NCBI GenBank assembly: GCA_947581855.1
Contig: CANPVZ010000002.1
Span: 186,001 to 250,000, forward strand
Length of the DNA: 64,000 nucleotides
Direction: 5' to 3'
From: an uncultured Phocaeicola sp.
Lineage (GTDB): Bacteria; Bacteroidota; Bacteroidia; Bacteroidales; Bacteroidaceae
In this document: positions 1 through 64,000 of the stretch, piece by piece
Position numbering within the stretch: the first letter of the stretch is position 1
Layout of the letters: each line of letters starts with the position of its first letter
Notes under the pieces: model-generated
The model's database searches: none
What the model was told of the DNA's origin: nothing
What the model saw: the letters and a program-made list of their open reading frames with translations, nothing else
Translations under genes and position numbers: made by a program

Positions 1-1395
1 GAACGGTTGGAACGCATGTTTGTAAATGGCAGAAACGAATGCAGCCGGCAAGTAGAAGAAGCAGTAAGAGATGCCTACAAACGTCTGTTGAAACCTTCTA
101 TCGAAACAGAATTCTCCACGCTCAGCAAGCAAAAAGCCGACGAAGAAGCCATCCGCGTTTTCGCTGAGAATCTGCGGCAGTTATTACTCGCACCGCCATT
201 GGGACAAAAACGTGTGCTGGGCATCGATCCGGGATATCGCACGGGGTGCAAACTGGTATGTCTCGACGCACAAGGCAATCTGTTGCACAACGAAACCATT
301 TATCCGCATCCGCCCAAAAATGAAAAAGCAGTCGCCAGTCGCAAACTGGTGCATCTGATAGAACAATACGCTATCGAAGCCATCGCAATAGGCAACGGAA
401 CGGCAAGCCGCGAAACGGAAACATTTGTCACTTCACAACGTTACGACCGGAAATTGCAGGTGTTTGTAGTAAGCGAAGACGGAGCTTCCATTTATTCGGC
501 TTCCAAAACCGCCCGTGAAGAGTTTCCCGATTACGATGTAACCGTAAGAGGTGCCGTGTCTATAGGCCGCCGTTTAATGGATCCATTGGCTGAATTAGTG
601 AAAATAGACCCGAAATCCATCGGCGTAGGGCAATACCAGCATGATGTAGACCAAACGTCATTAAAGAAATCACTCGACCAGACAGTAGAAAACTGCGTAA
701 ATCAGGTAGGCGTGAACCTGAATACGGCAAGTCGTCACTTGCTGACCTACATCTCCGGCCTGGGTCCCCAACTGGCTCAAAACATTGTCGACTATCGGGC
801 AGAGAACGGAGCCTTTACTTCCCGCCGAGAACTGTTAAAAGTTCCGCGTATGGGTGCCAAAGCATTCGAACAATGTGCCGGTTTCCTGCGTATACCTAAT
901 GGGAAGAATCCGTTAGATAATACAGCAGTCCATCCCGAAAGTTATCCCATCGTGGAGCAAATGGCAAAAGACTTGCATTGCACGGTAAACGAGTTGATTC
1001 AAGATAAAAGCCTGCGTTCCGGAATTGTATTGGAGAAATACATTACTCCCACCGTGGGACTGCCTACTCTGAACGACATCATGCAGGAACTGGAGAAACC
1101 TGGCCGCGATCCGCGACAACCTATCAAAGTCTTCGAGTTCGATAAAAATGTAAAAACACTCGATGATCTGCAAGAGGGAATGGAACTGCCCGGCATTGTA
1201 ACCAATATCACAAACTTCGGCTGTTTTGTGGACATCGGTATCAAAGAAAACGGGTTGATACACATATCCCAACTAGCGGATAAGTATGTCAGCGACCCCA
1301 CGGAAATAGTCAGTATCCATCAGCACATACGAGTCCTGGTTATCGATATTGACCGGGAACGCAAACGCATTGCTTTAAAACGAATAGCCGATTAA
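1..1395 (+). CDS. tex: Tex-family RNA-binding transcription accessory protein (5' end outside window)
   Basis: The reading frame is open from base 1, so the gene starts upstream; about 464 C-terminal residues are visible and Tex proteins are usually 700 residues or more. Visible parts in order are the end of the helical N-terminal region, a YqgF/RNase H-like domain beginning at the motif VLGIDPGYRTG, a helix-hairpin-helix region (the stretch around ISGLGPQLAQNIVDYR), and a C-terminal S1 RNA-binding domain (GIVTNITNFGCFVDIGIKEN). Tex is a cytoplasmic nucleic-acid-binding protein linked to transcription and translation fitness. Nothing looks broken. The assignment is very secure; only the N-terminus is missing. 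Confidence 0.95.
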   Translation, partial: ERLERMFVNGRNECSRQVEEAVRDAYKRLLKPSIETEFSTLSKQKADEEAIRVFAENLRQLLLAPPLGQKRVLGIDPGYRTGCKLVCLDAQGNLLHNETIYPHPPKNEKAVASRKLVHLIEQYAIEAIAIGNGTASRETETFVTSQRYDRKLQVFVVSEDGASIYSASKTAREEFPDYDVTVRGAVSIGRRLMDPLAELVKIDPKSIGVGQYQHDVDQTSLKKSLDQTVENCVNQVGVNLNTASRHLLTYISGLGPQLAQNIVDYRAENGAFTSRRELLKVPRMGAKAFEQCAGFLRIPNGKNPLDNTAVHPESYPIVEQMAKDLHCTVNELIQDKSLRSGIVLEKYITPTVGLPTLNDIMQELEKPGRDPRQPIKVFEFDKNVKTLDDLQEGMELPGIVTNITNFGCFVDIGIKENGLIHISQLADKYVSDPTEIVSIHQHIRVLVIDIDRERKRIALKRIAD

Positions 1396-1551
1396 GAAAG
1401 TAAACAATAAATGAGCCATCCCATAAATAACATACATAGGACATATACTCCGATTAAACTGTTTAAGAAATGGGGTGAAGGCGAAAAAAACAAAAGCATG
1501 CAGAGAGGAAGCCTAAAACATCGGACAACCAAATATACCCTATTTATGGGA

Positions 1552-1582
1552 TTGCATATTTCCTCTCTTCCCGCTACCTTTG
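1552..1582 (+). promoter_or_regulatory. Bacteroidota-type promoter for cysK
   Basis: TACCTTTG at 1575-1582 matches the TAnnTTTG -7 box, and TTG at 1552-1554 lies 20 bases upstream as the -33 element. Transcription should begin near 1589, leaving a leader of roughly 24 bases before the cysK ATG. Confidence 0.7.
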
Positions 1583-1612
1583 CAACATTATATAGAACCA
1601 AAAGAAAAGCAT

Positions 1613-2560
1613 ATGAAGAAAATAGCCAAACAACTGACCGATTTGATAGGGAATACTCCTTTATTGGAACTGTCTCATTATAACAGAAAACATGGGTTGA
1701 AAGCAACCATACTGGCTAAACTTGAATTGTTTAATCCGGCGGGAAGTGTCAAAGACCGTATTGCTTTGGCCATGATCGAAGATGCCGAACAGAAAGGATT
1801 GCTGCAACCGGGAAGTACCATTATTGAACCTACGAGCGGCAATACCGGTATCGGACTGGCTTTTGTTTCTACCGTAAAAGGATACAAACTGATATTGACC
1901 ATGCCTGATACTATGAGTTTAGAACGGCGCAACCTTTTGAAAGCATTAGGTGCGAGAATTGTTCTGACTCCGGGTGTAAAAGGCATGCAAGGCGCTATAG
2001 ACCGCGCTTACGAGCTGAAAGAAGAGATTGCAGGTTCTGTGTTGTTACAACAATTCGAAAATCCGGCCAATCCACGTATACATCGCCTGACTACGGGAGA
2101 AGAAATATGGCGCGATACAGACGGACAAGTGGACATTTTCTGCGCAGGAATCGGTACGGGCGGCACAATTTCGGGGGTAGGCGAAGCCTTGAAGGCTCAT
2201 CGGCCCGACATACAGATTGTAGGTATCGAACCGGAAAGTTCGGCCGTAATCTCAGGTAAAGAAGCGGGTCCGCATATGATACAGGGTATTGGTGCCGGTT
2301 TCATTCCTAAAATTTATAATGCCCAAGTAGTAGATAGAATCATTCCCGTAAGCAACAACGATGCGATTCGTTCCTCACGAGAAGTTGCCGCCGAAGAAGG
2401 ATTGCTGGTAGGCATTTCATCGGGCGCAGCATTATACGCCGCCACCCAGTTAGCCATGCAACCTGAGAACGAAGGGAAAACCATTGTCGCATTGCTGCCC
2501 GATACGGGTGAAAGATATTTATCAACGTCCTTGTATGCTTTCGAAGAGTATCCACTTTAA
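1613..2560 (+). CDS. cysK: Cysteine synthase A (O-acetylserine sulfhydrylase)
   Basis: A PLP-dependent enzyme making L-cysteine from O-acetylserine and sulfide in the cytoplasm. The ATG at 1613 gives 315 residues, the usual CysK length. The open frame extends 33 bases further upstream, but that would place the start on the -7 promoter box, so the downstream ATG is chosen. The PLP lysine is K47 in NPAGSVKDR, the substrate loop PTSGNTG is at about residues 73-79, the phosphate-binding GTGGTISG loop is near residue 180, and GISSGAA is near the C-terminus. It stands alone behind its own promoter. CysK and CysM are hard to separate by eye; length and motifs favour CysK. Confidence 0.95.
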   Translation: MKKIAKQLTDLIGNTPLLELSHYNRKHGLKATILAKLELFNPAGSVKDRIALAMIEDAEQKGLLQPGSTIIEPTSGNTGIGLAFVSTVKGYKLILTMPDTMSLERRNLLKALGARIVLTPGVKGMQGAIDRAYELKEEIAGSVLLQQFENPANPRIHRLTTGEEIWRDTDGQVDIFCAGIGTGGTISGVGEALKAHRPDIQIVGIEPESSAVISGKEAGPHMIQGIGAGFIPKIYNAQVVDRIIPVSNNDAIRSSREVAAEEGLLVGISSGAALYAATQLAMQPENEGKTIVALLPDTGERYLSTSLYAFEEYPL

Positions 2561-2650
2561 TCGAATACTTTTGGGAAAAGGATTTATGCGTTAGGGAAAT
2601 ATTCGATAAATAAAGTTCCATCATATCCTGTAAGAATTCCTTACATTATT

Positions 2651-2757
2651 TTTTTGTGCACAAACGCAAGGTACGAATGTGCACAAATCGCCTCCTCATT
2701 TGTGCACAAACGAGACTCTTCATTGTGCACAAATAACCTTTGCGTTTGTGCACAATT
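2651..2757. repeat. Five palindromic TGTGCACAA units at exact 23-bp spacing
   Basis: The 6-bp palindrome GTGCAC begins at 2656, 2679, 2702, 2725 and 2748, always 23 bases apart. Around it a near-perfect TTTGTGCACAAA palindrome is kept, while the 13-base intervals between the TGTGCACAAA cores differ completely. The array is noncoding (23 is not a multiple of 3) and sits in the 358-base gap between cysK and the DUF4250 gene. It could be a cooperative protein-binding array or a family of short interspersed repeats. No function can be assigned. Confidence 0.85.
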
Positions 2758-2918
2758 CTGGAACGCCGGCCAGCAAAGGGTTTCAGAAGGAGTTTTTACG
2801 TTAAACGGCAAAACCGAAGCAGTAAAATAACTTTATATAACTACGTACAGGGGGGGGGTGACTATATGCCGAGTTGTTTCCGTTATCTTAGGAGTGCCTT
2901 TCTATCCGGCTTTCACTA
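2758..2918. other. Rest of the cysK-DUF4250 gap, with a G9 homopolymer
   Basis: Beyond the palindrome array this gap has no credible gene. It contains a run of nine G at 2850-2858, unusual in this AT-rich background, just after the sequence CTACGTACA. A 97-codon open frame across it has no start context or family resemblance. No terminator hairpin was recognised. Confidence 0.5.
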
Positions 2919-3098
2919 TTACCAAAACTTATTATTTTCCCGGCTGTATACAAATCCGGCAGCTTTCAGTTTACTGACTAACGCCTGCTCATCCACATGC
3001 AAGTCTTCACAAAGTTCTTCTAACGAGGTATAACAATCGCGCAGTTTCATATTCACTACGCTGAATAACATTATCGGGTCTTCAGGTAATTCCATCAT
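2919..3098 (-). CDS. DUF4250 domain micro-protein, 59 aa
   Basis: A small gene read on the minus strand from the ATG at 3098 to TAA at 2919. The protein starts MMELPEDPIMLFSVVNMKLR and continues with DCYTSLEELCEDLHVDEQ, ending in NNKFW. The LPxDPxMLxSxVNxKLRDxY signature, the following Leu/Cys-rich helices and the closing Asn-x-Phe are typical of DUF4250, a family of roughly 55-60 residues. The pattern resembles a small winged-helix or HTH fold, but its role is not known. A second in-frame ATG at 3095 is also possible. No signal peptide or membrane segment is present, so it is probably cytoplasmic. The two flanking regulators are not obviously cotranscribed with it. Confidence 0.85.
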   Translation of the reverse strand: MMELPEDPIMLFSVVNMKLRDCYTSLEELCEDLHVDEQALVSKLKAAGFVYSRENNKFW

Positions 3099-3388
3099 TC
3101 TACCATTTTTTACTTGTTAAACAAATACCGTCTGCAAAGATACTGCTTTCGGATGAAAATTAATACGGTTACAATACTGAAAGGTTTCAATATCCATATA
3201 TGACAAGAATTCCCCACATAAGCCTGTAAGAAACATCGGAAAATACGATCCGAACATAAGAAACGCAAAAAAATCCGGTTTCCTTCTTGAGGGTAGAATA
3301 AGAATAAATTCCGGTTTACACATCAATTGAATAAGGAAACTGTTTTCGGAGCAGACAAACTGTGAAAAATCATCATGCATACTACATC

Positions 3389-4033
3389 TTAAATGTAATA
3401 CTCCGCCATGTTCACAATGCCGGCGTGCATAGCGTATTTGGTTGCTTCATGCACATTGTTCACCCGCAATTTACGAAAGATATTTTTCCGGTGTGTCATA
3501 ACCGTATGGACACTGAGAAAACGTTCGGCAGCAATTTCCTTAGTTGTCTTTCCCATCGCTATGGCTTTGAGTATTTCTTTCTCCGTAGCCGTCAAATACT
3601 TTCTTTCAGTGCAAAAAAGTGGTTGAGGCTGCATTAACCGGACAATGCGTTGACACACATAACGCTCAGCTCTTAAACCACAATGTATCGATTCCTCCAC
3701 TTCCGAAAGCGGACAATCTTTCATCACCATGCCTATACGAGTGCTTTCCACCCATATTTTATAAATAAAATCTTCACTGAATGTATGACTGAACAGAATC
3801 CATTGTGTTTCGGAAAAACGTTGTTCCAAAATAAGTAACTCATCCGCAGAAGTCAAATCGAACAAGGTGTAGTCTAATATAACCAATGAAAAAGGACAGC
3901 ATAACAAAACTTTTACCAATTCCTCCTTACGGCATACTATTTGAATGTCGCCAATACCACTACATACGGAACTAAGTTGTTTCAGTCCATATCGGGTTAT
4001 CTCCTGATTGTCAGCCAGCACTAAGTTTCTCAT
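3389..4033 (-). CDS. LuxR/NarL-type response regulator
   Basis: A 214-residue DNA-binding response regulator. The N-terminal receiver has D8 in LVLADNQ, the phospho-acceptor D54 in VILDYTLFD and a lysine at K105 (VMKDC), so it could be phosphorylated. The C-terminal LuxR helix-turn-helix covers about residues 146-205 (LTATEKEILKAIAMGKTTKE onward, with LSVHTVMTHRKNIFRKL as recognition region). No partner kinase is adjacent. It is divergent from holB, with 198 bases between them. The receiver is rich in Cys and deviates from consensus (ADNQ instead of ADDH), so its input signal is open. Family call is secure; target genes unknown. Confidence 0.88.
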   Translation of the reverse strand: MRNLVLADNQEITRYGLKQLSSVCSGIGDIQIVCRKEELVKVLLCCPFSLVILDYTLFDLTSADELLILEQRFSETQWILFSHTFSEDFIYKIWVESTRIGMVMKDCPLSEVEESIHCGLRAERYVCQRIVRLMQPQPLFCTERKYLTATEKEILKAIAMGKTTKEIAAERFLSVHTVMTHRKNIFRKLRVNNVHEATKYAMHAGIVNMAEYYI

Positions 4034-4167
4034 CCTATCTCAAAATTTACGGAAAAACTATGGTTTATCAGAAATAACAAGCTCCTCCCCAGAAAGTTTT
4101 TTATGTTTTTAGGATAGAGTACGACTATTTACAGAACGAATCACTTCGCATTTTACAATATTTTCCC

Positions 4168-4175
4168 TATTTTTG
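4168..4175 (+). promoter_or_regulatory. -7 box upstream of holB
   Basis: TATTTTTG matches TAnnTTTG. A TTCG-like element lies about 20 bases upstream. The predicted start near 4182 gives a leader of about 50 bases before holB. Confidence 0.5.
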
Positions 4176-4231
4176 CCACATTATGTACATAGGCGAAATA
4201 GAGCCGGACAAACAGATATATCAGGAAAAAT

Positions 4232-5350
4232 ATGTTCTTCAAAAATATCATAGGGCAAGAGGAAGCTAAAAAAAGATTCATTCTGGAAGTAAAAGAGGGA
4301 CGTGTACCTCATGCGCAATTACTTTGCGGACCGGAGGGAATCGGCAAATTACCTTTGGCCATTGCATATGCCCGCTATCTGTGTTGCACCAACCGAGGTG
4401 AAGAAGACGCCTGCGGAACATGCCCTTCCTGCGTGAAGTTCAATAAACTGGCCCACCCGGACCTCCACTTTGTATTCCCCGTTATAAAAAAGAAAAGCGA
4501 TGTCGTGAGTGACGACTACATCAAAGAATGGCGTCATCTTTTACTTACCACTCCTTATTTTAGTTTAAATCACTGGCTGGCGGAAATGGGAGCTGAGAAT
4601 CAGCAGGCTATGATTTATGAAAAAGAGAGTTCGGAAATATTGCGGAAATTAACTTTGAAATCGAGCGAAGGCGGATACAAAGTAATGATTATTTGGCTAC
4701 CGGAAAAGATGAATATCACCTGCGCCAACAAACTGTTGAAATTACTTGAAGAACCACCGGCCCAAACAGTGCTGTTACTGGTTTCGGAAGCTCCCGACAT
4801 GATCTTGCCAACCATATTGAGCCGTACACAACGTTTCAATATCCCTAAATTAAAAGAACAGGAGATAACCCAAGCACTGGAAACACAATTCGGTTTGCAA
4901 CCGGCAGACGCAACAAGTATTGCCCACCTTTCGGGAGGGAACTACATCAAAGCTTTGGAAACCATTCATCTAAGCGAAGATAACAAACTTTTCTTCGAAC
5001 TGTTTGTCAGTCTAATGCGACTCTCTTATCAACGAAAAATAAAAGAGATGAAAGAATGGAGCGACCAAGTGGCGGGAATGGGACGAGAAAGGCAGAAAAA
5101 TTTTCTGGAATATTGCCAACGCATGATTAGAGAGAACTTTATATATAATTTCCATAGAAGCGAATTAACGTACATGAATAATGAGGAAAAGAATTTTTCC
5201 AACCGTTTTTCTCCTTTTATCAATGAACGTAACGCTATAGGAATCATGAACGAATTAAATGAAGCACAACAACATATCGAGCAGAACGTGAATCCACGGA
5301 TGGTATTCTTCGACTTCTCCTTAAAAATGATTGTATTGCTTATACAATAA
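4232..5350 (+). CDS. holB: DNA polymerase III delta' subunit
   Basis: Clamp-loader subunit of the replicative polymerase, 372 residues. It begins with the AAA+ start motif IIGQEEAKKRF, followed by a P-loop-like GPEGIGKL at residues 33-40, where Leu stands at the usual Ser/Thr position; delta' subunits are commonly non-ATPases, so this is not alarming. A zinc-binding cluster (C51/C52, C61, C64, C67 in CGTCPSC) and an LLKLLEEPP segment are typical of the DnaX/delta' family. The sensor-1 arginine region reads ILSRTQRF where many have SRC. The C-terminal helical collar domain follows. It is the first gene of a three-gene cluster; ricT starts 2 bases after its stop. Confidence 0.93.
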   Translation: MFFKNIIGQEEAKKRFILEVKEGRVPHAQLLCGPEGIGKLPLAIAYARYLCCTNRGEEDACGTCPSCVKFNKLAHPDLHFVFPVIKKKSDVVSDDYIKEWRHLLLTTPYFSLNHWLAEMGAENQQAMIYEKESSEILRKLTLKSSEGGYKVMIIWLPEKMNITCANKLLKLLEEPPAQTVLLLVSEAPDMILPTILSRTQRFNIPKLKEQEITQALETQFGLQPADATSIAHLSGGNYIKALETIHLSEDNKLFFELFVSLMRLSYQRKIKEMKEWSDQVAGMGRERQKNFLEYCQRMIRENFIYNFHRSELTYMNNEEKNFSNRFSPFINERNAIGIMNELNEAQQHIEQNVNPRMVFFDFSLKMIVLLIQ

Positions 5351-5352
5351 AT

Positions 5353-6915
5353 ATGAAAAAGACCATGACAGATTTTATACTGAAATGCGGAAGCGGCGGA
5401 CTATGCGCTAAGGGCTGCGGACGACAAGATAATAAATTAAACACCTACGACTGGCTGGCTGACATACCGGAAAACAACGAGCTATGCGATATGGTAGAGG
5501 TACAGTTTAAAAACACCCGCAAGGGATACTACAAAAATAGCAACAACCTGAAATTGGAGAAAGGTGATATTGTGGCTGTTGAGGCAAGTCCGGGACACGA
5601 TATCGGCACGGTAACCCTTACCGGACGGCTCGTTCCACTTCAGATGAAAAAGGCGAATCTGAAACCGGATGTCGAAATAAAACGTATATACCGTAAAGCG
5701 AAACCGGTGGATATGGAGAAATATCAGGAGGCTAAAGACAAAGAACATGCTACCATGATACGTTCCCGACAAATAGCTGCTAATCTGAATCTGGATATGA
5801 AAATCGGCGATGTGGAATATCAGGGAGACGGCAATAAAGCCATCTTTTATTATATTGCAGACGAACGCGTAGATTTCCGTCAGCTTATAAAAGTGTTGGC
5901 CGAAACTTTCCGTGTACGCATAGAAATGAAACAGATTGGGGCACGTCAGGAGGCCGGACGTATAGGCGGTATCGGACCTTGTGGAAGAGAACTTTGTTGC
6001 GCCACATGGATGACTAGTTTTATTTCCGTATCGACCAATGCGGCTCGCATTCAGGACATTTCTCTGAATCCGCAAAAGTTAGCCGGACAATGCGCCAAAC
6101 TAAAATGTTGCCTCAACTATGAGGTGGATGCATACGTAGAGTGCCAGAAACATTTGCCTTCGCGGGAAATTACGCTGGAAACCAAAGACGGAACGTTCTA
6201 TTATTTCAAGTCGGATATCCTGAAAGGATTAATCACTTACTCTTCCGATAAGAACTTTGCCGCTAACATTGTTACCATTACAGGAAAAAGGGCTTTCGAA
6301 ATTATCAACATGAACCGAAAAGGCATAAAGCCCGACAGCCTAATGGAAGAGGAAAAGAAAAACGAGCCGAAACGGGCTATCGACTTATTGGAACAGGAAA
6401 GCCTTACCCGCTTCGACCGTAGCAAAAACGCGACTAAGAAAAAAAAGAAAAGAAACGGAAACAAAGTCACAACCTCTCCGCAGGAAATAAACGACAACAA
6501 CAGTAGCGAAGATAGTTCACATAACGAAGAACGTGTTGGAGGAAACCGGAATAACGCCGCCAACAAGGGAAATCACGGCAACAGAGAAGCGAACAACGCA
6601 GGCATAAAAAATTCCGAGAACGGAAATAGTCAGGGAGGAAGTGGAAACGGCCAAAGAAGAATCGCAATGAACAATTCTTCCAATAAAGTGCAATCCCGAC
6701 CGCAGCGTCAGGCTCAGCCGCAATCTGCCGTACAACCTGTTGAGAAACGGCCTCAAAGGGAAAAACGCCCTCAGCAGGCCCATTCCAATAAGCCCCAACA
6801 GCAAAATTCGAACACAGGCAAAGTGCAAGTAGGGCAGTCGCCCGAACATCCCAAAGGATTTATAAAACGTGAAAATGTCAATAAAGAAAGCGATAAGGAA
6901 CCTGATAAAAAATAG
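5353..6915 (+). CDS. ricT: PSP1-domain protein RicT/YaaT family
   Basis: A 520-residue cytoplasmic protein with an N-terminal Cys-rich segment (CGSGGLCAKGCGRQ) and a PSP1 domain. The diagnostic motifs are GIGPCGRELCCATWM near residues 207-220 and GQCAKLKCCLNYE near 244-256. In Bacillus the homologue takes part in an iron-sulfur complex affecting RNA processing; its role in Bacteroidota is not settled. From about residue 345 the protein becomes a long Lys/Asn/Gln/Arg-rich disordered tail (GNRNN, QRQAQPQSAVQP and similar), much longer than in Firmicutes. Its last codons overlap the start of gldH, which suggests translational coupling. Confidence 0.9.
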   Translation: MKKTMTDFILKCGSGGLCAKGCGRQDNKLNTYDWLADIPENNELCDMVEVQFKNTRKGYYKNSNNLKLEKGDIVAVEASPGHDIGTVTLTGRLVPLQMKKANLKPDVEIKRIYRKAKPVDMEKYQEAKDKEHATMIRSRQIAANLNLDMKIGDVEYQGDGNKAIFYYIADERVDFRQLIKVLAETFRVRIEMKQIGARQEAGRIGGIGPCGRELCCATWMTSFISVSTNAARIQDISLNPQKLAGQCAKLKCCLNYEVDAYVECQKHLPSREITLETKDGTFYYFKSDILKGLITYSSDKNFAANIVTITGKRAFEIINMNRKGIKPDSLMEEEKKNEPKRAIDLLEQESLTRFDRSKNATKKKKKRNGNKVTTSPQEINDNNSSEDSSHNEERVGGNRNNAANKGNHGNREANNAGIKNSENGNSQGGSGNGQRRIAMNNSSNKVQSRPQRQAQPQSAVQPVEKRPQREKRPQQAHSNKPQQQNSNTGKVQVGQSPEHPKGFIKRENVNKESDKEPDKK

Positions 6916-7369
6916 TTTGTCGGCAATGCTGTTTACAGGACTGCTGACAGCCTGCCAATCTCATACGATGTATCATTCTTTTCATACGTTACCCAAAGAC
7001 GGATGGAATAAGAGTGATACACTCGTTTATACGATTCCTGTAGAAAACATACAGCCTAAAACTTACGAACTACAAATTGAGATACGGCATACCAAAGAAT
7101 TGGCACACCGTTCGTTATGGGTGGTTGTATACCAAAATGCCCAAGATTCCATGCTTTTTATAGCCGACACTCTGCAATGTGTATTAGCTAACGAGAAGGG
7201 AAGATTCACGGGTACTGGCCTGAATAATTACTACCAACAAAGTTTTCCGCTTAAAACTGTAAAATTGAGCAAAGAGTATACTCCTGTCTTTAAACTTGCC
7301 CATTATATGAAGAAAGGGCGTATAGAAGGAATTCATGATATAGGCATTAGGATTATCGAGAAACAATAA
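6875..7369 (+). CDS. gldH: GldH-family gliding-motility-type lipoprotein
   Basis: A lipoprotein of 164 residues from the ATG at 6875; a GTG at 6869 would add two residues. The N-terminus is basic, then hydrophobic, and ends in the lipobox LLTAC with C27. Then comes the GldH pattern (SHTMYHSFHTLPKDGWNKSD, later an RHTKELAHRSLWVVV strand). GldH was defined in gliding Flavobacterium, yet homologues are kept next to holB and ricT in non-gliding Bacteroidales, where the function is unclear. It overlaps the 3' end of ricT by 41 bases in another frame, so the three genes form an operon. No terminator was recognised downstream. Confidence 0.88.
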   Translation: MSIKKAIRNLIKNSLSAMLFTGLLTACQSHTMYHSFHTLPKDGWNKSDTLVYTIPVENIQPKTYELQIEIRHTKELAHRSLWVVVYQNAQDSMLFIADTLQCVLANEKGRFTGTGLNNYYQQSFPLKTVKLSKEYTPVFKLAHYMKKGRIEGIHDIGIRIIEKQ

Positions 7370-7506
7370 TTGCAACCTCCTCACCTATTCCCAAATCAAC
7401 CTCAATACAATTATATACGAAATCAATCACAGAGAAACAATCATCCTTTCACTCTTACAGGTTACTGCGCTTAAGTCAGAAAAAGAAGCAACCGACAATC
7501 TTTTCT

Positions 7507-7932
7507 TTACTTATTATACTTTACATCAAAGCGTCCTCGTGTCACGCTTCCTCCTTCAAAGGTTCCGCTTAAGACTCCTCCACCCATGCGGGAAACAGTC
7601 ACTAGACCGTTTTCCAATTTCTTGCCATTCAAAGCACTATCCATATAAGGAATTGTTTTACCTTCTTCCGGATTTATCATGCTAAACGTAAAAAGCTCAC
7701 CTTCGCGCCCGACATTAGCCCGAACTACTACACTATCGCCATTCTCTACGGAATAAATACGCACTACAGGATAGCCAAAACGTTCACTTGAATATACCCA
7801 TCCATCAACCAAACAGCCCAAAGTTTCTTCCCCGGTAGTCGTAACCGGCGGCAAAAGTGTGGGGTCGACCGAATAATCTTCGTCACATGCCATACAAATA
7901 ATCAGTAAAGCTATCAACCAAAGTTTCTTCAT
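7507..7932 (-). CDS. Small hypothetical lipoprotein
   Basis: A 141-residue protein with a lipoprotein signal (MKKLWLIALLIICMAC, acylated C16) followed by an acidic linker and a predicted beta-rich domain (GCLVDGWVYSSERFGYPVVR; GVLSGTFEGGSVTRGRFDVKY). I do not recognise a named family with certainty; the pattern is like small surface or periplasmic lipoproteins of Bacteroidales. It lies 5 bases downstream of the beta-barrel gene and is almost certainly cotranscribed with it. It is convergent with gldH across a 137-base gap. Confidence 0.75.
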   Translation of the reverse strand: MKKLWLIALLIICMACDEDYSVDPTLLPPVTTTGEETLGCLVDGWVYSSERFGYPVVRIYSVENGDSVVVRANVGREGELFTFSMINPEEGKTIPYMDSALNGKKLENGLVTVSRMGGGVLSGTFEGGSVTRGRFDVKYNK

Positions 7933-7937
7933 TACAG

Positions 7938-8606
7938 TTAAAAATGAAAATTAATACCAACAGTTAACGAAAGCGGAGCATATACACCTCCACCACTACT
8001 TAATTCAGGATTCTCAACCTCCCAAGTTTCGCCATGATAGGAAACCTTATATGCTTTCGACTCGGAAACAATCCAATTTAATCTGGCACAAAGACCGCAC
8101 CATGACGACAAATAGTATTCACCTCCCAACGAAAGATTAAAAGCCCATTCATCAATATCTACCTTACGCGGCTTTCCATATACTCCGCTATCATCCTTAT
8201 ACCATAAATAACCGCTTCCATAAGCCAGCTGAATATTATAGCGTTCTTTTGAGAGATGCAAAATAAACTGAGGAGCCAGATATTGCATGGAAATATCATC
8301 CGAAAGCTCCGAAGATGAATGTTTATAGTATGTACCTTGATACATTAGACCAAGCCCGAAACGACTAGATTTCTCCTGCTTACCGAAAATATAACTATAA
8401 CCGGCACTCCAAGTCCATCCGCTACGCAAATCATCCCGATAATTTTTCGAATAATCCGTAATACCGATAAACGTACCCACATACCGCGAAGGCCCCACTT
8501 GTAATGATACAATAGAATTACCCACCGTATATTCTTGAGCACATAATAAGACAGGAAACAATGCAAGAAAAAATAAACCAACACAAAGTCTTTGAATAGT
8601 TCTCAT
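7938..8606 (-). CDS. Hypothetical outer-membrane beta-barrel protein
   Basis: A 222-residue protein with a cleavable signal peptide (hydrophobic core FFLALFPVLLCAQ, cut after about residue 23). Alternating amphipathic strands rich in Tyr, Gly and Ser follow (SGWTWSAGYSYIFG, FGLGLMYQGTYY, YNIQLAYGSGYLWY, WAFNLSLGGEYYL). The C-terminus ends in Phe (LSLTVGINFHF), as is usual for outer-membrane barrels inserted by BamA. An 8- to 10-strand barrel resembling the OmpW/PorT group is likely. The companion gene downstream encodes a lipoprotein 5 bases away, so the two products may work together. No enzymatic motif is visible. Confidence 0.75.
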   Translation of the reverse strand: MRTIQRLCVGLFFLALFPVLLCAQEYTVGNSIVSLQVGPSRYVGTFIGITDYSKNYRDDLRSGWTWSAGYSYIFGKQEKSSRFGLGLMYQGTYYKHSSSELSDDISMQYLAPQFILHLSKERYNIQLAYGSGYLWYKDDSGVYGKPRKVDIDEWAFNLSLGGEYYLSSWCGLCARLNWIVSESKAYKVSYHGETWEVENPELSSGGGVYAPLSLTVGINFHF

Positions 8607-8645
8607 ATATTCACCATTATAGTAGTTCCGTCAATAATTACCGCA

Positions 8646-8653
8646 CAAATGTA
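8646..8653 (-). promoter_or_regulatory. -7 box for the barrel/lipoprotein operon
   Basis: On the minus strand this reads TACATTTG, matching TAnnTTTG, 40 bases upstream of the barrel-gene ATG. A clear -33 element was not found. Confidence 0.5.
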
Positions 8654-9123
8654 CAGGATAATTTTCAGAATCGCATATTTGACAATAAAAATATGCTAGC
8701 TCCCTTTAGCATGGTTTACAGGAAAAACTTACATAAAGATTAATAAACGCATTCATAAAGGTGTTCATTAGTGTCGCGTTAAATTTTGAGATCTCTATTT
8801 TCCCGTTGAAGTACCATAATAAAATGTGAATATACAGGCGGCATGATTTATTATCTAATAGAGTGTATATAGAATAAGGAACAAGACTATTGAAAACCAA
8901 TGTCCTAAAACCTTATTCGATATATTGTTTAATGAAGTTCATAAAGAATATAAATTCAAATCCGTTTATTCAAAGCAGGCCTGTAATCAAATAGATTATT
9001 AATTACCTACAATAGCATATATATCTTATAACGGGATAGCAGTGTAAGGTATTCTCTATTTATAGAAGAAATATACTGTTTATTCCATTGCTCCAAATAA
9101 TTGCATAAACAAGAGATTAATTA
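8654..9123. other. Noncoding gap between the barrel operon and rodA
   Basis: About 470 AT-rich bases with no convincing gene. A 64-codon minus-strand frame (8706-8900) lacks family resemblance and has atypical composition. No terminator hairpin, repeat or tRNA was recognised. It may hold a decayed gene, but nothing supports a specific identity. Confidence 0.4.
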
Positions 9124-10581
9124 TCACGTCTTTTTGTTTTCGGCACTAATACGAAGGAATATAAACAGCAAAAAAGTGAACCCCCATAGAGAGGAACCTC
9201 CATAACTAAAGAAAGGTAAAGGAATACCGATAACCGGCGTTAATCCTAATACCATACCGATGTTAATAAAAAGGTGAAATAAAAAAATACTGGCAACCGA
9301 ATAACCATAAACCCTCCCAAATACGCTTGCTTGCCGTTCCGACAAGACTATAATCCGCAAGATAAGCATCATAAAAAGAATGAGTACAGCAGCCGAGCCT
9401 AAAAAGCCTTCTTCCTCTCCGACCGTACAAAAAATAAAGTCCGTATCCTGTTCGGGTACATATTTGAGCTTGGTCTGCGTACCGTTTAAAAAACCTTTTC
9501 CGGTTAACCCTCCCGAGCCAATAGCTATTTTCGATTGGTTTACGTTATATCCGGCACCGGACAAGTCCTCTTCCATTCCAAGCACCACTTTTATACGAAT
9601 TTGTTGATGCGACTGGAGCACTTTATTAAAAACCAAGTCGCTGGAATAAAAGAAGACTGCCGAACCTAAAGTAAACACTGCTATTAAAGCGTAACTTTTA
9701 CATCGTTCGCTCAGAGAAAGATATATCAAATAACCTATCAACAATATACATAAACCTAATTGCACCCACATAATGTTAAAAGGAATCACAAACTCCGCAA
9801 ACAAATAGGCAAGCAAGGTAATAGCCAATCCCACAAGCAATACATTCCATACCGGTTCTTTCTTTTTGCAATATGTCCACATCATCCCTGCAGAAAAGAT
9901 TAATATCATCAACAATACAGCAAACGTGCCGACAGAAGTGGGAATAATCTCCGATAACGGCATTTCAGAGAAACGGATTCCGACCACAAAATAGGTTACA
10001 GCGCATACGCCGGAAAACAAAAAAGCCCCCGACATCCCTTCCCGATAAAGCATTAAGAAGAAGGCCAGATAAACTAATGCCGACCCGGTTTCCTTCTGAA
10101 ATATAATAAGAAGCATGGGCAGAACAATCATCCCTACAACCGTTATAAAGTTGTGTGTTTTTTTCATCGAAAAAGAATAGGCACTCATATATTTTGCTAC
10201 AGCTAAGGCAGTAGCAAATTTCGCGAATTCGGCAGGTTGCAAACTTATCGGTCCGAATTTAAGCCATGAATATGATCCTTTCGTATCTTCTGCCAGAAAA
10301 GGAGTAATTAACAACAGGAATAACATAATTCCATAAAGAATGTAAGCAAACATCTCATACAGCTTTTCTTCCAGCATCAACAAAACAAATCCTAGGCCGA
10401 AAGAACAGAATATCCAGACCATCTGTTTCCCAGAACGAGTATCGAAATCGAAGAAATCCGTATCGCCATAAGTATAGCTGGCTCCACACACGCTGAACCA
10501 ACCGAAGACCACCAATAACAAATAAATAAAGATGGTTATCCAATCAATGGACTTAAAAAGACTACCGTTCTTCGTTACCAT
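9124..10581 (-). CDS. rodA: RodA peptidoglycan glycosyltransferase (SEDS family)
   Basis: A polytopic inner-membrane protein that polymerises lipid II for cell elongation together with PBP2. The ATG at 10581 gives 485 residues and is chosen because GGAGG lies 7 bases upstream of it; a longer frame to 10644 adds an unrelated hydrophilic stretch inside mrdA. SEDS features are visible: many hydrophobic helices, GSYSWLKFGPISLQPAEFAKF early in the protein, and the C-terminal block EQDTDFIFCTVGEEEGFLG and PVIGIPLPFFSYGGSS. It overlaps the end of mrdA by 20 bases, consistent with translational coupling, and is the last gene of the elongation operon. Confidence 0.95.
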   Translation of the reverse strand: MVTKNGSLFKSIDWITIFIYLLLVVFGWFSVCGASYTYGDTDFFDFDTRSGKQMVWIFCSFGLGFVLLMLEEKLYEMFAYILYGIMLFLLLITPFLAEDTKGSYSWLKFGPISLQPAEFAKFATALAVAKYMSAYSFSMKKTHNFITVVGMIVLPMLLIIFQKETGSALVYLAFFLMLYREGMSGAFLFSGVCAVTYFVVGIRFSEMPLSEIIPTSVGTFAVLLMILIFSAGMMWTYCKKKEPVWNVLLVGLAITLLAYLFAEFVIPFNIMWVQLGLCILLIGYLIYLSLSERCKSYALIAVFTLGSAVFFYSSDLVFNKVLQSHQQIRIKVVLGMEEDLSGAGYNVNQSKIAIGSGGLTGKGFLNGTQTKLKYVPEQDTDFIFCTVGEEEGFLGSAAVLILFMMLILRIIVLSERQASVFGRVYGYSVASIFLFHLFINIGMVLGLTPVIGIPLPFFSYGGSSLWGFTFLLFIFLRISAENKKT

Positions 10582-12409
10582 ACATAATCCTCCTTGTCTG
10601 GAATTCGGCGGCGCGCGCTTCACTTTCAGGTGACAATTTTCCATTCAAATACTGTTCTATCATCAACGCACCGATAGGTACACCGTATACAGCTCCAAAA
10701 CCACCGTTTTCAACATACACTGCGATGGCAATCTTAGGCTGATCCATCGGGGCAAATCCCATAAAGACTGAGTGGTCGTGTCCACGGTTCTCTGCAGTAC
10801 CGGTTTTTCCGCAAACCTCGATTCCCGGTATATTCGCTCCACGACATGTACCCCCCAACACTGCCTGACGCATACCTTTTACCACAACCTCATAATATTT
10901 CCGGTCGACATCTGTTCTACGAGGGAAACGATATAAGCTATCCAATTCTGCCCCTTCCACTTCTTTCACTACATGCGGAGTAATAAAATGTCCCCGATTT
11001 GCAATTGTAGCTCCTAAATTAGCTATTTGCAAGGGGGTTAGCGTCACTTCACCCTGCCCAATCGCAATACTAATGACAGTAAGCCCGTTCCAGGAGCCTC
11101 TGTAATTCTTATCATAATAAGCGGCATTCGGTATCATTCCTCTCTTTTCTCCGGGAATATCTATCCCCAACCGATAACCGAATCCCATAGACACCATATG
11201 ATCTTTCCATACAGTCATAGCTTTCTGCACCGAACCATACTTCTTTCTGGCTCCCAACATATGGTATAATCCCCAACAAAAATAACCGTTACAGGAAGTT
11301 GCTATGGCAGGAACCAACGGCAATGGAGATCCATGTGAGTGACATCCAACACGTAATCCTCCAAAAACAAACCCATGGTAACAAGGGTAAAGCGTTTCGG
11401 GAGTAATGATTCCTTCCTGCAAAAAGGTCAGAGCCTGGGAGGTCTTAAAAGTTGAACCCGGCGGATAAGTTCCCGATACGGCTCGGTTCAACAGAGGCTT
11501 CCACGAATCTTTCGACAATTCTAAGTGATTCCTTCCCCGTTGCCGCCCAATCATCAGATGAGGATCATAAGCAGGAGATGAAACCATACAGAGTATTTCC
11601 CCCGTAGCAGGCTCTATAGCGACAATACTCCCTATTTTGCCTTCAAGCAAACGTTCTCCGAGTTGTTGCAATTTCACATCGAGCCCCAATGTAAGATTCT
11701 TTCCCGGCACAGGCGTCCTGTCATATGCACCATCCATATAACGCCCTTGTATACGGCCATGAGCATCACGCAACAAGACCTCCACTCCTTTCTCACCACG
11801 TAAATGTTTTTCGTATGACCGCTCTACTCCCTGAATTCCAATATAATCACCCATTCGGTAATAATCATCATTCTCTATGTCTCTCTTAGAAACCTCTGCT
11901 ACATCTCCCAGCACATGGGCTCCCACATTATAAGTATATTGGCGTATAGTCCGACGTTGTATAGAAAATCCTTTAAATTTAAAAAGTTTCTCTTGAAACA
12001 CTGCAAATTCTTCTGCAGAAAGCTGATTCATAAACATTTGTTCCGTAAAACGGGAATACCCTGGATTCAGATTCCGGTTTTTGATATCAGCCATACGTTT
12101 CAAAAAATATTCTTTGGAAATATTCAATGTACGGCAGAAATCCAACGTATCTAATCCGTCAATCTCCTTCATCACTACCATTACATCGTATGCAGGCTGG
12201 TTATATACCAGTAACTCTCCATTGCGATCATAAATAGCGCCTCGTGCCGGAAACAAAACTTTATTCAGGAAAGCATTACTATCAGCATTCTTTTTATAAT
12301 CATCGCTCATAATCTGAAGCGTAAACAAACGTATCAGATAAATCAAGACGATAGTGATTACCACTCCGCCGATTACAAACTTCCGCTTTTCAAGATTATA
12401 ATCATGCAT
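10562..12409 (-). CDS. mrdA: Penicillin-binding protein 2 (elongation transpeptidase)
   Basis: A 615-residue class B PBP that cross-links peptidoglycan of the side wall. There is one N-terminal membrane anchor (VIGGVVITIVLIYLIRLFTL). The PBP dimerisation domain starts with FPARGAIYDRNGELLVYN, and the transpeptidase domain has the nucleophile motif STFK at S319, SCN (ATSCNGYF), and KTGTA near residue 533. The length is normal. It is preceded by mreD at 14 bases and overlaps rodA, so it belongs to the mre operon. All catalytic motifs are intact. Confidence 0.96.
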   Translation of the reverse strand: MHDYNLEKRKFVIGGVVITIVLIYLIRLFTLQIMSDDYKKNADSNAFLNKVLFPARGAIYDRNGELLVYNQPAYDVMVVMKEIDGLDTLDFCRTLNISKEYFLKRMADIKNRNLNPGYSRFTEQMFMNQLSAEEFAVFQEKLFKFKGFSIQRRTIRQYTYNVGAHVLGDVAEVSKRDIENDDYYRMGDYIGIQGVERSYEKHLRGEKGVEVLLRDAHGRIQGRYMDGAYDRTPVPGKNLTLGLDVKLQQLGERLLEGKIGSIVAIEPATGEILCMVSSPAYDPHLMIGRQRGRNHLELSKDSWKPLLNRAVSGTYPPGSTFKTSQALTFLQEGIITPETLYPCYHGFVFGGLRVGCHSHGSPLPLVPAIATSCNGYFCWGLYHMLGARKKYGSVQKAMTVWKDHMVSMGFGYRLGIDIPGEKRGMIPNAAYYDKNYRGSWNGLTVISIAIGQGEVTLTPLQIANLGATIANRGHFITPHVVKEVEGAELDSLYRFPRRTDVDRKYYEVVVKGMRQAVLGGTCRGANIPGIEVCGKTGTAENRGHDHSVFMGFAPMDQPKIAIAVYVENGGFGAVYGVPIGALMIEQYLNGKLSPESEARAAEFQTRRIMYGNEER

Positions 12410-12423
12410 AGTTTACTCATCGG

Positions 12424-12924
12424 TTATTTTTTACGTATCCCTTCTATAGCCATTACACAGAAGGTGGTTAACAATACACTTGATAAAATCTCAAGAAACA
12501 AAAAGCCTAAGTTAAAAAAAGAGAAAGACTCAATAGTTAACAAAACAGTATGATGCAAAGCAACTTCCACTAATACATAACGGAAAAAAAGCCAAAACCC
12601 CATACTTCTGATTCCGGGTTCCATATCTTCGGCACAGTCCCGTGGTGTAAACAGTCTTAGTATGGACGGACGCATAAAAGCCAAAAAAGTAGTGGCAGCC
12701 GCATTCATACCCGGAGTATTAGAAAAGATATCAACAGCCAATCCCAAAAAGAACCCCCACAACAATAATATGTTTCGGGAGACATTTATATTCAACACCA
12801 AAATAAGGTAAACATACAAGAACGGCATAGCGTATCCCATCAGATGTACATGATTCAAAACCAGTACCTGAATAAAGACTAACAACCAAAACCATCCTAA
12901 ACGCTTGAAAAAAACAATTGCCAT
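12424..12924 (-). CDS. mreD: Rod shape-determining protein MreD
   Basis: A 166-residue, very hydrophobic protein with five or so predicted membrane helices, typical of MreD, the least conserved Mre protein. Recognisable features are the loop containing PFLYVYLILVLNINVSRN, the GFFLGLAVDIFSNTPGMNAA motif in the middle, and the short basic C-terminus. It is part of the inner-membrane elongasome linking MreC and MreB with PBP2 and RodA. It lies 2 bases after mreC. Position in the operon makes the call firm even though sequence conservation is low. Confidence 0.92.
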   Translation of the reverse strand: MAIVFFKRLGWFWLLVFIQVLVLNHVHLMGYAMPFLYVYLILVLNINVSRNILLLWGFFLGLAVDIFSNTPGMNAAATTFLAFMRPSILRLFTPRDCAEDMEPGIRSMGFWLFFRYVLVEVALHHTVLLTIESFSFFNLGFLFLEILSSVLLTTFCVMAIEGIRKK

Positions 12925-12926
12925 GT

Positions 12927-13769
12927 TTACTTCCTAATTTTCTGTTCTAATTCTTTTTGTTCCGCCATATCCTTCCGAGCTATTACTCGTACATCATTCA
13001 ATTTTCCAAAATCCGTAGAGAGCTTGACTTTCAACAAATATGAAAGCCCGTCATGCGAATCGGTAATATCTTCAACCGTACCAACCATGATTCCCGAGGG
13101 AAAAATCGAAGTAAAACCACTGGTGACGATTGTGTCTCCTTTTTCACACACCGAATGACGGGGCAGATCCATCAAATAAGCATACCGGCTATCTTCTCCA
13201 TCCCATTTTAAATAACCGAAGTAATCACTGTTCTTCACCTTGCAACTTATACTGGATTTACTATTTAATACCGGAATAACAATAGAATGATGAGAAGCTG
13301 TTAAATAAACAATCCCTACTACACCATTTCCATTAATTACTCCCATCTCGGAACGGATTCCATCTTTCTCCCCTCTATTCAGGGTGATATAATTATTTGC
13401 TCTGTTTATGCTGTTATTAATCACATCTGCCTTTAATATAGTAAAATCTTTTAAAACAGAGCGTTGGATTTCATCAACCCAAGTCGTATCACGGGTGGTT
13501 TTTATAAATGCCTCACGCAATGCCGAAACTTGCTGTTCCAAATAGATATTACGTTCCATTAAGTCTTCGTTTACACTTTTCAAATGAAAATAGGAAGTTA
13601 CCCCATCTGATATTTCATAGACAGTTCCTACCAACCAGTTAGCTGATGTAAAATATACACTTCCCTGATAGCTGTTAAAACGAAACAACAATCCGAAACT
13701 GATGACTTCCAATAAAATGAAAAGAAACCAATAATTATACTTTATAAAGAATTCCAGCAAATTACGCAC
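12927..13769 (-). CDS. mreC: Rod shape-determining protein MreC
   Basis: A 280-residue bitopic inner-membrane protein. A membrane helix at about residues 14-31 follows a short cytoplasmic tail. Next come a periplasmic coiled coil (residues about 65-95: SVNEDLMERNIYLEQQVSAL) and the two beta-barrel halves of MreC (NNYITLNRGEKDGIRSEMGV; VVGIVYLTASHHSIVIPV; GDTIVTSGFTSIFPSGIMVG). MreC scaffolds PBP2 in the elongasome. An 80-base gap separates it from mreB upstream, the largest gap in this operon. Confidence 0.95.
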   Translation of the reverse strand: MRNLLEFFIKYNYWFLFILLEVISFGLLFRFNSYQGSVYFTSANWLVGTVYEISDGVTSYFHLKSVNEDLMERNIYLEQQVSALREAFIKTTRDTTWVDEIQRSVLKDFTILKADVINNSINRANNYITLNRGEKDGIRSEMGVINGNGVVGIVYLTASHHSIVIPVLNSKSSISCKVKNSDYFGYLKWDGEDSRYAYLMDLPRHSVCEKGDTIVTSGFTSIFPSGIMVGTVEDITDSHDGLSYLLKVKLSTDFGKLNDVRVIARKDMAEQKELEQKIRK

Positions 13770-13849
13770 ATTCCCTACGTTTTAGTAATGTCAACAAAGC
13801 GGAACTAAGGAAACCTTAATTCCGCTTTAATAAAAGAAAAAATATCATT

Positions 13850-14872
13850 TTATCGCATTAAGAAAGAGAAACGATCTACATTCTTTAATGCAATACCCGT
13901 ACCTTTAGCCACACTATGTAACGGATCTTCCGCAATATGGAATGGAATATTTATTTTATCGGTCAAACGTTTGTCCAAACCACGTAATAAGGCACCACCA
14001 CCGGCCAAATATATTCCATTATGCACGATATCCGCATACAATTCAGGAGGTATATTTTCCAACGCATTCAATATAGCTGTTTCTATTTTGGCAATAGACT
14101 TCTCCAAACAATGAGCAACTTCCTGATAGCATACGGGAACTTCCATCGGAAGAGCCGTAATACGATTAGGTCCATGTACAATATAATCTTCCGGAGCATC
14201 ATCGCCCAAATCCGTTAAAGCCGCTCCCACTGAAATCTTAATACGTTCGGCCATACGCTCACTCACCTTGACATTGTGCTGGCGGCTCATATATTCCTGA
14301 ATATCAGCAGTCAAATCATCCCCGGCAATACGAATAGAACTGTTTGTTACAATACCTCCCAATGAAATAACAGCAATTTCGGTAGAACCTCCGCCTATAT
14401 CTACGATCATATTTCCTTCCGGAGCTTCCACATCCAGTCCAACACCCACAGCAGCCGCCATCGGTTCAAATATCAAATAGACATCCCGTCCTCCGGCATG
14501 TTCGGCAGAATCCCGAACAGCACGAAGTTCCACTTCAGTACTTCCCGAAGGTACTCCAATCACCATACGCAAAGAAGGCGAAAACAAACGGTTACCCATA
14601 TTGACTTTCTTAATCAATCCGCGCATCATCTGCTCGCAAGCATTAAAATCCGCAATCACTCCGTCTCTTAAAGGCCGCACGGTACGAATATACGGATTTT
14701 CTTTTTCGTACATCAGCTTAGCCCGCTCTCCCACAGCTATCATCTTTTCCGTACGGCGGTCTAATGCTACAACAGACGGTTCATCCACTACAATCTTACC
14801 ATTTGAGGTAATGATAGTATTAGCTGTACCTAAGTCTATAGCTATTTCTTGTGTAAATGAAAACAATCCCAT
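13850..14872 (-). CDS. mreB: Actin-like cell-shape protein MreB
   Basis: A 340-residue bacterial actin that forms membrane-associated filaments guiding side-wall synthesis. Visible actin-fold motifs are phosphate loop 1 (AIDLGTANTII at the N-terminus), the EPMAAAVGVGLD region, phosphate loop 2 (IVDIGGGSTEIAVISLGG) and the adenosine motif IYLAGGGALLRGLDKRL near the C-terminus. The N-terminal MGLFSFTQE peptide is amphipathic, fitting membrane binding. It lies 17 bases after purH, so it may be read from the purH promoter. No anomaly. Confidence 0.97.
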   Translation of the reverse strand: MGLFSFTQEIAIDLGTANTIITSNGKIVVDEPSVVALDRRTEKMIAVGERAKLMYEKENPYIRTVRPLRDGVIADFNACEQMMRGLIKKVNMGNRLFSPSLRMVIGVPSGSTEVELRAVRDSAEHAGGRDVYLIFEPMAAAVGVGLDVEAPEGNMIVDIGGGSTEIAVISLGGIVTNSSIRIAGDDLTADIQEYMSRQHNVKVSERMAERIKISVGAALTDLGDDAPEDYIVHGPNRITALPMEVPVCYQEVAHCLEKSIAKIETAILNALENIPPELYADIVHNGIYLAGGGALLRGLDKRLTDKINIPFHIAEDPLHSVAKGTGIALKNVDRFSFLMR

Positions 14873-14889
14873 TTAGAATTCCTTATTTA

Positions 14890-16413
14890 TTAATGTTTAA
14901 AATGACGAATACCCGTTGTCACCATCGACATATTATGTTCATCACAATATTGGAATGACAACTCATCCTTTATAGAACCTCCCGGTTGAATTACTGCGGT
15001 AACGCCTTCGTTCCCTGCAATTTCAACACAATCGGGGAATGGAAAGAATGCATCACTTGCCATAACGGATCCTTGCAAATCAAATCCAAAATTATGTGCT
15101 TTTTCAATTGCCTGCTTCAATGCATCCACACGCGAGGTTTGTCCCACTCCGCTTGCCAGCAACTGCTTACCTCTAGCCAAAACAATCGCATTGCTCTTAC
15201 TGTTCTTTACAATCTTATTGGCAAACAACATATCTTCTATTTCCTGCTCAGTCGGGGCTTTCACCGTAACTTGCTTCAAATCAGCTTTGGTTTCAATATC
15301 CAAATCCTTATCTTGTACCAATACGCCATTCAAAACCGAACGACACTGTTTTTTCGGTAACTCAATATCTTTACGAACTAAAATAATACGATTTTTCTTT
15401 TGTCCGAGAATCTCTAATGCATCCACATCATAATCCGGTGCAATAATTACTTCAAAGAAAATTTTGTTAATCTCCTCAGCCGTAACTTTGTCAATGACTT
15501 CATTGGTAATCAGTACTCCTCCAAATGCCGATACCGGATCACCAGCCAAAGCATCTTTCCACGCTTGCAGTAAAGTAGAGCGTGACGCCAATCCGCAAGC
15601 ATTATTATGTTTCAATATAGCAAATGTAATTTCATCGAACTCATCGATCAAATCTACGGCAGCATTGATGTCCAACAAGTTATTGTATGAGATTTCTTTT
15701 CCATGAATCTGATCAAACATATCTTCCAGATTTCCATAAAAATATCCTTTCTGATGAGGATTCTCTCCGTAACGAAGTTGTTTCTGATCGTCCATAGCGC
15801 AACGGAAAGCAGAACCTTCCTCCCCATCAAAATAGTTGAAGATAGCCGAATCATAATGAGAAGATACTGCAAATGCTTCTTTAGCGAACCAACGACGCTC
15901 TTCCAAAGTTGTACAAGCGCCATGATCTTCCAATATATCTCTAAGCGGCTTATATTGCGCCTTACTTGCGACAATCACTACATCCTTAAAATTCTTAGCT
16001 CCCGCACGAATCAAAGAAATACCGCCTATATCGATTTTCTCGATAATAGCCGATTCATCCGCACCCGAAGCAACCGTATCCTCAAACGGATACAAATCTA
16101 CAATCACCAAATCAATCTCCGGAATTCCGTATTGAGCTATTTGCTGCTGGTCCTCCTCTAAAGCGCGACGACAAAGAATTCCTCCAAATATCTTCGGATG
16201 CAATGTTTTTACTCTTCCACCCAAAATAGAAGGATAAGAAGTTAAATCCTCCACGGCCTGGCAAGGATAACCTAATGACTCAATAAACTGACGGGTTCCA
16301 CCCGTTGAGAGGAATTGTACGCCTTCCTCATGAAGTTTGGCAATAATTTCATCCAATCCTTCTTTATGGAAAACCGATATCAACGCGGTTTTTATTCTCT
16401 TTGTTTCAGACAT
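14890..16413 (-). CDS. purH: Bifunctional AICAR transformylase / IMP cyclohydrolase
   Basis: A 507-residue cytoplasmic enzyme for the last two steps of IMP synthesis. The N-terminal cyclohydrolase domain has the MGS-like fold (LISVFHKEGLDEIIAKLHEE, LSTGGTRQFIESLG, GRVKTLHPKIFGGIL). The C-terminal transformylase domain has the catalytic Lys-His pair in ILKHNNACGLA and the GQTSRVDALKQAI segment. The usual pattern in the first motif is KHNNPCG; here Ala replaces Pro, a minor change. It is the first gene of the run that continues into mreB. The promoter reads TACCTTTG just upstream. Confidence 0.96.
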   Translation of the reverse strand: MSETKRIKTALISVFHKEGLDEIIAKLHEEGVQFLSTGGTRQFIESLGYPCQAVEDLTSYPSILGGRVKTLHPKIFGGILCRRALEEDQQQIAQYGIPEIDLVIVDLYPFEDTVASGADESAIIEKIDIGGISLIRAGAKNFKDVVIVASKAQYKPLRDILEDHGACTTLEERRWFAKEAFAVSSHYDSAIFNYFDGEEGSAFRCAMDDQKQLRYGENPHQKGYFYGNLEDMFDQIHGKEISYNNLLDINAAVDLIDEFDEITFAILKHNNACGLASRSTLLQAWKDALAGDPVSAFGGVLITNEVIDKVTAEEINKIFFEVIIAPDYDVDALEILGQKKNRIILVRKDIELPKKQCRSVLNGVLVQDKDLDIETKADLKQVTVKAPTEQEIEDMLFANKIVKNSKSNAIVLARGKQLLASGVGQTSRVDALKQAIEKAHNFGFDLQGSVMASDAFFPFPDCVEIAGNEGVTAVIQPGGSIKDELSFQYCDEHNMSMVTTGIRHFKH

Positions 16414-16440
16414 TTATTAATAGATTAAGCGATTTGCCTG

Positions 16441-16448
16441 CAAAGGTA
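16441..16448 (-). promoter_or_regulatory. -7 box for purH (and possibly the mre operon)
   Basis: The minus strand reads TACCTTTG, a perfect TAnnTTTG match. Transcription would start near 16434, leaving a leader of about 21 bases before the purH ATG at 16413. Confidence 0.65.
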
Positions 16449-16528
16449 GATATTTTAAAGGAAAAAGCACTTAATAAATAACTAATTTTTAAAGGAAAAA
16501 AGAAACATTTGTGCACTCAGTCATTGAG

Positions 16529-18463
16529 TTACAAATAGGGATAGGTAAAATGCACCGATCCAGCCTCCACAGTAAATGTTCCTCCGAAATGTTCTATAAA
16601 CAAACGAGCCACTTCCCGTTGTATCAATATTTGCTGGTTATCATCATCCATACATGCAATCGGAGAGTTCTCCACGTCCACTCTTAAAACTTTTTGCTTC
16701 TCATCTTTCCGTAAAGTAATCACAATCAAACGTCTTTCTTCTGAAGTGTAATCCTGTAACATAGAAGAAATAATTACCATCAATCGCCCCTCATCCGAAT
16801 GAATCAACTGACTCTCTACCTGATCATCAAATGTTATAACGGCTTTATTTCCTTCTTTCATTCGTGACATGGTCACCGCATCTTTACAAATTTGAGCTAT
16901 ATCACAATTCGAAAGGGTGAACTTCATCATACCTGATTCCAAGCGGGATAAATCCAACACACTATTAACTAACTGCATTAAATTCCCTGAGTTTACTTTC
17001 ATAATCTGCGATATCTTCTCCCGCGTCTCTTCATCGAGCGACACATCTCCTTCTGGAGAAGAGAGGATGTGCGAAAAACCCATTACCGCATTCAACGGTA
17101 AACGGACACAATAACTCATATTTCGTAAGAATTTACTTTTTGCTTCATTAATTTCTTCCACTCTTTTTAAGGCTTTCTCAATTTCATTATTCGCTTCTTT
17201 CAGACGAGATTTCGTCAACCACAACCGCCAAAACATCCATAATACAAACGCCAAACAAGCTATTAACGAAACAAAGATGATCGCCCCTAAATATACTTTT
17301 GATTTATTACGATCCAAAGCGATCTGCTTGGCCTTATAATTTTCCCGAATTTGTTCCAATTGTTTTGTATACATAACTACGGAAATCGAATCAAGTAATT
17401 CAGTCTGATACCTGTACACATAATATGCACCGTTCGGATTTCCCGAAAGTTTCATAATATCTGCCCGCTGAACCGTATAACGCAGATAATCTTTCAGGGA
17501 ATTCTGAGTATACATCAAAACAGAATCGTTGTATACCAGAGCTTCATCATATCGTCCCAACATCCGATAATAAAAAGAACAAGTTTCATAATATATCGTT
17601 TTGTGCCACTTTGAACGCTCTGAAACGAAATATTTCGAGGCCTTATTCAAATACTCTTTAGCCTGCATCAAATTATTTTCATTCAAGTAGGAATAGGCAT
17701 ACAATGATGAAACAAGTAAACGCACTCCATCATAAGAATACGCAAACGCAGGAGTCTTACTTACCGAAGAATCAATCCATTCTTCCATTTCACGTAATAC
17801 CATGCGAGCCTGTCCGTTTTCCTTCTGTCTCACATAGGTAGTAGCTAAATATCCTAAACATGAAAGTTTGGAAAAAGAACTTTCCACTTGAGAAAATAAT
17901 GATTTCGCAGACTCGAAAAAGCCTATACTTCGCTCCAAATAACCAATATTCGAATAAATTGTGCCTAAGCACAGATTTCCGAAGAATACACCTTTTATAT
18001 TCTTTAAGTTTCTAGCATCCTCCAACATCTCACGAGCCTCTTCCAAAGCGCGTTGATAATCCATATTGTCAATGTACAACTGAATTTTACATTGCCAACA
18101 TTCATAAAGTTCGTCCCAAGCGCCCTCTTTTCGGGCCAATGGTTCGAACGCCTCAAACCAGTTATCGACCTCTCTCATACGAGATAAGTTGCAGTTAGCT
18201 ATTATCAAAAAATAACACGCTCGACGTATATAATAATTATTTCCACGAGATTTTGCCTCCGTATACAAATTAGTAGCACGTTCCACAGATTCATTATAGT
18301 TATCCAAATCTGCCTGCAAAAGTTTTTCCGTTGCTTTCATCCATGTTTCATTCGGAGGAAGAGTTTCATACAAATGCACCAAATTTCTCTCGTCCTCTTT
18401 GGAAAATCCCTGAAAAGAGAAACTACTTATTATCAATATCAGACATATTATATAGATACGCAT
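16529..18463 (-). CDS. TPR membrane sensor with degenerate histidine-kinase domain (pseudokinase)
   Basis: A 644-residue protein starting at the ATG at 18463, 2 bases after the preceding kinase gene; an ATG at 18484 inside that gene is less likely because it would put seven extra residues before the signal peptide (MRIYIICLILIISSFSF). Order of parts: periplasmic TPR-like helices (residues about 30-380), a membrane helix (VYLGAIIFVSLIACLAFVLW, near 395), a coiled coil, and a HisKA-like dimerisation domain. Where kinases have NMSHEIRTPLNA it reads NMSYCVRLPLNA, so the phospho-acceptor His is Tyr451. The ATPase region keeps only a weak N-box and has no DTGxGI or GLGL glycine boxes. It probably cannot phosphorylate and may modulate its neighbour. 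Confidence 0.85.
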   Translation of the reverse strand: MRIYIICLILIISSFSFQGFSKEDERNLVHLYETLPPNETWMKATEKLLQADLDNYNESVERATNLYTEAKSRGNNYYIRRACYFLIIANCNLSRMREVDNWFEAFEPLARKEGAWDELYECWQCKIQLYIDNMDYQRALEEAREMLEDARNLKNIKGVFFGNLCLGTIYSNIGYLERSIGFFESAKSLFSQVESSFSKLSCLGYLATTYVRQKENGQARMVLREMEEWIDSSVSKTPAFAYSYDGVRLLVSSLYAYSYLNENNLMQAKEYLNKASKYFVSERSKWHKTIYYETCSFYYRMLGRYDEALVYNDSVLMYTQNSLKDYLRYTVQRADIMKLSGNPNGAYYVYRYQTELLDSISVVMYTKQLEQIRENYKAKQIALDRNKSKVYLGAIIFVSLIACLAFVLWMFWRLWLTKSRLKEANNEIEKALKRVEEINEAKSKFLRNMSYCVRLPLNAVMGFSHILSSPEGDVSLDEETREKISQIMKVNSGNLMQLVNSVLDLSRLESGMMKFTLSNCDIAQICKDAVTMSRMKEGNKAVITFDDQVESQLIHSDEGRLMVIISSMLQDYTSEERRLIVITLRKDEKQKVLRVDVENSPIACMDDDNQQILIQREVARLFIEHFGGTFTVEAGSVHFTYPYL

Positions 18464-18465
18464 AT

Positions 18466-20319
18466 TTATTTGTTTATACGCCATTTTATAGGATGTGTAA
18501 AAATAAAACGTGCTCCATCATTATATTCAGAATCAACCCAAATTTTACCTCCCAAGCGAGTGACAATCAGTTTACAAATAGATAGTCCCAAACCATAGCC
18601 ATAAGAATTTTCATCTAATTTCTCAAAGCGTGAAAATACTTTATACCGCATTTCAGGTGAAATTCCTATACCCGTATCCGTTACAGAGAAATAAGCCATT
18701 CCATCTTTTTTCGTTTCTAAAGAAAGTATGATGCTTCCACTTTTCGTAAACTTTGTAGCATTCACTAAGATATTTAAAAGCATTTGCTGCAATCGGTTTT
18801 CATCGGTGAAAAGATACAGTTCTCTCAAAGATGTATTGAAAGAAACCTCCGCTTCCGTCCGCTTAATACCTTTAACCGTTTCAACAATAGTACGACAAAG
18901 AGGGACGACATTACATTCTTTGAATTTGAAACTCATTTTCTGAATATCCAAATTAGATAAATCAAGAACATCATTTAAAAGTTTCATCAATAATTTAGAG
19001 TTTTGCTGAATCATTTCATTGCATTGCTTACGAAGCTCTATATCCAAATTCTCCTGAGATACCAACAATTCCGAAAAACCGGATATAGCATTCAACGGGG
19101 TACGGATTTCATGACTCATATTCGACAGGAAGACACTTTTAGCCTGTATATTTTCATCTATTTTCTTTCTAGCATCATTTAACTTTACGCGTAAGTTCTT
19201 CAGTTTCTCATTCTTTTTATTATATCTTATCATTAATCCTACACCGGTAATCAACAAAATACCTATACAAATAATAGACATATACAGTGTCTGTTGCCGT
19301 TCTTTCCATTTTAACGTTGCATCATCGTCTACCTGATAATTCAGATGTAATGTATTATCTTGCCGTATAAAATTGTTATTCATTAAAGAATCTTTTAAAT
19401 GATAAACAACCCGATAGTCCTCACAGGCACCTTGCATATCATTCATTAATGCTTTTATCTTGGCTCTCTTTGTCAAAGCATGTACATACCAATGAATATC
19501 ATACAAATTATCAGATGCACTCAAACATTTCTGAATATAACGATAAGCTTCATCCAATTCACCTTTACGCAAATGATAGTTCGTATTAATCATATTGGAG
19601 ACGATGCCATAAGGATTATATATCGAGTCGTTGCTCGTTTCCAGTTCATCAATCAACTGACGGGATTTTATAAAATCTTCCATTATTATATAGAAAGAGG
19701 CTTGGGCATACTTTATCCATATTGAAGGAGGACGCGCAGACGAATCCAGTTTTGCTATATTTTCCTGTAATTCATATAATTCCTTTTGTGCATTTGCACG
19801 TTGTTGAAGAGACAAATAAATAAATAAAAGTTTTAAATTCACAGCAGTCAGATACTGAGACATACCTCCCATCTTTTGAAAATATTCTCGAGCCAAAAGA
19901 TAATTAGGTATCGCTTTTTCGTATAGATTCAAACTATAATAAATCTCACCTAATGCATAGAAAGAGTAACTCAAACGGGAAGGGTTATCCGCCACCTCCA
20001 ATATTTTATTAACTTCATTCAATGCCCATCCGTAATCTCCCTGCAAAATATAGCATCCTATTCGCATACAATAGATATCGCCCGCCACAGCCTTGTCTTT
20101 CTCATAAGGCCATTCAACTGATAAACGGGAAAGCGTTTGCAATATTTCTTCCGGAGAATGGTCTTTCTCTAGAAATTGCAACTTAAAACGAAGGTTGTTA
20201 AGAATCTGCAAATCGTCCATATCCTCCTTCGTACCGACATTATTTGTAGCCATAGTAACAACCGTCACTATACATAATAATATACAGGTTATGCTTATTT
20301 TCAACTTAACACTAATCAT
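18466..20319 (-). CDS. TPR sensor histidine kinase
   Basis: A 617-residue membrane sensor. A signal peptide or anchor (MISVKLKISITCILLCIVTV) is followed by periplasmic TPR-like repeats (about residues 40-320), a membrane helix (LYMSIICIGILLITGVGLMI, near 340), a coiled coil, and a complete kinase core. The core has HisKA with H403 in NMSHEIRTPLNAIS, the N-box ENRLQQMLLNILVNATKFTK, the G1 box VTDTGIGISPEMR, and the G2 box YGYGLGLSICKLIV. No receiver or DNA-binding domain is attached and no response regulator is adjacent, so its partner is unknown. The frame is open to 20337, but the -7 box at 20327-20334 lies there, so the ATG at 20319 is used. Confidence 0.87.
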   Translation of the reverse strand: MISVKLKISITCILLCIVTVVTMATNNVGTKEDMDDLQILNNLRFKLQFLEKDHSPEEILQTLSRLSVEWPYEKDKAVAGDIYCMRIGCYILQGDYGWALNEVNKILEVADNPSRLSYSFYALGEIYYSLNLYEKAIPNYLLAREYFQKMGGMSQYLTAVNLKLLFIYLSLQQRANAQKELYELQENIAKLDSSARPPSIWIKYAQASFYIIMEDFIKSRQLIDELETSNDSIYNPYGIVSNMINTNYHLRKGELDEAYRYIQKCLSASDNLYDIHWYVHALTKRAKIKALMNDMQGACEDYRVVYHLKDSLMNNNFIRQDNTLHLNYQVDDDATLKWKERQQTLYMSIICIGILLITGVGLMIRYNKKNEKLKNLRVKLNDARKKIDENIQAKSVFLSNMSHEIRTPLNAISGFSELLVSQENLDIELRKQCNEMIQQNSKLLMKLLNDVLDLSNLDIQKMSFKFKECNVVPLCRTIVETVKGIKRTEAEVSFNTSLRELYLFTDENRLQQMLLNILVNATKFTKSGSIILSLETKKDGMAYFSVTDTGIGISPEMRYKVFSRFEKLDENSYGYGLGLSICKLIVTRLGGKIWVDSEYNDGARFIFTHPIKWRINK

Positions 20320-20326
20320 TTGAGAG

Positions 20327-20334
20327 CAAAAATA
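20327..20334 (-). promoter_or_regulatory. -7 box immediately upstream of the TPR kinase
   Basis: The minus strand reads TATTTTTG, matching TAnnTTTG. Its last base is only 8 bases from the ATG at 20319, so a start at the usual distance would give an almost leaderless mRNA. Confidence 0.5.
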
Positions 20335-21205
20335 CAAAAAATATAGAATATATTCCCCTGTCTACTTAAATGAAAATGGAATATCGAAAAATATTACATT
20401 CACAACCTTCCAAAAAAAACAATTTTTAATTAAAATGTAAACATAAGGTGTAAATAATTAGTTCAAAACAACAAGACTTTGATACATACTTAAATTACCC
20501 CATTGAATTTAAAGGAAGAGGTTTAGCTGCGTTAGAAAAAAAGTATATTCTCTCCACACAAGTATTTGTCCGCCCAACAGTACCGGAATCCGTAATAGCG
20601 AAAATTCCAACCGAAAAGCCTTGCACATAATCGGTGTATCATAAATAGGTGGAACACTTTGTATCATAATATATGAAACATTTCGACTCATACTATAAAA
20701 GCTATTTCGTTTCACAATATAAGATACAGATACAATCTACAACGTACCAGCTCTCTATACGGAAACCTTCTCAATTCTTCAATAAGTCTATTTCCACCTC
20801 AAGGGGATGAGAACCTCCGAGCAACAAGAGAGCCGCTTCATCAACGAAGCAGCTCTCTCTACACTTAAAAAACAGGTATATATGAAAAAACTACAATGGT
20901 TCTTATAAACAAACTAATAATGCTCCGATCCCACTCTGTGACTGGCCGTGGAGCCTAAAGAAATAACTTGAAAACTGACCGGAGGAGCCCAAGCCTCATA
21001 CAACACAGTACATGGCGGATACTCTTGAATTTGGTAACAAACATACTTCAAAAAAAGGAAAACAAACAAATAAATTATACCATTACCCTCATTTTATCTA
21101 CATAAGGCTCGTTATTTCCCTATTTTAACAAACTTAGACTTACTAAAAACTTGCTATAGCCAAAGATTAATAAGTCAAAACATTGCAACCTATCAAAAAA
21201 TCGAC
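20335..21205. other. Large noncoding region between the TPR kinase and frr
   Basis: About 870 bases with no convincing gene. It contains a hairpin at 20828-20858 (listed separately). A 9-codon mini-frame at 20882-20908 begins ATGAAAAAACTA and would encode MKKLQWFL. The rest is AT-rich and has no family-like frames. A 68-codon minus-strand frame at 20509-20715 is not supported by anything. The size suggests regulatory RNA or gene decay. Confidence 0.45.
20828..20858. terminator. Strong hairpin, possible terminator or RNA structure
   Basis: AGAGAGCCGCTTC pairs with GAAGCAGCTCTCT around a short loop (ATCAA), with a single mismatch in a 13-bp stem. No long T-run follows on either strand, so a classic rho-independent terminator is uncertain. 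Confidence 0.45.
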
Positions 21206-21213
21206 TACTTTTG
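21184..21213 (+). promoter_or_regulatory. Promoter of frr
   Basis: TACTTTTG at 21206-21213 is the -7 box, and TTG at 21184-21186 lies 19 bases upstream as the -33 element. The predicted transcript starts near 21220, about 44 bases before the frr ATG. Confidence 0.7.
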
Positions 21214-21263
21214 TTCTATTAAAGAATTAATGCAGTTAAAAATAACCTAAAAGACCAAACGAT

Positions 21264-21824
21264 ATGACAGACGTAAAAGTTTATTTAGACGAAGCTGAAG
21301 AGAAAATGCAAATGGCAGAAATGTATCTCGACGAGCAATTATCTCGCATTCGCGCAGGAAAGGCTAATGTACACATTCTCGATGGTATCCGTGTAGACTC
21401 GTACGGAAGCATGGTTCCGTTGAACAATGTAGCTGCCGTAACTACTCCCGATGCACGTACAATTACTATTAAACCGTGGGACAAATCCATGTTCAGAGTA
21501 ATTGAAAAAGCTATTATGGATTCCGAAGTCGGTATAACTCCCGAAAACAATGGTGAAATCATTCGTCTTGGAATTCCGCCTTTAACAGAAGAACGCCGTA
21601 AACAATTGGCCAAACAGTGCAGCAAGGAGGGTGAAACAGCTAAAATCAGTGTTCGTAATGCACGACGCGACGGGATCGATGCTTTAAAGAAAGCTCAAAA
21701 AGAAGGTTTGCCCGAAGATGCTCAGAAAGATGCAGAGGCTAAATTGCAAAAGATTCATGATAAGTATATCAAAAAAATAGAAGATATTCTGGCAGCCAAA
21801 GAAAAAGAAATCATGACGGTTTAA
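21264..21824 (+). CDS. frr: Ribosome recycling factor
   Basis: A 186-residue cytoplasmic factor that, with EF-G, splits post-termination ribosomes. The length is exactly typical. Family signatures are [32 protein letters not shown] in the N-terminal half, [12 protein letters not shown], the [18 protein letters not shown] segment and the C-terminal helix ending in EKEIMTV. A two-domain L-shape (three-helix bundle and beta domain) is implied. It precedes rsgA, another ribosome-related gene, on the same strand after a 92-base gap holding an inverted repeat. Confidence 0.97.
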
Positions 21825-21832
21825 TCAACCAT

Positions 21833-21900
21833 TGAAAGTTGAAAATAAAAACAAGATTGAGCATCCACATCTTCTTCACTCTGCTTATTTTCAACTTTCA
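21833..21900. repeat. Perfect 16-bp inverted repeat between frr and rsgA
   Basis: TGAAAGTTGAAAATAA at 21833-21848 is the exact reverse complement of TTATTTTCAACTTTCA at 21885-21900, with 36 bases between. The arms are AT-rich with no T-tail. It fills nearly the whole gap and resembles a tiny MITE-like intergenic element or a cotranscribed processing hairpin. Confidence 0.7.
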
Positions 21901-21916
21901 GTTTTCAATTAAGTAA

Positions 21917-22849
21917 ATGAAAGGATTAGTTATACGCAATACAGGAAGCTGGTATCAGGTAAAAGCAGAAGACGGTTCTGTAATAGACTGCAAAATCAAA
22001 GGAAACTTCCGTTTGAAAGGAATACGAAGCACCAATCCGGTAGCTGTGGGAGATTATGTGCAGATTATCACCAACAATGAAGGTACGGCTCTTATCAGTG
22101 AAATTGAAGACCGAAAAAACTACATTATACGCCGTTCCTCCAATCTATCGAAACAATCCCACATTATTGCGGCAAATCTCGATCAATGTTTCCTGATTAT
22201 TACCGTAAACTATCCGGAGACATCTACCATTTTTATAGACCGCTTTCTGGCATCTGCCGAAGCTTATCGTATCCCGGTAAGGCTTATCTTTAATAAAGTC
22301 GACTGCTATAACGAAGAAGAACTTCATTATCTCGAAGGATTGATTAATCTGTATACACATATTGGGTATCCCTGCCATAAGGTTTCAGCTCTGACAGGAG
22401 AAGGCATTGATGAGTTAAAATCAGAAATGGCAGGCAAAGTTACCTTGTTTTCGGGTAATTCAGGCGTCGGCAAATCAACTCTCATTAATGCCATTCTTCC
22501 CGAGATAAAAGCTAAAACAGGCGAAATTTCCGCCTATCATAATAAAGGAACTCACACCACAACGTTTTCCGAGATGTTTCCAATGGAGAATGGCGGTTAT
22601 CTGATTGATACACCGGGAATCAAAGGTTTCGGAACATTCGATATGGAACAGGAAGAGGTAGGACATTATTTTAAAGAAATTTTTGAATTCTCCGCCCAAT
22701 GCAAATATAACAACTGCACACACGTACACGAGCCGGGGTGTGCCGTACGCGCCGCGGTAGAACAGCATCTCATCAGTGAATCTCGTTATACCTCCTATTT
22801 GAATATGCTCGAAGACAAAGAAGAAGGAAAATACCGGGCTGCTTATTGA
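21917..22849 (+). CDS. rsgA: Ribosome small-subunit GTPase RsgA
   Basis: A 310-residue circularly permuted GTPase acting in late maturation of the 30S subunit. An N-terminal OB fold (residues 1-70) is followed by G-motifs in permuted order: NKVDCYN (G4), SALTGEG (G5), [12 protein letters not shown] (G1 P-loop), GTHTTT (G2) and DTPGIKGFG (G3). The C-terminal zinc finger has [16 protein letters not shown] (Cys, Cys, His, Cys). All catalytic motifs are intact and the length is normal. It is probably read from the frr promoter. A hairpin separates it from the convergent HTCS gene. Confidence 0.96.
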
Positions 22850-22891
22850 ACAAGTGAAAACATCCTCCGGAAACCGCCGGTTTACATCTCC

Positions 22892-22915
22892 TTTGTTGCA
22901 ATATCCTGCAACAAA
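22892..22915. terminator. Hairpin between convergent rsgA and HTCS genes
   Basis: TTTGTTGCA pairs perfectly with TGCAACAAA around a 6-base loop. It lies 43 bases after the rsgA stop and 58 bases after the HTCS stop. No T-run follows, so it is a weak candidate for a shared bidirectional terminator. Confidence 0.4.
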
Positions 22916-22972
22916 CACACAACAATCATAATCTCACAAAAAGGAGAACCATACGGCAAGCATCCCTAAAAA

Positions 22973-25900
22973 TCAAGATTCTTTATCAGAAGCAGCCCCG
23001 GCTGTTTCATTGTCACCCTCATCTTTATGCAAATATGCGGACGGCGACATTCCAAATTGTTGCTTGAAACATTGACTAAAGTAATACGGATCGTTCATAC
23101 CTACTTTATAACAGACTTCCGATACGCTCAGCGTTCCCTCTCTTAATAACTCAGCTGCTTTTTTCAACCGAATGATACGAAGATATTTGTTGGGAGAGTA
23201 ACCCGTCACACCACGTACCTTACGATAAAAAATGGTACGCCCTATCCCCATCATCGAAATCAAATCATCTACCGTAAACTCCGGATTTTGAATATGCTTT
23301 TCTACAATAAGCTGTAATCTATCGGCAAATTGCTGATCTTTGTCGGAAGAACATAGAGCCGGACGGACCATATTCGGATCATAAGAAAACTTCTCCCGCA
23401 ACTTTTCGCGTTGTTCAATCAGTTTGTACACAGTAGTTATCAGATACTTTGGGCTAAAAGGTTTCGTAATGTAAGCATCCGCTCCATTTTCCACACCTTC
23501 CAAACGTTTCTCGGAAGAATCCAAGGCTGTAAGTAAGATAATAGGAATATGGCTGGTACTGAAATCATCTTTCAAACGGCGGGTTACCTCAAATCCATTC
23601 ATACCCGGCATTAATACATCACAAATAATCAGGTCGGCATCGTATACACGGGCACGCTCCAATCCGGAAATTCCATCCGATTCGGCCACTACCTCAAAAT
23701 ATTTCCCCACTTCTGCTTTCAAAAATTCCCGGATATCATTGTCATCTTCTATAATTAAAACTTTCCGCTCATTCAATGGTGCTTGAGGCTCTGTCGGATG
23801 CAATTCATTATCCAGTTTCTCTTCCATAAGCACGTCTTTCAAATGATGGGCCTCTTGTTCTTCACTCAACAACTGGTTAGGAACCAAAAAATCTTTTTCC
23901 TCGTACACTGCGGCATCTAAGGGAAGAGAAACCGTAAAGACAGAACCACCTCCTTCATTATCGCTATATTCAATAGTTCCCTTATGTACATTCACCAATT
24001 CGTGACTCAAATGCAAACCCACTCCCACACTGCTTCCGGAAAAGCTACTCTGCATAAAACGTTTAAACAGCTCACTACGTTTTTCTTTCGGAATACCTAC
24101 ACCTGTATCGGCCACCCGTATTATCAAAACATTATTGTCTTCATCTACATCGACCGAAAAAATAATCGTTCCATTACTAGGGGTATATTTAAAGGCATTG
24201 GACAATAAATTATAAGTTACTTTATCTACATTGCCTTTATCAATAAACATTTTATAAGAACCGACAGAAGGAACAAATCTGAAATCCATATTCTTAGACT
24301 CCGATACATCCTTGAAACTCAAGAAGATTTCAAACAGGAACGCTATCACATCCGTTTCTTCCAATGATAATGCCAACTTATTATTCTGCATCTTCCGGAA
24401 TTCCAGCAACTGATTTATGAGACGTAACATACGTTGGGTACTCTTTTCCATAATCTTTATGGAATAAAGCATCTCCTTCGGTATGCGGCCGTAACTTTCA
24501 ATTTTTTCCAAAGCTCCTTGTATCAGCGTTAAAGGAGTCCGGAACTCATGCGAGATATTCGTAAAGAAAACCAACTTGTACTCCGTTAATTGTTTCTCCA
24601 CTTCTATACGGTTACGTAAAGCATTAAAATTACGCATTAAACGGAACAATACATAACATGTCGCCACAATCAAAAGCATATAAAGGATATAAGCTAAGGG
24701 TGTTTTCCAAAAAGGAGGATGTATCACGATCTTCAAAACCGTTTCCTTTTGGCACCATACCCCCGCCTCATTACACGCCTTTACGCGTAGCAGATAAGTA
24801 CCCGGCACTAAATTTTTATACGAAGCAAAGTTTAAAGAAGAAGGAGTGCTCCAATTCTCTTCATAATTATCCAGTTTATAAGTATACTTGGCATTTCCTT
24901 CAATAGAATAATCAAAAGTAGAGAAATCCACCACTAATGAGTTTTGATAGTATTTTAAATGAATTTCATCCGTATAAGCCATGGAACTGGTTAAAGGCGA
25001 ATCGCCGGTTCCCGGACGGACTTCCATCCCGTTTATTTTCAGATTAGTTAATACAACAAGCTGATCAGATACCATATCATTGGTTTGAATATTCTCGGGA
25101 GTCAACACCAACAGCCCATAATTAGAACCGAACATTATCCGTCCGTCATCGCACAAGCATCCACTATTTTCACTATACACATTTCCCAAACCATAAGCCG
25201 AAAAGAAAAAGTTTTGAAACGTATGCTTATCCGGATCATAGCGCGAGATACCGTACTCGGTAGCCATCCATAATTTTCCCTGCTTATCTTCAACAATCGA
25301 AAGCACCATACTATTTACCAACCCGTTTTCAGTCCCATAATGCTCAAACTCCAGATTCTTATAATCTTTTGTCAGCATACACACACTGAAACCTGCACCG
25401 GATGTTCCCACCCACATACGTCCTTTGCTATCCAGGCAAATACATTTAATTTCATTGTTACGTAACTTCCCGTTACGAGTATTATACTCCAAATAATTGT
25501 TAGGATTGGCAATCAACGAATCAGGTTGAAAAACGTATACTCCGTCACTTGTTCCTACCCACATCCATCCGTTACTATCTTTTGTAATCACCCGGATTTG
25601 TTTCTGACTGTAATTCTTATTTAAGAAATGCCGGAATTCATATCCGTTATCTTTCTTAACAGCTAAATCCAAACCGCCTCCGAAAGTTCCTACCCACATA
25701 CGGTCTTTATAGTCACGATAGATACAAAATATCTGATTCCTGCTCAACGATGAAGAAGAACTGCTGTGTGTGTACCAAGTATTGCCAATGCACAAACCGT
25801 CTCCCCGACTTCCCATCCACAACTGTCCAAGGCTATCTTCCGCCACCGCATAAATATTAGAATGGTAGTAATGTACTTTACCTTTCTTACGCAACTTATT

Positions 25901-27277
25901 ATCATAAGTATAAACGCCTCCCCGACGAGTGCCTACCCATATATCCCCATTCTGCAAACGGGTAATCATCCGAACCGTATTGGAACGGTCGGATAAACTC
26001 TTGTCTTCGGGATACATACGAACCACCTCTTCATGCTGTATCAATAATCGGGATATTCCCGCATATTCAGAACTCACCCAAATACTTTTGGAGCGATCTT
26101 CCATAATAGCCAACAAGAAATTGGAATTAATATGGCTGAATCCATTAATGTTCGAAGTAAAATGCTGCATCTCATCCGTACGCAGATTATAAGCAAATAA
26201 ACCGTTACCATACGTCGATATCCATATAATATCACGGGAATCATGCACTATATTATAACGCTCCCGGTCAATATAACTCACCTTATCGTTCGGCATTAGT
26301 TGAAAGGACTTCACCACACGCGTTTTCGAGTTAATATACCAAACTTTACCCGTATAGTTGCATACCCAATAATTCCCCCTATTATCAGTCTGCACTCTTC
26401 CTTCTTTTATATTCAGCAAAGTAGATGGTGAAACCTTATAAGTAACGGTATTAAACATATAAGTTCCATTAGACGTTAGAATCACCCAATCATTCTGAAC
26501 AAGAAAACAACCGGTAACAGTTAGATGTTCCTCCTTACCTAAATGAGCAATCTCCCGTATAGGTCTTCCCTCTTCTTTCATGGAAATCGAGCCTTTCGAA
26601 GATAGGAAAAAGACTCGTTTGTCAATTGACTGCGCAAAAAAAGCACTGGAAGAAACAATCGCTAAATCAGCTCGTTCTCCTGTAACCAAAGCTACACCTT
26701 GGTCACACCCAATCCAGATTCGCCCTAAATAATCCTCATGGATATAGTTTACGTGGTTCGAAGGAAGATTCCCTTTTTCTTTCTTAAAAGTGAACGACGA
26801 AAAGGCTTGGTTCTTATACATAACCCTACGGCACCCGTTTCCTTTATGCCAAAGCCAGCAGTCTCCGTTTGAGGCTTTTATTTTACTGCTGTAACGCTGA
26901 TTATATTCTCCGCATCCGGTAAAATCGACAAAACAATCTCTCCTTAAATCGTAACAACTGTATAATTCGGCAAAAGTGGAAATCCACAAGAAACCATTTT
27001 TATCCTCATCTATTTGACTGATACGATGATCGGCCAAAGATAAAGTATCCTGAAGGCTGGGTCGAAAGTTTACAAAGGAATTTCCATCATAACGGCTTAA
27101 TCCATTTAATGTGCCAAACCAAATAAACCCTTTACTATCTTGGAATATATAACGTATGGAATTATTGACGATGCCCTCATTGGTTGTTACATGTACTGAA
27201 CGCACCTCTACCGAGGCGTTTACATAAACACTCAATAATAAAAAAAGCACCCCTATAAGATATCTGTGTATTTTCAT
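22973..27277 (-). CDS. Hybrid two-component system regulator (HTCS) of the pectin PUL
   Basis: A one-protein two-component system of 1434 residues from the ATG at 27277; the frame reaches 27310 but the -7 box lies there. Order: signal peptide, about 14 two-blade periplasmic sensor repeats with motifs like DSKGFIWFGTLNGLSRYD and DSKGRMWVGTSGAGFSV (residues 30-680), a Y_Y_Y domain (about 760-835), one membrane helix, HisKA with H910 in NISHEFRTPLTL, HATPase with VADTGVGIPKE and SVGVGLHLSHE, a receiver with D1220 (LIICDVLMPGMNG) and K in YITKPF, and an AraC DNA-binding domain. All catalytic residues are intact. Such proteins bind a periplasmic oligosaccharide and activate the PUL next to them; here the ligand is probably a pectic oligosaccharide. 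Confidence 0.95.
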   Translation of the reverse strand: MKIHRYLIGVLFLLLSVYVNASVEVRSVHVTTNEGIVNNSIRYIFQDSKGFIWFGTLNGLSRYDGNSFVNFRPSLQDTLSLADHRISQIDEDKNGFLWISTFAELYSCYDLRRDCFVDFTGCGEYNQRYSSKIKASNGDCWLWHKGNGCRRVMYKNQAFSSFTFKKEKGNLPSNHVNYIHEDYLGRIWIGCDQGVALVTGERADLAIVSSSAFFAQSIDKRVFFLSSKGSISMKEEGRPIREIAHLGKEEHLTVTGCFLVQNDWVILTSNGTYMFNTVTYKVSPSTLLNIKEGRVQTDNRGNYWVCNYTGKVWYINSKTRVVKSFQLMPNDKVSYIDRERYNIVHDSRDIIWISTYGNGLFAYNLRTDEMQHFTSNINGFSHINSNFLLAIMEDRSKSIWVSSEYAGISRLLIQHEEVVRMYPEDKSLSDRSNTVRMITRLQNGDIWVGTRRGGVYTYDNKLRKKGKVHYYHSNIYAVAEDSLGQLWMGSRGDGLCIGNTWYTHSSSSSSLSRNQIFCIYRDYKDRMWVGTFGGGLDLAVKKDNGYEFRHFLNKNYSQKQIRVITKDSNGWMWVGTSDGVYVFQPDSLIANPNNYLEYNTRNGKLRNNEIKCICLDSKGRMWVGTSGAGFSVCMLTKDYKNLEFEHYGTENGLVNSMVLSIVEDKQGKLWMATEYGISRYDPDKHTFQNFFFSAYGLGNVYSENSGCLCDDGRIMFGSNYGLLVLTPENIQTNDMVSDQLVVLTNLKINGMEVRPGTGDSPLTSSMAYTDEIHLKYYQNSLVVDFSTFDYSIEGNAKYTYKLDNYEENWSTPSSLNFASYKNLVPGTYLLRVKACNEAGVWCQKETVLKIVIHPPFWKTPLAYILYMLLIVATCYVLFRLMRNFNALRNRIEVEKQLTEYKLVFFTNISHEFRTPLTLIQGALEKIESYGRIPKEMLYSIKIMEKSTQRMLRLINQLLEFRKMQNNKLALSLEETDVIAFLFEIFLSFKDVSESKNMDFRFVPSVGSYKMFIDKGNVDKVTYNLLSNAFKYTPSNGTIIFSVDVDEDNNVLIIRVADTGVGIPKEKRSELFKRFMQSSFSGSSVGVGLHLSHELVNVHKGTIEYSDNEGGGSVFTVSLPLDAAVYEEKDFLVPNQLLSEEQEAHHLKDVLMEEKLDNELHPTEPQAPLNERKVLIIEDDNDIREFLKAEVGKYFEVVAESDGISGLERARVYDADLIICDVLMPGMNGFEVTRRLKDDFSTSHIPIILLTALDSSEKRLEGVENGADAYITKPFSPKYLITTVYKLIEQREKLREKFSYDPNMVRPALCSSDKDQQFADRLQLIVEKHIQNPEFTVDDLISMMGIGRTIFYRKVRGVTGYSPNKYLRIIRLKKAAELLREGTLSVSEVCYKVGMNDPYYFSQCFKQQFGMSPSAYLHKDEGDNETAGAASDKES

Positions 27278-27299
27278 ATTTTCATCCGCCTGTTGCGGA

Positions 27300-27307
27300 C
27301 AAAAGTA
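27300..27307 (-). promoter_or_regulatory. -7 box of the HTCS gene
   Basis: The minus strand reads TACTTTTG. With transcription starting near 27293, the leader before the ATG at 27277 is about 16 bases. This favours the shorter start over the ORF end at 27310. Confidence 0.6.
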
Positions 27308-27480
27308 CAAAAAAAGGTAATGTACTGAAATAAAATTTTACCTTTTGTGTTTGTTTTAGCCCGGATTTTTTTCAGATTCTTGTTCGGTACATTACCAATT
27401 TAGTCGATAATCATTAAATAATCCCTTTATTATTTTACCCTCTTCATTACTTTATTATCCTATTTATTTCAACTTCTTTG

Positions 27481-29118
27481 CTACTTCAAATACTGCTTCA
27501 ATGGGCAATCCGTCTTTTTCAATCCCTTTACTATGCTTTCAGCATTCAAATGCGCTCCTTTTAAAGAAGAATGTGTATGATCCCTGTTAAAATAAACGGC
27601 CGTTTTCTTCTCCCCTTTCTTTTGCAATTTATCCGCTGAAATAGTATTCAAGTCAATGAAATAAGCTCCTCCCATTTCCGCCGCTTCACGTGCCCAACGT
27701 CCATACGTCTGCGTATTACGTTCCACCTTTCCATTCTTCCATTTGTTGCGGGGTGTATGGCTCAGCACAATAGGAATTGCTCCTTTTTCTTTCGCATCTT
27801 GTATAAATTTACGCAAATACCAACCGTATGTATAAACCACTTCATATTGTTTGGTAGCTTCCATCAGAAAGACCTTACTTTCGTTCCCGTTACCGTGTAG
27901 TTCCCCTCGGGCTTTTCCTTTATGAATATCTCCGCCGTCATTATGTCCGAACTGTATCAAAACGAAATCACCGGGTTGTAACGCCGCGTAAATTTTATCC
28001 CAACGTCCTTCATTTAAGAATGTACGTGCGCTTCTTCCGGCTTTAGCCCAATTTTCGACCGATATTTTCTTTAAATTAAAGTACTCGCCTATCACACTTC
28101 CCCAACCCCACATGCCATTCGGATCGTTATCATTATTCTTTACGGTACTGTCGCCAATAGTAAATAAAACGGGACATCCCTGCTTCCGGGTAGCTCCCGT
28201 CTGTGTATCCGGTTCAACCGTTTTTAAATATTCCGCCAACTTTAATCCCGGATAATTACGAATACCCTCTATCGCAGATTCCGCATTCACACGTGCACCG
28301 AACCGACTGGTATGTATACGATCAAGATAAAACAAATATTTTACTTTCTCTTTTCCGAATTTCTCGAACTTACGTGCTGAAATTTCATTCAAATCAATAA
28401 AAGGAATTCTCTCCGCTTCGGCTACTTGTTTGGCCCATAAACCGAATGTATGATTCACCCGCGTCACAACCGTACTGTCTTTGTTGTCCCATGCATTTCG
28501 AGGAGTAAGCGAACACAATACCGGATAAGCGCCTTTCGCCTTTACTTCCCGAACAAACCGCCGCATATACTCTCCATAGGTATATACCGTTTCTTTGACT
28601 CCGGTTTCCTTAATCGTTACATTCAAACTGTCGGTTCCGACCCCCGGGATAGAAGCCCGCGCCCGTCCGCTATCATAGGATCCGTTATCATTATGTCCCA
28701 ATTCAATAAGCACCCAATCGCCGGAACGGACACCTTTTAATACATCCGGCCACAGACGGTTATAAAAAGTACGGCTGCTGGTTCCACCTAACGCATGATT
28801 TTCCACAGTAATTTTACTTTCATCAAAATACTCATGAGCATAATATCCCCATCCCCACTGTCCGTTGTTACCATTACCGAGAGTTCCGGTACGCATCGTT
28901 GAATTACCTACTAGAAACAACACCGGATGATTTCCCTTACGGCTCGATCCGGATACCGGACGTGCCATTCTGGCTTTATTCAAACTATCGAGCGTGTTAT
29001 CTATTACATGGTTCACATCCTCCATAGGCGCAACTACTTTATTTTGCGCACTCCCCGTTTGACTCATCACTGTTGCTAACCCCAAAAGCAAGCAGCCGCA
29101 TACATTTAATCTTATCAT
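27481..29118 (-). CDS. Two-domain rhamnogalacturonan acetylesterase (CE12-type SGNH)
   Basis: A 545-residue secreted protein (signal peptide cleaved near residue 25) with two tandem SGNH hydrolase domains. Domain 1 (about 66-300) has VGNSTMR, GTSSRTFYN, IELGHND and a C-terminal DRIHTS block. Domain 2 (about 314-540) has IGDSTVK, GRSARTFLNEG, IQFGHNDGG and DHTHSS. These blocks match RG acetylesterases, which remove acetyl groups from galacturonic acid in RG-I so that lyases can act. In domain 1 the Asp of the usual GDS triad motif is Asn (GNS), but the Ser, Gly, Asn and Asp/His residues are kept in both. The fusion of two catalytic copies is notable. It is in the minus-strand arm of the PUL. 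Confidence 0.9.
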   Translation of the reverse strand: MIRLNVCGCLLLGLATVMSQTGSAQNKVVAPMEDVNHVIDNTLDSLNKARMARPVSGSSRKGNHPVLFLVGNSTMRTGTLGNGNNGQWGWGYYAHEYFDESKITVENHALGGTSSRTFYNRLWPDVLKGVRSGDWVLIELGHNDNGSYDSGRARASIPGVGTDSLNVTIKETGVKETVYTYGEYMRRFVREVKAKGAYPVLCSLTPRNAWDNKDSTVVTRVNHTFGLWAKQVAEAERIPFIDLNEISARKFEKFGKEKVKYLFYLDRIHTSRFGARVNAESAIEGIRNYPGLKLAEYLKTVEPDTQTGATRKQGCPVLFTIGDSTVKNNDNDPNGMWGWGSVIGEYFNLKKISVENWAKAGRSARTFLNEGRWDKIYAALQPGDFVLIQFGHNDGGDIHKGKARGELHGNGNESKVFLMEATKQYEVVYTYGWYLRKFIQDAKEKGAIPIVLSHTPRNKWKNGKVERNTQTYGRWAREAAEMGGAYFIDLNTISADKLQKKGEKKTAVYFNRDHTHSSLKGAHLNAESIVKGLKKTDCPLKQYLK

Positions 29119-29197
29119 AATTTCTTTTTTATATTATTCTTTCATTCATAGCGTTCCATGCAAATCTACCATAAAAAGTGTATTGAGTAAAACCCAC

Positions 29198-29266
29198 CGA
29201 ACATATTTCCATGAAAACGAACATATTTCCATGAGAATGTACAAATGTCTAGGGAAATGTACAAAT
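29198..29266. promoter_or_regulatory. Tandem 20-bp-period direct repeats upstream of the acetylesterase
   Basis: CGAACATATTTCCATGA occurs at 29198-29214 and again at 29218-29234, exactly 20 bases apart. AATGTACAAAT then occurs at 29236-29246 and 29256-29266, also 20 bases apart. Two helical turns between direct repeats is the usual layout of AraC-type or HTCS binding sites. The location, 80-150 bases upstream of the acetylesterase start (minus strand), suits activation by the nearby HTCS. Confidence 0.5.
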
Positions 29267-29294
29267 ATCTATGGTGAGACAGAAAGCGATTTGC

Positions 29295-29432
29295 TACTTT
29301 TGTATATCGATAAACAACATCGATGATACTGTTTTTTTCATAGATTCGGGTAAAGTATTTGTTTAAACTAAAAAGAGTTGTTTTTCAGATGACAAAAAAA
29401 GAAGAGTATGAATTTCACACTCTTCTTTTTTA
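29295..29432 (+). ncRNA. Candidate small RNA between the acetylesterase and GH28 genes
   Basis: TACTTTTG at 29295-29302 on the plus strand is a good -7 box, but no plus-strand gene follows. A strong hairpin with T-run ends 130 bases later. The transcript predicted (about 29309-29432) contains ATCGAT-type pairing at its 5' end. There is no clear -33 element. It could be antisense or trans-acting control of the PUL, or a chance promoter match. Confidence 0.3.
29394..29432. terminator. Bidirectional intrinsic terminator after GH28
   Basis: AAAAAGAAGAGT at 29396-29407 pairs perfectly with ACTCTTCTTTTT at 29419-29430 around an 11-base loop. An A-run before and a T-run after make it work on both strands. 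It lies 24 bases beyond the stop of the minus-strand GH28 gene. Confidence 0.8.
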
Positions 29433-29455
29433 CTTTTTACCTTAAATCACCTATC

Positions 29456-30775
29456 TTATTTTGCTGCACTCATCTCTACAATTTTCTCAACCGATACGTT
29501 TTTCCAACCAAACACAGGGATAATACTTTTATCACATTTATCATTCTTAGCTTTAATCTGCAGATTCTCGAATACAAAATGGTTCAATTTATACTGGTCT
29601 GATTTCTGCACATCGAAAAACACATTGCATTCAAACTGAATATTACGCATTGTTATATAATTGGAATAAGACATCGGAGGGTCTTGCCGCCCTTTCAAAT
29701 CGAAAAACTGTGTCCAGGGCTTCACAACCAGGAAACTTTTCGCATTACCAGTAACATCTTCTACCAGAATATATTCGTAACTCTGCGGTGTATCCGGACG
29801 CATTTTCAACCAAAGCAACCGCGAGGCATTCTGTACCTTACAGCGGCGAAGCACAATATTATGATTATGAATAGATTCGCTTCCACACGTCAAAGCGCTG
29901 TGACAAAATCCATAGGTACAATCCTCAATAATAATATTACGGTTTCCTCCATTATTCGGATCTTGATCTGCCCACGGGCCTTTTCCTCCTTTTAAAGCTA
30001 CGGCATCATCGTTGACTGACATATAGCAATTTTTAATCAGTACATCTTGACAAACATCAATGTCCACAGCATCCGTACTTGGAGCTTTTACCGGCGCATA
30101 AGGTGAAGATATATGTAAGTTCAGGAGTTTAACGCGGTTGCATCTGTAAAGATGGGTCGTCCAAAAAGGAGAATTAATCAGATTGACACCTGATATCTGT
30201 ACATCCTTACAATTAGAAATATACACTAAACGAGGACGAAGTTCATCCATATTGGTACATTTCGGAATAACTGTGCGACGTAACCAGAACGATTTCCAAT
30301 ACCGCAGTCCGTTGCCGTTAATTGTCCCTTCACCCGAAATCGTAAAACCGTCTACTCCATCGGCATTCACCAGCGCTGCAAAATATTTTAAGGTTTGCCC
30401 TTCCATACGAGTATTCACCACGGGAAAATTACTAATATCATCACTCCCTTTCAGTACGGCTCCTTTTTCGAGATACAAATGAGTTTTAGGTTTAAAGAAT
30501 AAAGCTCCGCTCAAATAAGTACCTTTCGGAATGATTACGGTTCCTCCGTTCTGAGCGGCTTTATCAATCACCGCTTGAATCTTATCGGTTTGTAACAACG
30601 CACTGTCATTTACCACTCCAAAGTCGGTAATAACATACTTTTCTCCAAAAGCTTCTATTTGAACTTGCTTGTTATCCCTAAACCAATCAGGAATAGGCGT
30701 ACCGTCAGGAAACTTTTCTTGTCCGGACAAGGACAAAGAAATAAAAGTCATAAATGCTAGAAAAATGAATTTCAT
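29456..30775 (-). CDS. GH28 glycoside hydrolase (polygalacturonase / rhamnogalacturonase type)
   Basis: A 439-residue exported enzyme (signal peptide MKFIFLAFMTFISLSLSG). A parallel beta-helix follows: KGTYLSGALFFKPKTHLYLE, GEGTINGNG, then the catalytic region STDAVDID and NDDAVALKGG, which supplies the three Asp residues used by GH28. The usual GHG motif is replaced by FCHSALTCGSES and the RIK strand by LLWLKMRPD, so it belongs to a divergent GH28 branch common in Bacteroides PULs. It should hydrolyse a GalA linkage in pectin (homogalacturonan, RG-I or RG-II side chain). It is divergent from the PL11 gene across a 499-base control region. Confidence 0.88.
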   Translation of the reverse strand: MKFIFLAFMTFISLSLSGQEKFPDGTPIPDWFRDNKQVQIEAFGEKYVITDFGVVNDSALLQTDKIQAVIDKAAQNGGTVIIPKGTYLSGALFFKPKTHLYLEKGAVLKGSDDISNFPVVNTRMEGQTLKYFAALVNADGVDGFTISGEGTINGNGLRYWKSFWLRRTVIPKCTNMDELRPRLVYISNCKDVQISGVNLINSPFWTTHLYRCNRVKLLNLHISSPYAPVKAPSTDAVDIDVCQDVLIKNCYMSVNDDAVALKGGKGPWADQDPNNGGNRNIIIEDCTYGFCHSALTCGSESIHNHNIVLRRCKVQNASRLLWLKMRPDTPQSYEYILVEDVTGNAKSFLVVKPWTQFFDLKGRQDPPMSYSNYITMRNIQFECNVFFDVQKSDQYKLNHFVFENLQIKAKNDKCDKSIIPVFGWKNVSVEKIVEMSAAK

Positions 30776-31274
30776 GGTCTTATAGTTTGGTTTTAATCAA
30801 TAATTATATCACATTACCTTATTTATCTCACCCCGAACGAACATTAAATTCCGTAGACTATTATTTAGCTAAAGAGAACAGAAAATTAAGAGTTGTTTTT
30901 CTAATACTTCACTTTCACTACTATTTTTAACGTTGCAAATAAAGTAAACTTTAAACAAATCGAATATTTAATAATGATTTTTATTATGCGAAATATGATT
31001 TTTTTTCGACTTTTTCATAAATTCTTTTGCATTTCTATGCACATAAGCTAATTTAATCTTCTATTTATGTACTTATTACCCCCTTTTAATTTACTTATAT
31101 AATGAAGCAAGTTTACTACTTTATACTTCCTAAAGACTTTTACTTATGATTATTCTATCATGAAAAATGGCTGAAAACAGCAAACCCATAACATTTATTG
31201 TTTCAATTCTTTCATTTATATTTTATAAAAAACTACTTTTGCTCAATCAAACAAATTATATAGTATAAAACCAT
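30776..31274. other. Divergent control region between GH28 and PL11 genes
   Basis: About 500 bases, very AT-rich, no gene. On the plus strand TACTTTTG at 31234-31241 is a good -7 box for the PL11 gene, with a start near 31248. A small hairpin (GCTG/CAGC) lies near 31170-31183. No clear -7 box was found for the minus-strand GH28. HTCS sites like the 20-bp repeats near 29.2 kb were not seen here. Confidence 0.5.
31234..31241 (+). promoter_or_regulatory. -7 box for the PL11 lyase gene
   Basis: TACTTTTG matches TAnnTTTG; the expected start near 31248 leaves a 27-base leader. The upstream region is T-rich with no sharp -33 box, as is common for activated promoters. Confidence 0.55.
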
Positions 31275-33149
31275 ATGAAGATGAAACACGTGCTATACCT
31301 TATTATATTATATCTATTCGCCGGGCAACTTTCTCTTTGCGCGCAACCGAATTACGACTTTACTAAAATAAAGATGGAAAAATTGGGACGAGGAGTCGTA
31401 GCTATTCGGAATACTCCTTATGACGTAGTTGTATCCTGGCGTTATCTCTCTACCGACCCTCAAGGGGTTACTTTCAATGTTTATCGCAACGGAAAAAAGA
31501 TCAACCCTATTCCTGTAGCCAATTGTACTTTCTTTCGCGATCGGACAACGGATGTTTCAGCGGCAACTTATGAAGTCCGTCCAATTCTCCCCCGAGGAAA
31601 ACAAGGCATAAGCGGAAGTTATCGACTCCCGGCCAACGCCCCAAGCGGATATATTGAAATTCCTCTGCAGCGTCCTGCCGGTGGACTCACTCCTGACAAC
31701 CATTCTTTTGAGTATATCCCGAATGATGCTTCAATAGGAGATGTTGACGGAGACGGTGAATATGAAATTATTTTAAAATGGGATCCTACTAATGCACACG
31801 ATAATAGCCATGACGGGTATACCGGCCCTACTTTATTAGAAGCTTACCGTCTCAATGGCGAACGGCTCTGGCAAATCAATCTGGGACATAACATCCGGTC
31901 GGGCGCGCACTATACACCGTTTTTGGTATACGATTTCGACGGCGACGGAAAAGCGGAACTGGCAGTACGTACTTCAGACGGAACCATCGACGGAAAAGGA
32001 AAAGTGATAGGAGATTCTTCCGCCGATTACCGAGGTAAAGGAGGTCCTGAAGATCCCCGAAGTAAAGGCCGGATTCTTACAGGAAATGAATACTTGAGCG
32101 TATTCTCCGGTTTAACGGGTGAAGAGCTTGCTACCATTCCCTACATCCCGCCACGCGGGAATCCGTCGGATTGGGGAGACGCTCGCGCCAACCGTAGCGA
32201 CCGTTTCCTGGCTGCTGTCGGCTATTTAAACGGACATACTCCCAGCATCATCATGTGTCGTGGTTACTATACCCGTACCGTATTAGCTGCTTTCGACTGG
32301 GACGGAAAAGAACTGAAGCAACGTTGGGTATTTGACAGTAACCAACACCCTGGATATGCCGGACAAGGCAATCATAACTTAAGGGTGGGCGATGTTGACG
32401 GAGACGGATGCGATGAAATCGTATATGGCTCCTGCACCATAGACCATAATGGAACGGGACTTTACTCCACCGGACTGGGACATGGCGATGCCATACACCT
32501 CACCCACTTCGACCTTTCAAGAAAAGGATTGCAGGTATGGGACTGCCACGAGAACCAACGCGACGGTTCCACCTATCGCGATGCCGCTACCGGAGAAATA
32601 CTGATGCAGATAAAAAGTCCGATAGATGTGGGACGTTGCATGGCTGCCGATATCGACCCGACCCATCCGGGAGTAGAGATGTGGTCATCCGATTCGAAAG
32701 GTATCCGCAATGTAAAAGGAGAAGTCATTTGTCGCAGGCCACGCCGTATGCCTACCAACATGGCTGTGTGGTGGGACGGTGACTTACTGCGCGAGATGTT
32801 GGATCATACGACTATAAGCAAATACAATTGGGAAGAAAACAACTGTGTTCCACTTCTCCGTTTCGAAGGATGTAAAGCCAACAACGGCACAAAAGGTAAC
32901 CCTTGCCTGCAAGGTGATATCATCGGCGATTGGCGTGAAGAAGTTTTAGTACGTACAGAGAGTAACGATGCATTACGGCTTTACGTTTCTCCCGAATCTA
33001 CTTCCTATCGATTTCATACCTTTTTGGAAGACCCTATCTATCGAATCAGCATAGCCGTTCAAAACGTTGGATATAACCAACCAACCCAACCGGGATTCTA
33101 TTTCGGCCCTGATTTGAAAGGGCCTTTTCGAGGAACAGTAATCCCGTAA
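31275..33149 (+). CDS. PL11 rhamnogalacturonan lyase
   Basis: A 624-residue exported enzyme (signal peptide ending near AGQLSLCAQ). It cleaves the Rha-GalA bond of the RG-I backbone by beta-elimination. Family features include the N-terminal MEKLGRGVVAIR segment with a small beta domain, then an eight-bladed propeller with several calcium-binding loops (DVDGDGEYEIILKWDP, DFDGDGKAELAVRTSDGT, DVDGDGCDEIVYG) and the strongly conserved GQGNHNLRVGDVDGDG and DIDPTHPGVEMW. The C-terminus (GFYFGPDLKGPFRGTVIP) is also typical, as in Bacillus YesW/YesX. Length is normal. It is alone on its transcript, followed by a hairpin. Confidence 0.94.
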   Translation: MKMKHVLYLIILYLFAGQLSLCAQPNYDFTKIKMEKLGRGVVAIRNTPYDVVVSWRYLSTDPQGVTFNVYRNGKKINPIPVANCTFFRDRTTDVSAATYEVRPILPRGKQGISGSYRLPANAPSGYIEIPLQRPAGGLTPDNHSFEYIPNDASIGDVDGDGEYEIILKWDPTNAHDNSHDGYTGPTLLEAYRLNGERLWQINLGHNIRSGAHYTPFLVYDFDGDGKAELAVRTSDGTIDGKGKVIGDSSADYRGKGGPEDPRSKGRILTGNEYLSVFSGLTGEELATIPYIPPRGNPSDWGDARANRSDRFLAAVGYLNGHTPSIIMCRGYYTRTVLAAFDWDGKELKQRWVFDSNQHPGYAGQGNHNLRVGDVDGDGCDEIVYGSCTIDHNGTGLYSTGLGHGDAIHLTHFDLSRKGLQVWDCHENQRDGSTYRDAATGEILMQIKSPIDVGRCMAADIDPTHPGVEMWSSDSKGIRNVKGEVICRRPRRMPTNMAVWWDGDLLREMLDHTTISKYNWEENNCVPLLRFEGCKANNGTKGNPCLQGDIIGDWREEVLVRTESNDALRLYVSPESTSYRFHTFLEDPIYRISIAVQNVGYNQPTQPGFYFGPDLKGPFRGTVIP

Positions 33150-34323
33150 ACAAGTGCATCCACGTCAATGTCACGATAATTATACTCAACATTTTTCTGA
33201 CGCCACTATCCTCACTCTTCTTCCAAAAGGCCAATTATTTTCCGCAACCACAAAAATCACGTCATACGGTTGCGGAAAAAAAAGTGGGTTCACCGGCAAA
33301 AGGATGGGGACTCATCCGACAAACTCCGTAGGCAGAAGAATACCGACTTGACAGGCGAAGTGTTAACAAACAGACAAACCGGGTCCTTAAAAATTCACAT
33401 TCCCTAACACAAATGCTTGTAATAAAAATACTCTTCTTCTCGCTATCCTGAAAAGGGCGACTCCTCAGGGCACTCATGCTTCCAAAGGCCTAAACTATAA
33501 AAAATGTAAAAGGACAGGGATGAACTGAGAGTATTTCTTTCAAAATCGCCTCTAACTTCTACTGAATTACACACGTTGTGCAGTAGAGTTTCTATTAAAA
33601 CTTCTCCTAAGTTTCGGTCGTAACTCTACTGCGCGACATTCAAATGTCTGCTGAATAACGGGAAAAAGTAGAATGATACAGTACCCCTTAAGCAGATAAT
33701 CTCCAATTTCACCGCTTCAATAGTTAACAAACATGAACGAAAAGCTGTAAAAGGTCCCCCGCACAGGCCGGGCAAAGAAATGCCAGCCTTCTATACCAAG
33801 AGGACTTTCAGAATCATCTGAACTCTAACCTGCTGTAAACCAGCATTTCTCTCTTTAGCTCGGAAGCATTGTTTTCCGGCTTTGAAATCCTGTTTCTAAA
33901 TTAAAAGGTAAACTGTTAGAAACCAAAACTTTATCCTAAACAGGAAGAACGGTTCCCACGAGAATATGTTAAGGTATATATCCAACTGTTAATCCAATCG
34001 AAGTCGATCAACATCTCCTCCATACTTTTACCGAGGAATCAAAACGTCATCTCCACCTCACTCAAATTCTCCATACCTCGTTCAGCCTGCGGAGGACAAA
34101 CCTATCTCTAGAGTGTAAAAGAGAAAAACTGCAAAAAAAAACTGCAAAAAAATCATTTTTCACATAATTACCATCAAATTTAATAATCCATTTTATTTTT
34201 AAACATCGAATTTTGTAGCGTGAAATATAGCGAATAGGAAAACGCTCTCAAGCTGAGACCAACTATTTCTTATAATTTCATCCTTATGCTAAATTATAAA
34301 CTAATAATTAATAACTAAAAAAG
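33150..34323. other. 1.2-kb noncoding leader upstream of the SusCD operon
   Basis: No credible gene in 1174 bases. It contains a perfect 12-bp hairpin after PL11 (33238-33279), competing inverted repeats at 33559-33632, and a tandem AAAAACTGCAAA repeat at about 34124-34152. A GAATTTTG box near 34208-34215 is the best -7 candidate, about 100 bases before the PL1 gene, but its first base deviates. The size and structure suggest RNA-based control or the remains of a deleted gene. Confidence 0.5.
33238..33283. terminator. Hairpin downstream of PL11
   Basis: TTTTCCGCAACC at 33238-33249 pairs perfectly with GGTTGCGGAAAA at 33268-33279. The T-run needed for termination appears on the minus strand (A-run on plus), so on the plus strand it may rather protect the 3' end of the PL11 mRNA. 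Confidence 0.5.
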
Positions 34324-36003
34324 ATGAAAAACACAACATCTATTAAAAATGACGTATGTTTCCTTTTCCAAAAAGGCATACTAGCAGTTTCTATATCCAT
34401 GTTCTGTCTTTTCTCCTTGGCCTGCGCCGAGAAAGAACCGCTAGACGAAGATGAGGTAGATCCGTCAATTAATCCACCCATTACGTTTGTGGAAGATGAT
34501 GAAGAAGGATCCTCCACACAGAAAAAAACAGAATTCCCTGATTTCGGATATAATGAAGATCCACTCGCCTTCCCCGGAGCTGAAGGATACGGACGCTATG
34601 CAACTGGAGCAAGAGGCAACAGTCAGCGTGAAATCTATCGGGTAACCAATTTAAATACCAGTGGAAACGGTTCATTCAAAGATGCCATCAGCAAAGAAAA
34701 TCGGATTATTGTTTTCGCAGTTGCCGGTGTTATCAATATGAATAAAGAAACATATGTACTAAAAGACAATCAAACGCTTCTTTTCGAGACCGCACCGGGT
34801 GATGGATTTACCCTGTTCAATGGACGTATCAGTGGTTCCGGCGCAGAGAATGTAATAGTACGATATATGCGCCTCCGTCAAGGAAAAGGTTTCGGCGAAG
34901 GCAAAGATTGTGCCGGTCTCGCAAATGGCGGAAATCAAATATATGATCATTGCTCATTCACTTGGGGCGGCGATGAAACTTTCTCTGTTAGTGCAGACGG
35001 GAAAGGAACTCGACCATACAATGTAACGCTCCAAAATACTATCGTCGGACAAGGACTCCAGAACCACTCCGCTGGCGGACTAATGCAAACAAGCCTTAAT
35101 GAAGGAACGACCATTTTCCGCAATCTGTTTATCGACAACAAAACACGTAATTTGAAAGTAAAAGGGCTCAACCAATACGTTAACAATGTAGTCTATAATT
35201 GGGGAAATGGAAGTTGTTACGATATGGGGGGAGATTCCGATGGGGATTCCAATACTACAATTGTCAATAACTACTTCATAAAAGGTCCCGGGAACAACTG
35301 GATGAATATACCTTATCCGGCCGGTTTCGATTATGAAAAACATTGTGCAGAAGATCCTGACCACAGGCACTTTTCAACCATATCCAGCACCAATGAAGTA
35401 TTAATCGAAGAGTTTACTCCTGTCAAACCAAGCAAACCTATATCAGGAGCAAAGGGTAAGGGAGTCGTCTCTACCTATTGCGTAGGAAATTATTATGACT
35501 ATGATACAAATGGTGCCATAAACGGAGTGGAAATTACACAAATGAATTGGAATGAATACTGTAACGGTACCCCCGTATTTTTAGAAGCACCGGATGCTAT
35601 ACATCCCATCATTAAGAATCAAACAAGCGCAGAAGAAGCTTATAAATATATTGTAGAAAAAGTTGGAGCTTCATTACCCAAGCGTGATGCTGTAGATGCA
35701 TTCTTAATCGAAGAACTTACCTCGTTAGGAAAAAAAGGTACTATTTTAAGAGACCAACGCAAAGAATACCAATATCCTTTGGCCAATACATGGCAAAAAA
35801 TGAATACTACCAACAATATTATTGATACCGACGGCGACGGCATGCCAGACGAATTCGAAGACAAATGGGGATTAGATAAGAAAAACAAATATGATGCAGT
35901 CCGTACTGCGAACAATGGTTACCTCAATATCGAAAACTACGCATTTTCATTGGAGTTCCCTGAAATTTACGAAGAAGCCTACAAGAAATGGATAAACAAA
36001 TAA
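34324..36003 (+). CDS. PL1-type pectate lyase lipoprotein
   Basis: A 559-residue surface or periplasmic lipoprotein (lipobox FSLAC, C34) that should cleave polygalacturonate by calcium-dependent elimination. A linker rich in Asp/Glu (about 35-75) precedes the beta-helix, starting at AFPGAEGYGRYATGARGN, a signature of this Bacteroidota PL1 branch. The helix continues through VIVRYMRLRQGKG, YDHCSFTWGGDETFSVSAD and NNVVYNWGNGSCYDMGGDSDG. Near the C-terminus DTDGDGMPDEFEDKWGL is a calcium-binding repeat of the thrombospondin type 3 kind. It opens the long operon: the next gene begins 25 bases later. The call to family PL1 is by motif resemblance; a related beta-helix lyase family cannot be excluded. 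Confidence 0.87.
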   Translation: MKNTTSIKNDVCFLFQKGILAVSISMFCLFSLACAEKEPLDEDEVDPSINPPITFVEDDEEGSSTQKKTEFPDFGYNEDPLAFPGAEGYGRYATGARGNSQREIYRVTNLNTSGNGSFKDAISKENRIIVFAVAGVINMNKETYVLKDNQTLLFETAPGDGFTLFNGRISGSGAENVIVRYMRLRQGKGFGEGKDCAGLANGGNQIYDHCSFTWGGDETFSVSADGKGTRPYNVTLQNTIVGQGLQNHSAGGLMQTSLNEGTTIFRNLFIDNKTRNLKVKGLNQYVNNVVYNWGNGSCYDMGGDSDGDSNTTIVNNYFIKGPGNNWMNIPYPAGFDYEKHCAEDPDHRHFSTISSTNEVLIEEFTPVKPSKPISGAKGKGVVSTYCVGNYYDYDTNGAINGVEITQMNWNEYCNGTPVFLEAPDAIHPIIKNQTSAEEAYKYIVEKVGASLPKRDAVDAFLIEELTSLGKKGTILRDQRKEYQYPLANTWQKMNTTNNIIDTDGDGMPDEFEDKWGLDKKNKYDAVRTANNGYLNIENYAFSLEFPEIYEEAYKKWINK

Positions 36004-36028
36004 TTGAAACTATTAAATTCAAATAATT

Positions 36029-37129
36029 ATGATAAAGAAGAATTCATTTGGAATAATTGGGACTCTATTCTCATTTTTATTCTTAATCTACGGCTGCGAA
36101 TCTCAAAACACATTTGAAAATACTTCCTCAAATGTAAGTTCTAAAGCTGTTAGAAGCGTTTCAGACTCTATCTTTTACTGTCCGGTGAATGTTTATGCCA
36201 ATACCGTTCAAAATTATATGTATAATACAGGAGACTTGCCAGGTTACGATTATATTGCATTTTACATAGATAAATCCCCATCGGAATATTGGGATGAAAA
36301 TGAAATATATCCTGACACTATTACACTCAGAAATGATAGTTATCATAATTCGGGAATATGGTTACCTTATGGGAAACATCATATCACAGCGGAAATAATT
36401 CTTGATGATGGAAATGGTATTTTTACAAATTGTGCTACTTATGTTACATCTATAACAAACAATGTCCAAACTTCACTTTTTAAACAAGATATTGACCCAA
36501 GAGATTCTACAGGCTCTGGCTCTAATGCAGAATTTCAGTTTGAATTCGATATAGACGTTCCCTATCCGTCTGAAAATACAGACAAGACTTTAGATATAAA
36601 GCTAATGTTCAATGAGGGCTTGGAAGACCCTAATTATATTACAGGACGTGCCCTAATTCGCGCCTACTATGATTGGGATCCTTCACTTGATATTTCAAGT
36701 AAAACATGGTGGGATTTTTCCATAAATATTGTTGATTATCCAACAGGGGATATACGTACATTTAAAAAATCAACAACTAATTATGTAAATTATCAAACTT
36801 CGACAGATACCCTATCTTATCAATTTAGAAGTCTATTGCTACCTTTAGAGGATGATGTAAACTATAATTTATATCTAAAAACTGATGTTAGTGTAAAAAC
36901 AAACCATTCTACAACCCTTAAGGATTCTGAGATTTCCTGGTATTCCGCTTATTATAGAGAACAGTTTTACGAAGGCTATTATTCAGATTGGTATTCTGTA
37001 GACGAGCTGACTTCTTCTTATATCGGAATCGATGCTACGGTTGATTTCTATTCAAATTTAGAAATTGTATGTTTTAAATCGAAAGCAATGTATGATCTAT
37101 ATGCTCCATCATTAGGAATTGATTATTAG
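36029..37129 (+). CDS. Unrecognised PUL lipoprotein
   Basis: A 366-residue lipoprotein (lipobox FLIYGC, C23) with no family I can name. After a short Ser-rich linker the chain is dominated by Asp, Tyr, Ser and Thr with short beta-strands (QFEFDIDVPYP, YQFRSLLLPLEDDVNYNLYL), suggesting two or three beta-sandwich domains of the binding type. No catalytic motif is visible. Its base composition is more AT-rich than the neighbours. It lies 25 bases after the lyase gene and 55 bases before the first fasciclin gene, so it is part of the operon. A surface glycan-binding role is an inference from position only. Confidence 0.8.
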   Translation: MIKKNSFGIIGTLFSFLFLIYGCESQNTFENTSSNVSSKAVRSVSDSIFYCPVNVYANTVQNYMYNTGDLPGYDYIAFYIDKSPSEYWDENEIYPDTITLRNDSYHNSGIWLPYGKHHITAEIILDDGNGIFTNCATYVTSITNNVQTSLFKQDIDPRDSTGSGSNAEFQFEFDIDVPYPSENTDKTLDIKLMFNEGLEDPNYITGRALIRAYYDWDPSLDISSKTWWDFSINIVDYPTGDIRTFKKSTTNYVNYQTSTDTLSYQFRSLLLPLEDDVNYNLYLKTDVSVKTNHSTTLKDSEISWYSAYYREQFYEGYYSDWYSVDELTSSYIGIDATVDFYSNLEIVCFKSKAMYDLYAPSLGIDY

Positions 37130-37184
37130 TGCATTTATAGTAAAAAATAATAAATATCAACATAACAATTAATTAATAACAACA

Positions 37185-39488
37185 ATGAAAAAAGCGACAT
37201 TCTTACGAAAAATGCTTTGGCTATTGCTTATCCCGTTTCTTTTCACTGCATGTGAAGATAATATGGATAAACATTATGAGGTACCCAATTGGGTTCCCGC
37301 CAGCATTTGGGACATTTTGGAAGAAAAAGGTAACTTTTCCATCTTCCTGCAAGGAACAGACTTAGCCGGCTACAAACAAATGTTAGAGGGCAAAAGTCTA
37401 CTAACTGTAATGGCACCAGACGATGATGCGTTCCGCACTTATCTTACGGAAAACGATTATTCATCAATCACTGATATGCCAAAAGATGAATTGAAAAAAC
37501 TTATCGCATATCATCTCTTATATTATTCTTATAACAAAGAGAATCTGATTAATTTCCGACCGGAAGGAAACAATACGCAAATAACTGAAGAAGATCAGAC
37601 CCTGGCTGAGGCAAGCGCTGGATTGTACTATAAACATCGCACAAAAAGCGCGGATGCTCCAAGCTGGGAAACCACACAATATGGAGAAAAAGTAATGGTA
37701 TACCACTACGAACGTTATCTTCCCGTATTCTCTTACCAATATTTTAAAACTAAGAAAATTGATGCAACCTACAATTACGAATATTTCTACCCGAATTCCA
37801 AATGGACAGGAAGCGATGGATTCAATGTATCCAATGCATCGGTAAAAGAATATGGCATTCCGGCTCAAAATGGCTACATTCATACACTCAGTCAAGTAAT
37901 CAAACCATTGGAAACAATCAATACGGAACTTAAAAACAGACCGGAATATTCAACATACTATAACTTATGCAATGCATATAGTGTATACCCTGCCAACAAA
38001 GAACTGACTAAAGATTATGCAGCAAGCTATGGCGTAGATACGCTCTATCTGCACCAGCACAGTGCCATACCAAACATTGCATGTGAATGGCCTGAAAACG
38101 CTACTACCACTGATTTCCAAAAGTTAACCCGATGGGGATTGACAGCATTTGCTCCGTCGAATACCGCATTTAAGAAGTTCTTCAACGATTTCTGGAAACA
38201 AGGTGGTTACGAATCGTTAGAGGATGTTGACAAATCGGCCTTAAGCACCCTGATGAACCAACTTGTTTATAATGGCTCTCTAATATTTCCGGAAGAAATT
38301 AAAACCATCAGTTCCGAAGAGGGAGCTATTTTCAACATCGACCCTGAGAAAGTGAAAGACCATATTATGTGTGCCAACGGCGCCTTATACGGAATGGATG
38401 AAATACAAACTCCTACCATCTTCCAAACTGTTGTGGGAGCATTGTATAAATATGACTATGCCCGCTCCATGATGTATGCATTAAGAGGATCCGGAACATT
38501 AAGTTCTTATATCTCAAATAGCTCTAAGTTTACTTTATTAGTCCCATCTACAGAGCAATTTGAGAATTCCGCCATTTACACATCCTTCTCCACACAAGAT
38601 TTGGAAGAAGATGGAGACGGTGGAAGAGTACCTCTAGGAACAACCAGCAAACGTAATATTATGTACATCCACTCTGCCAGTATCAGTGGAGAAAACAATA
38701 CGGAATTCCCCATGACGGGTTCAAAAGCAATTGCCACACAGGCAAGCTGGAATTTCTGGTTTATCAACAATGGAAGAATCACTTCGAATAAAGAATTTAA
38801 CCTTCAGTTAAATCCACAATACACAGGCGACCCTTACCGCACCTTTAAAAAACTGGATGAAGGAAACAATGGTACGGTATACACTTTTAGCGGAGACGAG
38901 ATATTTGCTATCGAAACTGAAGATTTAGGACGATCTATAGCTATCTGTGCAGATAAGAAGTACGTATATCACCGCTTTTCACAGTTAATGAAAGCTGCCG
39001 GATTAATAACTACAGGAACAACTTCCGATGGTAGCGAAACCTATTTATTATCAAATATTTTAGCTTTCGATTCGGAGTCAGGTAAATATGTAACACAACG
39101 TTTCATTGCGTTCATTCCTACGAATGAAGCGATAGAAAAAGCGATACAAGAAGGACGTATACCAGGTGTCACGGGTGCATCGTTCGATGCAGATGGCAAC
39201 TTAAACGGAACATTTGACAAAGAAGTATTAACCGATTATTTAAACTCATATTTTTTATGTGCTAAGAATAGTGTTATTACTACCTATCCATATATCGGTT
39301 CAACTATGACAACAGGCAATTATACAACACTGTCCAACACAAACAAAACCATTACATACACAGATAATGGTCAAAGTTTAAGTGTGCAATTGCCTTCAAA
39401 GAAAAAATGTAATGTAGTATCACAATACCACTATTTTCCGTTTGCATTTAACGATGGATGCTTCCATCTGATAGATGACACCTTTTGA
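37185..39488 (+). CDS. Four-repeat fasciclin-domain lipoprotein
   Basis: A 767-residue lipoprotein (lipobox LFTAC, C23). Four fasciclin (FAS1)-like repeats are marked by the H1 motif: LLTVMAPDDDAF (about residue 72), GLTAFAPSNTAFKKFF (about 317), FTLLVPSTEQF (about 448) and FIAFIPTNEAI (about 640). FAS1 domains are adhesive beta-rich modules; in pectin PULs of Bacteroides such lipoproteins sit beside SusCD, probably as surface glycan-binding proteins in place of SusE/SusF. The gene lies 20 bases before susC. Ligand binding is inferred from context, not from sequence. Confidence 0.85.
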   Translation: MKKATFLRKMLWLLLIPFLFTACEDNMDKHYEVPNWVPASIWDILEEKGNFSIFLQGTDLAGYKQMLEGKSLLTVMAPDDDAFRTYLTENDYSSITDMPKDELKKLIAYHLLYYSYNKENLINFRPEGNNTQITEEDQTLAEASAGLYYKHRTKSADAPSWETTQYGEKVMVYHYERYLPVFSYQYFKTKKIDATYNYEYFYPNSKWTGSDGFNVSNASVKEYGIPAQNGYIHTLSQVIKPLETINTELKNRPEYSTYYNLCNAYSVYPANKELTKDYAASYGVDTLYLHQHSAIPNIACEWPENATTTDFQKLTRWGLTAFAPSNTAFKKFFNDFWKQGGYESLEDVDKSALSTLMNQLVYNGSLIFPEEIKTISSEEGAIFNIDPEKVKDHIMCANGALYGMDEIQTPTIFQTVVGALYKYDYARSMMYALRGSGTLSSYISNSSKFTLLVPSTEQFENSAIYTSFSTQDLEEDGDGGRVPLGTTSKRNIMYIHSASISGENNTEFPMTGSKAIATQASWNFWFINNGRITSNKEFNLQLNPQYTGDPYRTFKKLDEGNNGTVYTFSGDEIFAIETEDLGRSIAICADKKYVYHRFSQLMKAAGLITTGTTSDGSETYLLSNILAFDSESGKYVTQRFIAFIPTNEAIEKAIQEGRIPGVTGASFDADGNLNGTFDKEVLTDYLNSYFLCAKNSVITTYPYIGSTMTTGNYTTLSNTNKTITYTDNGQSLSVQLPSKKKCNVVSQYHYFPFAFNDGCFHLIDDTF

Positions 39489-39508
39489 TTAACTGAAAAA
39501 AAGAGATT

Positions 39509-42500
39509 ATGAAATTATTTAAATATTTAATAATTGCGCTATTCCTCGTTACGACAACGAACGAAGCATATGCTCAGACAAAAATCCTGTCCGGTAAAGT
39601 AACCGAAATATTCGGCGGAAAGACAGAGCCAATGATGGGTGTAAACGTAAACATTGTAAATGCTCAAAACCGTTCATTAGGAGGAGCTATAACAGACATG
39701 AATGGTGTATACAATGTAAAAATTCCTAATGAGAAAAACCTTATAATCGTCTTCTCATACATCGGAATGAAAACTGAAAAAGTAAAATATACCGGACAAA
39801 ACCAGTTGAACATCACCATGAAAGACGACAGCCAGACAATGGATGAAGTCGTTATCAAAGCAGAAAGATTAGATCGTAATGATATGGGTATTACAGCAAG
39901 ACAACAAGTCTCCGCTACACAAAAAGTAAATATGGACGATCTGATTGCCACTTCCCCTGTTACATCGTTAGAGGACGCACTGCAAGGTCAGTTAGGTGGT
40001 GTAGACATCGTTCTTGGGGGCGGTGATCCCGGTGCGCGTGCAAGCATTCAAATTCGTGGTACCAGCACGCTTAACGCCAATTCGGATCCGTTAATTGTTA
40101 TCGACGGCGTTCCTTATCCGGCAGATATCAGTGATGATACAGACTTTTCAAACTTGAACAATGATGATTTGGGAGCTATGTTAAATATCTCTCCGCAGGA
40201 CATTGCTTCCATTGAAGTTTTAAAAGATGCAGCTGCAACAGCTATCTGGGGAACAAAAGGCGCTAACGGTGTTTTAATGATTAGCACTAAAAAAGGAACA
40301 ACCGGGAAAACTCGTTTTAGCTTTTCATCCAAGTTCTCAGCCAAATTCGAACCTTCAAGCATTCCTATGTTAAATGGTAATGAATACAGTACATTAATGA
40401 GCGACGCTTTATGGAATGCTGCTAATTATGTAGGTTTAAATAGTTCATCCAATTACTTAGAAATGCTTTACAACTCGAAAGTATTTGGCTATTATCCCGA
40501 CTGGCAATATTTCAATGAGTACAATCAAGATACCGATTGGTTAAAAGAGATACGCAAAAATACGCAAACATGGGATAATAACTTCTCTATGAGTGGTGGT
40601 GGCGAAAAAGCTACTTACCGTTTTTCTTTGGGATATTTAAACGAAGGAGGTACCACAATTGGTACAGGTTTAACCCGTTTAAGCTCTTTGTTAGACATTA
40701 CATACAGATTCTCCGACAAATTGAAGTTCACAGTTACCGCTTCTTACTCTCAATCGGATAAAGACGACAACTACTTCAATATACGTAGCGAGGCTTTCGA
40801 CAAAATGCCTAACAAATCGCCCTATTACATTAATCCCGCAACCGGAGAACGGACGTCTCAATACTTCTCACATTACGAGTCGGACGCTATAGACCCGATG
40901 TTTACCACCGATGGCAAAAAAGGAAATAACTACAATCCTATCGCTTTGGCAAAAGAAGGTAAAAACAATACGCTGCAACGTGAAAGCAAAATGAACTTCC
41001 GGGTAGAATACCGTTTCTTTCCAGGACTTACCTACACCGGATATGTAAACTTAAACATCCGAAATACAAAAGGACGCAAGTTTTTACCACAAGTAGCAAC
41101 TGGACTACCTTGGACACACCAATACGCCAACCGAAGCATAGATACAGCTTCCGATCAATTAACTATCGCTACAGAAAATAAATTGATGTTTATTAAAGAT
41201 TGGAATGAAAGACATAATTTAGTAGCAATGGCATTGTGGGGCACATCTCAGACAACAAAATCGAGTTACGGAAGTGAAACTTCCGGTAACGCATCAGGTG
41301 AGCTCTCCGACCCTATCATTGGAAGCACGGTTCAGAACGCGGCTTCCGGAGACTCCGAAGAATGCAGTTTACGCGGTGCCTTAAACGTGAATTACACTTT
41401 CTTAAACCGTTATGTATTTAACGGAACATTAGGATTAGAAGGAAATTCATCAATGGGTAAATCAGAAAGATGGGGTATGTTCCCTGCAGGTGGTGTCGCC
41501 TGGCACTTGCAAGAAGAGCCATTTATGCGCAATATCAAATGGATACAAGAATTAAAGTTACGGTTCAGTGCAGGTCAATCAGGAAAATCGGCCTCTGGAA
41601 CTTCAATTTACTTAGGTTCATTCCAGTCTGGAGACAATTACATGGATATGGACGGTATTAAGCCAAGCACTATGCAGCTTAACAAATTAAAATGGGAAAC
41701 GACCACCGAATATAATACGGGTGTAGATATTTCACTCTTCAAAGGAAAACTACGCTTTACGGTTGATGTATATCAGAAATTCACTAAAGACCTGCTGCAA
41801 AAGGATGTAAAAATTCCAACAACTGTAGGTTATGGAGAATACAAAATGAAATGGTTCAACTCCGGTAAAATGACTAATAAAGGATGGGAGTTCCGTACAG
41901 ATTTTGTCGCTTATGAGAAAAAAGATTTCAGAATTGGCGGTTACTTCAATATCAGCCGGAATATAAACAAATTGACCGAACTACCTGATAACAAAAGCGA
42001 AGAGAACTACAGCTTTGGAAATAAGAACTATGCAATCCGTAATGAAGCGGGACGTCCATTAGGCTCGTTTTATGGTTACAGAAGCTTAGGCGTGTATTCA
42101 ACCAAAGAAGACACCTACGCAAAGGATGCGGAAGGCAATATCATGAAAGACTTGACGGGAAATCCGATTATCATGAAAAACGGTAATCTGACAGTAGCAC
42201 CGGGTGACGCCATTTACGAGGATATCAACCACGATGGTGTTATCAATCAATACGATATTGTATATTTAGGCAACGCACAACCCCGCTTTACCGGAGGCGC
42301 GGGACTGAACATTTCATGGAAACAATTCAAACTAAGCGCGAATTTCTACGGCCGCTATGGTATGAAAGTTGTAAATGAAGCACGTATGAACAACGAAGCT
42401 ATGTATGGCGCTAGCAATCAAAGTACAGCCGTACTAAGACGCTGGAGAGAAGTTGGTCAGATAACAGACATTCCACGTGCACTTTACGGAACCGGATATA

Positions 42501-42766
42501 ACTATTTAGGTTCTGACCGTTTTGTAGAAGACGCTTCTTATATACGTATGAAATCGTTGTCACTAACCTATAAAATGCCTAAAAGAATATGTCAGAGTTG
42601 GGGACTGAACACAATGGATATATATGTAACAGGTTACAACCTGTTTACTTGGACCGACTATACCGGACAGGATCCTGAAGTAAAACCAAGCACTTCTTTA
42701 ACGAAAGACACGGCCTTAACTCCATGTTCTATACAGTTTAATTGTGGCATAAACTTAAGTTTCTAA
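39509..42766 (+). CDS. SusC/RagA-type TonB-dependent transporter (pair 1)
   Basis: A 1085-residue outer-membrane beta-barrel importer for oligosaccharides, driven by TonB/ExbBD. A signal peptide (ending AYAQ) precedes a carboxypeptidase-regulatory-like domain (KILSGKVTEIFGGKTEPMMG), then a plug domain (VTSLEDALQGQLGGVDIVLG; IQIRGTSTLNANSDPLIVID; SIEVLKDAAATAIWGTKGANGVL). A 22-strand barrel follows, ending CGINLSF with the terminal Phe. The TonB box is in the region MDEVVIKAE. The SusD lid gene begins 13 bases downstream. Length and motif order are normal for the SusC family. Confidence 0.95.
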   Translation: MKLFKYLIIALFLVTTTNEAYAQTKILSGKVTEIFGGKTEPMMGVNVNIVNAQNRSLGGAITDMNGVYNVKIPNEKNLIIVFSYIGMKTEKVKYTGQNQLNITMKDDSQTMDEVVIKAERLDRNDMGITARQQVSATQKVNMDDLIATSPVTSLEDALQGQLGGVDIVLGGGDPGARASIQIRGTSTLNANSDPLIVIDGVPYPADISDDTDFSNLNNDDLGAMLNISPQDIASIEVLKDAAATAIWGTKGANGVLMISTKKGTTGKTRFSFSSKFSAKFEPSSIPMLNGNEYSTLMSDALWNAANYVGLNSSSNYLEMLYNSKVFGYYPDWQYFNEYNQDTDWLKEIRKNTQTWDNNFSMSGGGEKATYRFSLGYLNEGGTTIGTGLTRLSSLLDITYRFSDKLKFTVTASYSQSDKDDNYFNIRSEAFDKMPNKSPYYINPATGERTSQYFSHYESDAIDPMFTTDGKKGNNYNPIALAKEGKNNTLQRESKMNFRVEYRFFPGLTYTGYVNLNIRNTKGRKFLPQVATGLPWTHQYANRSIDTASDQLTIATENKLMFIKDWNERHNLVAMALWGTSQTTKSSYGSETSGNASGELSDPIIGSTVQNAASGDSEECSLRGALNVNYTFLNRYVFNGTLGLEGNSSMGKSERWGMFPAGGVAWHLQEEPFMRNIKWIQELKLRFSAGQSGKSASGTSIYLGSFQSGDNYMDMDGIKPSTMQLNKLKWETTTEYNTGVDISLFKGKLRFTVDVYQKFTKDLLQKDVKIPTTVGYGEYKMKWFNSGKMTNKGWEFRTDFVAYEKKDFRIGGYFNISRNINKLTELPDNKSEENYSFGNKNYAIRNEAGRPLGSFYGYRSLGVYSTKEDTYAKDAEGNIMKDLTGNPIIMKNGNLTVAPGDAIYEDINHDGVINQYDIVYLGNAQPRFTGGAGLNISWKQFKLSANFYGRYGMKVVNEARMNNEAMYGASNQSTAVLRRWREVGQITDIPRALYGTGYNYLGSDRFVEDASYIRMKSLSLTYKMPKRICQSWGLNTMDIYVTGYNLFTWTDYTGQDPEVKPSTSLTKDTALTPCSIQFNCGINLSF

Positions 42767-42779
42767 AAGATAAAAAGAC

Positions 42780-44297
42780 ATGAAAAAGATATTTTTAACA
42801 ACGCTATTGATTGGTGGACTCTTTATAAGTAGTTGTAACGACTTCTTAGAAGTTCTACCAAAAGATAAACAAGCGACAGACACATATTGGGAATCAGCCT
42901 CAGACGTAGAGAGCATTCTGGGACAGGGATATAGCACCATGCGTTTATGTGTTCCCAAAATGCTTCAATGGGGAGAATTACGTGGTTCGTCTGTTACAAC
43001 CACTCTAACAAAGGGGTATATGATTCAAAATTTTCAGGTACTCCCCGGCAACGATTTTGTAAAATGGATGGATTTTTATAAAGTCATCAACTTGGCTAAC
43101 TCCGTATTAGAAAACGCACCCGGAGTAATGGATAAAGACGAGAGTTACAAACTGTCTCAAATGAATAGCCACCTGACCGAGGCCTATTTCATGAGAGGAT
43201 TAATGTATCTCTATCTGGTACGTAATTTTCAGGAAGTACCCTTGCTTACCAAAGCATACATAGACGATACCATGCCCAATGATGTTCCCAAATCATCAGA
43301 AAAGGAAATCATCGATCAAATAAAAGAAGATGTGAAAGCCGCATTAGCCACCGGAGCGGCAAAAGAAATGTTTGAAGAATCATGGGCTAATAAAGGGCGC
43401 GCCACTAAATGGGCTCTATACGCTTTGATGGCAGAAACCTGTTTATGGGCCGAGGACTATGACGAATGCATTACGTATGCGGATTATCTAATTAACGCAA
43501 CATCCGCCAGACGACCCGTATTCATGTCGATTCCGACTCAATGGTTCCAGATGTTCTATCCCGGCAATAGTAACGAGTCAATCTTCGAGATTCAATACAA
43601 TGGAGCGGTTTATCAGCAAACAACAAACTCTCCTTGCAAGATTTTCACATATTCCTCTGGTGATGAATCACCCGAATATCGTTTCTCTGCTCCTATGACA
43701 CTCCGCTTAGACGAAGAGTTTCAACAAAAAGCAGCCCGTAGCTATTGGGGAGCTTATGCCGGTACAAAATATTTGGAATACGGCAAAATCTGGAAATATT
43801 ATGGTTTAGGACTTGATGCGGAAGAATCTGTTCGTACAGGAAATGATTTGGATGCTAACTTTATTATCTATCGTATGGCAGACGTTATGTTAATGAAAGC
43901 TGAAGCTTTGGTAAGAAAAGGAGGAACTGACAGCTGGCAGGCAGCGATTGACTTGCTCAATAAAATACGCAAGCGCTCCGAACTACCTGAATTGACTCCT
44001 AATTTTTCAGAAACCAGCGAATTGGAAATGTTACAATTAGTACTTCACGAGAGAGACATGGAATTGGCGGCTGAGGGAAAACGTTGGTACGATTTAGTTC
44101 GCTTAGGCAAGCAACAAAACTATAAATACAAAGCAGACTTCATCAGCATTGTAATAGAAAATAATAAAACTGTGGGAAGCAAATGGATAAATTCTGTATT
44201 ATCCAACGAACACGCTTGGTTCTTACCTATCCCTGAAGATGATATAAATACCAATAAATATCTGGAACAAAATCCATATTATGATGTCATTAAATAA
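42780..44297 (+). CDS. SusD/RagB-type substrate-binding lipoprotein (pair 1)
   Basis: A 505-residue surface lipoprotein (lipobox LFISSC, C19) that forms the lid on the preceding SusC. The first mature residues NDFLEVLPKDKQATDTYWES are the typical SusD opening. An alpha-helical TPR core follows (LTEAYFMRGLMYLYLVRNFQEVPLLT, WALYALMAETCLWAEDYDEC), with the characteristic ending RIMADVMLMKAEALVRKG, LLNKIRKRSELP, and LAAEGKRWYDLVRLGK near the C-terminus. It fits the family closely in length and pattern. The ligand would be a pectic oligosaccharide, inferred from neighbours. Confidence 0.95.
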   Translation: MKKIFLTTLLIGGLFISSCNDFLEVLPKDKQATDTYWESASDVESILGQGYSTMRLCVPKMLQWGELRGSSVTTTLTKGYMIQNFQVLPGNDFVKWMDFYKVINLANSVLENAPGVMDKDESYKLSQMNSHLTEAYFMRGLMYLYLVRNFQEVPLLTKAYIDDTMPNDVPKSSEKEIIDQIKEDVKAALATGAAKEMFEESWANKGRATKWALYALMAETCLWAEDYDECITYADYLINATSARRPVFMSIPTQWFQMFYPGNSNESIFEIQYNGAVYQQTTNSPCKIFTYSSGDESPEYRFSAPMTLRLDEEFQQKAARSYWGAYAGTKYLEYGKIWKYYGLGLDAEESVRTGNDLDANFIIYRMADVMLMKAEALVRKGGTDSWQAAIDLLNKIRKRSELPELTPNFSETSELEMLQLVLHERDMELAAEGKRWYDLVRLGKQQNYKYKADFISIVIENNKTVGSKWINSVLSNEHAWFLPIPEDDINTNKYLEQNPYYDVIK

Positions 44298-44306
44298 AAA
44301 TCAACT

Positions 44307-45998
44307 ATGAAAAAGATTGGAAAATTATATTTACTAATGCTTATTATCCTCTGCGCCGCTTGCGATGATCCATACAAAGGGGATACATTTTCTGTATATG
44401 ATATTCAACCCGCTTCCACATATCTGTCGAACCGACCGGAGGATTTCTCCGAATGGATATCCATCATGAAATATGCCGACCTATATAACGCAATAAACCA
44501 GGCAACGGAACACTTTACCTTATTTGTTCCCAACAATAGCGCAGTAAAAGCTTTTTATGAAAAGAAAGGTATATCTTCCATCGAAGTCCTCGGAAAAGAA
44601 TACGCCCAAACATTAGTAAAGTATCATATCATACAGGATACTATTAATCAGGAAACATTCTTAGCCACCGAAGGAGAACTGGAAAAGAAGACCATATCGG
44701 AAGACAATCTGTCCGTATCCACGGAAGAAGGCGGAATGCAAGCAGTTTATCTGAACAAGGAGGCGAGGGTACTCGAATTTGCCAATACCGTATCCAACGG
44801 ATATGTTTATATGCTTGAAAGTGTCATGACTCCCCTTACAGAAAGTGTATACGAACGGATAGTTGACAGTGGTCGTTCCTATGATATTTTCCAAGAAGCT
44901 TTGGAAAAAACTGGATGGAGCAAAACAATAAACCAAATCTTTGTAGAAACAGAAAACGCCTTCGGAATAACTGTCAAACAAAAAACGAACTTTACTGTGT
45001 TTGCCGTAACAAACGAAACATACCAAAAAGACGGTATTAATAATTTGAACGACTTAGCCAAGAAACTAAAAGCAGGTGACGATTATGAAAACGCCGAGAA
45101 TGCTTTGAACCAATATGTAGGTTACCATATTCTAAAAGCCAGCTATCCATTAGCCCGCTTACAAAAATTCGACAATGGAGCTGCATCAAAAGTGTATGAA
45201 ACTGCCGCTGAAGGATGTTTAATTAAAATTAGCCAGAATGAAGACGCATTTTACATTAACCCGGATGATGAAGAGAAGATGACCACTTTTGTAGAAGACA
45301 ATTGCGATTTAAAGGCTAAGAATGGTTATATACAGGAAGTGGCTTCATATATGCCGATTGTAGACCCTACTCCAGAACAAGTATTGTTTGATGTAACTGA
45401 TATCGAAGAAGTAGCAAACTGGATTAAAGATGGAAACGGAGAAGATGGTATTAAATACCAGACCATACAAGAGGGTGAGAAAAAAAGTAATCTATCAACT
45501 ATGTCTTGTTACAAATATCAATTAAATAATCCGGGAGGTACATACTCCAAATGGTATAACATCGCATATTTGATCTCTAAGACTGGAAGTGGTTGGAATG
45601 AAGGTCAATATGGGGATCTATTAATGTTGAACTTAGGGAATACAGGATGGATTTCGATGCAAACTCCTACATTGATGAAAGGGAAATATAAAGTAACAGT
45701 TCAATTCGGGTATGCTACAAGTATGAAATTCATCTGTGCGGCAAGTGGGGGCAGCAACGGAGGACAGATGAAATTCACATTCGATGATAAAAATGAGAAA
45801 GTGGAAAAACCCTATATGTCATATAAAGATACGGGAACTTTAGGAGTCTTCAAATATACTTTGTATGATTCAATAGAATTTGATAAAACAATGTCACACA
45901 CATTTAAAATTGTAGTAGATGATCCCGCCGCCTCTACATCTAGTGACTATCGTTTCTATATTGACTATATTTTATTTGAACCTATAATTGAGAAATAA
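44307..45998 (+). CDS. Fasciclin-like lipoprotein with C-terminal beta-sandwich
   Basis: A 563-residue lipoprotein (lipobox LCAAC, C19). Two FAS1-like repeats are suggested by FTLFVPNNSAVKAFYEKKG (about residue 70) and FTVFAVTNETY (about 230). The last 200 residues look like a separate beta-sandwich (YNIAYLISKTGSGWNEGQYG, KGKYKVTVQFGYATS, TFKIVVDDPAASTSSDYRFY), reminiscent of carbohydrate-binding modules. It sits between SusD of pair 1 and another fasciclin-like gene, with gaps of 9 and 3 bases, and starts a second SusCD module. A glycan-binding surface role is likely but unproven. Confidence 0.8.
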   Translation: MKKIGKLYLLMLIILCAACDDPYKGDTFSVYDIQPASTYLSNRPEDFSEWISIMKYADLYNAINQATEHFTLFVPNNSAVKAFYEKKGISSIEVLGKEYAQTLVKYHIIQDTINQETFLATEGELEKKTISEDNLSVSTEEGGMQAVYLNKEARVLEFANTVSNGYVYMLESVMTPLTESVYERIVDSGRSYDIFQEALEKTGWSKTINQIFVETENAFGITVKQKTNFTVFAVTNETYQKDGINNLNDLAKKLKAGDDYENAENALNQYVGYHILKASYPLARLQKFDNGAASKVYETAAEGCLIKISQNEDAFYINPDDEEKMTTFVEDNCDLKAKNGYIQEVASYMPIVDPTPEQVLFDVTDIEEVANWIKDGNGEDGIKYQTIQEGEKKSNLSTMSCYKYQLNNPGGTYSKWYNIAYLISKTGSGWNEGQYGDLLMLNLGNTGWISMQTPTLMKGKYKVTVQFGYATSMKFICAASGGSNGGQMKFTFDDKNEKVEKPYMSYKDTGTLGVFKYTLYDSIEFDKTMSHTFKIVVDDPAASTSSDYRFYIDYILFEPIIEK

Positions 45999-46001
45999 GC
46001 C

Positions 46002-47660
46002 ATGAAAAAGAATCAATATATATTATATGCTTTGTTTGCGGCAGGTATGATCGGAACATTAAATAGTTGTTCCGATACATGGGATGACCATTATAATGCA
46101 ACGGAGGAAGTAGTTAAAAACGCTACCATCAGTGTAATTAACCAATCTATTACCAACTACTTAGCAAATGAATCCTCTATAAATTCCATATACCAATTGT
46201 TCCAAGAAACAGGAATGATAGATAAATTGAACCAGAATGAGAAAATGTATACCATTTTGGCTGTAGAAGGAGATATGAAAACCAACAAGGCAACATCCAA
46301 TGAGGATTTATATACAGCGCAAACTTATATTTCCGATATGTCGATTTCACCATCACATATAAAAGATGGAGATAGAATTTTAATGTGGAGTGGCAAATAT
46401 TTGAACATAACGAAAGAAACTGATGAAAATTACCAGAATGTTATCAAATTCAACAATGCTACAGTCACTAAAATAATAAAATTAGACAATGGTTACCTTT
46501 ATATTGTAGACCAAATGATTGAAGCACCTCGAAGTTTATATGAAATCATTGAAAACTTGGGTGAGGATTATTCCATTTTTAAAGAAATGGTAACTTCCCG
46601 TTATCAATTAACTTTCGATAAAGTAAACAGCTCTATAATCGGCGTGGACGGAACGGGTAACACGGTATACGACTCCATTTTTACCGTAAAAGCACCTTAT
46701 TTTGAAAATAATGATCTAGACATCATGTCTGAGAATATTAAAGCAACTTTGCTGATTCCATCCAATGACGTAGTAAACGAAGCATTGAATACAGCTTATC
46801 AAAATTTAAAGGAATGGGGATTGCAGCGTAATGATACCATCTTGAAAAACTGGATATTCCAATGTGCTTTTTTCAATAAGAAATATACAAAAGAAGATTT
46901 TGAAAACAATGTTGATTTAAAATCTATCTTCTCGTCACAATGGCGTACAACAGTACAGGAAGTGGATTTAGACCATCCCATTGCAATGAGTAATGGTATT
47001 GGATATTATATCACCAAGATGAAAATTCCGACTAATGTACTGATTTACCGATTGAAGGATTACCTTAAATGGTGGGAATTCATGACTGATGGAGAAAAGA
47101 ATGAATATTATAAAACAACCAATCTGATATTCAAAGAATTAAAAACAGAAGTTACGGCTTGGACAGGATGGCCGGCTAAAATCGACCAGTTCCCGAACAT
47201 CGAAAATAGAGTTATATACTTCAATTATGAAGACCCTAACAATAAAACATATACTCTTGATTTTACCCCTGTAATGTGTGAAACTGCCGGAACGGAACAT
47301 ACTATTACTCCATATAAGTTGCCAGCCGGAAAATGGGATGTGCATGTAGGTTTCAAAGAAAAACTAAAGGGAAACATCACCGTATACATCAACGGAACCA
47401 AAATTAAGACCATCACCCAAAACGAATTGTCTGGTTCAACTTTCCATTATGATCGTAATGGAGGAGGATATCCCGAGGGTTATGACACTAAGAAAGCTAC
47501 ACACAAAAAGAAGACAGCTTACGACCGAGATGGGGTTAAAATCGGAGAATACACTTCTACCGGAGAAGCCAAACCATTTGTTATCCGTTTTGAAGGAAAC
47601 GGATGCGATAAAGTTGTGTTTCATCATTGGTGTTTAAAACCTACAGCAGACTGTTATTAA
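46002..47660 (+). CDS. Divergent fasciclin-like lipoprotein
   Basis: A 552-residue lipoprotein (lipobox TLNSC, C23) starting 3 bases after its neighbour. FAS1 similarity is weaker: MYTILAVEGDM (about residue 80) and ATLLIPSNDVVNEAL (about 247). The C-terminal third resembles a beta-sandwich (GKWDVHVGFKEKLKGNITVY, VIRFEGNGCDKVVFHHWCL), as in the preceding protein, so the two look like ancient paralogues. With 19 bases to SusC of pair 2, it probably forms part of that surface complex. No enzymatic residues are apparent. Confidence 0.75.
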   Translation: MKKNQYILYALFAAGMIGTLNSCSDTWDDHYNATEEVVKNATISVINQSITNYLANESSINSIYQLFQETGMIDKLNQNEKMYTILAVEGDMKTNKATSNEDLYTAQTYISDMSISPSHIKDGDRILMWSGKYLNITKETDENYQNVIKFNNATVTKIIKLDNGYLYIVDQMIEAPRSLYEIIENLGEDYSIFKEMVTSRYQLTFDKVNSSIIGVDGTGNTVYDSIFTVKAPYFENNDLDIMSENIKATLLIPSNDVVNEALNTAYQNLKEWGLQRNDTILKNWIFQCAFFNKKYTKEDFENNVDLKSIFSSQWRTTVQEVDLDHPIAMSNGIGYYITKMKIPTNVLIYRLKDYLKWWEFMTDGEKNEYYKTTNLIFKELKTEVTAWTGWPAKIDQFPNIENRVIYFNYEDPNNKTYTLDFTPVMCETAGTEHTITPYKLPAGKWDVHVGFKEKLKGNITVYINGTKIKTITQNELSGSTFHYDRNGGGYPEGYDTKKATHKKKTAYDRDGVKIGEYTSTGEAKPFVIRFEGNGCDKVVFHHWCLKPTADCY

Positions 47661-47679
47661 TCTTATGAAATAAAGAATT

Positions 47680-50600
47680 ATGAAAAAGATACAAATTTTA
47701 TTTTTCTCCTTATTGCTTTGCTTGATAACCGGCAGAACTTATGCACAAGAAAAAAGCACTATAAGCGGAAAAGTCATATCTACCCTAAACTTGCCGGTTA
47801 AGGATGCAATCGTTTCCATAACAGGAGGTGAAGACGCACAAACCGATGAGAACGGCGCGTTCACTATCCAATGTAAAAATCCTAAAGATGCCACTTTTTC
47901 TGTATGGGCTTCTGGTTACTATACTGTACTACAAGCCGTTGACGGACGTAAGGAGTTAAACATAACCCTTATCCCCGAATCGCAATATAAATATGATGAA
48001 ACCAAAGCGTTACCTTTTAGAAGCGAACAAAAGAATATAACGACCTCAGCCGACAACATCAACAAAAAGGATTTTCTTCCAGCCAGTTCTACAATCGACA
48101 AAGCTTTGGCAGGTCAGATTGCAGGTTTACAAATAACAAAAGGAAGCGGTATGCCCGGAGAAGGAAGCTACATCAATTTAAGAGGTATCCGTTCGTTCAT
48201 TGGAAATAATGCTCCTTTATTTATTATCAATGGTGTACCTTATAATCCGGATACCAATGATTCACCATTGATAAACGGATTAAGTAAAAATATTTTTTCC
48301 GCATATAATATCAATGATATTAAAAACATTACAGTGTTAAAAGGAGCAGAAGCAGCTTTATACGGATCTATGGGAGCTAACGGTGTTATTATTATCGAAA
48401 CAGAAACTGCGACATCCGATAATTTAAATACTGAAATCAGTTACTATGGCCAATTTGGTATCAATTGGAATAATAAACGCATGCCGTTGTTAAATGGTCT
48501 CAACTACAAATCATATCTGTCGGAAATTGGTGCGACGCATTATGCTAATATGGATGCATTTTATACAGATTTCCCATTTATGGGTGATTTGAATAGCAAA
48601 CATGAAGGATATTATAATAATAATACAGATTGGCAGGATGAAATTTATCAGAAAGGATTTGTTACCGACAACTTATTTAGAGTAAAAGGTGGCGATGCTA
48701 TTGCCAAATATGATTTATCATTAGGATATGCGCAAGAACAAGGTATTATCAAAGGAACCGATCAAAACCGCTACCATACATTACTAAATGCTAATATTTT
48801 AGTCAACAAAAAATTTGAAATTTATACTACTGTAGGATTAGCATACTTGGACGGGGATTATCAAGAACAAGGTATGACAGTACGTACGAACCCTATCTTA
48901 GCAGCTTACGCCAAATCGCCTATTTTATCCCCTTATCAAAAAACAATGGAAGGCGATTTAACTCCTATTTACTCGCAATATTATTTTGGAATTTGCGAAA
49001 ATCTAGATTATGCGGTTAGCAATCCAACAGCAATTGTAAACACTCTTGATGCCACAAATCGCCAATATGATGTAAATATCAAAGCCGGTTTTAAATATAA
49101 ACCGTTAAACGACTTAACCGTAAACGGCTTCTTCGGTATTTACTATAAATATAATAAGGAACACCTTTTTATCCCCGGTAAAAGCGATAAAACCATTATT
49201 CCAAATGTAGATAATTACGGTTCAGAAGAAAACACAGTACGTGATGGTGTTGGAGAAACAACTAATTTCTTTTATAATTTGAACGCCCAATACCGGAAAC
49301 GGATCAATAGTAAAAATGTATTCAATGCTATATTAGGAGCTCAAGTTTTAACCAGCAAACATGAATATGATGGAGCATATGCACGAAATACAACAAATGA
49401 CTACTACCAAGTAATGGGAGCTTCTGATAAACTAGGTAAATATTTCGACGGCTATTTGGAAAAATGGAACTGGATGAACTTTTATGCACATGCCGATTAT
49501 ACTTTCAACAATACCTTAAATGCATCGGTTAATATGTCAGTAGATGGTTCATCGGCTACTGGCAAATATGCGGATCGTTTTTATGTGTATCCAGCTGTCG
49601 GATTAACTTGGATGATAAAAAATATGCCTTTCTTACTCAACAAAGAATGGATTAACCGTTTAAATCTTCGAGCAGAATATAGTATGACCGGCAATAGCCG
49701 TTTCTCATCAAATTACGGTCGCTCCTACTATAGTAGTTCTTCCTATCAGGCAGTTTCCGGCATTGTAAGAACTCAGATACCCAATCAACATTTAAAACCC
49801 GAAATAACTTCACAAATAAATCTTAGTTTGGAAGCAGGACTTTTTAAAGAACGTATCAGTTTGGGAATGAACTATTACAAAGGACAAACGAAAGATGTAA
49901 TTATGAATTTACCAAAATCGTCTGCGTATGGTAGTTCTGCTTATTATGCAAACTGTGCAAAAATCGACAATAGCGGCATTGAACTTTCTGCACAAGCTTC
50001 TCTTGTACGGTTACGGGATTTTGAATGGATTGTAGGAGGTAATATTGCCTTTATAAAAAATGAAATCAAATCATTAGGTGGAAATGAACAAAATACAATT
50101 GAATATAGTGACGGTTCACGTATAATAAGTCGTGTAGGAGGTAATCCTTATGAATTCTACGGCTTACAAGCCATTGAAGTATTCTCAACTCAAGCAGATG
50201 CTGATAAAGCAGATTTAGTAAATAGCAGCAACCAACGTTATGATGCAGGTGATGTACATTTTGTCGACCAAAATCATGACGGACGTATTGATTACAATGA
50301 TTATGTATCATTAGGAAGCGCAACCCCCGATTACTTCGGTGGTTTCTATACAAATATCCGATACAAAAACTTTGCTCTATCTACAGAATTCTCTTACACC
50401 AAAGGCAATGAAGTCTATAATGCGGTAAGACGCAATTTAGAATCTGCAGATTCATTCTCCAACCAAAGTGAGGCAGTAGCTAACCGTTGGAGCTTAGAAG
50501 GCCAAATAACAAATATCCCACGTGCCAAATACGGAGATCCTATCGGTAATAATGATTTCTCTTCACGCTGGATAGAAGATGGATCATTCCTGCGTATGCG

Positions 50601-50820
50601 CAATATTACACTAAGCTATAGCTTCGACAAACCAATATGGAATTTCTTCCGTTCCGGCATGGTCTATGTAACAGGAGAGAACTTGTGGACTGGAACCAAA
50701 TACTTGGGATTGGATCCAGAATTCGCATACTCTGCCGGCAATAGTGCAACACAAGGTTTTGATTATGCGAAAGTCATGCAGCCTAAGTCAATCAAATTGG
50801 GTATTAACTTGAAATTTTAA
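47680..50820 (+). CDS. SusC/RagA-type TonB-dependent transporter (pair 2)
   Basis: A 1046-residue outer-membrane importer. A signal peptide (ending RTYAQ) is followed by a carboxypeptidase-like regulatory domain (STISGKVISTLNLPVKDAIV), then the plug (IDKALAGQIAGLQITKGSGM; INLRGIRSFIGNNAPLFIIN; ITVLKGAEAALYGSMGANGV), and a 22-strand barrel ending KLGINLKF. It differs clearly from pair 1 in the plug, so the two systems probably take in different oligosaccharides or sizes. The SusD partner starts 2 bases later. No defects seen. Confidence 0.94.
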   Translation: MKKIQILFFSLLLCLITGRTYAQEKSTISGKVISTLNLPVKDAIVSITGGEDAQTDENGAFTIQCKNPKDATFSVWASGYYTVLQAVDGRKELNITLIPESQYKYDETKALPFRSEQKNITTSADNINKKDFLPASSTIDKALAGQIAGLQITKGSGMPGEGSYINLRGIRSFIGNNAPLFIINGVPYNPDTNDSPLINGLSKNIFSAYNINDIKNITVLKGAEAALYGSMGANGVIIIETETATSDNLNTEISYYGQFGINWNNKRMPLLNGLNYKSYLSEIGATHYANMDAFYTDFPFMGDLNSKHEGYYNNNTDWQDEIYQKGFVTDNLFRVKGGDAIAKYDLSLGYAQEQGIIKGTDQNRYHTLLNANILVNKKFEIYTTVGLAYLDGDYQEQGMTVRTNPILAAYAKSPILSPYQKTMEGDLTPIYSQYYFGICENLDYAVSNPTAIVNTLDATNRQYDVNIKAGFKYKPLNDLTVNGFFGIYYKYNKEHLFIPGKSDKTIIPNVDNYGSEENTVRDGVGETTNFFYNLNAQYRKRINSKNVFNAILGAQVLTSKHEYDGAYARNTTNDYYQVMGASDKLGKYFDGYLEKWNWMNFYAHADYTFNNTLNASVNMSVDGSSATGKYADRFYVYPAVGLTWMIKNMPFLLNKEWINRLNLRAEYSMTGNSRFSSNYGRSYYSSSSYQAVSGIVRTQIPNQHLKPEITSQINLSLEAGLFKERISLGMNYYKGQTKDVIMNLPKSSAYGSSAYYANCAKIDNSGIELSAQASLVRLRDFEWIVGGNIAFIKNEIKSLGGNEQNTIEYSDGSRIISRVGGNPYEFYGLQAIEVFSTQADADKADLVNSSNQRYDAGDVHFVDQNHDGRIDYNDYVSLGSATPDYFGGFYTNIRYKNFALSTEFSYTKGNEVYNAVRRNLESADSFSNQSEAVANRWSLEGQITNIPRAKYGDPIGNNDFSSRWIEDGSFLRMRNITLSYSFDKPIWNFFRSGMVYVTGENLWTGTKYLGLDPEFAYSAGNSATQGFDYAKVMQPKSIKLGINLKF

Positions 50821-50822
50821 AC

Positions 50823-52508
50823 ATGAAAATGAAAAAGATACTATTGAACGCCGTATTATTTTGTGCAATCACTACTTTAGGAGGATGCTCTGATTTTTTC
50901 GAAGTAGATACGGATAATACGTTAAATGGAGATGACTATATTTCAGAAGAAAGTGAAATGTATTCAGGGTATATTGGTATTATGACCAAAATGCAGGCCA
51001 TCGGCGATAAGGCAATTTACCTTAATGAATTAAGGGGAGAAATGGTAGAGCCGACAGAAACAGCACCACGTGAGTTATACAGTTTATATAATTATGAAAA
51101 AGACTTAACCGGTAACGCTTATGCAGATCCGGCCGGATTCTATGAAGTAATTAATGCATGTAATGATTATTTGAGTAAATTACACGCTTACAAAAATTCT
51201 CACAATATAAATGAAACTCATTACAAAGCCTTAATCAGTAGTACATTAAGAATAAAGGCTTGGACGTTTATGACCATTGCTAAGATATATGGTGAGGTAG
51301 TATGGGTAGATAAACCAATGACATCGTTACGCGATTTATCTAAATTTAAGACCTTAGATCTGGATAAGACCATGGCGGCATGTAAAAACCTCTTGGATAT
51401 CGGTTTTGATGATATAGATGGAACGTATGAAACAGCTTGGAAAGACTGGGTGGATCCAGATACTGAATTAGCCGATAGTGAATACCGTCGCTGGGATATG
51501 ATGACACCGCCTTATTACGCACTATATGGAGAGATATGCTTATGGTTAGGGAAATACCAAAAATGCATAGACTTGATACAAGGTCACATGAATGATGTAT
51601 ATAGGAAAACCAATAATCAATCCGTTTCATGTCTACGCAATGACATGTTAATAGGAGGAGGAAAATGGGTTAAATACTGGAATAATGAAACACCTTATGA
51701 TTATTCATCCGTCTCGGCCATTATGTACGACTATCAACACCATCAAACAAATGATCTAATAAAGCATTTTGATTCAGATTATCCGAACAAATATTGGTTA
51801 CGCCCGTCAGAATGCGGAATGAAACATTTTACAGACGAAGAATTCAATCCCGTAGGGACAGCGGAAGATCCTCGTATTAAAGGTACATTTAGGATGTATA
51901 ACAATAAATATGTAATATGCAAGTTCCGCCCAATTAGTGACGCTGTCCGCGCAGCCTATCGTAACGATGTGCATATTTACACCTACAGAGACGCCGACCT
52001 TTACCTTATGTTAGCGGAAGCATTCAACCAATTAGGTAAGACAGATGCGGTAAATGCAATGATCAACACGGGAGTACAAGAGTATGTAAATGAGTTTGAT
52101 AAAGATGGTGATGGAGTATCTTACGGAACATGGAATGGATTCACACCACACTGGACTACAGAAAAAACCATTTATAACTTTGAAAGTGGTTCTAAAATAG
52201 AGTCGCGAAAAGTTGGAGATAGAGGTATTCGAGCTACAGCCTATTGGCATACAGGTATACGTCCTCTAACTATAGGGGAAATCCAAGATAATGATAAAGA
52301 GATAATGAAAGAGATGATGCTTGAGATGTCGTGTGAAGGCAAGGTTTATCCGGCATTGATCCGTATGTCTCGCCGTCATAAAGACAATAGTTTCATGGCT
52401 GACGTTATCAGTGAAAAATATGAAGGCAAAGGGAATGCCGAAGCCATTCGTACAAAAATTATGAACGGAGATTACTTCATCCATTGGGATTTAGGTACTG
52501 AAAAATAA
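50823..52508 (+). CDS. SusD/RagB-type substrate-binding lipoprotein (pair 2)
   Basis: A 561-residue surface lipoprotein (lipobox TLGGC, C22) and the last gene of the long operon. The mature start SDFFEVDTDNTLNGDDYISE and helical repeats (YEVINACNDYLSKLHAY, LRIKAWTFMTIAKIYGEVVW) are SusD-like. The C-terminal part has YRDADLYLMLAEAFNQLGK and a long insertion before KEIMKEMMLEMSCEGKVYPA. It is about 55 residues longer than its pair 1 counterpart. An alternative start two codons downstream (MKKILL) is possible. A strong terminator follows 21 bases after the stop. Confidence 0.93.
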   Translation: MKMKKILLNAVLFCAITTLGGCSDFFEVDTDNTLNGDDYISEESEMYSGYIGIMTKMQAIGDKAIYLNELRGEMVEPTETAPRELYSLYNYEKDLTGNAYADPAGFYEVINACNDYLSKLHAYKNSHNINETHYKALISSTLRIKAWTFMTIAKIYGEVVWVDKPMTSLRDLSKFKTLDLDKTMAACKNLLDIGFDDIDGTYETAWKDWVDPDTELADSEYRRWDMMTPPYYALYGEICLWLGKYQKCIDLIQGHMNDVYRKTNNQSVSCLRNDMLIGGGKWVKYWNNETPYDYSSVSAIMYDYQHHQTNDLIKHFDSDYPNKYWLRPSECGMKHFTDEEFNPVGTAEDPRIKGTFRMYNNKYVICKFRPISDAVRAAYRNDVHIYTYRDADLYLMLAEAFNQLGKTDAVNAMINTGVQEYVNEFDKDGDGVSYGTWNGFTPHWTTEKTIYNFESGSKIESRKVGDRGIRATAYWHTGIRPLTIGEIQDNDKEIMKEMMLEMSCEGKVYPALIRMSRRHKDNSFMADVISEKYEGKGNAEAIRTKIMNGDYFIHWDLGTEK

Positions 52509-52529
52509 TAGTTTCATAGTTGTCAAGAG

Positions 52530-52583
52530 AAATAAAAGCATCACGTTCCGATGTATCTGCACAAAGGAACGTGACTTTTATTT
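52530..52583 (+). terminator. Intrinsic terminator of the SusCD operon
   Basis: AAATAAAAG...CACGTTCC pairs with GGAACGTG...CTTTTATTT around a GATGTATCTGCACAAA loop, then TTTC follows. The long stem with an A-rich lead and T-rich tail is a convincing operon end just after the second SusD gene. Confidence 0.8.
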
Positions 52584-53313
52584 CGAAATTATCAGAACAT
52601 GTTCCCCATTTATAGGGATACTGACAAAAATGAAAATCTATAAGAGAGCGAAATGTATCGCGCTATTATGATTAATATAACTTTAAAATAATCACAGTAA
52701 TCCGCCATCGATAAAAGCCATATCGCTGGTGGATTACTTGTTATATAAATTGCAGAAACGATCCTCTCTAGTCGTACCACGGTAATTATCACGGACACTT
52801 TTTCATGCGACATAGAGATTAAGAATGATTATACAACACAAAAAGACATTCTATCGTCCTTTAAAGAGAATATCAAGGAAAGGTTTCTTCTATCCACTCT
52901 TATCGATCGAAAACACTTCTACCGGAGAACGTAAGCTACCTACTCGGAATACGACTATTTATCTTACGTGAATTGAATAACCAACGCATTAACTCCAATA
53001 AAATATTCCATTTTTTTACTTTATACTAACATTCACACAGCCTCGACAACAAGAACAAAAAATAAGTGAAAAAAGTTTCCGCAAAACGGTATAAACGAAA
53101 ATTATTAAAAAAAAATAGAGTTTTTGACATTTCTATTATCGCATAAATATAAAATCTAATTTTCTTGATAGATATTACCCTATGTTTTGAAAGATATTCC
53201 CCAATTGCTGGTTGTTATAAGCTTTATACTTGTATTGAAATATTACTTGTGAAAAAACAATAAAGTTGTATTTTTCACATATGTAAAATTAATTAACTCA
53301 ATTCAATATTAGT
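52584..53313. other. Noncoding region upstream of the AraC/kinase-like regulator
   Basis: About 730 bases with no gene. A second hairpin (GTAATCCGCCA / TGGTGGATTAC, 52697-52737) lies early. Further on, AGATATTACCCTAT at 53170 and AGATATTCCCCAAT at 53192 are direct repeats 22 bases apart, suiting a two-turn operator. The rest is AT-rich with no clear -7 box. Confidence 0.45.
53170..53205 (+). promoter_or_regulatory. Direct-repeat operator candidate
   Basis: AGATATTACCC at 53170 and AGATATTCCCC at 53192 are near-identical and 22 bp apart, centred about 125 bases upstream of the truncated HTCS-like gene. This is typical spacing for AraC-family dimers, and the gene itself encodes an AraC domain, so autoregulation is possible. 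Confidence 0.35.
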
Positions 53314-55059
53314 ATGCAAACACTTTTTTATGACACAATGATGAGTCTCATGGCTCATGTTCCACAAAATTATGCGACAGAAATTACAAACAGCGGGCAG
53401 AATGTAGATTTATTCCTTGCCAATTTATCTCTCTCGGGGTATACAATACCTTTAGAAGGAGTAGTTCTAGGAATAATTATTTTTTTGTTGCCGCTAATTC
53501 TGACAAGATTTAACACGCAACTGGTCTCACAGGAAAAATTTAAACTTGCTATCGGAATAATACATAGGGTACATACACCCTTAATTTTATTACGAAACGG
53601 ACTGGAAGAGATTATCAGCAGTGATAACTCCGACAATACCACTCAAAAATTAAAATCGGTTTTAGAATACATTGAACATATCATTGAATGTAATCAACAT
53701 GCAATGGCGCTTGAGACAACCGATTGGAAACATAGATATCCACACCAAGATACAGAGTTTGAACTCCATAACTATATCTATTCATTCGTCAATCAGTGTA
53801 AACCGTATGCCGAATCACGTGGCATAGAACTGGAAATCAATCAGGAAACCGATTATCTAAATTGTTGTTTCAATGAAACGCTCATGACAGTGGCTCTTCA
53901 ATATCTTTTAGACAACATTATTAAAACTACGCCTCCACATAGCTGCATACATATTACCACATCAAAAAACGGCGGTTTTTGCAAATTATACATTAGTAAT
54001 TGCCAAGAAACAAAAAAGAAACCAAAATTGATTATCCCCTACATTACAACCAAACGTCCCATATTCGTCTGTGGCAGACTAGGGACAGTGAAGAAAATAA
54101 TCCAATTGTACGGAGGCAAGATAACAGGTCAAAAGAATGGAAAAACAATCTCTTTTGAAATCACAATTCCTATAAAATATCCTACTCAGGATAATCTGAA
54201 GACTGAATGCGATCGGTCTTTTCTTCACAAAATAGACTTTGAAAAAGAAAAAGATCAGGAGGATGAAAAAAGAGATCATCAAAACAAAAATCCACAGATT
54301 CTTCTGATTATGGGAGACAAATTATTCAGTAACTATTTGCAGGAAACATTATCCATACACTTCAACATTTCATTACTGGAAAATCCCGATATGGCTATTA
54401 ATATCTCGTACAAACAAAATCCTGACGTAATCATTATAGATGAAACGGTAAACGGCGTCTATGGAGATGAGATATGTTTACGCCTTAAAACCAATAAAAT
54501 AACAGAGAACATACCAGTTATCCTACTAGTTAAAAACGATGATAATGAAAGTTATCTCTTCCATTCCGAAAGCCGTGCCAACAGACTGGAACTGCGTTCG
54601 ATCAATATATGCAAATTCAGAATCGACATAGACATGCTTATTGCCAGTTTCGGAGCATTGAACAAACGGACAAGACAAATGCTGACCAACACAACCTCTG
54701 TAATTCCAATAATGGATAAAAATGAGGAGGGAAATGAAATATTTATATATAAAGTCCGGGAACTGCTGGAGAAAAATCTCACAACACCAGGATACACAAT
54801 AGATACGCTCAGTGCTGATATGGGAATGTGTCGCACTGGATTTTATAATAAAATGAAAGAAGTTACCGGAAAAACACCCGCAGAATACATATTTGAATTT
54901 AAAATGGAAAAAGCTGGAATTTTGCTTGCATCCCTGCATTATAGCATTACAGAAGTATCTGACATGCTAGGATACTGTGATGCAAAATATTTCGGAAAGA
55001 AATTTAAAAGTTTCTATCATATATGTCCCACTCAATATAGGAAAAACTTTGCGAAATAA
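53314..55059 (+). CDS. Truncated HTCS-like regulator: membrane helix, kinase remnant, receiver, AraC
   Basis: A 581-residue protein. A membrane helix is near residues 46-64 (EGVVLGIIIFLLPLILT), without the propeller sensor of an HTCS. A HisKA-like segment keeps H84 (IGIIHRVHTPL), but the ATPase domain lacks the DTGxGI box (reads ISNCQETKKK) and the GLGL box (GRLGTVKKII), so it is probably inactive. The receiver-like domain retains the phospho-acceptor D376 (VIIIDETVNG), but its acidic pocket reads LLIMGDKLF instead of paired Asp. An AraC domain with two helix-turn-helix motifs (about 475-580) ends the protein. It may act as a phosphorylation-independent activator, or be phosphorylated by another kinase. 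Location between the SusCD operon and right arm suggests a PUL role. Confidence 0.85.
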   Translation: MQTLFYDTMMSLMAHVPQNYATEITNSGQNVDLFLANLSLSGYTIPLEGVVLGIIIFLLPLILTRFNTQLVSQEKFKLAIGIIHRVHTPLILLRNGLEEIISSDNSDNTTQKLKSVLEYIEHIIECNQHAMALETTDWKHRYPHQDTEFELHNYIYSFVNQCKPYAESRGIELEINQETDYLNCCFNETLMTVALQYLLDNIIKTTPPHSCIHITTSKNGGFCKLYISNCQETKKKPKLIIPYITTKRPIFVCGRLGTVKKIIQLYGGKITGQKNGKTISFEITIPIKYPTQDNLKTECDRSFLHKIDFEKEKDQEDEKRDHQNKNPQILLIMGDKLFSNYLQETLSIHFNISLLENPDMAINISYKQNPDVIIIDETVNGVYGDEICLRLKTNKITENIPVILLVKNDDNESYLFHSESRANRLELRSINICKFRIDIDMLIASFGALNKRTRQMLTNTTSVIPIMDKNEEGNEIFIYKVRELLEKNLTTPGYTIDTLSADMGMCRTGFYNKMKEVTGKTPAEYIFEFKMEKAGILLASLHYSITEVSDMLGYCDAKYFGKKFKSFYHICPTQYRKNFAK

Positions 55060-55156
55060 AATAATTTAAAGATAACAAATAAATGCGGTTGTCTGTACAG
55101 AAAGAAATTTTCCGAAGACAACCGCATCGTTCCACTTTAAAACATATCTATTAACC

Positions 55157-56179
55157 CTAATATCTATCTATACCCCGCCCTGCCGCTTTTTCTTCCATCA
55201 TCACACGGCGGTACTCTATAGGAGTGCATCCGGTGTTTTTCTTAAACATGGTATGAAAATTCTCGGCATTATTATAACCTAAACGAAAAAGGCACTCTTT
55301 TATTGGTAAATCAGTAGTTGCAAGCAATCGTTTTATTTTTTCCATTTTTAACTCCAAAAAATATCTGGCAGGTCCCAACCCCGTATAATCTTTGAACAGT
55401 TTCCGAAACCAAGAGTAACTTAAGCCCAAAGTCTTTGCAAGTTCCCGCATATCCAGATCTGTTGCAACCTTCTCTTTCATAATAATCTTGGCTTGCTCCA
55501 TTTTCTGATCATTTGTACAAGAATAGTCCATCTGCTCCTTCATGTGAGACATGACTAACCCTAACATATGTAAAACAATTCCAGACAAATAGGACTGGTA
55601 ACAAGCATTTTTAAAACGAGCTATTTCCAAGGCACGCAGAAACAAACTGACAAGTTCATCATTATAACCTAAATCAAACACACAATTCCTATTTTCTAAA
55701 AAAGTGCCTTGAATTAAATCTTTAATCACCTCACCCTTAAAACTTACATAATACTCAGCCCAACCAACTCCTGTTTTGGGAGCATACGAATGCCATTGTC
55801 CGGGCATAAGCCAAAATAAATATCCACCTTTTACTTTTACCCCCCCCCATTCGTTTTTGTTAAGATAGAAGTTTCCTTCCCCTTCAGTAATGTATACTAA
55901 TAGGTACTCCTCTAAAACTCTGCCCTGTTTTATATTGAAATAATAGCGTTCTGGATATTTTGTGGATGGGTAAACCATATTAGATCTGATCTTTTGCTGC
56001 CCTATGGTAGTTACAGATAGGCCAAAAGAACGACTCATTTCCTCTACAAGGAAATATTCTATATCCGATTCTAAACTTATACTTGCATTTAAGTTTTCCG
56101 TTCTACGTTTTCGCTTCTGTGTACTTAACGCAGATCTTATTTCAGGATGCATGTCGGTTAAAAAAGTTTCGTGTCTCAT
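55157..56179 (-). CDS. AraC-family transcriptional regulator with G9 tract
   Basis: About 340 residues from the ATG at 56179; ATGs at 56188 and 56266 are in frame but lie at or before the -7 box. The N-terminal half is a cupin-like sensor (FNIKQGRVLEEYLLVYITEG, WLMPGQWHSYAPKTGVGWAE). The C-terminal half has the AraC double helix-turn-helix (MRELAKTLGLSYSWFRKLF; PIKECLFRLGYNNAENFHTM). The coding strand contains nine consecutive G at 55848-55840, in the codons for the Trp-Gly-Gly stretch near residue 110. A slip of one base would truncate the protein before the DNA-binding domain. It is divergent from the acetylesterase gene and may control the right arm of the PUL. Confidence 0.87.
   Translation of the reverse strand: MRHETFLTDMHPEIRSALSTQKRKRRTENLNASISLESDIEYFLVEEMSRSFGLSVTTIGQQKIRSNMVYPSTKYPERYYFNIKQGRVLEEYLLVYITEGEGNFYLNKNEWGGVKVKGGYLFWLMPGQWHSYAPKTGVGWAEYYVSFKGEVIKDLIQGTFLENRNCVFDLGYNDELVSLFLRALEIARFKNACYQSYLSGIVLHMLGLVMSHMKEQMDYSCTNDQKMEQAKIIMKEKVATDLDMRELAKTLGLSYSWFRKLFKDYTGLGPARYFLELKMEKIKRLLATTDLPIKECLFRLGYNNAENFHTMFKKNTGCTPIEYRRVMMEEKAAGRGIDRY
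55840..55848 (-). repeat. G9 homopolymer inside the AraC gene
   Basis: Nine G on the coding strand (C on the plus strand). Homopolymers of this length are slippage-prone; gain or loss of one base shifts the frame near residue 110. Confidence 0.9.
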
Positions 56180-56200
56180 AGTTATCATAATTATCAAGAG

Positions 56201-56208
56201 CAAAATTA
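56201..56208 (-). promoter_or_regulatory. -7 box of the AraC gene
   Basis: The minus strand reads TAATTTTG, a full TAnnTTTG match. The start near 56195 leaves a leader of only about 15 bases before the ATG at 56179. Confidence 0.55.
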
Positions 56209-56373
56209 CGTCACATATCTCTTTTTGACCATAGAAAATCGTACATTTACCATTGTATTTGTACAAAAAACCAAATTTCCGTCAAAAATCACATAAATAA
56301 AATCAAAAAACGCAGTCGTTCTAAAGAAAGAAAGTCCTAACTTCGGCACCGAATTCAAACTATATTTTTTATT

Positions 56374-57813
56374 ATGAATACACGAATAAAGTTTCTTGTA
56401 CTATTTTTAATGTGTTGCTACCTGGGCACATCTTATTCAAAAGTAACCATTCCATCGATTATTTCGAACAACATGGTACTTCAACAACAAACAAAAGTCA
56501 ATATCTGGGGAAAAGCAAACCCAGGAGAGAAAATTTCTTTAGAGTCATCGTGGACACAAAAAATATACAGCACTGTAGCAAATGAAAGCGGAAAATGGAA
56601 AATACAGATAAAAACACCCGAAGCATGCCGCAACCAGTGGATTGAAATAAAGGGAGAAAACCAAATTCGTATCCAGAACATACTGATTGGTGAAGTTTGG
56701 TTGTGCACAGGACAGTCAAATATGGAATTCCCTGTGGCACACAACCCGAAAGAGAAATGGAAAACTGGCATTATTAACGAAGAACAAGAGATGAAAGATG
56801 CCACCTTCAACGAAATTCGGCTGTTCCATGTAGCCCATCAATTGGCACCCGAGGGAGAAAAAGAAGATTGCGAAGGCGAATGGGTTGTTTGTAATCCGGA
56901 AAATCTGAAAGATTTCTCAGCTATCGGATTTATTTTCGGACGTAAACTTTACAAAACATTGAATGTACCGGTCGGACTAATACAAAGCACATGGGGTGGA
57001 ACCCACGCAGAATCATGGACTTCCATGAATGTGATGAAGAATAATCCTCTCTATGAGGATGTGCTCAAACAATATGCACCGGAGAACCTGAAACGTAAGA
57101 AAGATGTAGCTAAAGTTCCGTCTACTTTATGGAACGGTATGATTGCACCGATTCTGGGATACACCGTAAAAGGCAACATTTGGTATCAAGGAGAATCGAA
57201 TTCCGTACGATATGAAAAGTATGCTCAAGTATTCACTAATTTAATTAATGATTGGAGAAAACAATGGAAACAACCGAACATGCCTTTCTACTTCATGCAA
57301 ATCGCTCCTCATTATAAGCAGCCGGCAGGTATACGTGAAGCACAATTGCAGGTATGGCAAAACAATAAATTAAAAAATATCGGAATGGCTGTGGTAACCG
57401 ATGCATGTGACTCCACTGATATTCACCCACGTATGAAACAACAGGCAGGAGAACGCCTCGCTGCTTGGGCTTTGGCCAAGCAATACAAACAAAAGGTGGC
57501 TTACTCGGGACCTGTATATAAAAAGATGAAGATAAAGGGAAACCAATTGATCCTGACTTTCGATTATGCAAAAAACGGTTTAACCACTCCCCAGCAATCA
57601 CCAGTTAATGGTTTCTATATAGCCGGAAATGACAGAATTTTTTATCCGGCAAAAGCTGAGATTCAACAGAATAAAATTGTTTTAACTGCACCGGAAGTAT
57701 CGCATCCGGTTGCTGCCCGTTATGGATTCGGCACATTCTTCAGAGTAAATTTATATAATAAGGAGGGATTGCCGGCTGTTCCGTTCAGAACAGACTCTTT
57801 TGAAGAAAAATAA
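56374..57813 (+). CDS. SGNH carbohydrate acetylesterase, sialate O-acetylesterase-like
   Basis: A 479-residue exported enzyme (signal peptide about residues 1-23). An N-terminal beta domain (VTIPSIISNNMVLQQQTKVN) precedes an SGNH domain with the nucleophile motif CTGQSNMEFPV, the block NIWYQGESN, and the catalytic DIHPRMKQQAGERLA. This pattern is that of the sialate O-acetylesterase family (DUF303), several members of which act on plant polysaccharides. In a pectin PUL, removal of acetyl groups from GalA or rhamnose is more likely than action on sialic acid. It is the first plus-strand gene of the right arm, divergent from the AraC gene. Confidence 0.88.
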   Translation: MNTRIKFLVLFLMCCYLGTSYSKVTIPSIISNNMVLQQQTKVNIWGKANPGEKISLESSWTQKIYSTVANESGKWKIQIKTPEACRNQWIEIKGENQIRIQNILIGEVWLCTGQSNMEFPVAHNPKEKWKTGIINEEQEMKDATFNEIRLFHVAHQLAPEGEKEDCEGEWVVCNPENLKDFSAIGFIFGRKLYKTLNVPVGLIQSTWGGTHAESWTSMNVMKNNPLYEDVLKQYAPENLKRKKDVAKVPSTLWNGMIAPILGYTVKGNIWYQGESNSVRYEKYAQVFTNLINDWRKQWKQPNMPFYFMQIAPHYKQPAGIREAQLQVWQNNKLKNIGMAVVTDACDSTDIHPRMKQQAGERLAAWALAKQYKQKVAYSGPVYKKMKIKGNQLILTFDYAKNGLTTPQQSPVNGFYIAGNDRIFYPAKAEIQQNKIVLTAPEVSHPVAARYGFGTFFRVNLYNKEGLPAVPFRTDSFEEK

Positions 57814-58032
57814 GATTTAGATTAAGGTAATAAATAAAAAGATGAAAGTATAAGGTTGAAAGATGTAAGAGAGAGGATTAGTCTGACCGACATGCTTAGA
57901 AGCTAAAACTGAATAAATTATATTCTTTATAGCATTTAAATTATTCAGTGCAATACGGGTAATTTGTGATAAAAACGGTCTCTATTCCATAACTATCTGC
58001 ATTAAAACAAAAAATACTTGAATAATAATTAT

Positions 58033-60777
58033 ATGAAAACAACTAATTGGATTATTGTATGCGCCTTATGGATGTCTGTTCCATATCAAATGGCTGCACA
58101 AAAGCCCGAATGGCCCGTTATTCGCACGGAAATGAAACCAGGCGCTCGTTGGTGGTGGATGGGAAGTGCCGTGGATTCTGCGAATTTGGCTTATAACCTG
58201 AAACAATACGCAGAAGCCGGAATAGGAACCATGGAAATTACTCCGATTTATGGCGTTCAGAAGAATGAGGCCAAAGAAATTCCCTTTTTATCGGAACAAT
58301 GGATGAACATGTATCGCTTCACTGTGGAAGAAGCCCGAAAAAACGGGATGCAAATAGATATGAATAATGGTACCGGATGGCCTTTTGGCGGACCAAAAAC
58401 ATCGATTCAGGATGCAGCATGTAAGCTTATCATCACTGAATATCAAGTAAAAGGAGGAGATTTTGTAAGACAACGTATAGAAGTAACAGATGCAAAGCAA
58501 AAACCGTATGCGCAACTGGAACGTTTAATGGCTTTTTCCGATAAGGGAAAATGCCTCAATCTAACCTCAATGGTACATGATGGGGAACTTTCGTGGAATG
58601 CCCCCAAAGGTAATTGGAAATTAATTGCCGCTTTTTGCGGAAAGACATTGCAGAAAGTAAAACGAGCAGCTCCGGGTGGAGAAGGCTATGTATTGAACCA
58701 TTTTTCCAAGCAGGCAGTATATAATTACCTGCACCGATTCGACGAGGCTTTCGACCAAGCTAAAGCAGAAGCTCCGCACAACTTTTTCAACGACTCGTAC
58801 GAAGTATACGGAGCGGACTGGACCACCAACTTTTTCGATGAATTCGAACATTTTCGCGGATATAAGCTTGAAGAACATCTTCCTGAATTCCTTTCAAAAG
58901 AGCGAACGGAAACTACTGCCCGAATCATTTCCGATTACCGTGAAACGCTGGCGGATTTGTTATTGGAAAACTTTACAAAGCAGTGGACGGAATGGGCACA
59001 TGCACACAGTTCGGCCACCAGAAACCAGGCACACGGATCGCCCGGTAACCTAATAGACTTATATGCAACAGTGGATATACCGGAATGTGAAGGATTCGGT
59101 CTCTCAGACTTCGGTATAAAAGGATTACGAAAAGACTCCCTTACACGACCAAACTTTTCAGATCTTTCCATGTTGAAATATGCTTCATCTGCCGCCCACC
59201 TAACAGGTAAACTTTACACAAGCTCCGAAACATTTACATGGCTGACCGAGCACTTCCGCACCTCCTTATCACAGTGCAAACCGGACCTCGACTTAATGTT
59301 CGTATCGGGAGTTAACCATGTTTATTTTCATGGAACTACTTATTCGCCGAAAGATGATCCGTGGCCGGGTTGGAAATTCTACGCTAGTATAGACATGAGT
59401 CCTACTAATTCTATATGGAGGGATGCACCAGCCTTTTTCAATTATATTACCCGTTGCCAAAGTTTCCTCCAATACGGACAGCCAGATAATGACTTTTTGC
59501 TTTACCTCCCTGTATACGATATTTGGAACGAACAAGATGGGCGCTTGCTCATGTTCGACATTCATAAGATGGACAAACGGGCTCCACGTTTTATCGAGGC
59601 AGTACACAAAATTGAGAATGCCGGATACGATGTAGATTACATTTCCGACCATTTTATCGAGAAAACAAGCCACAAAGACGGTAAAATTCTGACTCCTGGG
59701 GGAGTTACTTATAAAGCCATTGTTATTCCGGGAGCAAAGTTGATGCCTGAAAAGATACTAAAGAAATTGATGACATTGGCCGAAGAAGGAGCAACAGTCG
59801 TATTTCTCGACCAATATCCCGAAGATGTTCCAGGATGGAACAATCTGGAGAAAAGAAGAAAAAGCTTCCAACAACTAGTAAACAATTTAAAAAAGAAGCA
59901 ACACCCTCATATTCTTTTTGGGACAGATTATGATAATACCTTGGCACAAACCGGCGTACAACCGGAAAAACTCCGGAAAGATTTCGAACTGAGTTGTATC
60001 CGCCGTTCTCATGACGAGGGATTCCATTATTTTATTTCCGCCCTAACAGCCAAAGATACGGACGGTTGGGTTCCATTAGGAGTGAAAGTAACCTCAGCGA
60101 TCCTATATAACCCTATGAACGGGACCTCAGGCAAAGTACCTGTTCGCTCTGCCAACGGACAAACAGAAGTATACTTGCAATTGGCTTCCGGCGAATCGGC
60201 CATACTGAAAACCTATACTTCCAAAGACATCGCCGCCTCACCTTATCCATATTATCAAACTAGCGGGAAAGCATTGGCCTTGGATGAAGAATGGGATTTT
60301 CGATTTATCGAAAGCATACCTCAGGTGAAAGATGTTCCAGAAAAAGTAAAAACCGGTTCATGGACTGAATTGCCTGGAAAGAATATGGCAACCACCATGG
60401 GAACTGCTTGTTATACACTTCGCTTCCAACTGCCTGCCTCAGCCGATGAATGGATGCTCTCGCTGGGTGATGTACGTGAAAGCGCAAGGGTACGTATTAA
60501 TGGACAGGAAGTCTGTACGCTCTGGGCTCTACCTTACCAATGTTATATAGGCAAATATTTGCAACAGGGAGAGAACCTGATAGAAATAGAGGTGACAAAC
60601 CTACCTGCAAACCGTATTGCGGAAATGGACCGACAAAAAATTCCATGGCGTAAATTCAAAGATATAAATGTGGCTGCTCTAAATTACAAAAAAGGTAATT
60701 ACGCAGGTTGGCAGCCTGTAAGCAGTGGGTTGTTAGGACCTGTACGCCTTATTCCTATGAAAACCATTGCTTTTTAA
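58033..60777 (+). CDS. GH106 alpha-L-rhamnosidase
   Basis: A 914-residue exported enzyme (signal peptide MKTTNWIIVCALWMSVPYQM, cut near AAQ); the ATG at 58033 is chosen over the upstream TTG. The N-terminal region has the GH106 signature RWWWMGSAVDSANLAYNLKQ, AGIGTMEITPIYGV and the DMNNGTGWPFGGP motif. The middle has YEVYGADWTTNFFDEFE and the C-terminus a GH2-like sugar-binding domain (SLGDVRESARVRINGQEVCT). GH106 enzymes release terminal L-rhamnose, as needed after backbone cleavage of RG-I or from RG-II. The 219-base gap upstream contains an inverted repeat (CTGAATAA/TTATTCAG). Confidence 0.9.
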   Translation: MKTTNWIIVCALWMSVPYQMAAQKPEWPVIRTEMKPGARWWWMGSAVDSANLAYNLKQYAEAGIGTMEITPIYGVQKNEAKEIPFLSEQWMNMYRFTVEEARKNGMQIDMNNGTGWPFGGPKTSIQDAACKLIITEYQVKGGDFVRQRIEVTDAKQKPYAQLERLMAFSDKGKCLNLTSMVHDGELSWNAPKGNWKLIAAFCGKTLQKVKRAAPGGEGYVLNHFSKQAVYNYLHRFDEAFDQAKAEAPHNFFNDSYEVYGADWTTNFFDEFEHFRGYKLEEHLPEFLSKERTETTARIISDYRETLADLLLENFTKQWTEWAHAHSSATRNQAHGSPGNLIDLYATVDIPECEGFGLSDFGIKGLRKDSLTRPNFSDLSMLKYASSAAHLTGKLYTSSETFTWLTEHFRTSLSQCKPDLDLMFVSGVNHVYFHGTTYSPKDDPWPGWKFYASIDMSPTNSIWRDAPAFFNYITRCQSFLQYGQPDNDFLLYLPVYDIWNEQDGRLLMFDIHKMDKRAPRFIEAVHKIENAGYDVDYISDHFIEKTSHKDGKILTPGGVTYKAIVIPGAKLMPEKILKKLMTLAEEGATVVFLDQYPEDVPGWNNLEKRRKSFQQLVNNLKKKQHPHILFGTDYDNTLAQTGVQPEKLRKDFELSCIRRSHDEGFHYFISALTAKDTDGWVPLGVKVTSAILYNPMNGTSGKVPVRSANGQTEVYLQLASGESAILKTYTSKDIAASPYPYYQTSGKALALDEEWDFRFIESIPQVKDVPEKVKTGSWTELPGKNMATTMGTACYTLRFQLPASADEWMLSLGDVRESARVRINGQEVCTLWALPYQCYIGKYLQQGENLIEIEVTNLPANRIAEMDRQKIPWRKFKDINVAALNYKKGNYAGWQPVSSGLLGPVRLIPMKTIAF

Positions 60778-60862
60778 AACATAACTGCATATTATGAAAC
60801 ATCTCATTTCATAGACGAATGTTGAAACTATATACAAACGTATAACGATTAAATAATATATA

Positions 60863-62395
60863 ATGAAACAATTATCCATCATTTTTATCTTATCTTTATT
60901 AGGACTGGTTCAATCACAAGCCCAGTCCGGTTCAAAGGATTATAAATATAAGGAGGTATACAAAAACCTGCCTTTTGACATGCCGCAAATCAACGCGCCA
61001 ACATTTCCCGACCGAAGCGTTTTACTCACCGAATTCGGAGCGATAGGCAATGGCACCACACTCTGCACCGAAGCTTTTGCCAAAGCTATCGATACTCTGG
61101 CATCACAAGGAGGAGGGCATTTGATTGTGCCTGCAGGTATTTGGTTTACGGGACCGATTGTATTGAAAAGTAACATTGACTTACACCTTGAAAAAGGTGC
61201 GGTCATTCTGTTTTCACCGGATGTAGACCTTTATCCGTTGGTAGAAACAGTATTTGAAGGACTGGATACCCGACGTTGTCAGTCTCCTATTTCCGGACGA
61301 AATCTGACCAATGTAGCCATTACCGGAAAAGGAGCCATCGACGGTAACGGACACTTCTGGCGTCCTCTAAAAAAAGGTAAAGTAACCGAAAGCCAATGGA
61401 AAAGCACCATCGCACGGGGTGGAGTATTCAAACGAGCTGACTATTGGTTTCCCTACCCTGAAACATTAAAAGGGGATACCATCAGTAATATGAATGTACC
61501 GCAAACACTGAAAAGTGAAGAAGAATGGCAAAGCGTACGCCATTTCTTGCGGCCTGTAATGGTCAGTCTCATTTCATGCAAGAACGTATGGTTGCAAGGG
61601 GTTGTTTTTCAAAATTCTCCGGCATGGAACCTTCATCCGCTTATGTGTGAGAATGTATTGATTGAAGAAGTGTTGGTACGTAACCCAAGTTATGCGCAAA
61701 ATGGTGACGGACTTGACTTGGAGTCATGCAAGAACTCATTGATTGTGAACTCTACGTTCGACGTGGGAGACGACGGTATTTGCCTCAAAAGCGGCAAAGA
61801 TGAAGATGGACGTCGTCGCGCAAGAGTTTGTGAAAATGTGGTAGTAGACGGCTGCACTGTATTTAAAGGACACGGCGGTTTTGTAGTAGGAAGCGAAATG
61901 AGCGGAGGGGTACGTAATGTATTCGTAAGCAATTGCAAATTTCTAGGCACGGATGTCGGCTTACGTTTCAAAAGCAAAAGAGGACGAGGCGGCGTCGTGG
62001 AAAACATCTGGATTGATCATATCTCCATGATTGACATTCCCACCGAACCGATTACTTTCAATTTGTACTATGGAGGTAAATCAGCCGTCGAAATACTGGA
62101 AAGCGGCGAAAAAGTACCGGCAAAAGTAGAACCGGAACCGATAAACGAAACTACACCTTGTTTTCGCAATATTCATATTAGCAACCTGACTTGTTCCAAC
62201 GCACGTCGTGCGCTCTTTTTCAATGGTATTCCGGAAATGCCTATTAAAAACATTATGTTGGAAAATGTTTACATTACCTCCGAATTAGGAGCTGAATTTA
62301 TTTACAGTGAGGACATTTCACTGAAGAATGTAAAAATACTTCCTCGGCAAGGAGAAGACGTCAAAATACGGTTTTGTAAAAATATTAAAAGATAG
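60863..62395 (+). CDS. GH28 polygalacturonase / rhamnogalacturonan hydrolase
   Basis: A 510-residue exported enzyme (signal peptide MKQLSIIFILSLLGLVQSQA). It is a canonical GH28: beta-helix with TGKGAIDGNGHFW, then all four family motifs NGDGLDLE, GDDGICLKSGKDEDGR, HGGFVVGSEMSGG and RFKSKRGRGG. These contain the three catalytic Asp and the Arg-Lys pair. The catalytic motifs are much closer to the consensus than in the other GH28 at 29.5 kb, so the two differ in substrate. With PL11 and GH105 it fits exo-removal of GalA from RG-I oligosaccharides. It is 85 bases downstream of the GH106 gene. Confidence 0.94.
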   Translation: MKQLSIIFILSLLGLVQSQAQSGSKDYKYKEVYKNLPFDMPQINAPTFPDRSVLLTEFGAIGNGTTLCTEAFAKAIDTLASQGGGHLIVPAGIWFTGPIVLKSNIDLHLEKGAVILFSPDVDLYPLVETVFEGLDTRRCQSPISGRNLTNVAITGKGAIDGNGHFWRPLKKGKVTESQWKSTIARGGVFKRADYWFPYPETLKGDTISNMNVPQTLKSEEEWQSVRHFLRPVMVSLISCKNVWLQGVVFQNSPAWNLHPLMCENVLIEEVLVRNPSYAQNGDGLDLESCKNSLIVNSTFDVGDDGICLKSGKDEDGRRRARVCENVVVDGCTVFKGHGGFVVGSEMSGGVRNVFVSNCKFLGTDVGLRFKSKRGRGGVVENIWIDHISMIDIPTEPITFNLYYGGKSAVEILESGEKVPAKVEPEPINETTPCFRNIHISNLTCSNARRALFFNGIPEMPIKNIMLENVYITSELGAEFIYSEDISLKNVKILPRQGEDVKIRFCKNIKR

Positions 62396-62519
62396 AAAAG
62401 AGCCAAAGAAATCCGGCGATATACCGGCTTAGGAATAAAAACAAATGATTCTTTAAATCTGGTCTTATTTCATACTTTTATATTAAAACTTTATACAATA
62501 ATATAATGCTTAAATAGTA

Positions 62520-63818
62520 ATGAAAAAGAAATTTATATTAGGAACCTTACTGCTTGCTACGACAAGTTTATCGGCACAAACAAAAATGAATGCCCGCGAA
62601 GCTGCTGTGAAAATAGCCGATCGTATTTTAGCATCAACTACTTACGAATTCAAGAATACCAAAACCGGAGAAACATACACTTCCCTTCAAAAAGTTCCAT
62701 TTTCAATGGACGTAAAGGTAAATTGCAAATATAACAACTGGCATTATACCAACGGCGTGACGAATATTGCCTTGATGGAATTAGCCGATAAGACTGGTGA
62801 CAAAAAATACAATGAATATGTACTTCGTAACATGAATTTCGTCTTTAACGAAGGAAATCTGGAATTCTTCAGAAAACAATATAACAAAGCTTTCAAAGAT
62901 GGAGGATGGAATGCCGTACGAAAACTGAGCTGGCATATGATTTTCCGAGGAAAAAGATTGGACGACAACGGACCTATGGGAGCCAGTCTGATAGATCTTC
63001 AGATGAAATACCCGAATGAGTCCTTCCTAAAGTATATAAACGAAACTAGCGACCATCTTCGTTATGCGGAACCGCGATTGATAGATGGAACCATCGCACG
63101 TATTTGGCCCCACGTCAACACAATATGGGCGGATGATGCATTTATGGCAATCTCTTTCCTTTCACGTATGGGACAATTTACAGGTGACAATCGTTATTTT
63201 GACGATGCCGCTAACCAAATTTTGAATTACACCAGATATTTATGGTGTCCGGAAAAAAACATCTATTACCATTGCTACCATACTGATAACAAAGAACATG
63301 GGGTAGCTCATTGGAGCCGTGCCAACGGATGGGTATTCATGGCACAAGCCGATTTACTGAGCCGTATGCCGAAAGATCATCCCATGCGACAGGCTGTCAT
63401 AGAAAATTTCCAAAAGCAAGCAAGCGGTGTAGCCCGTTATCAAGGGAAAAATGGACTGTGGCATCAACTGCTCGATAAGGAAGACTCTTACGAAGAAATT
63501 ACCGGAACCGCTATGTTTGTATTTGGCATAGCACGTGGCGTGAAAGAAGGTTGGTTACATCCCGATTTCATCTATGTAGCTGAACAGGGACTGAAAGGCA
63601 TGATGAAAAAGATTACCAATGAAGGGGATGTGACAAGCATCTGTGTTGGAACCGGAATCATGCCGTCCCTATCATATTATTATAACCGCCCAACCCAAAC
63701 TAACGATCCGATGGGCGAAGGACCGGTATTACGCGCACTCATTGAAATGATTGACGCTCCCAAATATACCGAAATTAAAGCCGAAGAGCAATACGACAAA
63801 ATTACCTTTAATAAATAG
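62520..63818 (+). CDS. GH105 unsaturated uronyl hydrolase
   Basis: A 432-residue exported protein (signal peptide MKKKFILGTLLLATTSLSAQ). It has an alpha/alpha-barrel with the GH105 pattern: NNWHYTNGVTNIALMELAD, TIWADDAFMAISFLSRMG, and HWSRANGWVFMAQADLLSRM, plus the conserved EEITGTAMFVFGIARGV. GH105 hydrolyses the delta-4,5 unsaturated galacturonic acid left at the non-reducing end by PL11 or PL1, so it is the natural partner of the two lyases in this locus. The length is slightly above the usual 370-390 residues. Confidence 0.92.
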   Translation: MKKKFILGTLLLATTSLSAQTKMNAREAAVKIADRILASTTYEFKNTKTGETYTSLQKVPFSMDVKVNCKYNNWHYTNGVTNIALMELADKTGDKKYNEYVLRNMNFVFNEGNLEFFRKQYNKAFKDGGWNAVRKLSWHMIFRGKRLDDNGPMGASLIDLQMKYPNESFLKYINETSDHLRYAEPRLIDGTIARIWPHVNTIWADDAFMAISFLSRMGQFTGDNRYFDDAANQILNYTRYLWCPEKNIYYHCYHTDNKEHGVAHWSRANGWVFMAQADLLSRMPKDHPMRQAVIENFQKQASGVARYQGKNGLWHQLLDKEDSYEEITGTAMFVFGIARGVKEGWLHPDFIYVAEQGLKGMMKKITNEGDVTSICVGTGIMPSLSYYYNRPTQTNDPMGEGPVLRALIEMIDAPKYTEIKAEEQYDKITFNK

Positions 63819-63921
63819 CCACGTTTATTAAACCGTACATAGAGATTAAATTACATAGAATAGGGAACAATATGACTCGAAATATACTTTTACGAAATCA
63901 TTAATTTTATCTATATTTCTT

Positions 63922-64000
63922 ATGAAGAATACTATTTTTACAATTCTAACGGCCATGTGTCTCATGGCAGCATGTACCTCTCCAAAAGAGACTCCAATCG
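63922..64000 (+). CDS. Lipoprotein, start only (cut by window end)
   Basis: An ATG at 63922 opens a frame with MKNTIFTILTAMCLMAACTS, a clear lipoprotein signal with lipobox LMAAC and C18. Only 26 residues are visible, so function cannot be given. It is 103 bases after the GH105 gene on the same strand and probably belongs to the PUL. Confidence 0.75.
   Translation, partial: MKNTIFTILTAMCLMAACTSPKETPI

Follow-up and report, generated by a model that had tools for sequence, protein, structure and literature searches.

Composites of palindromic units, dispersed through genomes and often located at the 3' ends of genes, are known as BIME or REP elements, with RAYT/Y1 transposases linked to the REP units. 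CRISPR arrays have repeats of about 23–50 bp, separated by unique spacers of similar size. In the Bacteroidales, the BrickBuilt MITE of Porphyromonas gingivalis is described as having 19 intergenic copies in strain ATCC 33277 and as being made up of 1 to 22.8 tandem units of 23 nt, with a leader, a tail and an IS5-like terminal inverted repeat (TIR), GAGACCTTTGCA (PMC4596501). The BOX element of Streptococcus pneumoniae is, according to its published account, also modular, dispersed and intergenic, with a repeated inner module, a predicted stem-loop and boxA/boxC ends that carry a TIR resembling that of an IS; the background section of the same paper names the BIME/REP palindromic units (PMC3049150). 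Template switching between short inverted repeats is described as homogenising the arms, and it can invert the spacer between them (PMC8604942); loop inversions in RNA genes have been attributed to the same process, bacterial examples being given in a figure legend (PMC8794818). The "minute inversions" described in plastomes are likewise a precedent for loop inversion.

Structure of the array

The window, by which we mean the whole stretch of 64,000 nucleotides analysed (an uncultured Phocaeicola sp., assembly GCA_947581855.1, contig CANPVZ010000002.1, positions 186,001 to 250,000), contains five GTGCAC cores starting at 2656, 2679, 2702, 2725 and 2748, exactly 23 bp apart. All five positions and the period had been given in the initial annotation and are confirmed. 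The number of GTGCAC sites in the window is ordinary (nine, against a shuffle mean of 6.48); their periodicity is not. When nine sites were placed randomly in 200,000 trials, three equally spaced sites 6–60 bp apart arose at a rate of 1e-5. The array starts 96 bp downstream of the cysK stop codon (at 2560), and among ORFs of at least 60 amino acids it is overlapped only by an implausible one of 97 amino acids with a TTG start, in agreement with its annotation as non-coding and downstream of cysK. To the right of the array, on the opposite strand, lies a 214-amino acid ORF (3389–4033), which by eye looks like a LuxR-type regulator.

From left to right on the forward strand, the element begins with an A/T-rich motif (2632–2646), recognised by column conservation over 18 copies. 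The window copy is a poor match to its family consensus, AAATATnTTTACAT. A T-rich run continues to 2655. The box TTTGTGCACAAA is its own reverse complement, and neighbouring boxes are inverted-repeat arms with a loop of about 11 bp between them. The palindromes, placed by their core positions, occupy 2653–2664 (core 2656–2661), 2676–2687 (core 2679–2684), 2699–2710 (core 2702–2707, the centre of the array), 2722–2733 (core 2725–2730) and 2745–2756 (core 2748–2753). Between the cores are spacers S1 (2662–2678), S2 (2685–2701, from the comparison of copies), S3 (2708–2724) and S4 (2731–2747). In the window S1 and S4 have a common inverted end, CGCAA..TTGCG, and in nearly all copies the CGCAA end of S1 and the TTGCG end of S4 are on the outside. 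Palindrome 1 and the start of S1 make up the left outer arm TTTGTGCACAAACGCAA (2653–2669), which in the predicted fold pairs with the right outer arm (2740–2756, reverse strand), found in an arm search as an inverted left arm with one mismatch to TTTGTGCACAAACGCAA. By sequence and in the predicted fold, the outer arms TTTGTGCACAAACGCAA..TTGCGTTTGTGCACAA are the base of one long hairpin.

The array is adjoined by a conserved hairpin, CTGGAACGCC..GGGTTTCAG (2758–2786), with 91.1% of cells paired over the 18 copies and covariation not above that of shuffles. This is followed by a variable stretch (2787–2822), the length of which is constant in the ungapped family alignment, and by a right A/T-rich motif (2823–2838, from column conservation; family consensus rAAAAATnTnnACA). 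Just to the right of the element there is an intergenic run of nine G residues (2850–2858), a possible slippage site.

Copies in the genome

A search of the whole genome that contains the window (G000; 3.62 Mb in 39 contigs, 88% complete) with the pattern TGTGCACA-N13..17-TGTGCACA gave 59 matches per strand, and the reversed-pattern control gave none. Among the forward-strand matches listed (50 of the 59), all are 31 nt long, which corresponds to a 23-bp period. Eighteen recognisable copies were assembled, 16 with five palindromes, one with four (L014) and one with three (L047); the assembly tracked boxes in 23-bp steps, and the unbiased evidence for the period is the free-gap two-box search. 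A search with the arm TTTGTGCACAAACGCAA, allowing up to three mismatches, returned the same places and scattered single sites.

The element is intergenic and about 205 bp long. Aligned without gaps, its copies consist of the left motif AAATATnTTTACAT and T-rich run, the 23-bp array, the hairpin AATTCTGAAACGCC...CAGCAAAGGGTTTCAGAgGGG, a variable stretch of about 35 bases whose length is constant, and the weak right A/T-rich motif. Conservation stops at both A/T-rich motifs, with none clear beyond them, and the flanks of the copies are unrelated. Of the 87 boxes, 82 have an exact GTGCAC core. In the 16 five-box copies, every position of the outer half-spacers CGCAA..TTGCG reaches a conservation of at least 0.94. 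All ORFs overlapping copies are of 113 amino acids or fewer. The window array is one copy of a dispersed non-coding repeat, not a lone regulatory array.

A nineteenth place (L089, G000:C2:37.8 kb) is decayed; at about 938–985 it has ATGCACAAACG and GTACACAAACG, which resemble boxes and are spaced by 23 bp. In two copies, L009 and L012, a four-box array is preceded by one more outer unit, whose box is weak, which looks like a gain of units or a rebuilt left end; both stay in the counts of five-box copies.

Apparent reversal of spacers

The 13-bp spacers had been annotated as unrelated and free. This does not hold: in addition to the inverted ends of S1 and S4, spacers are common to copies, some of them apparently inverted in place. 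All four window spacers have relatives at other copies, those of S3 in reverse orientation. Among the 69 spacers of the 18 copies, 118 between-copy pairs share at least 11 of 13 positions, either in direct orientation or as reverse complements, and the conserved outer ends account for many of these. Reversal was scored in the 16 five-box copies (120 pairs per index) as a same-index reverse-complement match at seven or more of the central nine bases. There are five such pairs for S2 (column-shuffle mean 0.28) and seven for S3 (mean 0.70), in both cases with 0 of 1000 shuffles as high, and none among the 120 pairs of S1 or the 120 of S4. The reverse-only and complement-only controls gave one and zero pairs for S2, and zero and zero for S3. 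These counts are inflated by kinship: four of the five S2 pairs are a single orientation difference involving the near-duplicates L042 and L043 (identical at 96 of 98 positions), and one of the copies in the fifth is L012, which is probably out of register by one unit. Six of the seven S3 pairs rest on three differences, while L034/L050 is a near-palindromic spacer without reversal. The copies suggest at least four separate single-spacer reversals, one in S2 and three in S3.

When S3 alone is reversed, whole-array identity between the window copy and L034 (G000:C7:67.6 kb) rises from 86 to 91 of 98; the centre of the window S3 is nearly self-complementary, matching at 7/9 directly and at 8/9 in reverse. 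The same operation on L087 and L088 raises identity from 83 to 88 of 98, and reversal of S2 alone raises that of L035 and L042 from 76 to 81 of 98. For L031 and L043, reversing the whole array gives 88 of 98 instead of 73. The L031 array matches the near-duplicates L042 and L043 best when wholly inverted with its flanks fixed, and the best whole-inverted score, 36 for L031/L043, compares with a maximum of 34 in 500 column-shuffled sets. For the one other candidate whole-array reversal, of L032 with L028, L034 and L050, the score of 32 is inside the null (maximum 34).

The reversals would be past events, deduced from copies at different loci rather than observed as flipping, and the reversed spacers could instead stem from recombination between copies. 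With four reversals, finding none in S1 and S4 is only about a 1-in-16 outcome. The outer spacers may perhaps lack reversed pairs through retention of a closed outer stem, whether to help the element spread or to make it tolerated at the ends of transcripts; such a constraint is uncertain, because four reversals are too few.

Proposed template switching between the arms

We lean, with modest confidence, towards a MITE-like or BIME-like dispersed hairpin repeat, the palindromes of which are inverted-repeat arms, with template switching keeping the boxes alike and flipping the spacers. We infer the enzymology of arm exchange as follows: template switching during replication, or resolution of a hairpin, would copy one arm onto another, which would preserve both the likeness of the boxes and their 23-bp spacing; the enclosed segment would be turned around during the exchange. 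The products would be inner spacers turned singly at an unchanged index, and the L031 array, turned as a whole relative to L042 and L043. Constant boxes, a constant period and reversed loops would all come from one process, since each box serves the boxes next to it as an arm.

The published template-switch inversions (PMC8604942, PMC8794818) resemble this arrangement in their reversed loops and homogenised arms, but as described they are isolated hairpins, whereas the window element is a regular array of self-complementary arms, which would allow both single-unit and whole-array reversal. Reverse-complemented loops between conserved arms were found here in paralogous copies and at one locus of a sister species.

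Related genomes

Two-box matches are present in six of 101 genomes, namely G000 and five others of the same genus (G001, G004, G011, G012 and G014). These five carry a different element, which has mostly 22-bp spacing (22–23 bp) and flanks unlike those of the window element. The suggestion of a short-spacer repeat family with fixed phase is borne out by the 18 copies here, the 22–23 bp arrays in the five same-genus genomes and a unit number that varies between copies. The search for tandem arrays that had been proposed returned recurrence with conserved spacing in relatives, rather than a sequence confined to this locus with no conserved spacing.

In 201 genomes of the family, a 291-bp query from G004 matched G004, G011, G012 and G014, with partial right-end matches in G005, and the window element matched G000 and one degenerate copy at a contig end in G009. 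Both searches scored three to four candidates per genome, and that with the window element regained just eight matches in G000; its absence from other genomes is not firm. A variant box core in relatives was considered and rejected: TTGTnnACAA pairs 23 bp apart, with up to one mismatch, number 62 per strand in G000, none in G009 and at most four per strand in any other genome of the genus.

In G004, the central-loop pattern with up to three mismatches occurs at 35 places. At 34 of them the loop TTCTTCAGAC is the usual way round, although several of these have mismatches within the stem or loop or next to it. The other one (C42:14782–14807) is GAGT-GTCTGAAGAA-ACTC, an exact reversal of the loop with unchanged flanks; its much shorter stem counts against the template-switching reading. 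The 22-bp cousin in G004 (for example L098, L100 and L103) has at least 35 copies, with additional palindromes on its flanks, among them TGTATAATTATACA and TGCATAAATATGCA; reverse-complementing the last spacer in L100 gives the first spacer in L103.

A three-box scan of the genome_contigs collection gave 29 stretches, 14 of them in Bacteroidota-named records (a raw count, without background rate), and several of the stretches are plain tandem repeats of 21–23 bp. Other Bacteroidota-named records (L062, L066, L067, L071, L072, L073, L077 and L081) contain TGTGCACA repeats at 21–23 bp with unrelated spacers, often more uniform.

Gene context and mobility

According to rough ORF calls (at least 70 amino acids, greedy choice, two neighbours doubtful), six of the 18 copies lie between convergent, 11 between tandem and one between divergent genes. 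The tandem copies show no orientation bias (five in one orientation, six in the other), and at 17 of the 18 the 3' end of one or both neighbouring ORFs points at the copy. This context, mostly beside gene 3' ends, is ill-suited to promoter operators, although such raw counts, without a genome-wide rate, are suggestive only.

The context bears on the cooperative protein-binding array put forward in the initial annotation, in which a dimeric regulator or nucleoid organiser would bind each TGTGCACA box and the spacing would be selected. A core that is exact in 82 of 87 boxes, with a period of 23 in all 50 listed of the 59 pairs and varying spacers, would suit such a protein, as would the recurrence of the core at 22–23 bp in five same-genus genomes despite different flanks and the origin of 14 of the 29 genome_contigs stretches from Bacteroidota-named records (a raw count). 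We nevertheless regard it as improbable: the copies are mostly at gene 3' ends and not at divergent promoters, the element was seen in few species (G000 and one degenerate G009 copy in 201 genomes, with a low-sensitivity search), and homogenisation of arms by template switching would yield the constant pattern without a protein and without selection on phase. Nothing found requires protein binding.

As in a MITE, there are many dispersed copies with common boundaries and no coding capacity, and the family may have spread by transposition in trans. Terminal inverted repeats were not found in the 18-copy alignment, the A/T-rich motifs at the ends being in the same orientation and the inverted arms internal. 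The end motifs were rejected as target-site duplications, with 10.4 matches within copies against 10.7 between copies (the within-copy value was equalled or exceeded in 4188 of 5000 shuffles). No empty site was found; at the only syntenic site tried, that of the G009 cysK (77% identical), the next ORF is by eye a sulfhydrylase, and the two loci are not comparable. No match to PF01797 (Y1/RAYT) was found in G000, which is 88% complete; such a gene could lie in the missing part. The hairpin pattern with up to three mismatches gave 11 matches in 15 genomes of the genus, all of them known G000 copies and none a longer autonomous one; it misses seven of the 18 copies, and a diverged autonomous copy could escape it. 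Neither the 50,697 phage records nor the 72,556 plasmid records searched contain a match. The viral_contigs collection has no exact match to the arm pattern, and two stretches with a generic three-box array.

Folding of the element

The predicted RNA fold of window positions 2630–2810 has an energy of −69.6 kcal/mol (z −7.70 against 200 shuffles), and the array alone, folded as DNA, has a z of −7.55; this strong fold is largely accounted for by the palindromes themselves. A cloverleaf or inner-stem RNA was rejected, since complementarity within copies was not above shuffles for 28 half-spacer and six whole-spacer combinations (highest z 1.4). Across copies, the inner spacers show no complementary covariation. 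Complementarity of S2 with S3 is lower within copies than in shuffles (2000 of 2000 shuffles at least as complementary; in a second test, 121 of 5000 as low), and the half-spacer pairs a2xb2, a2xb3, b2xa3, b2xb3 and a4xb4 are also less complementary; these values come from many tests and no weight is placed on them. The right hairpin was rejected as a conserved RNA: 34 of 500 shuffles had as high a proportion of paired cells, and 152 of 500 reached its covariation score. Rfam 15 gave seven matches in window positions 2500–2950, none at gathering score.

If selection maintained the element as a bidirectional transcription terminator, or as a structure at mRNA 3' ends, this would suit the strong predicted hairpin, the conserved, 91.1% paired hairpin beside it and the 3' end of a neighbouring ORF that points at the copy in 17 of the 18. 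We think this unlikely. A terminator scan of 2400–3000 detected nothing at the array or hairpin, its sole site being at 2854–2881; the tandem copies show no orientation bias and the right hairpin no covariation above shuffles, while a single divergent copy in 18 is weak evidence without a genome-wide rate.

Alternative origins of the apparent reversals

In a compact micro-shufflon, spacers or the whole 98-bp array would turn at many sites, giving orientation states at each locus, a trans-acting factor would read TGTGCACA, and related species would have 22- and 23-bp versions; we consider this quite unlikely. Such orientation states would fall below the size detected by phase-variation surveys. 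That the elements are site-specific recombination arrays, with a recombinase acting on the symmetrical boxes and turning units around, is very unlikely: single-unit and whole-array reversals, as deduced above, and copies with fewer units in 23-bp steps (three boxes in L047, four in L014) would be in keeping with it, but sites 23 bp apart leave very little room for looping in cis, S1 and S4 have no reversed pairs, and the single loop reversal in G004 is bounded by GAGT..ACTC, not by a box. A neutral, decayed minisatellite inside a MITE, its spacers diverged by point mutation alone, is hardly credible despite the similar arrangement described for BrickBuilt (PMC4596501), given nearly perfect boxes (82 of 87), no change of spacer length among the pairs listed and reverse-orientation spacer matches above shuffles.

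Comparison with described elements

Like BrickBuilt, the template-switching element proposed here belongs to the Bacteroidales, has a similar number of intergenic copies (about 19 in BrickBuilt) and is built of 23-nt units that mix conserved and less conserved positions (PMC4596501). It has three to five boxes, flanked by an A/T-rich motif on one side and by a hairpin on the other; a leader, tail or TIR of the BrickBuilt type was not found in its flanks when these were compared by eye with Table 2 of that paper, a comparison confined to the flanks. GTGCAC is absent from the text of PMC4596501, in which the unit itself is given in a figure. BOX is similar in its modular, dispersed, intergenic organisation, with a repeated inner module and predicted stem-loop, and differs in its boxA/boxC ends with an IS-like TIR; the account consulted (PMC3049150) mentions no symmetrical boxes or reversed units. 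The context of our copies appears to resemble that of REP-like elements; the Y1 transposase (PF01797) of the REP/RAYT systems was not found in G000.

A CRISPR array was rejected: the box is a 12-bp palindrome, the short spacers are common to loci in both orientations, and there are three to five boxes at 18 places. The Bacteroidetes LexA motifs given in PMC8565304, GGA-N5-TCC and CTAA-N5-TTAG, bear no resemblance to the box. In the literature consulted, TGTGCACA was not found and no arrays of this kind were met.

The closest elements in kind are BrickBuilt, BOX and BIME, and ours is assigned to none of them. It is not filed as a MITE, as BrickBuilt or as a RAYT-linked REP because the tested features fail (TIR and target-site duplication; leader, tail and TIR; and Y1, respectively). 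Its workings are those of a dispersed hairpin repeat, a kind within which it is a variant that is itself new.

Implications

If the template-switching reading is right, the element is a natural case in which constant palindromes in fixed phase need not mean protein binding, and a caution for motif hunting. The replication machinery itself could then keep inverted-repeat arms alike while the loops between them turn. With 18 copies in this genome and at least 35 of the cousin in a sister genome, the family offers a replicated system in which the inversion of loops and the homogenisation of arms could be measured in bacteria.
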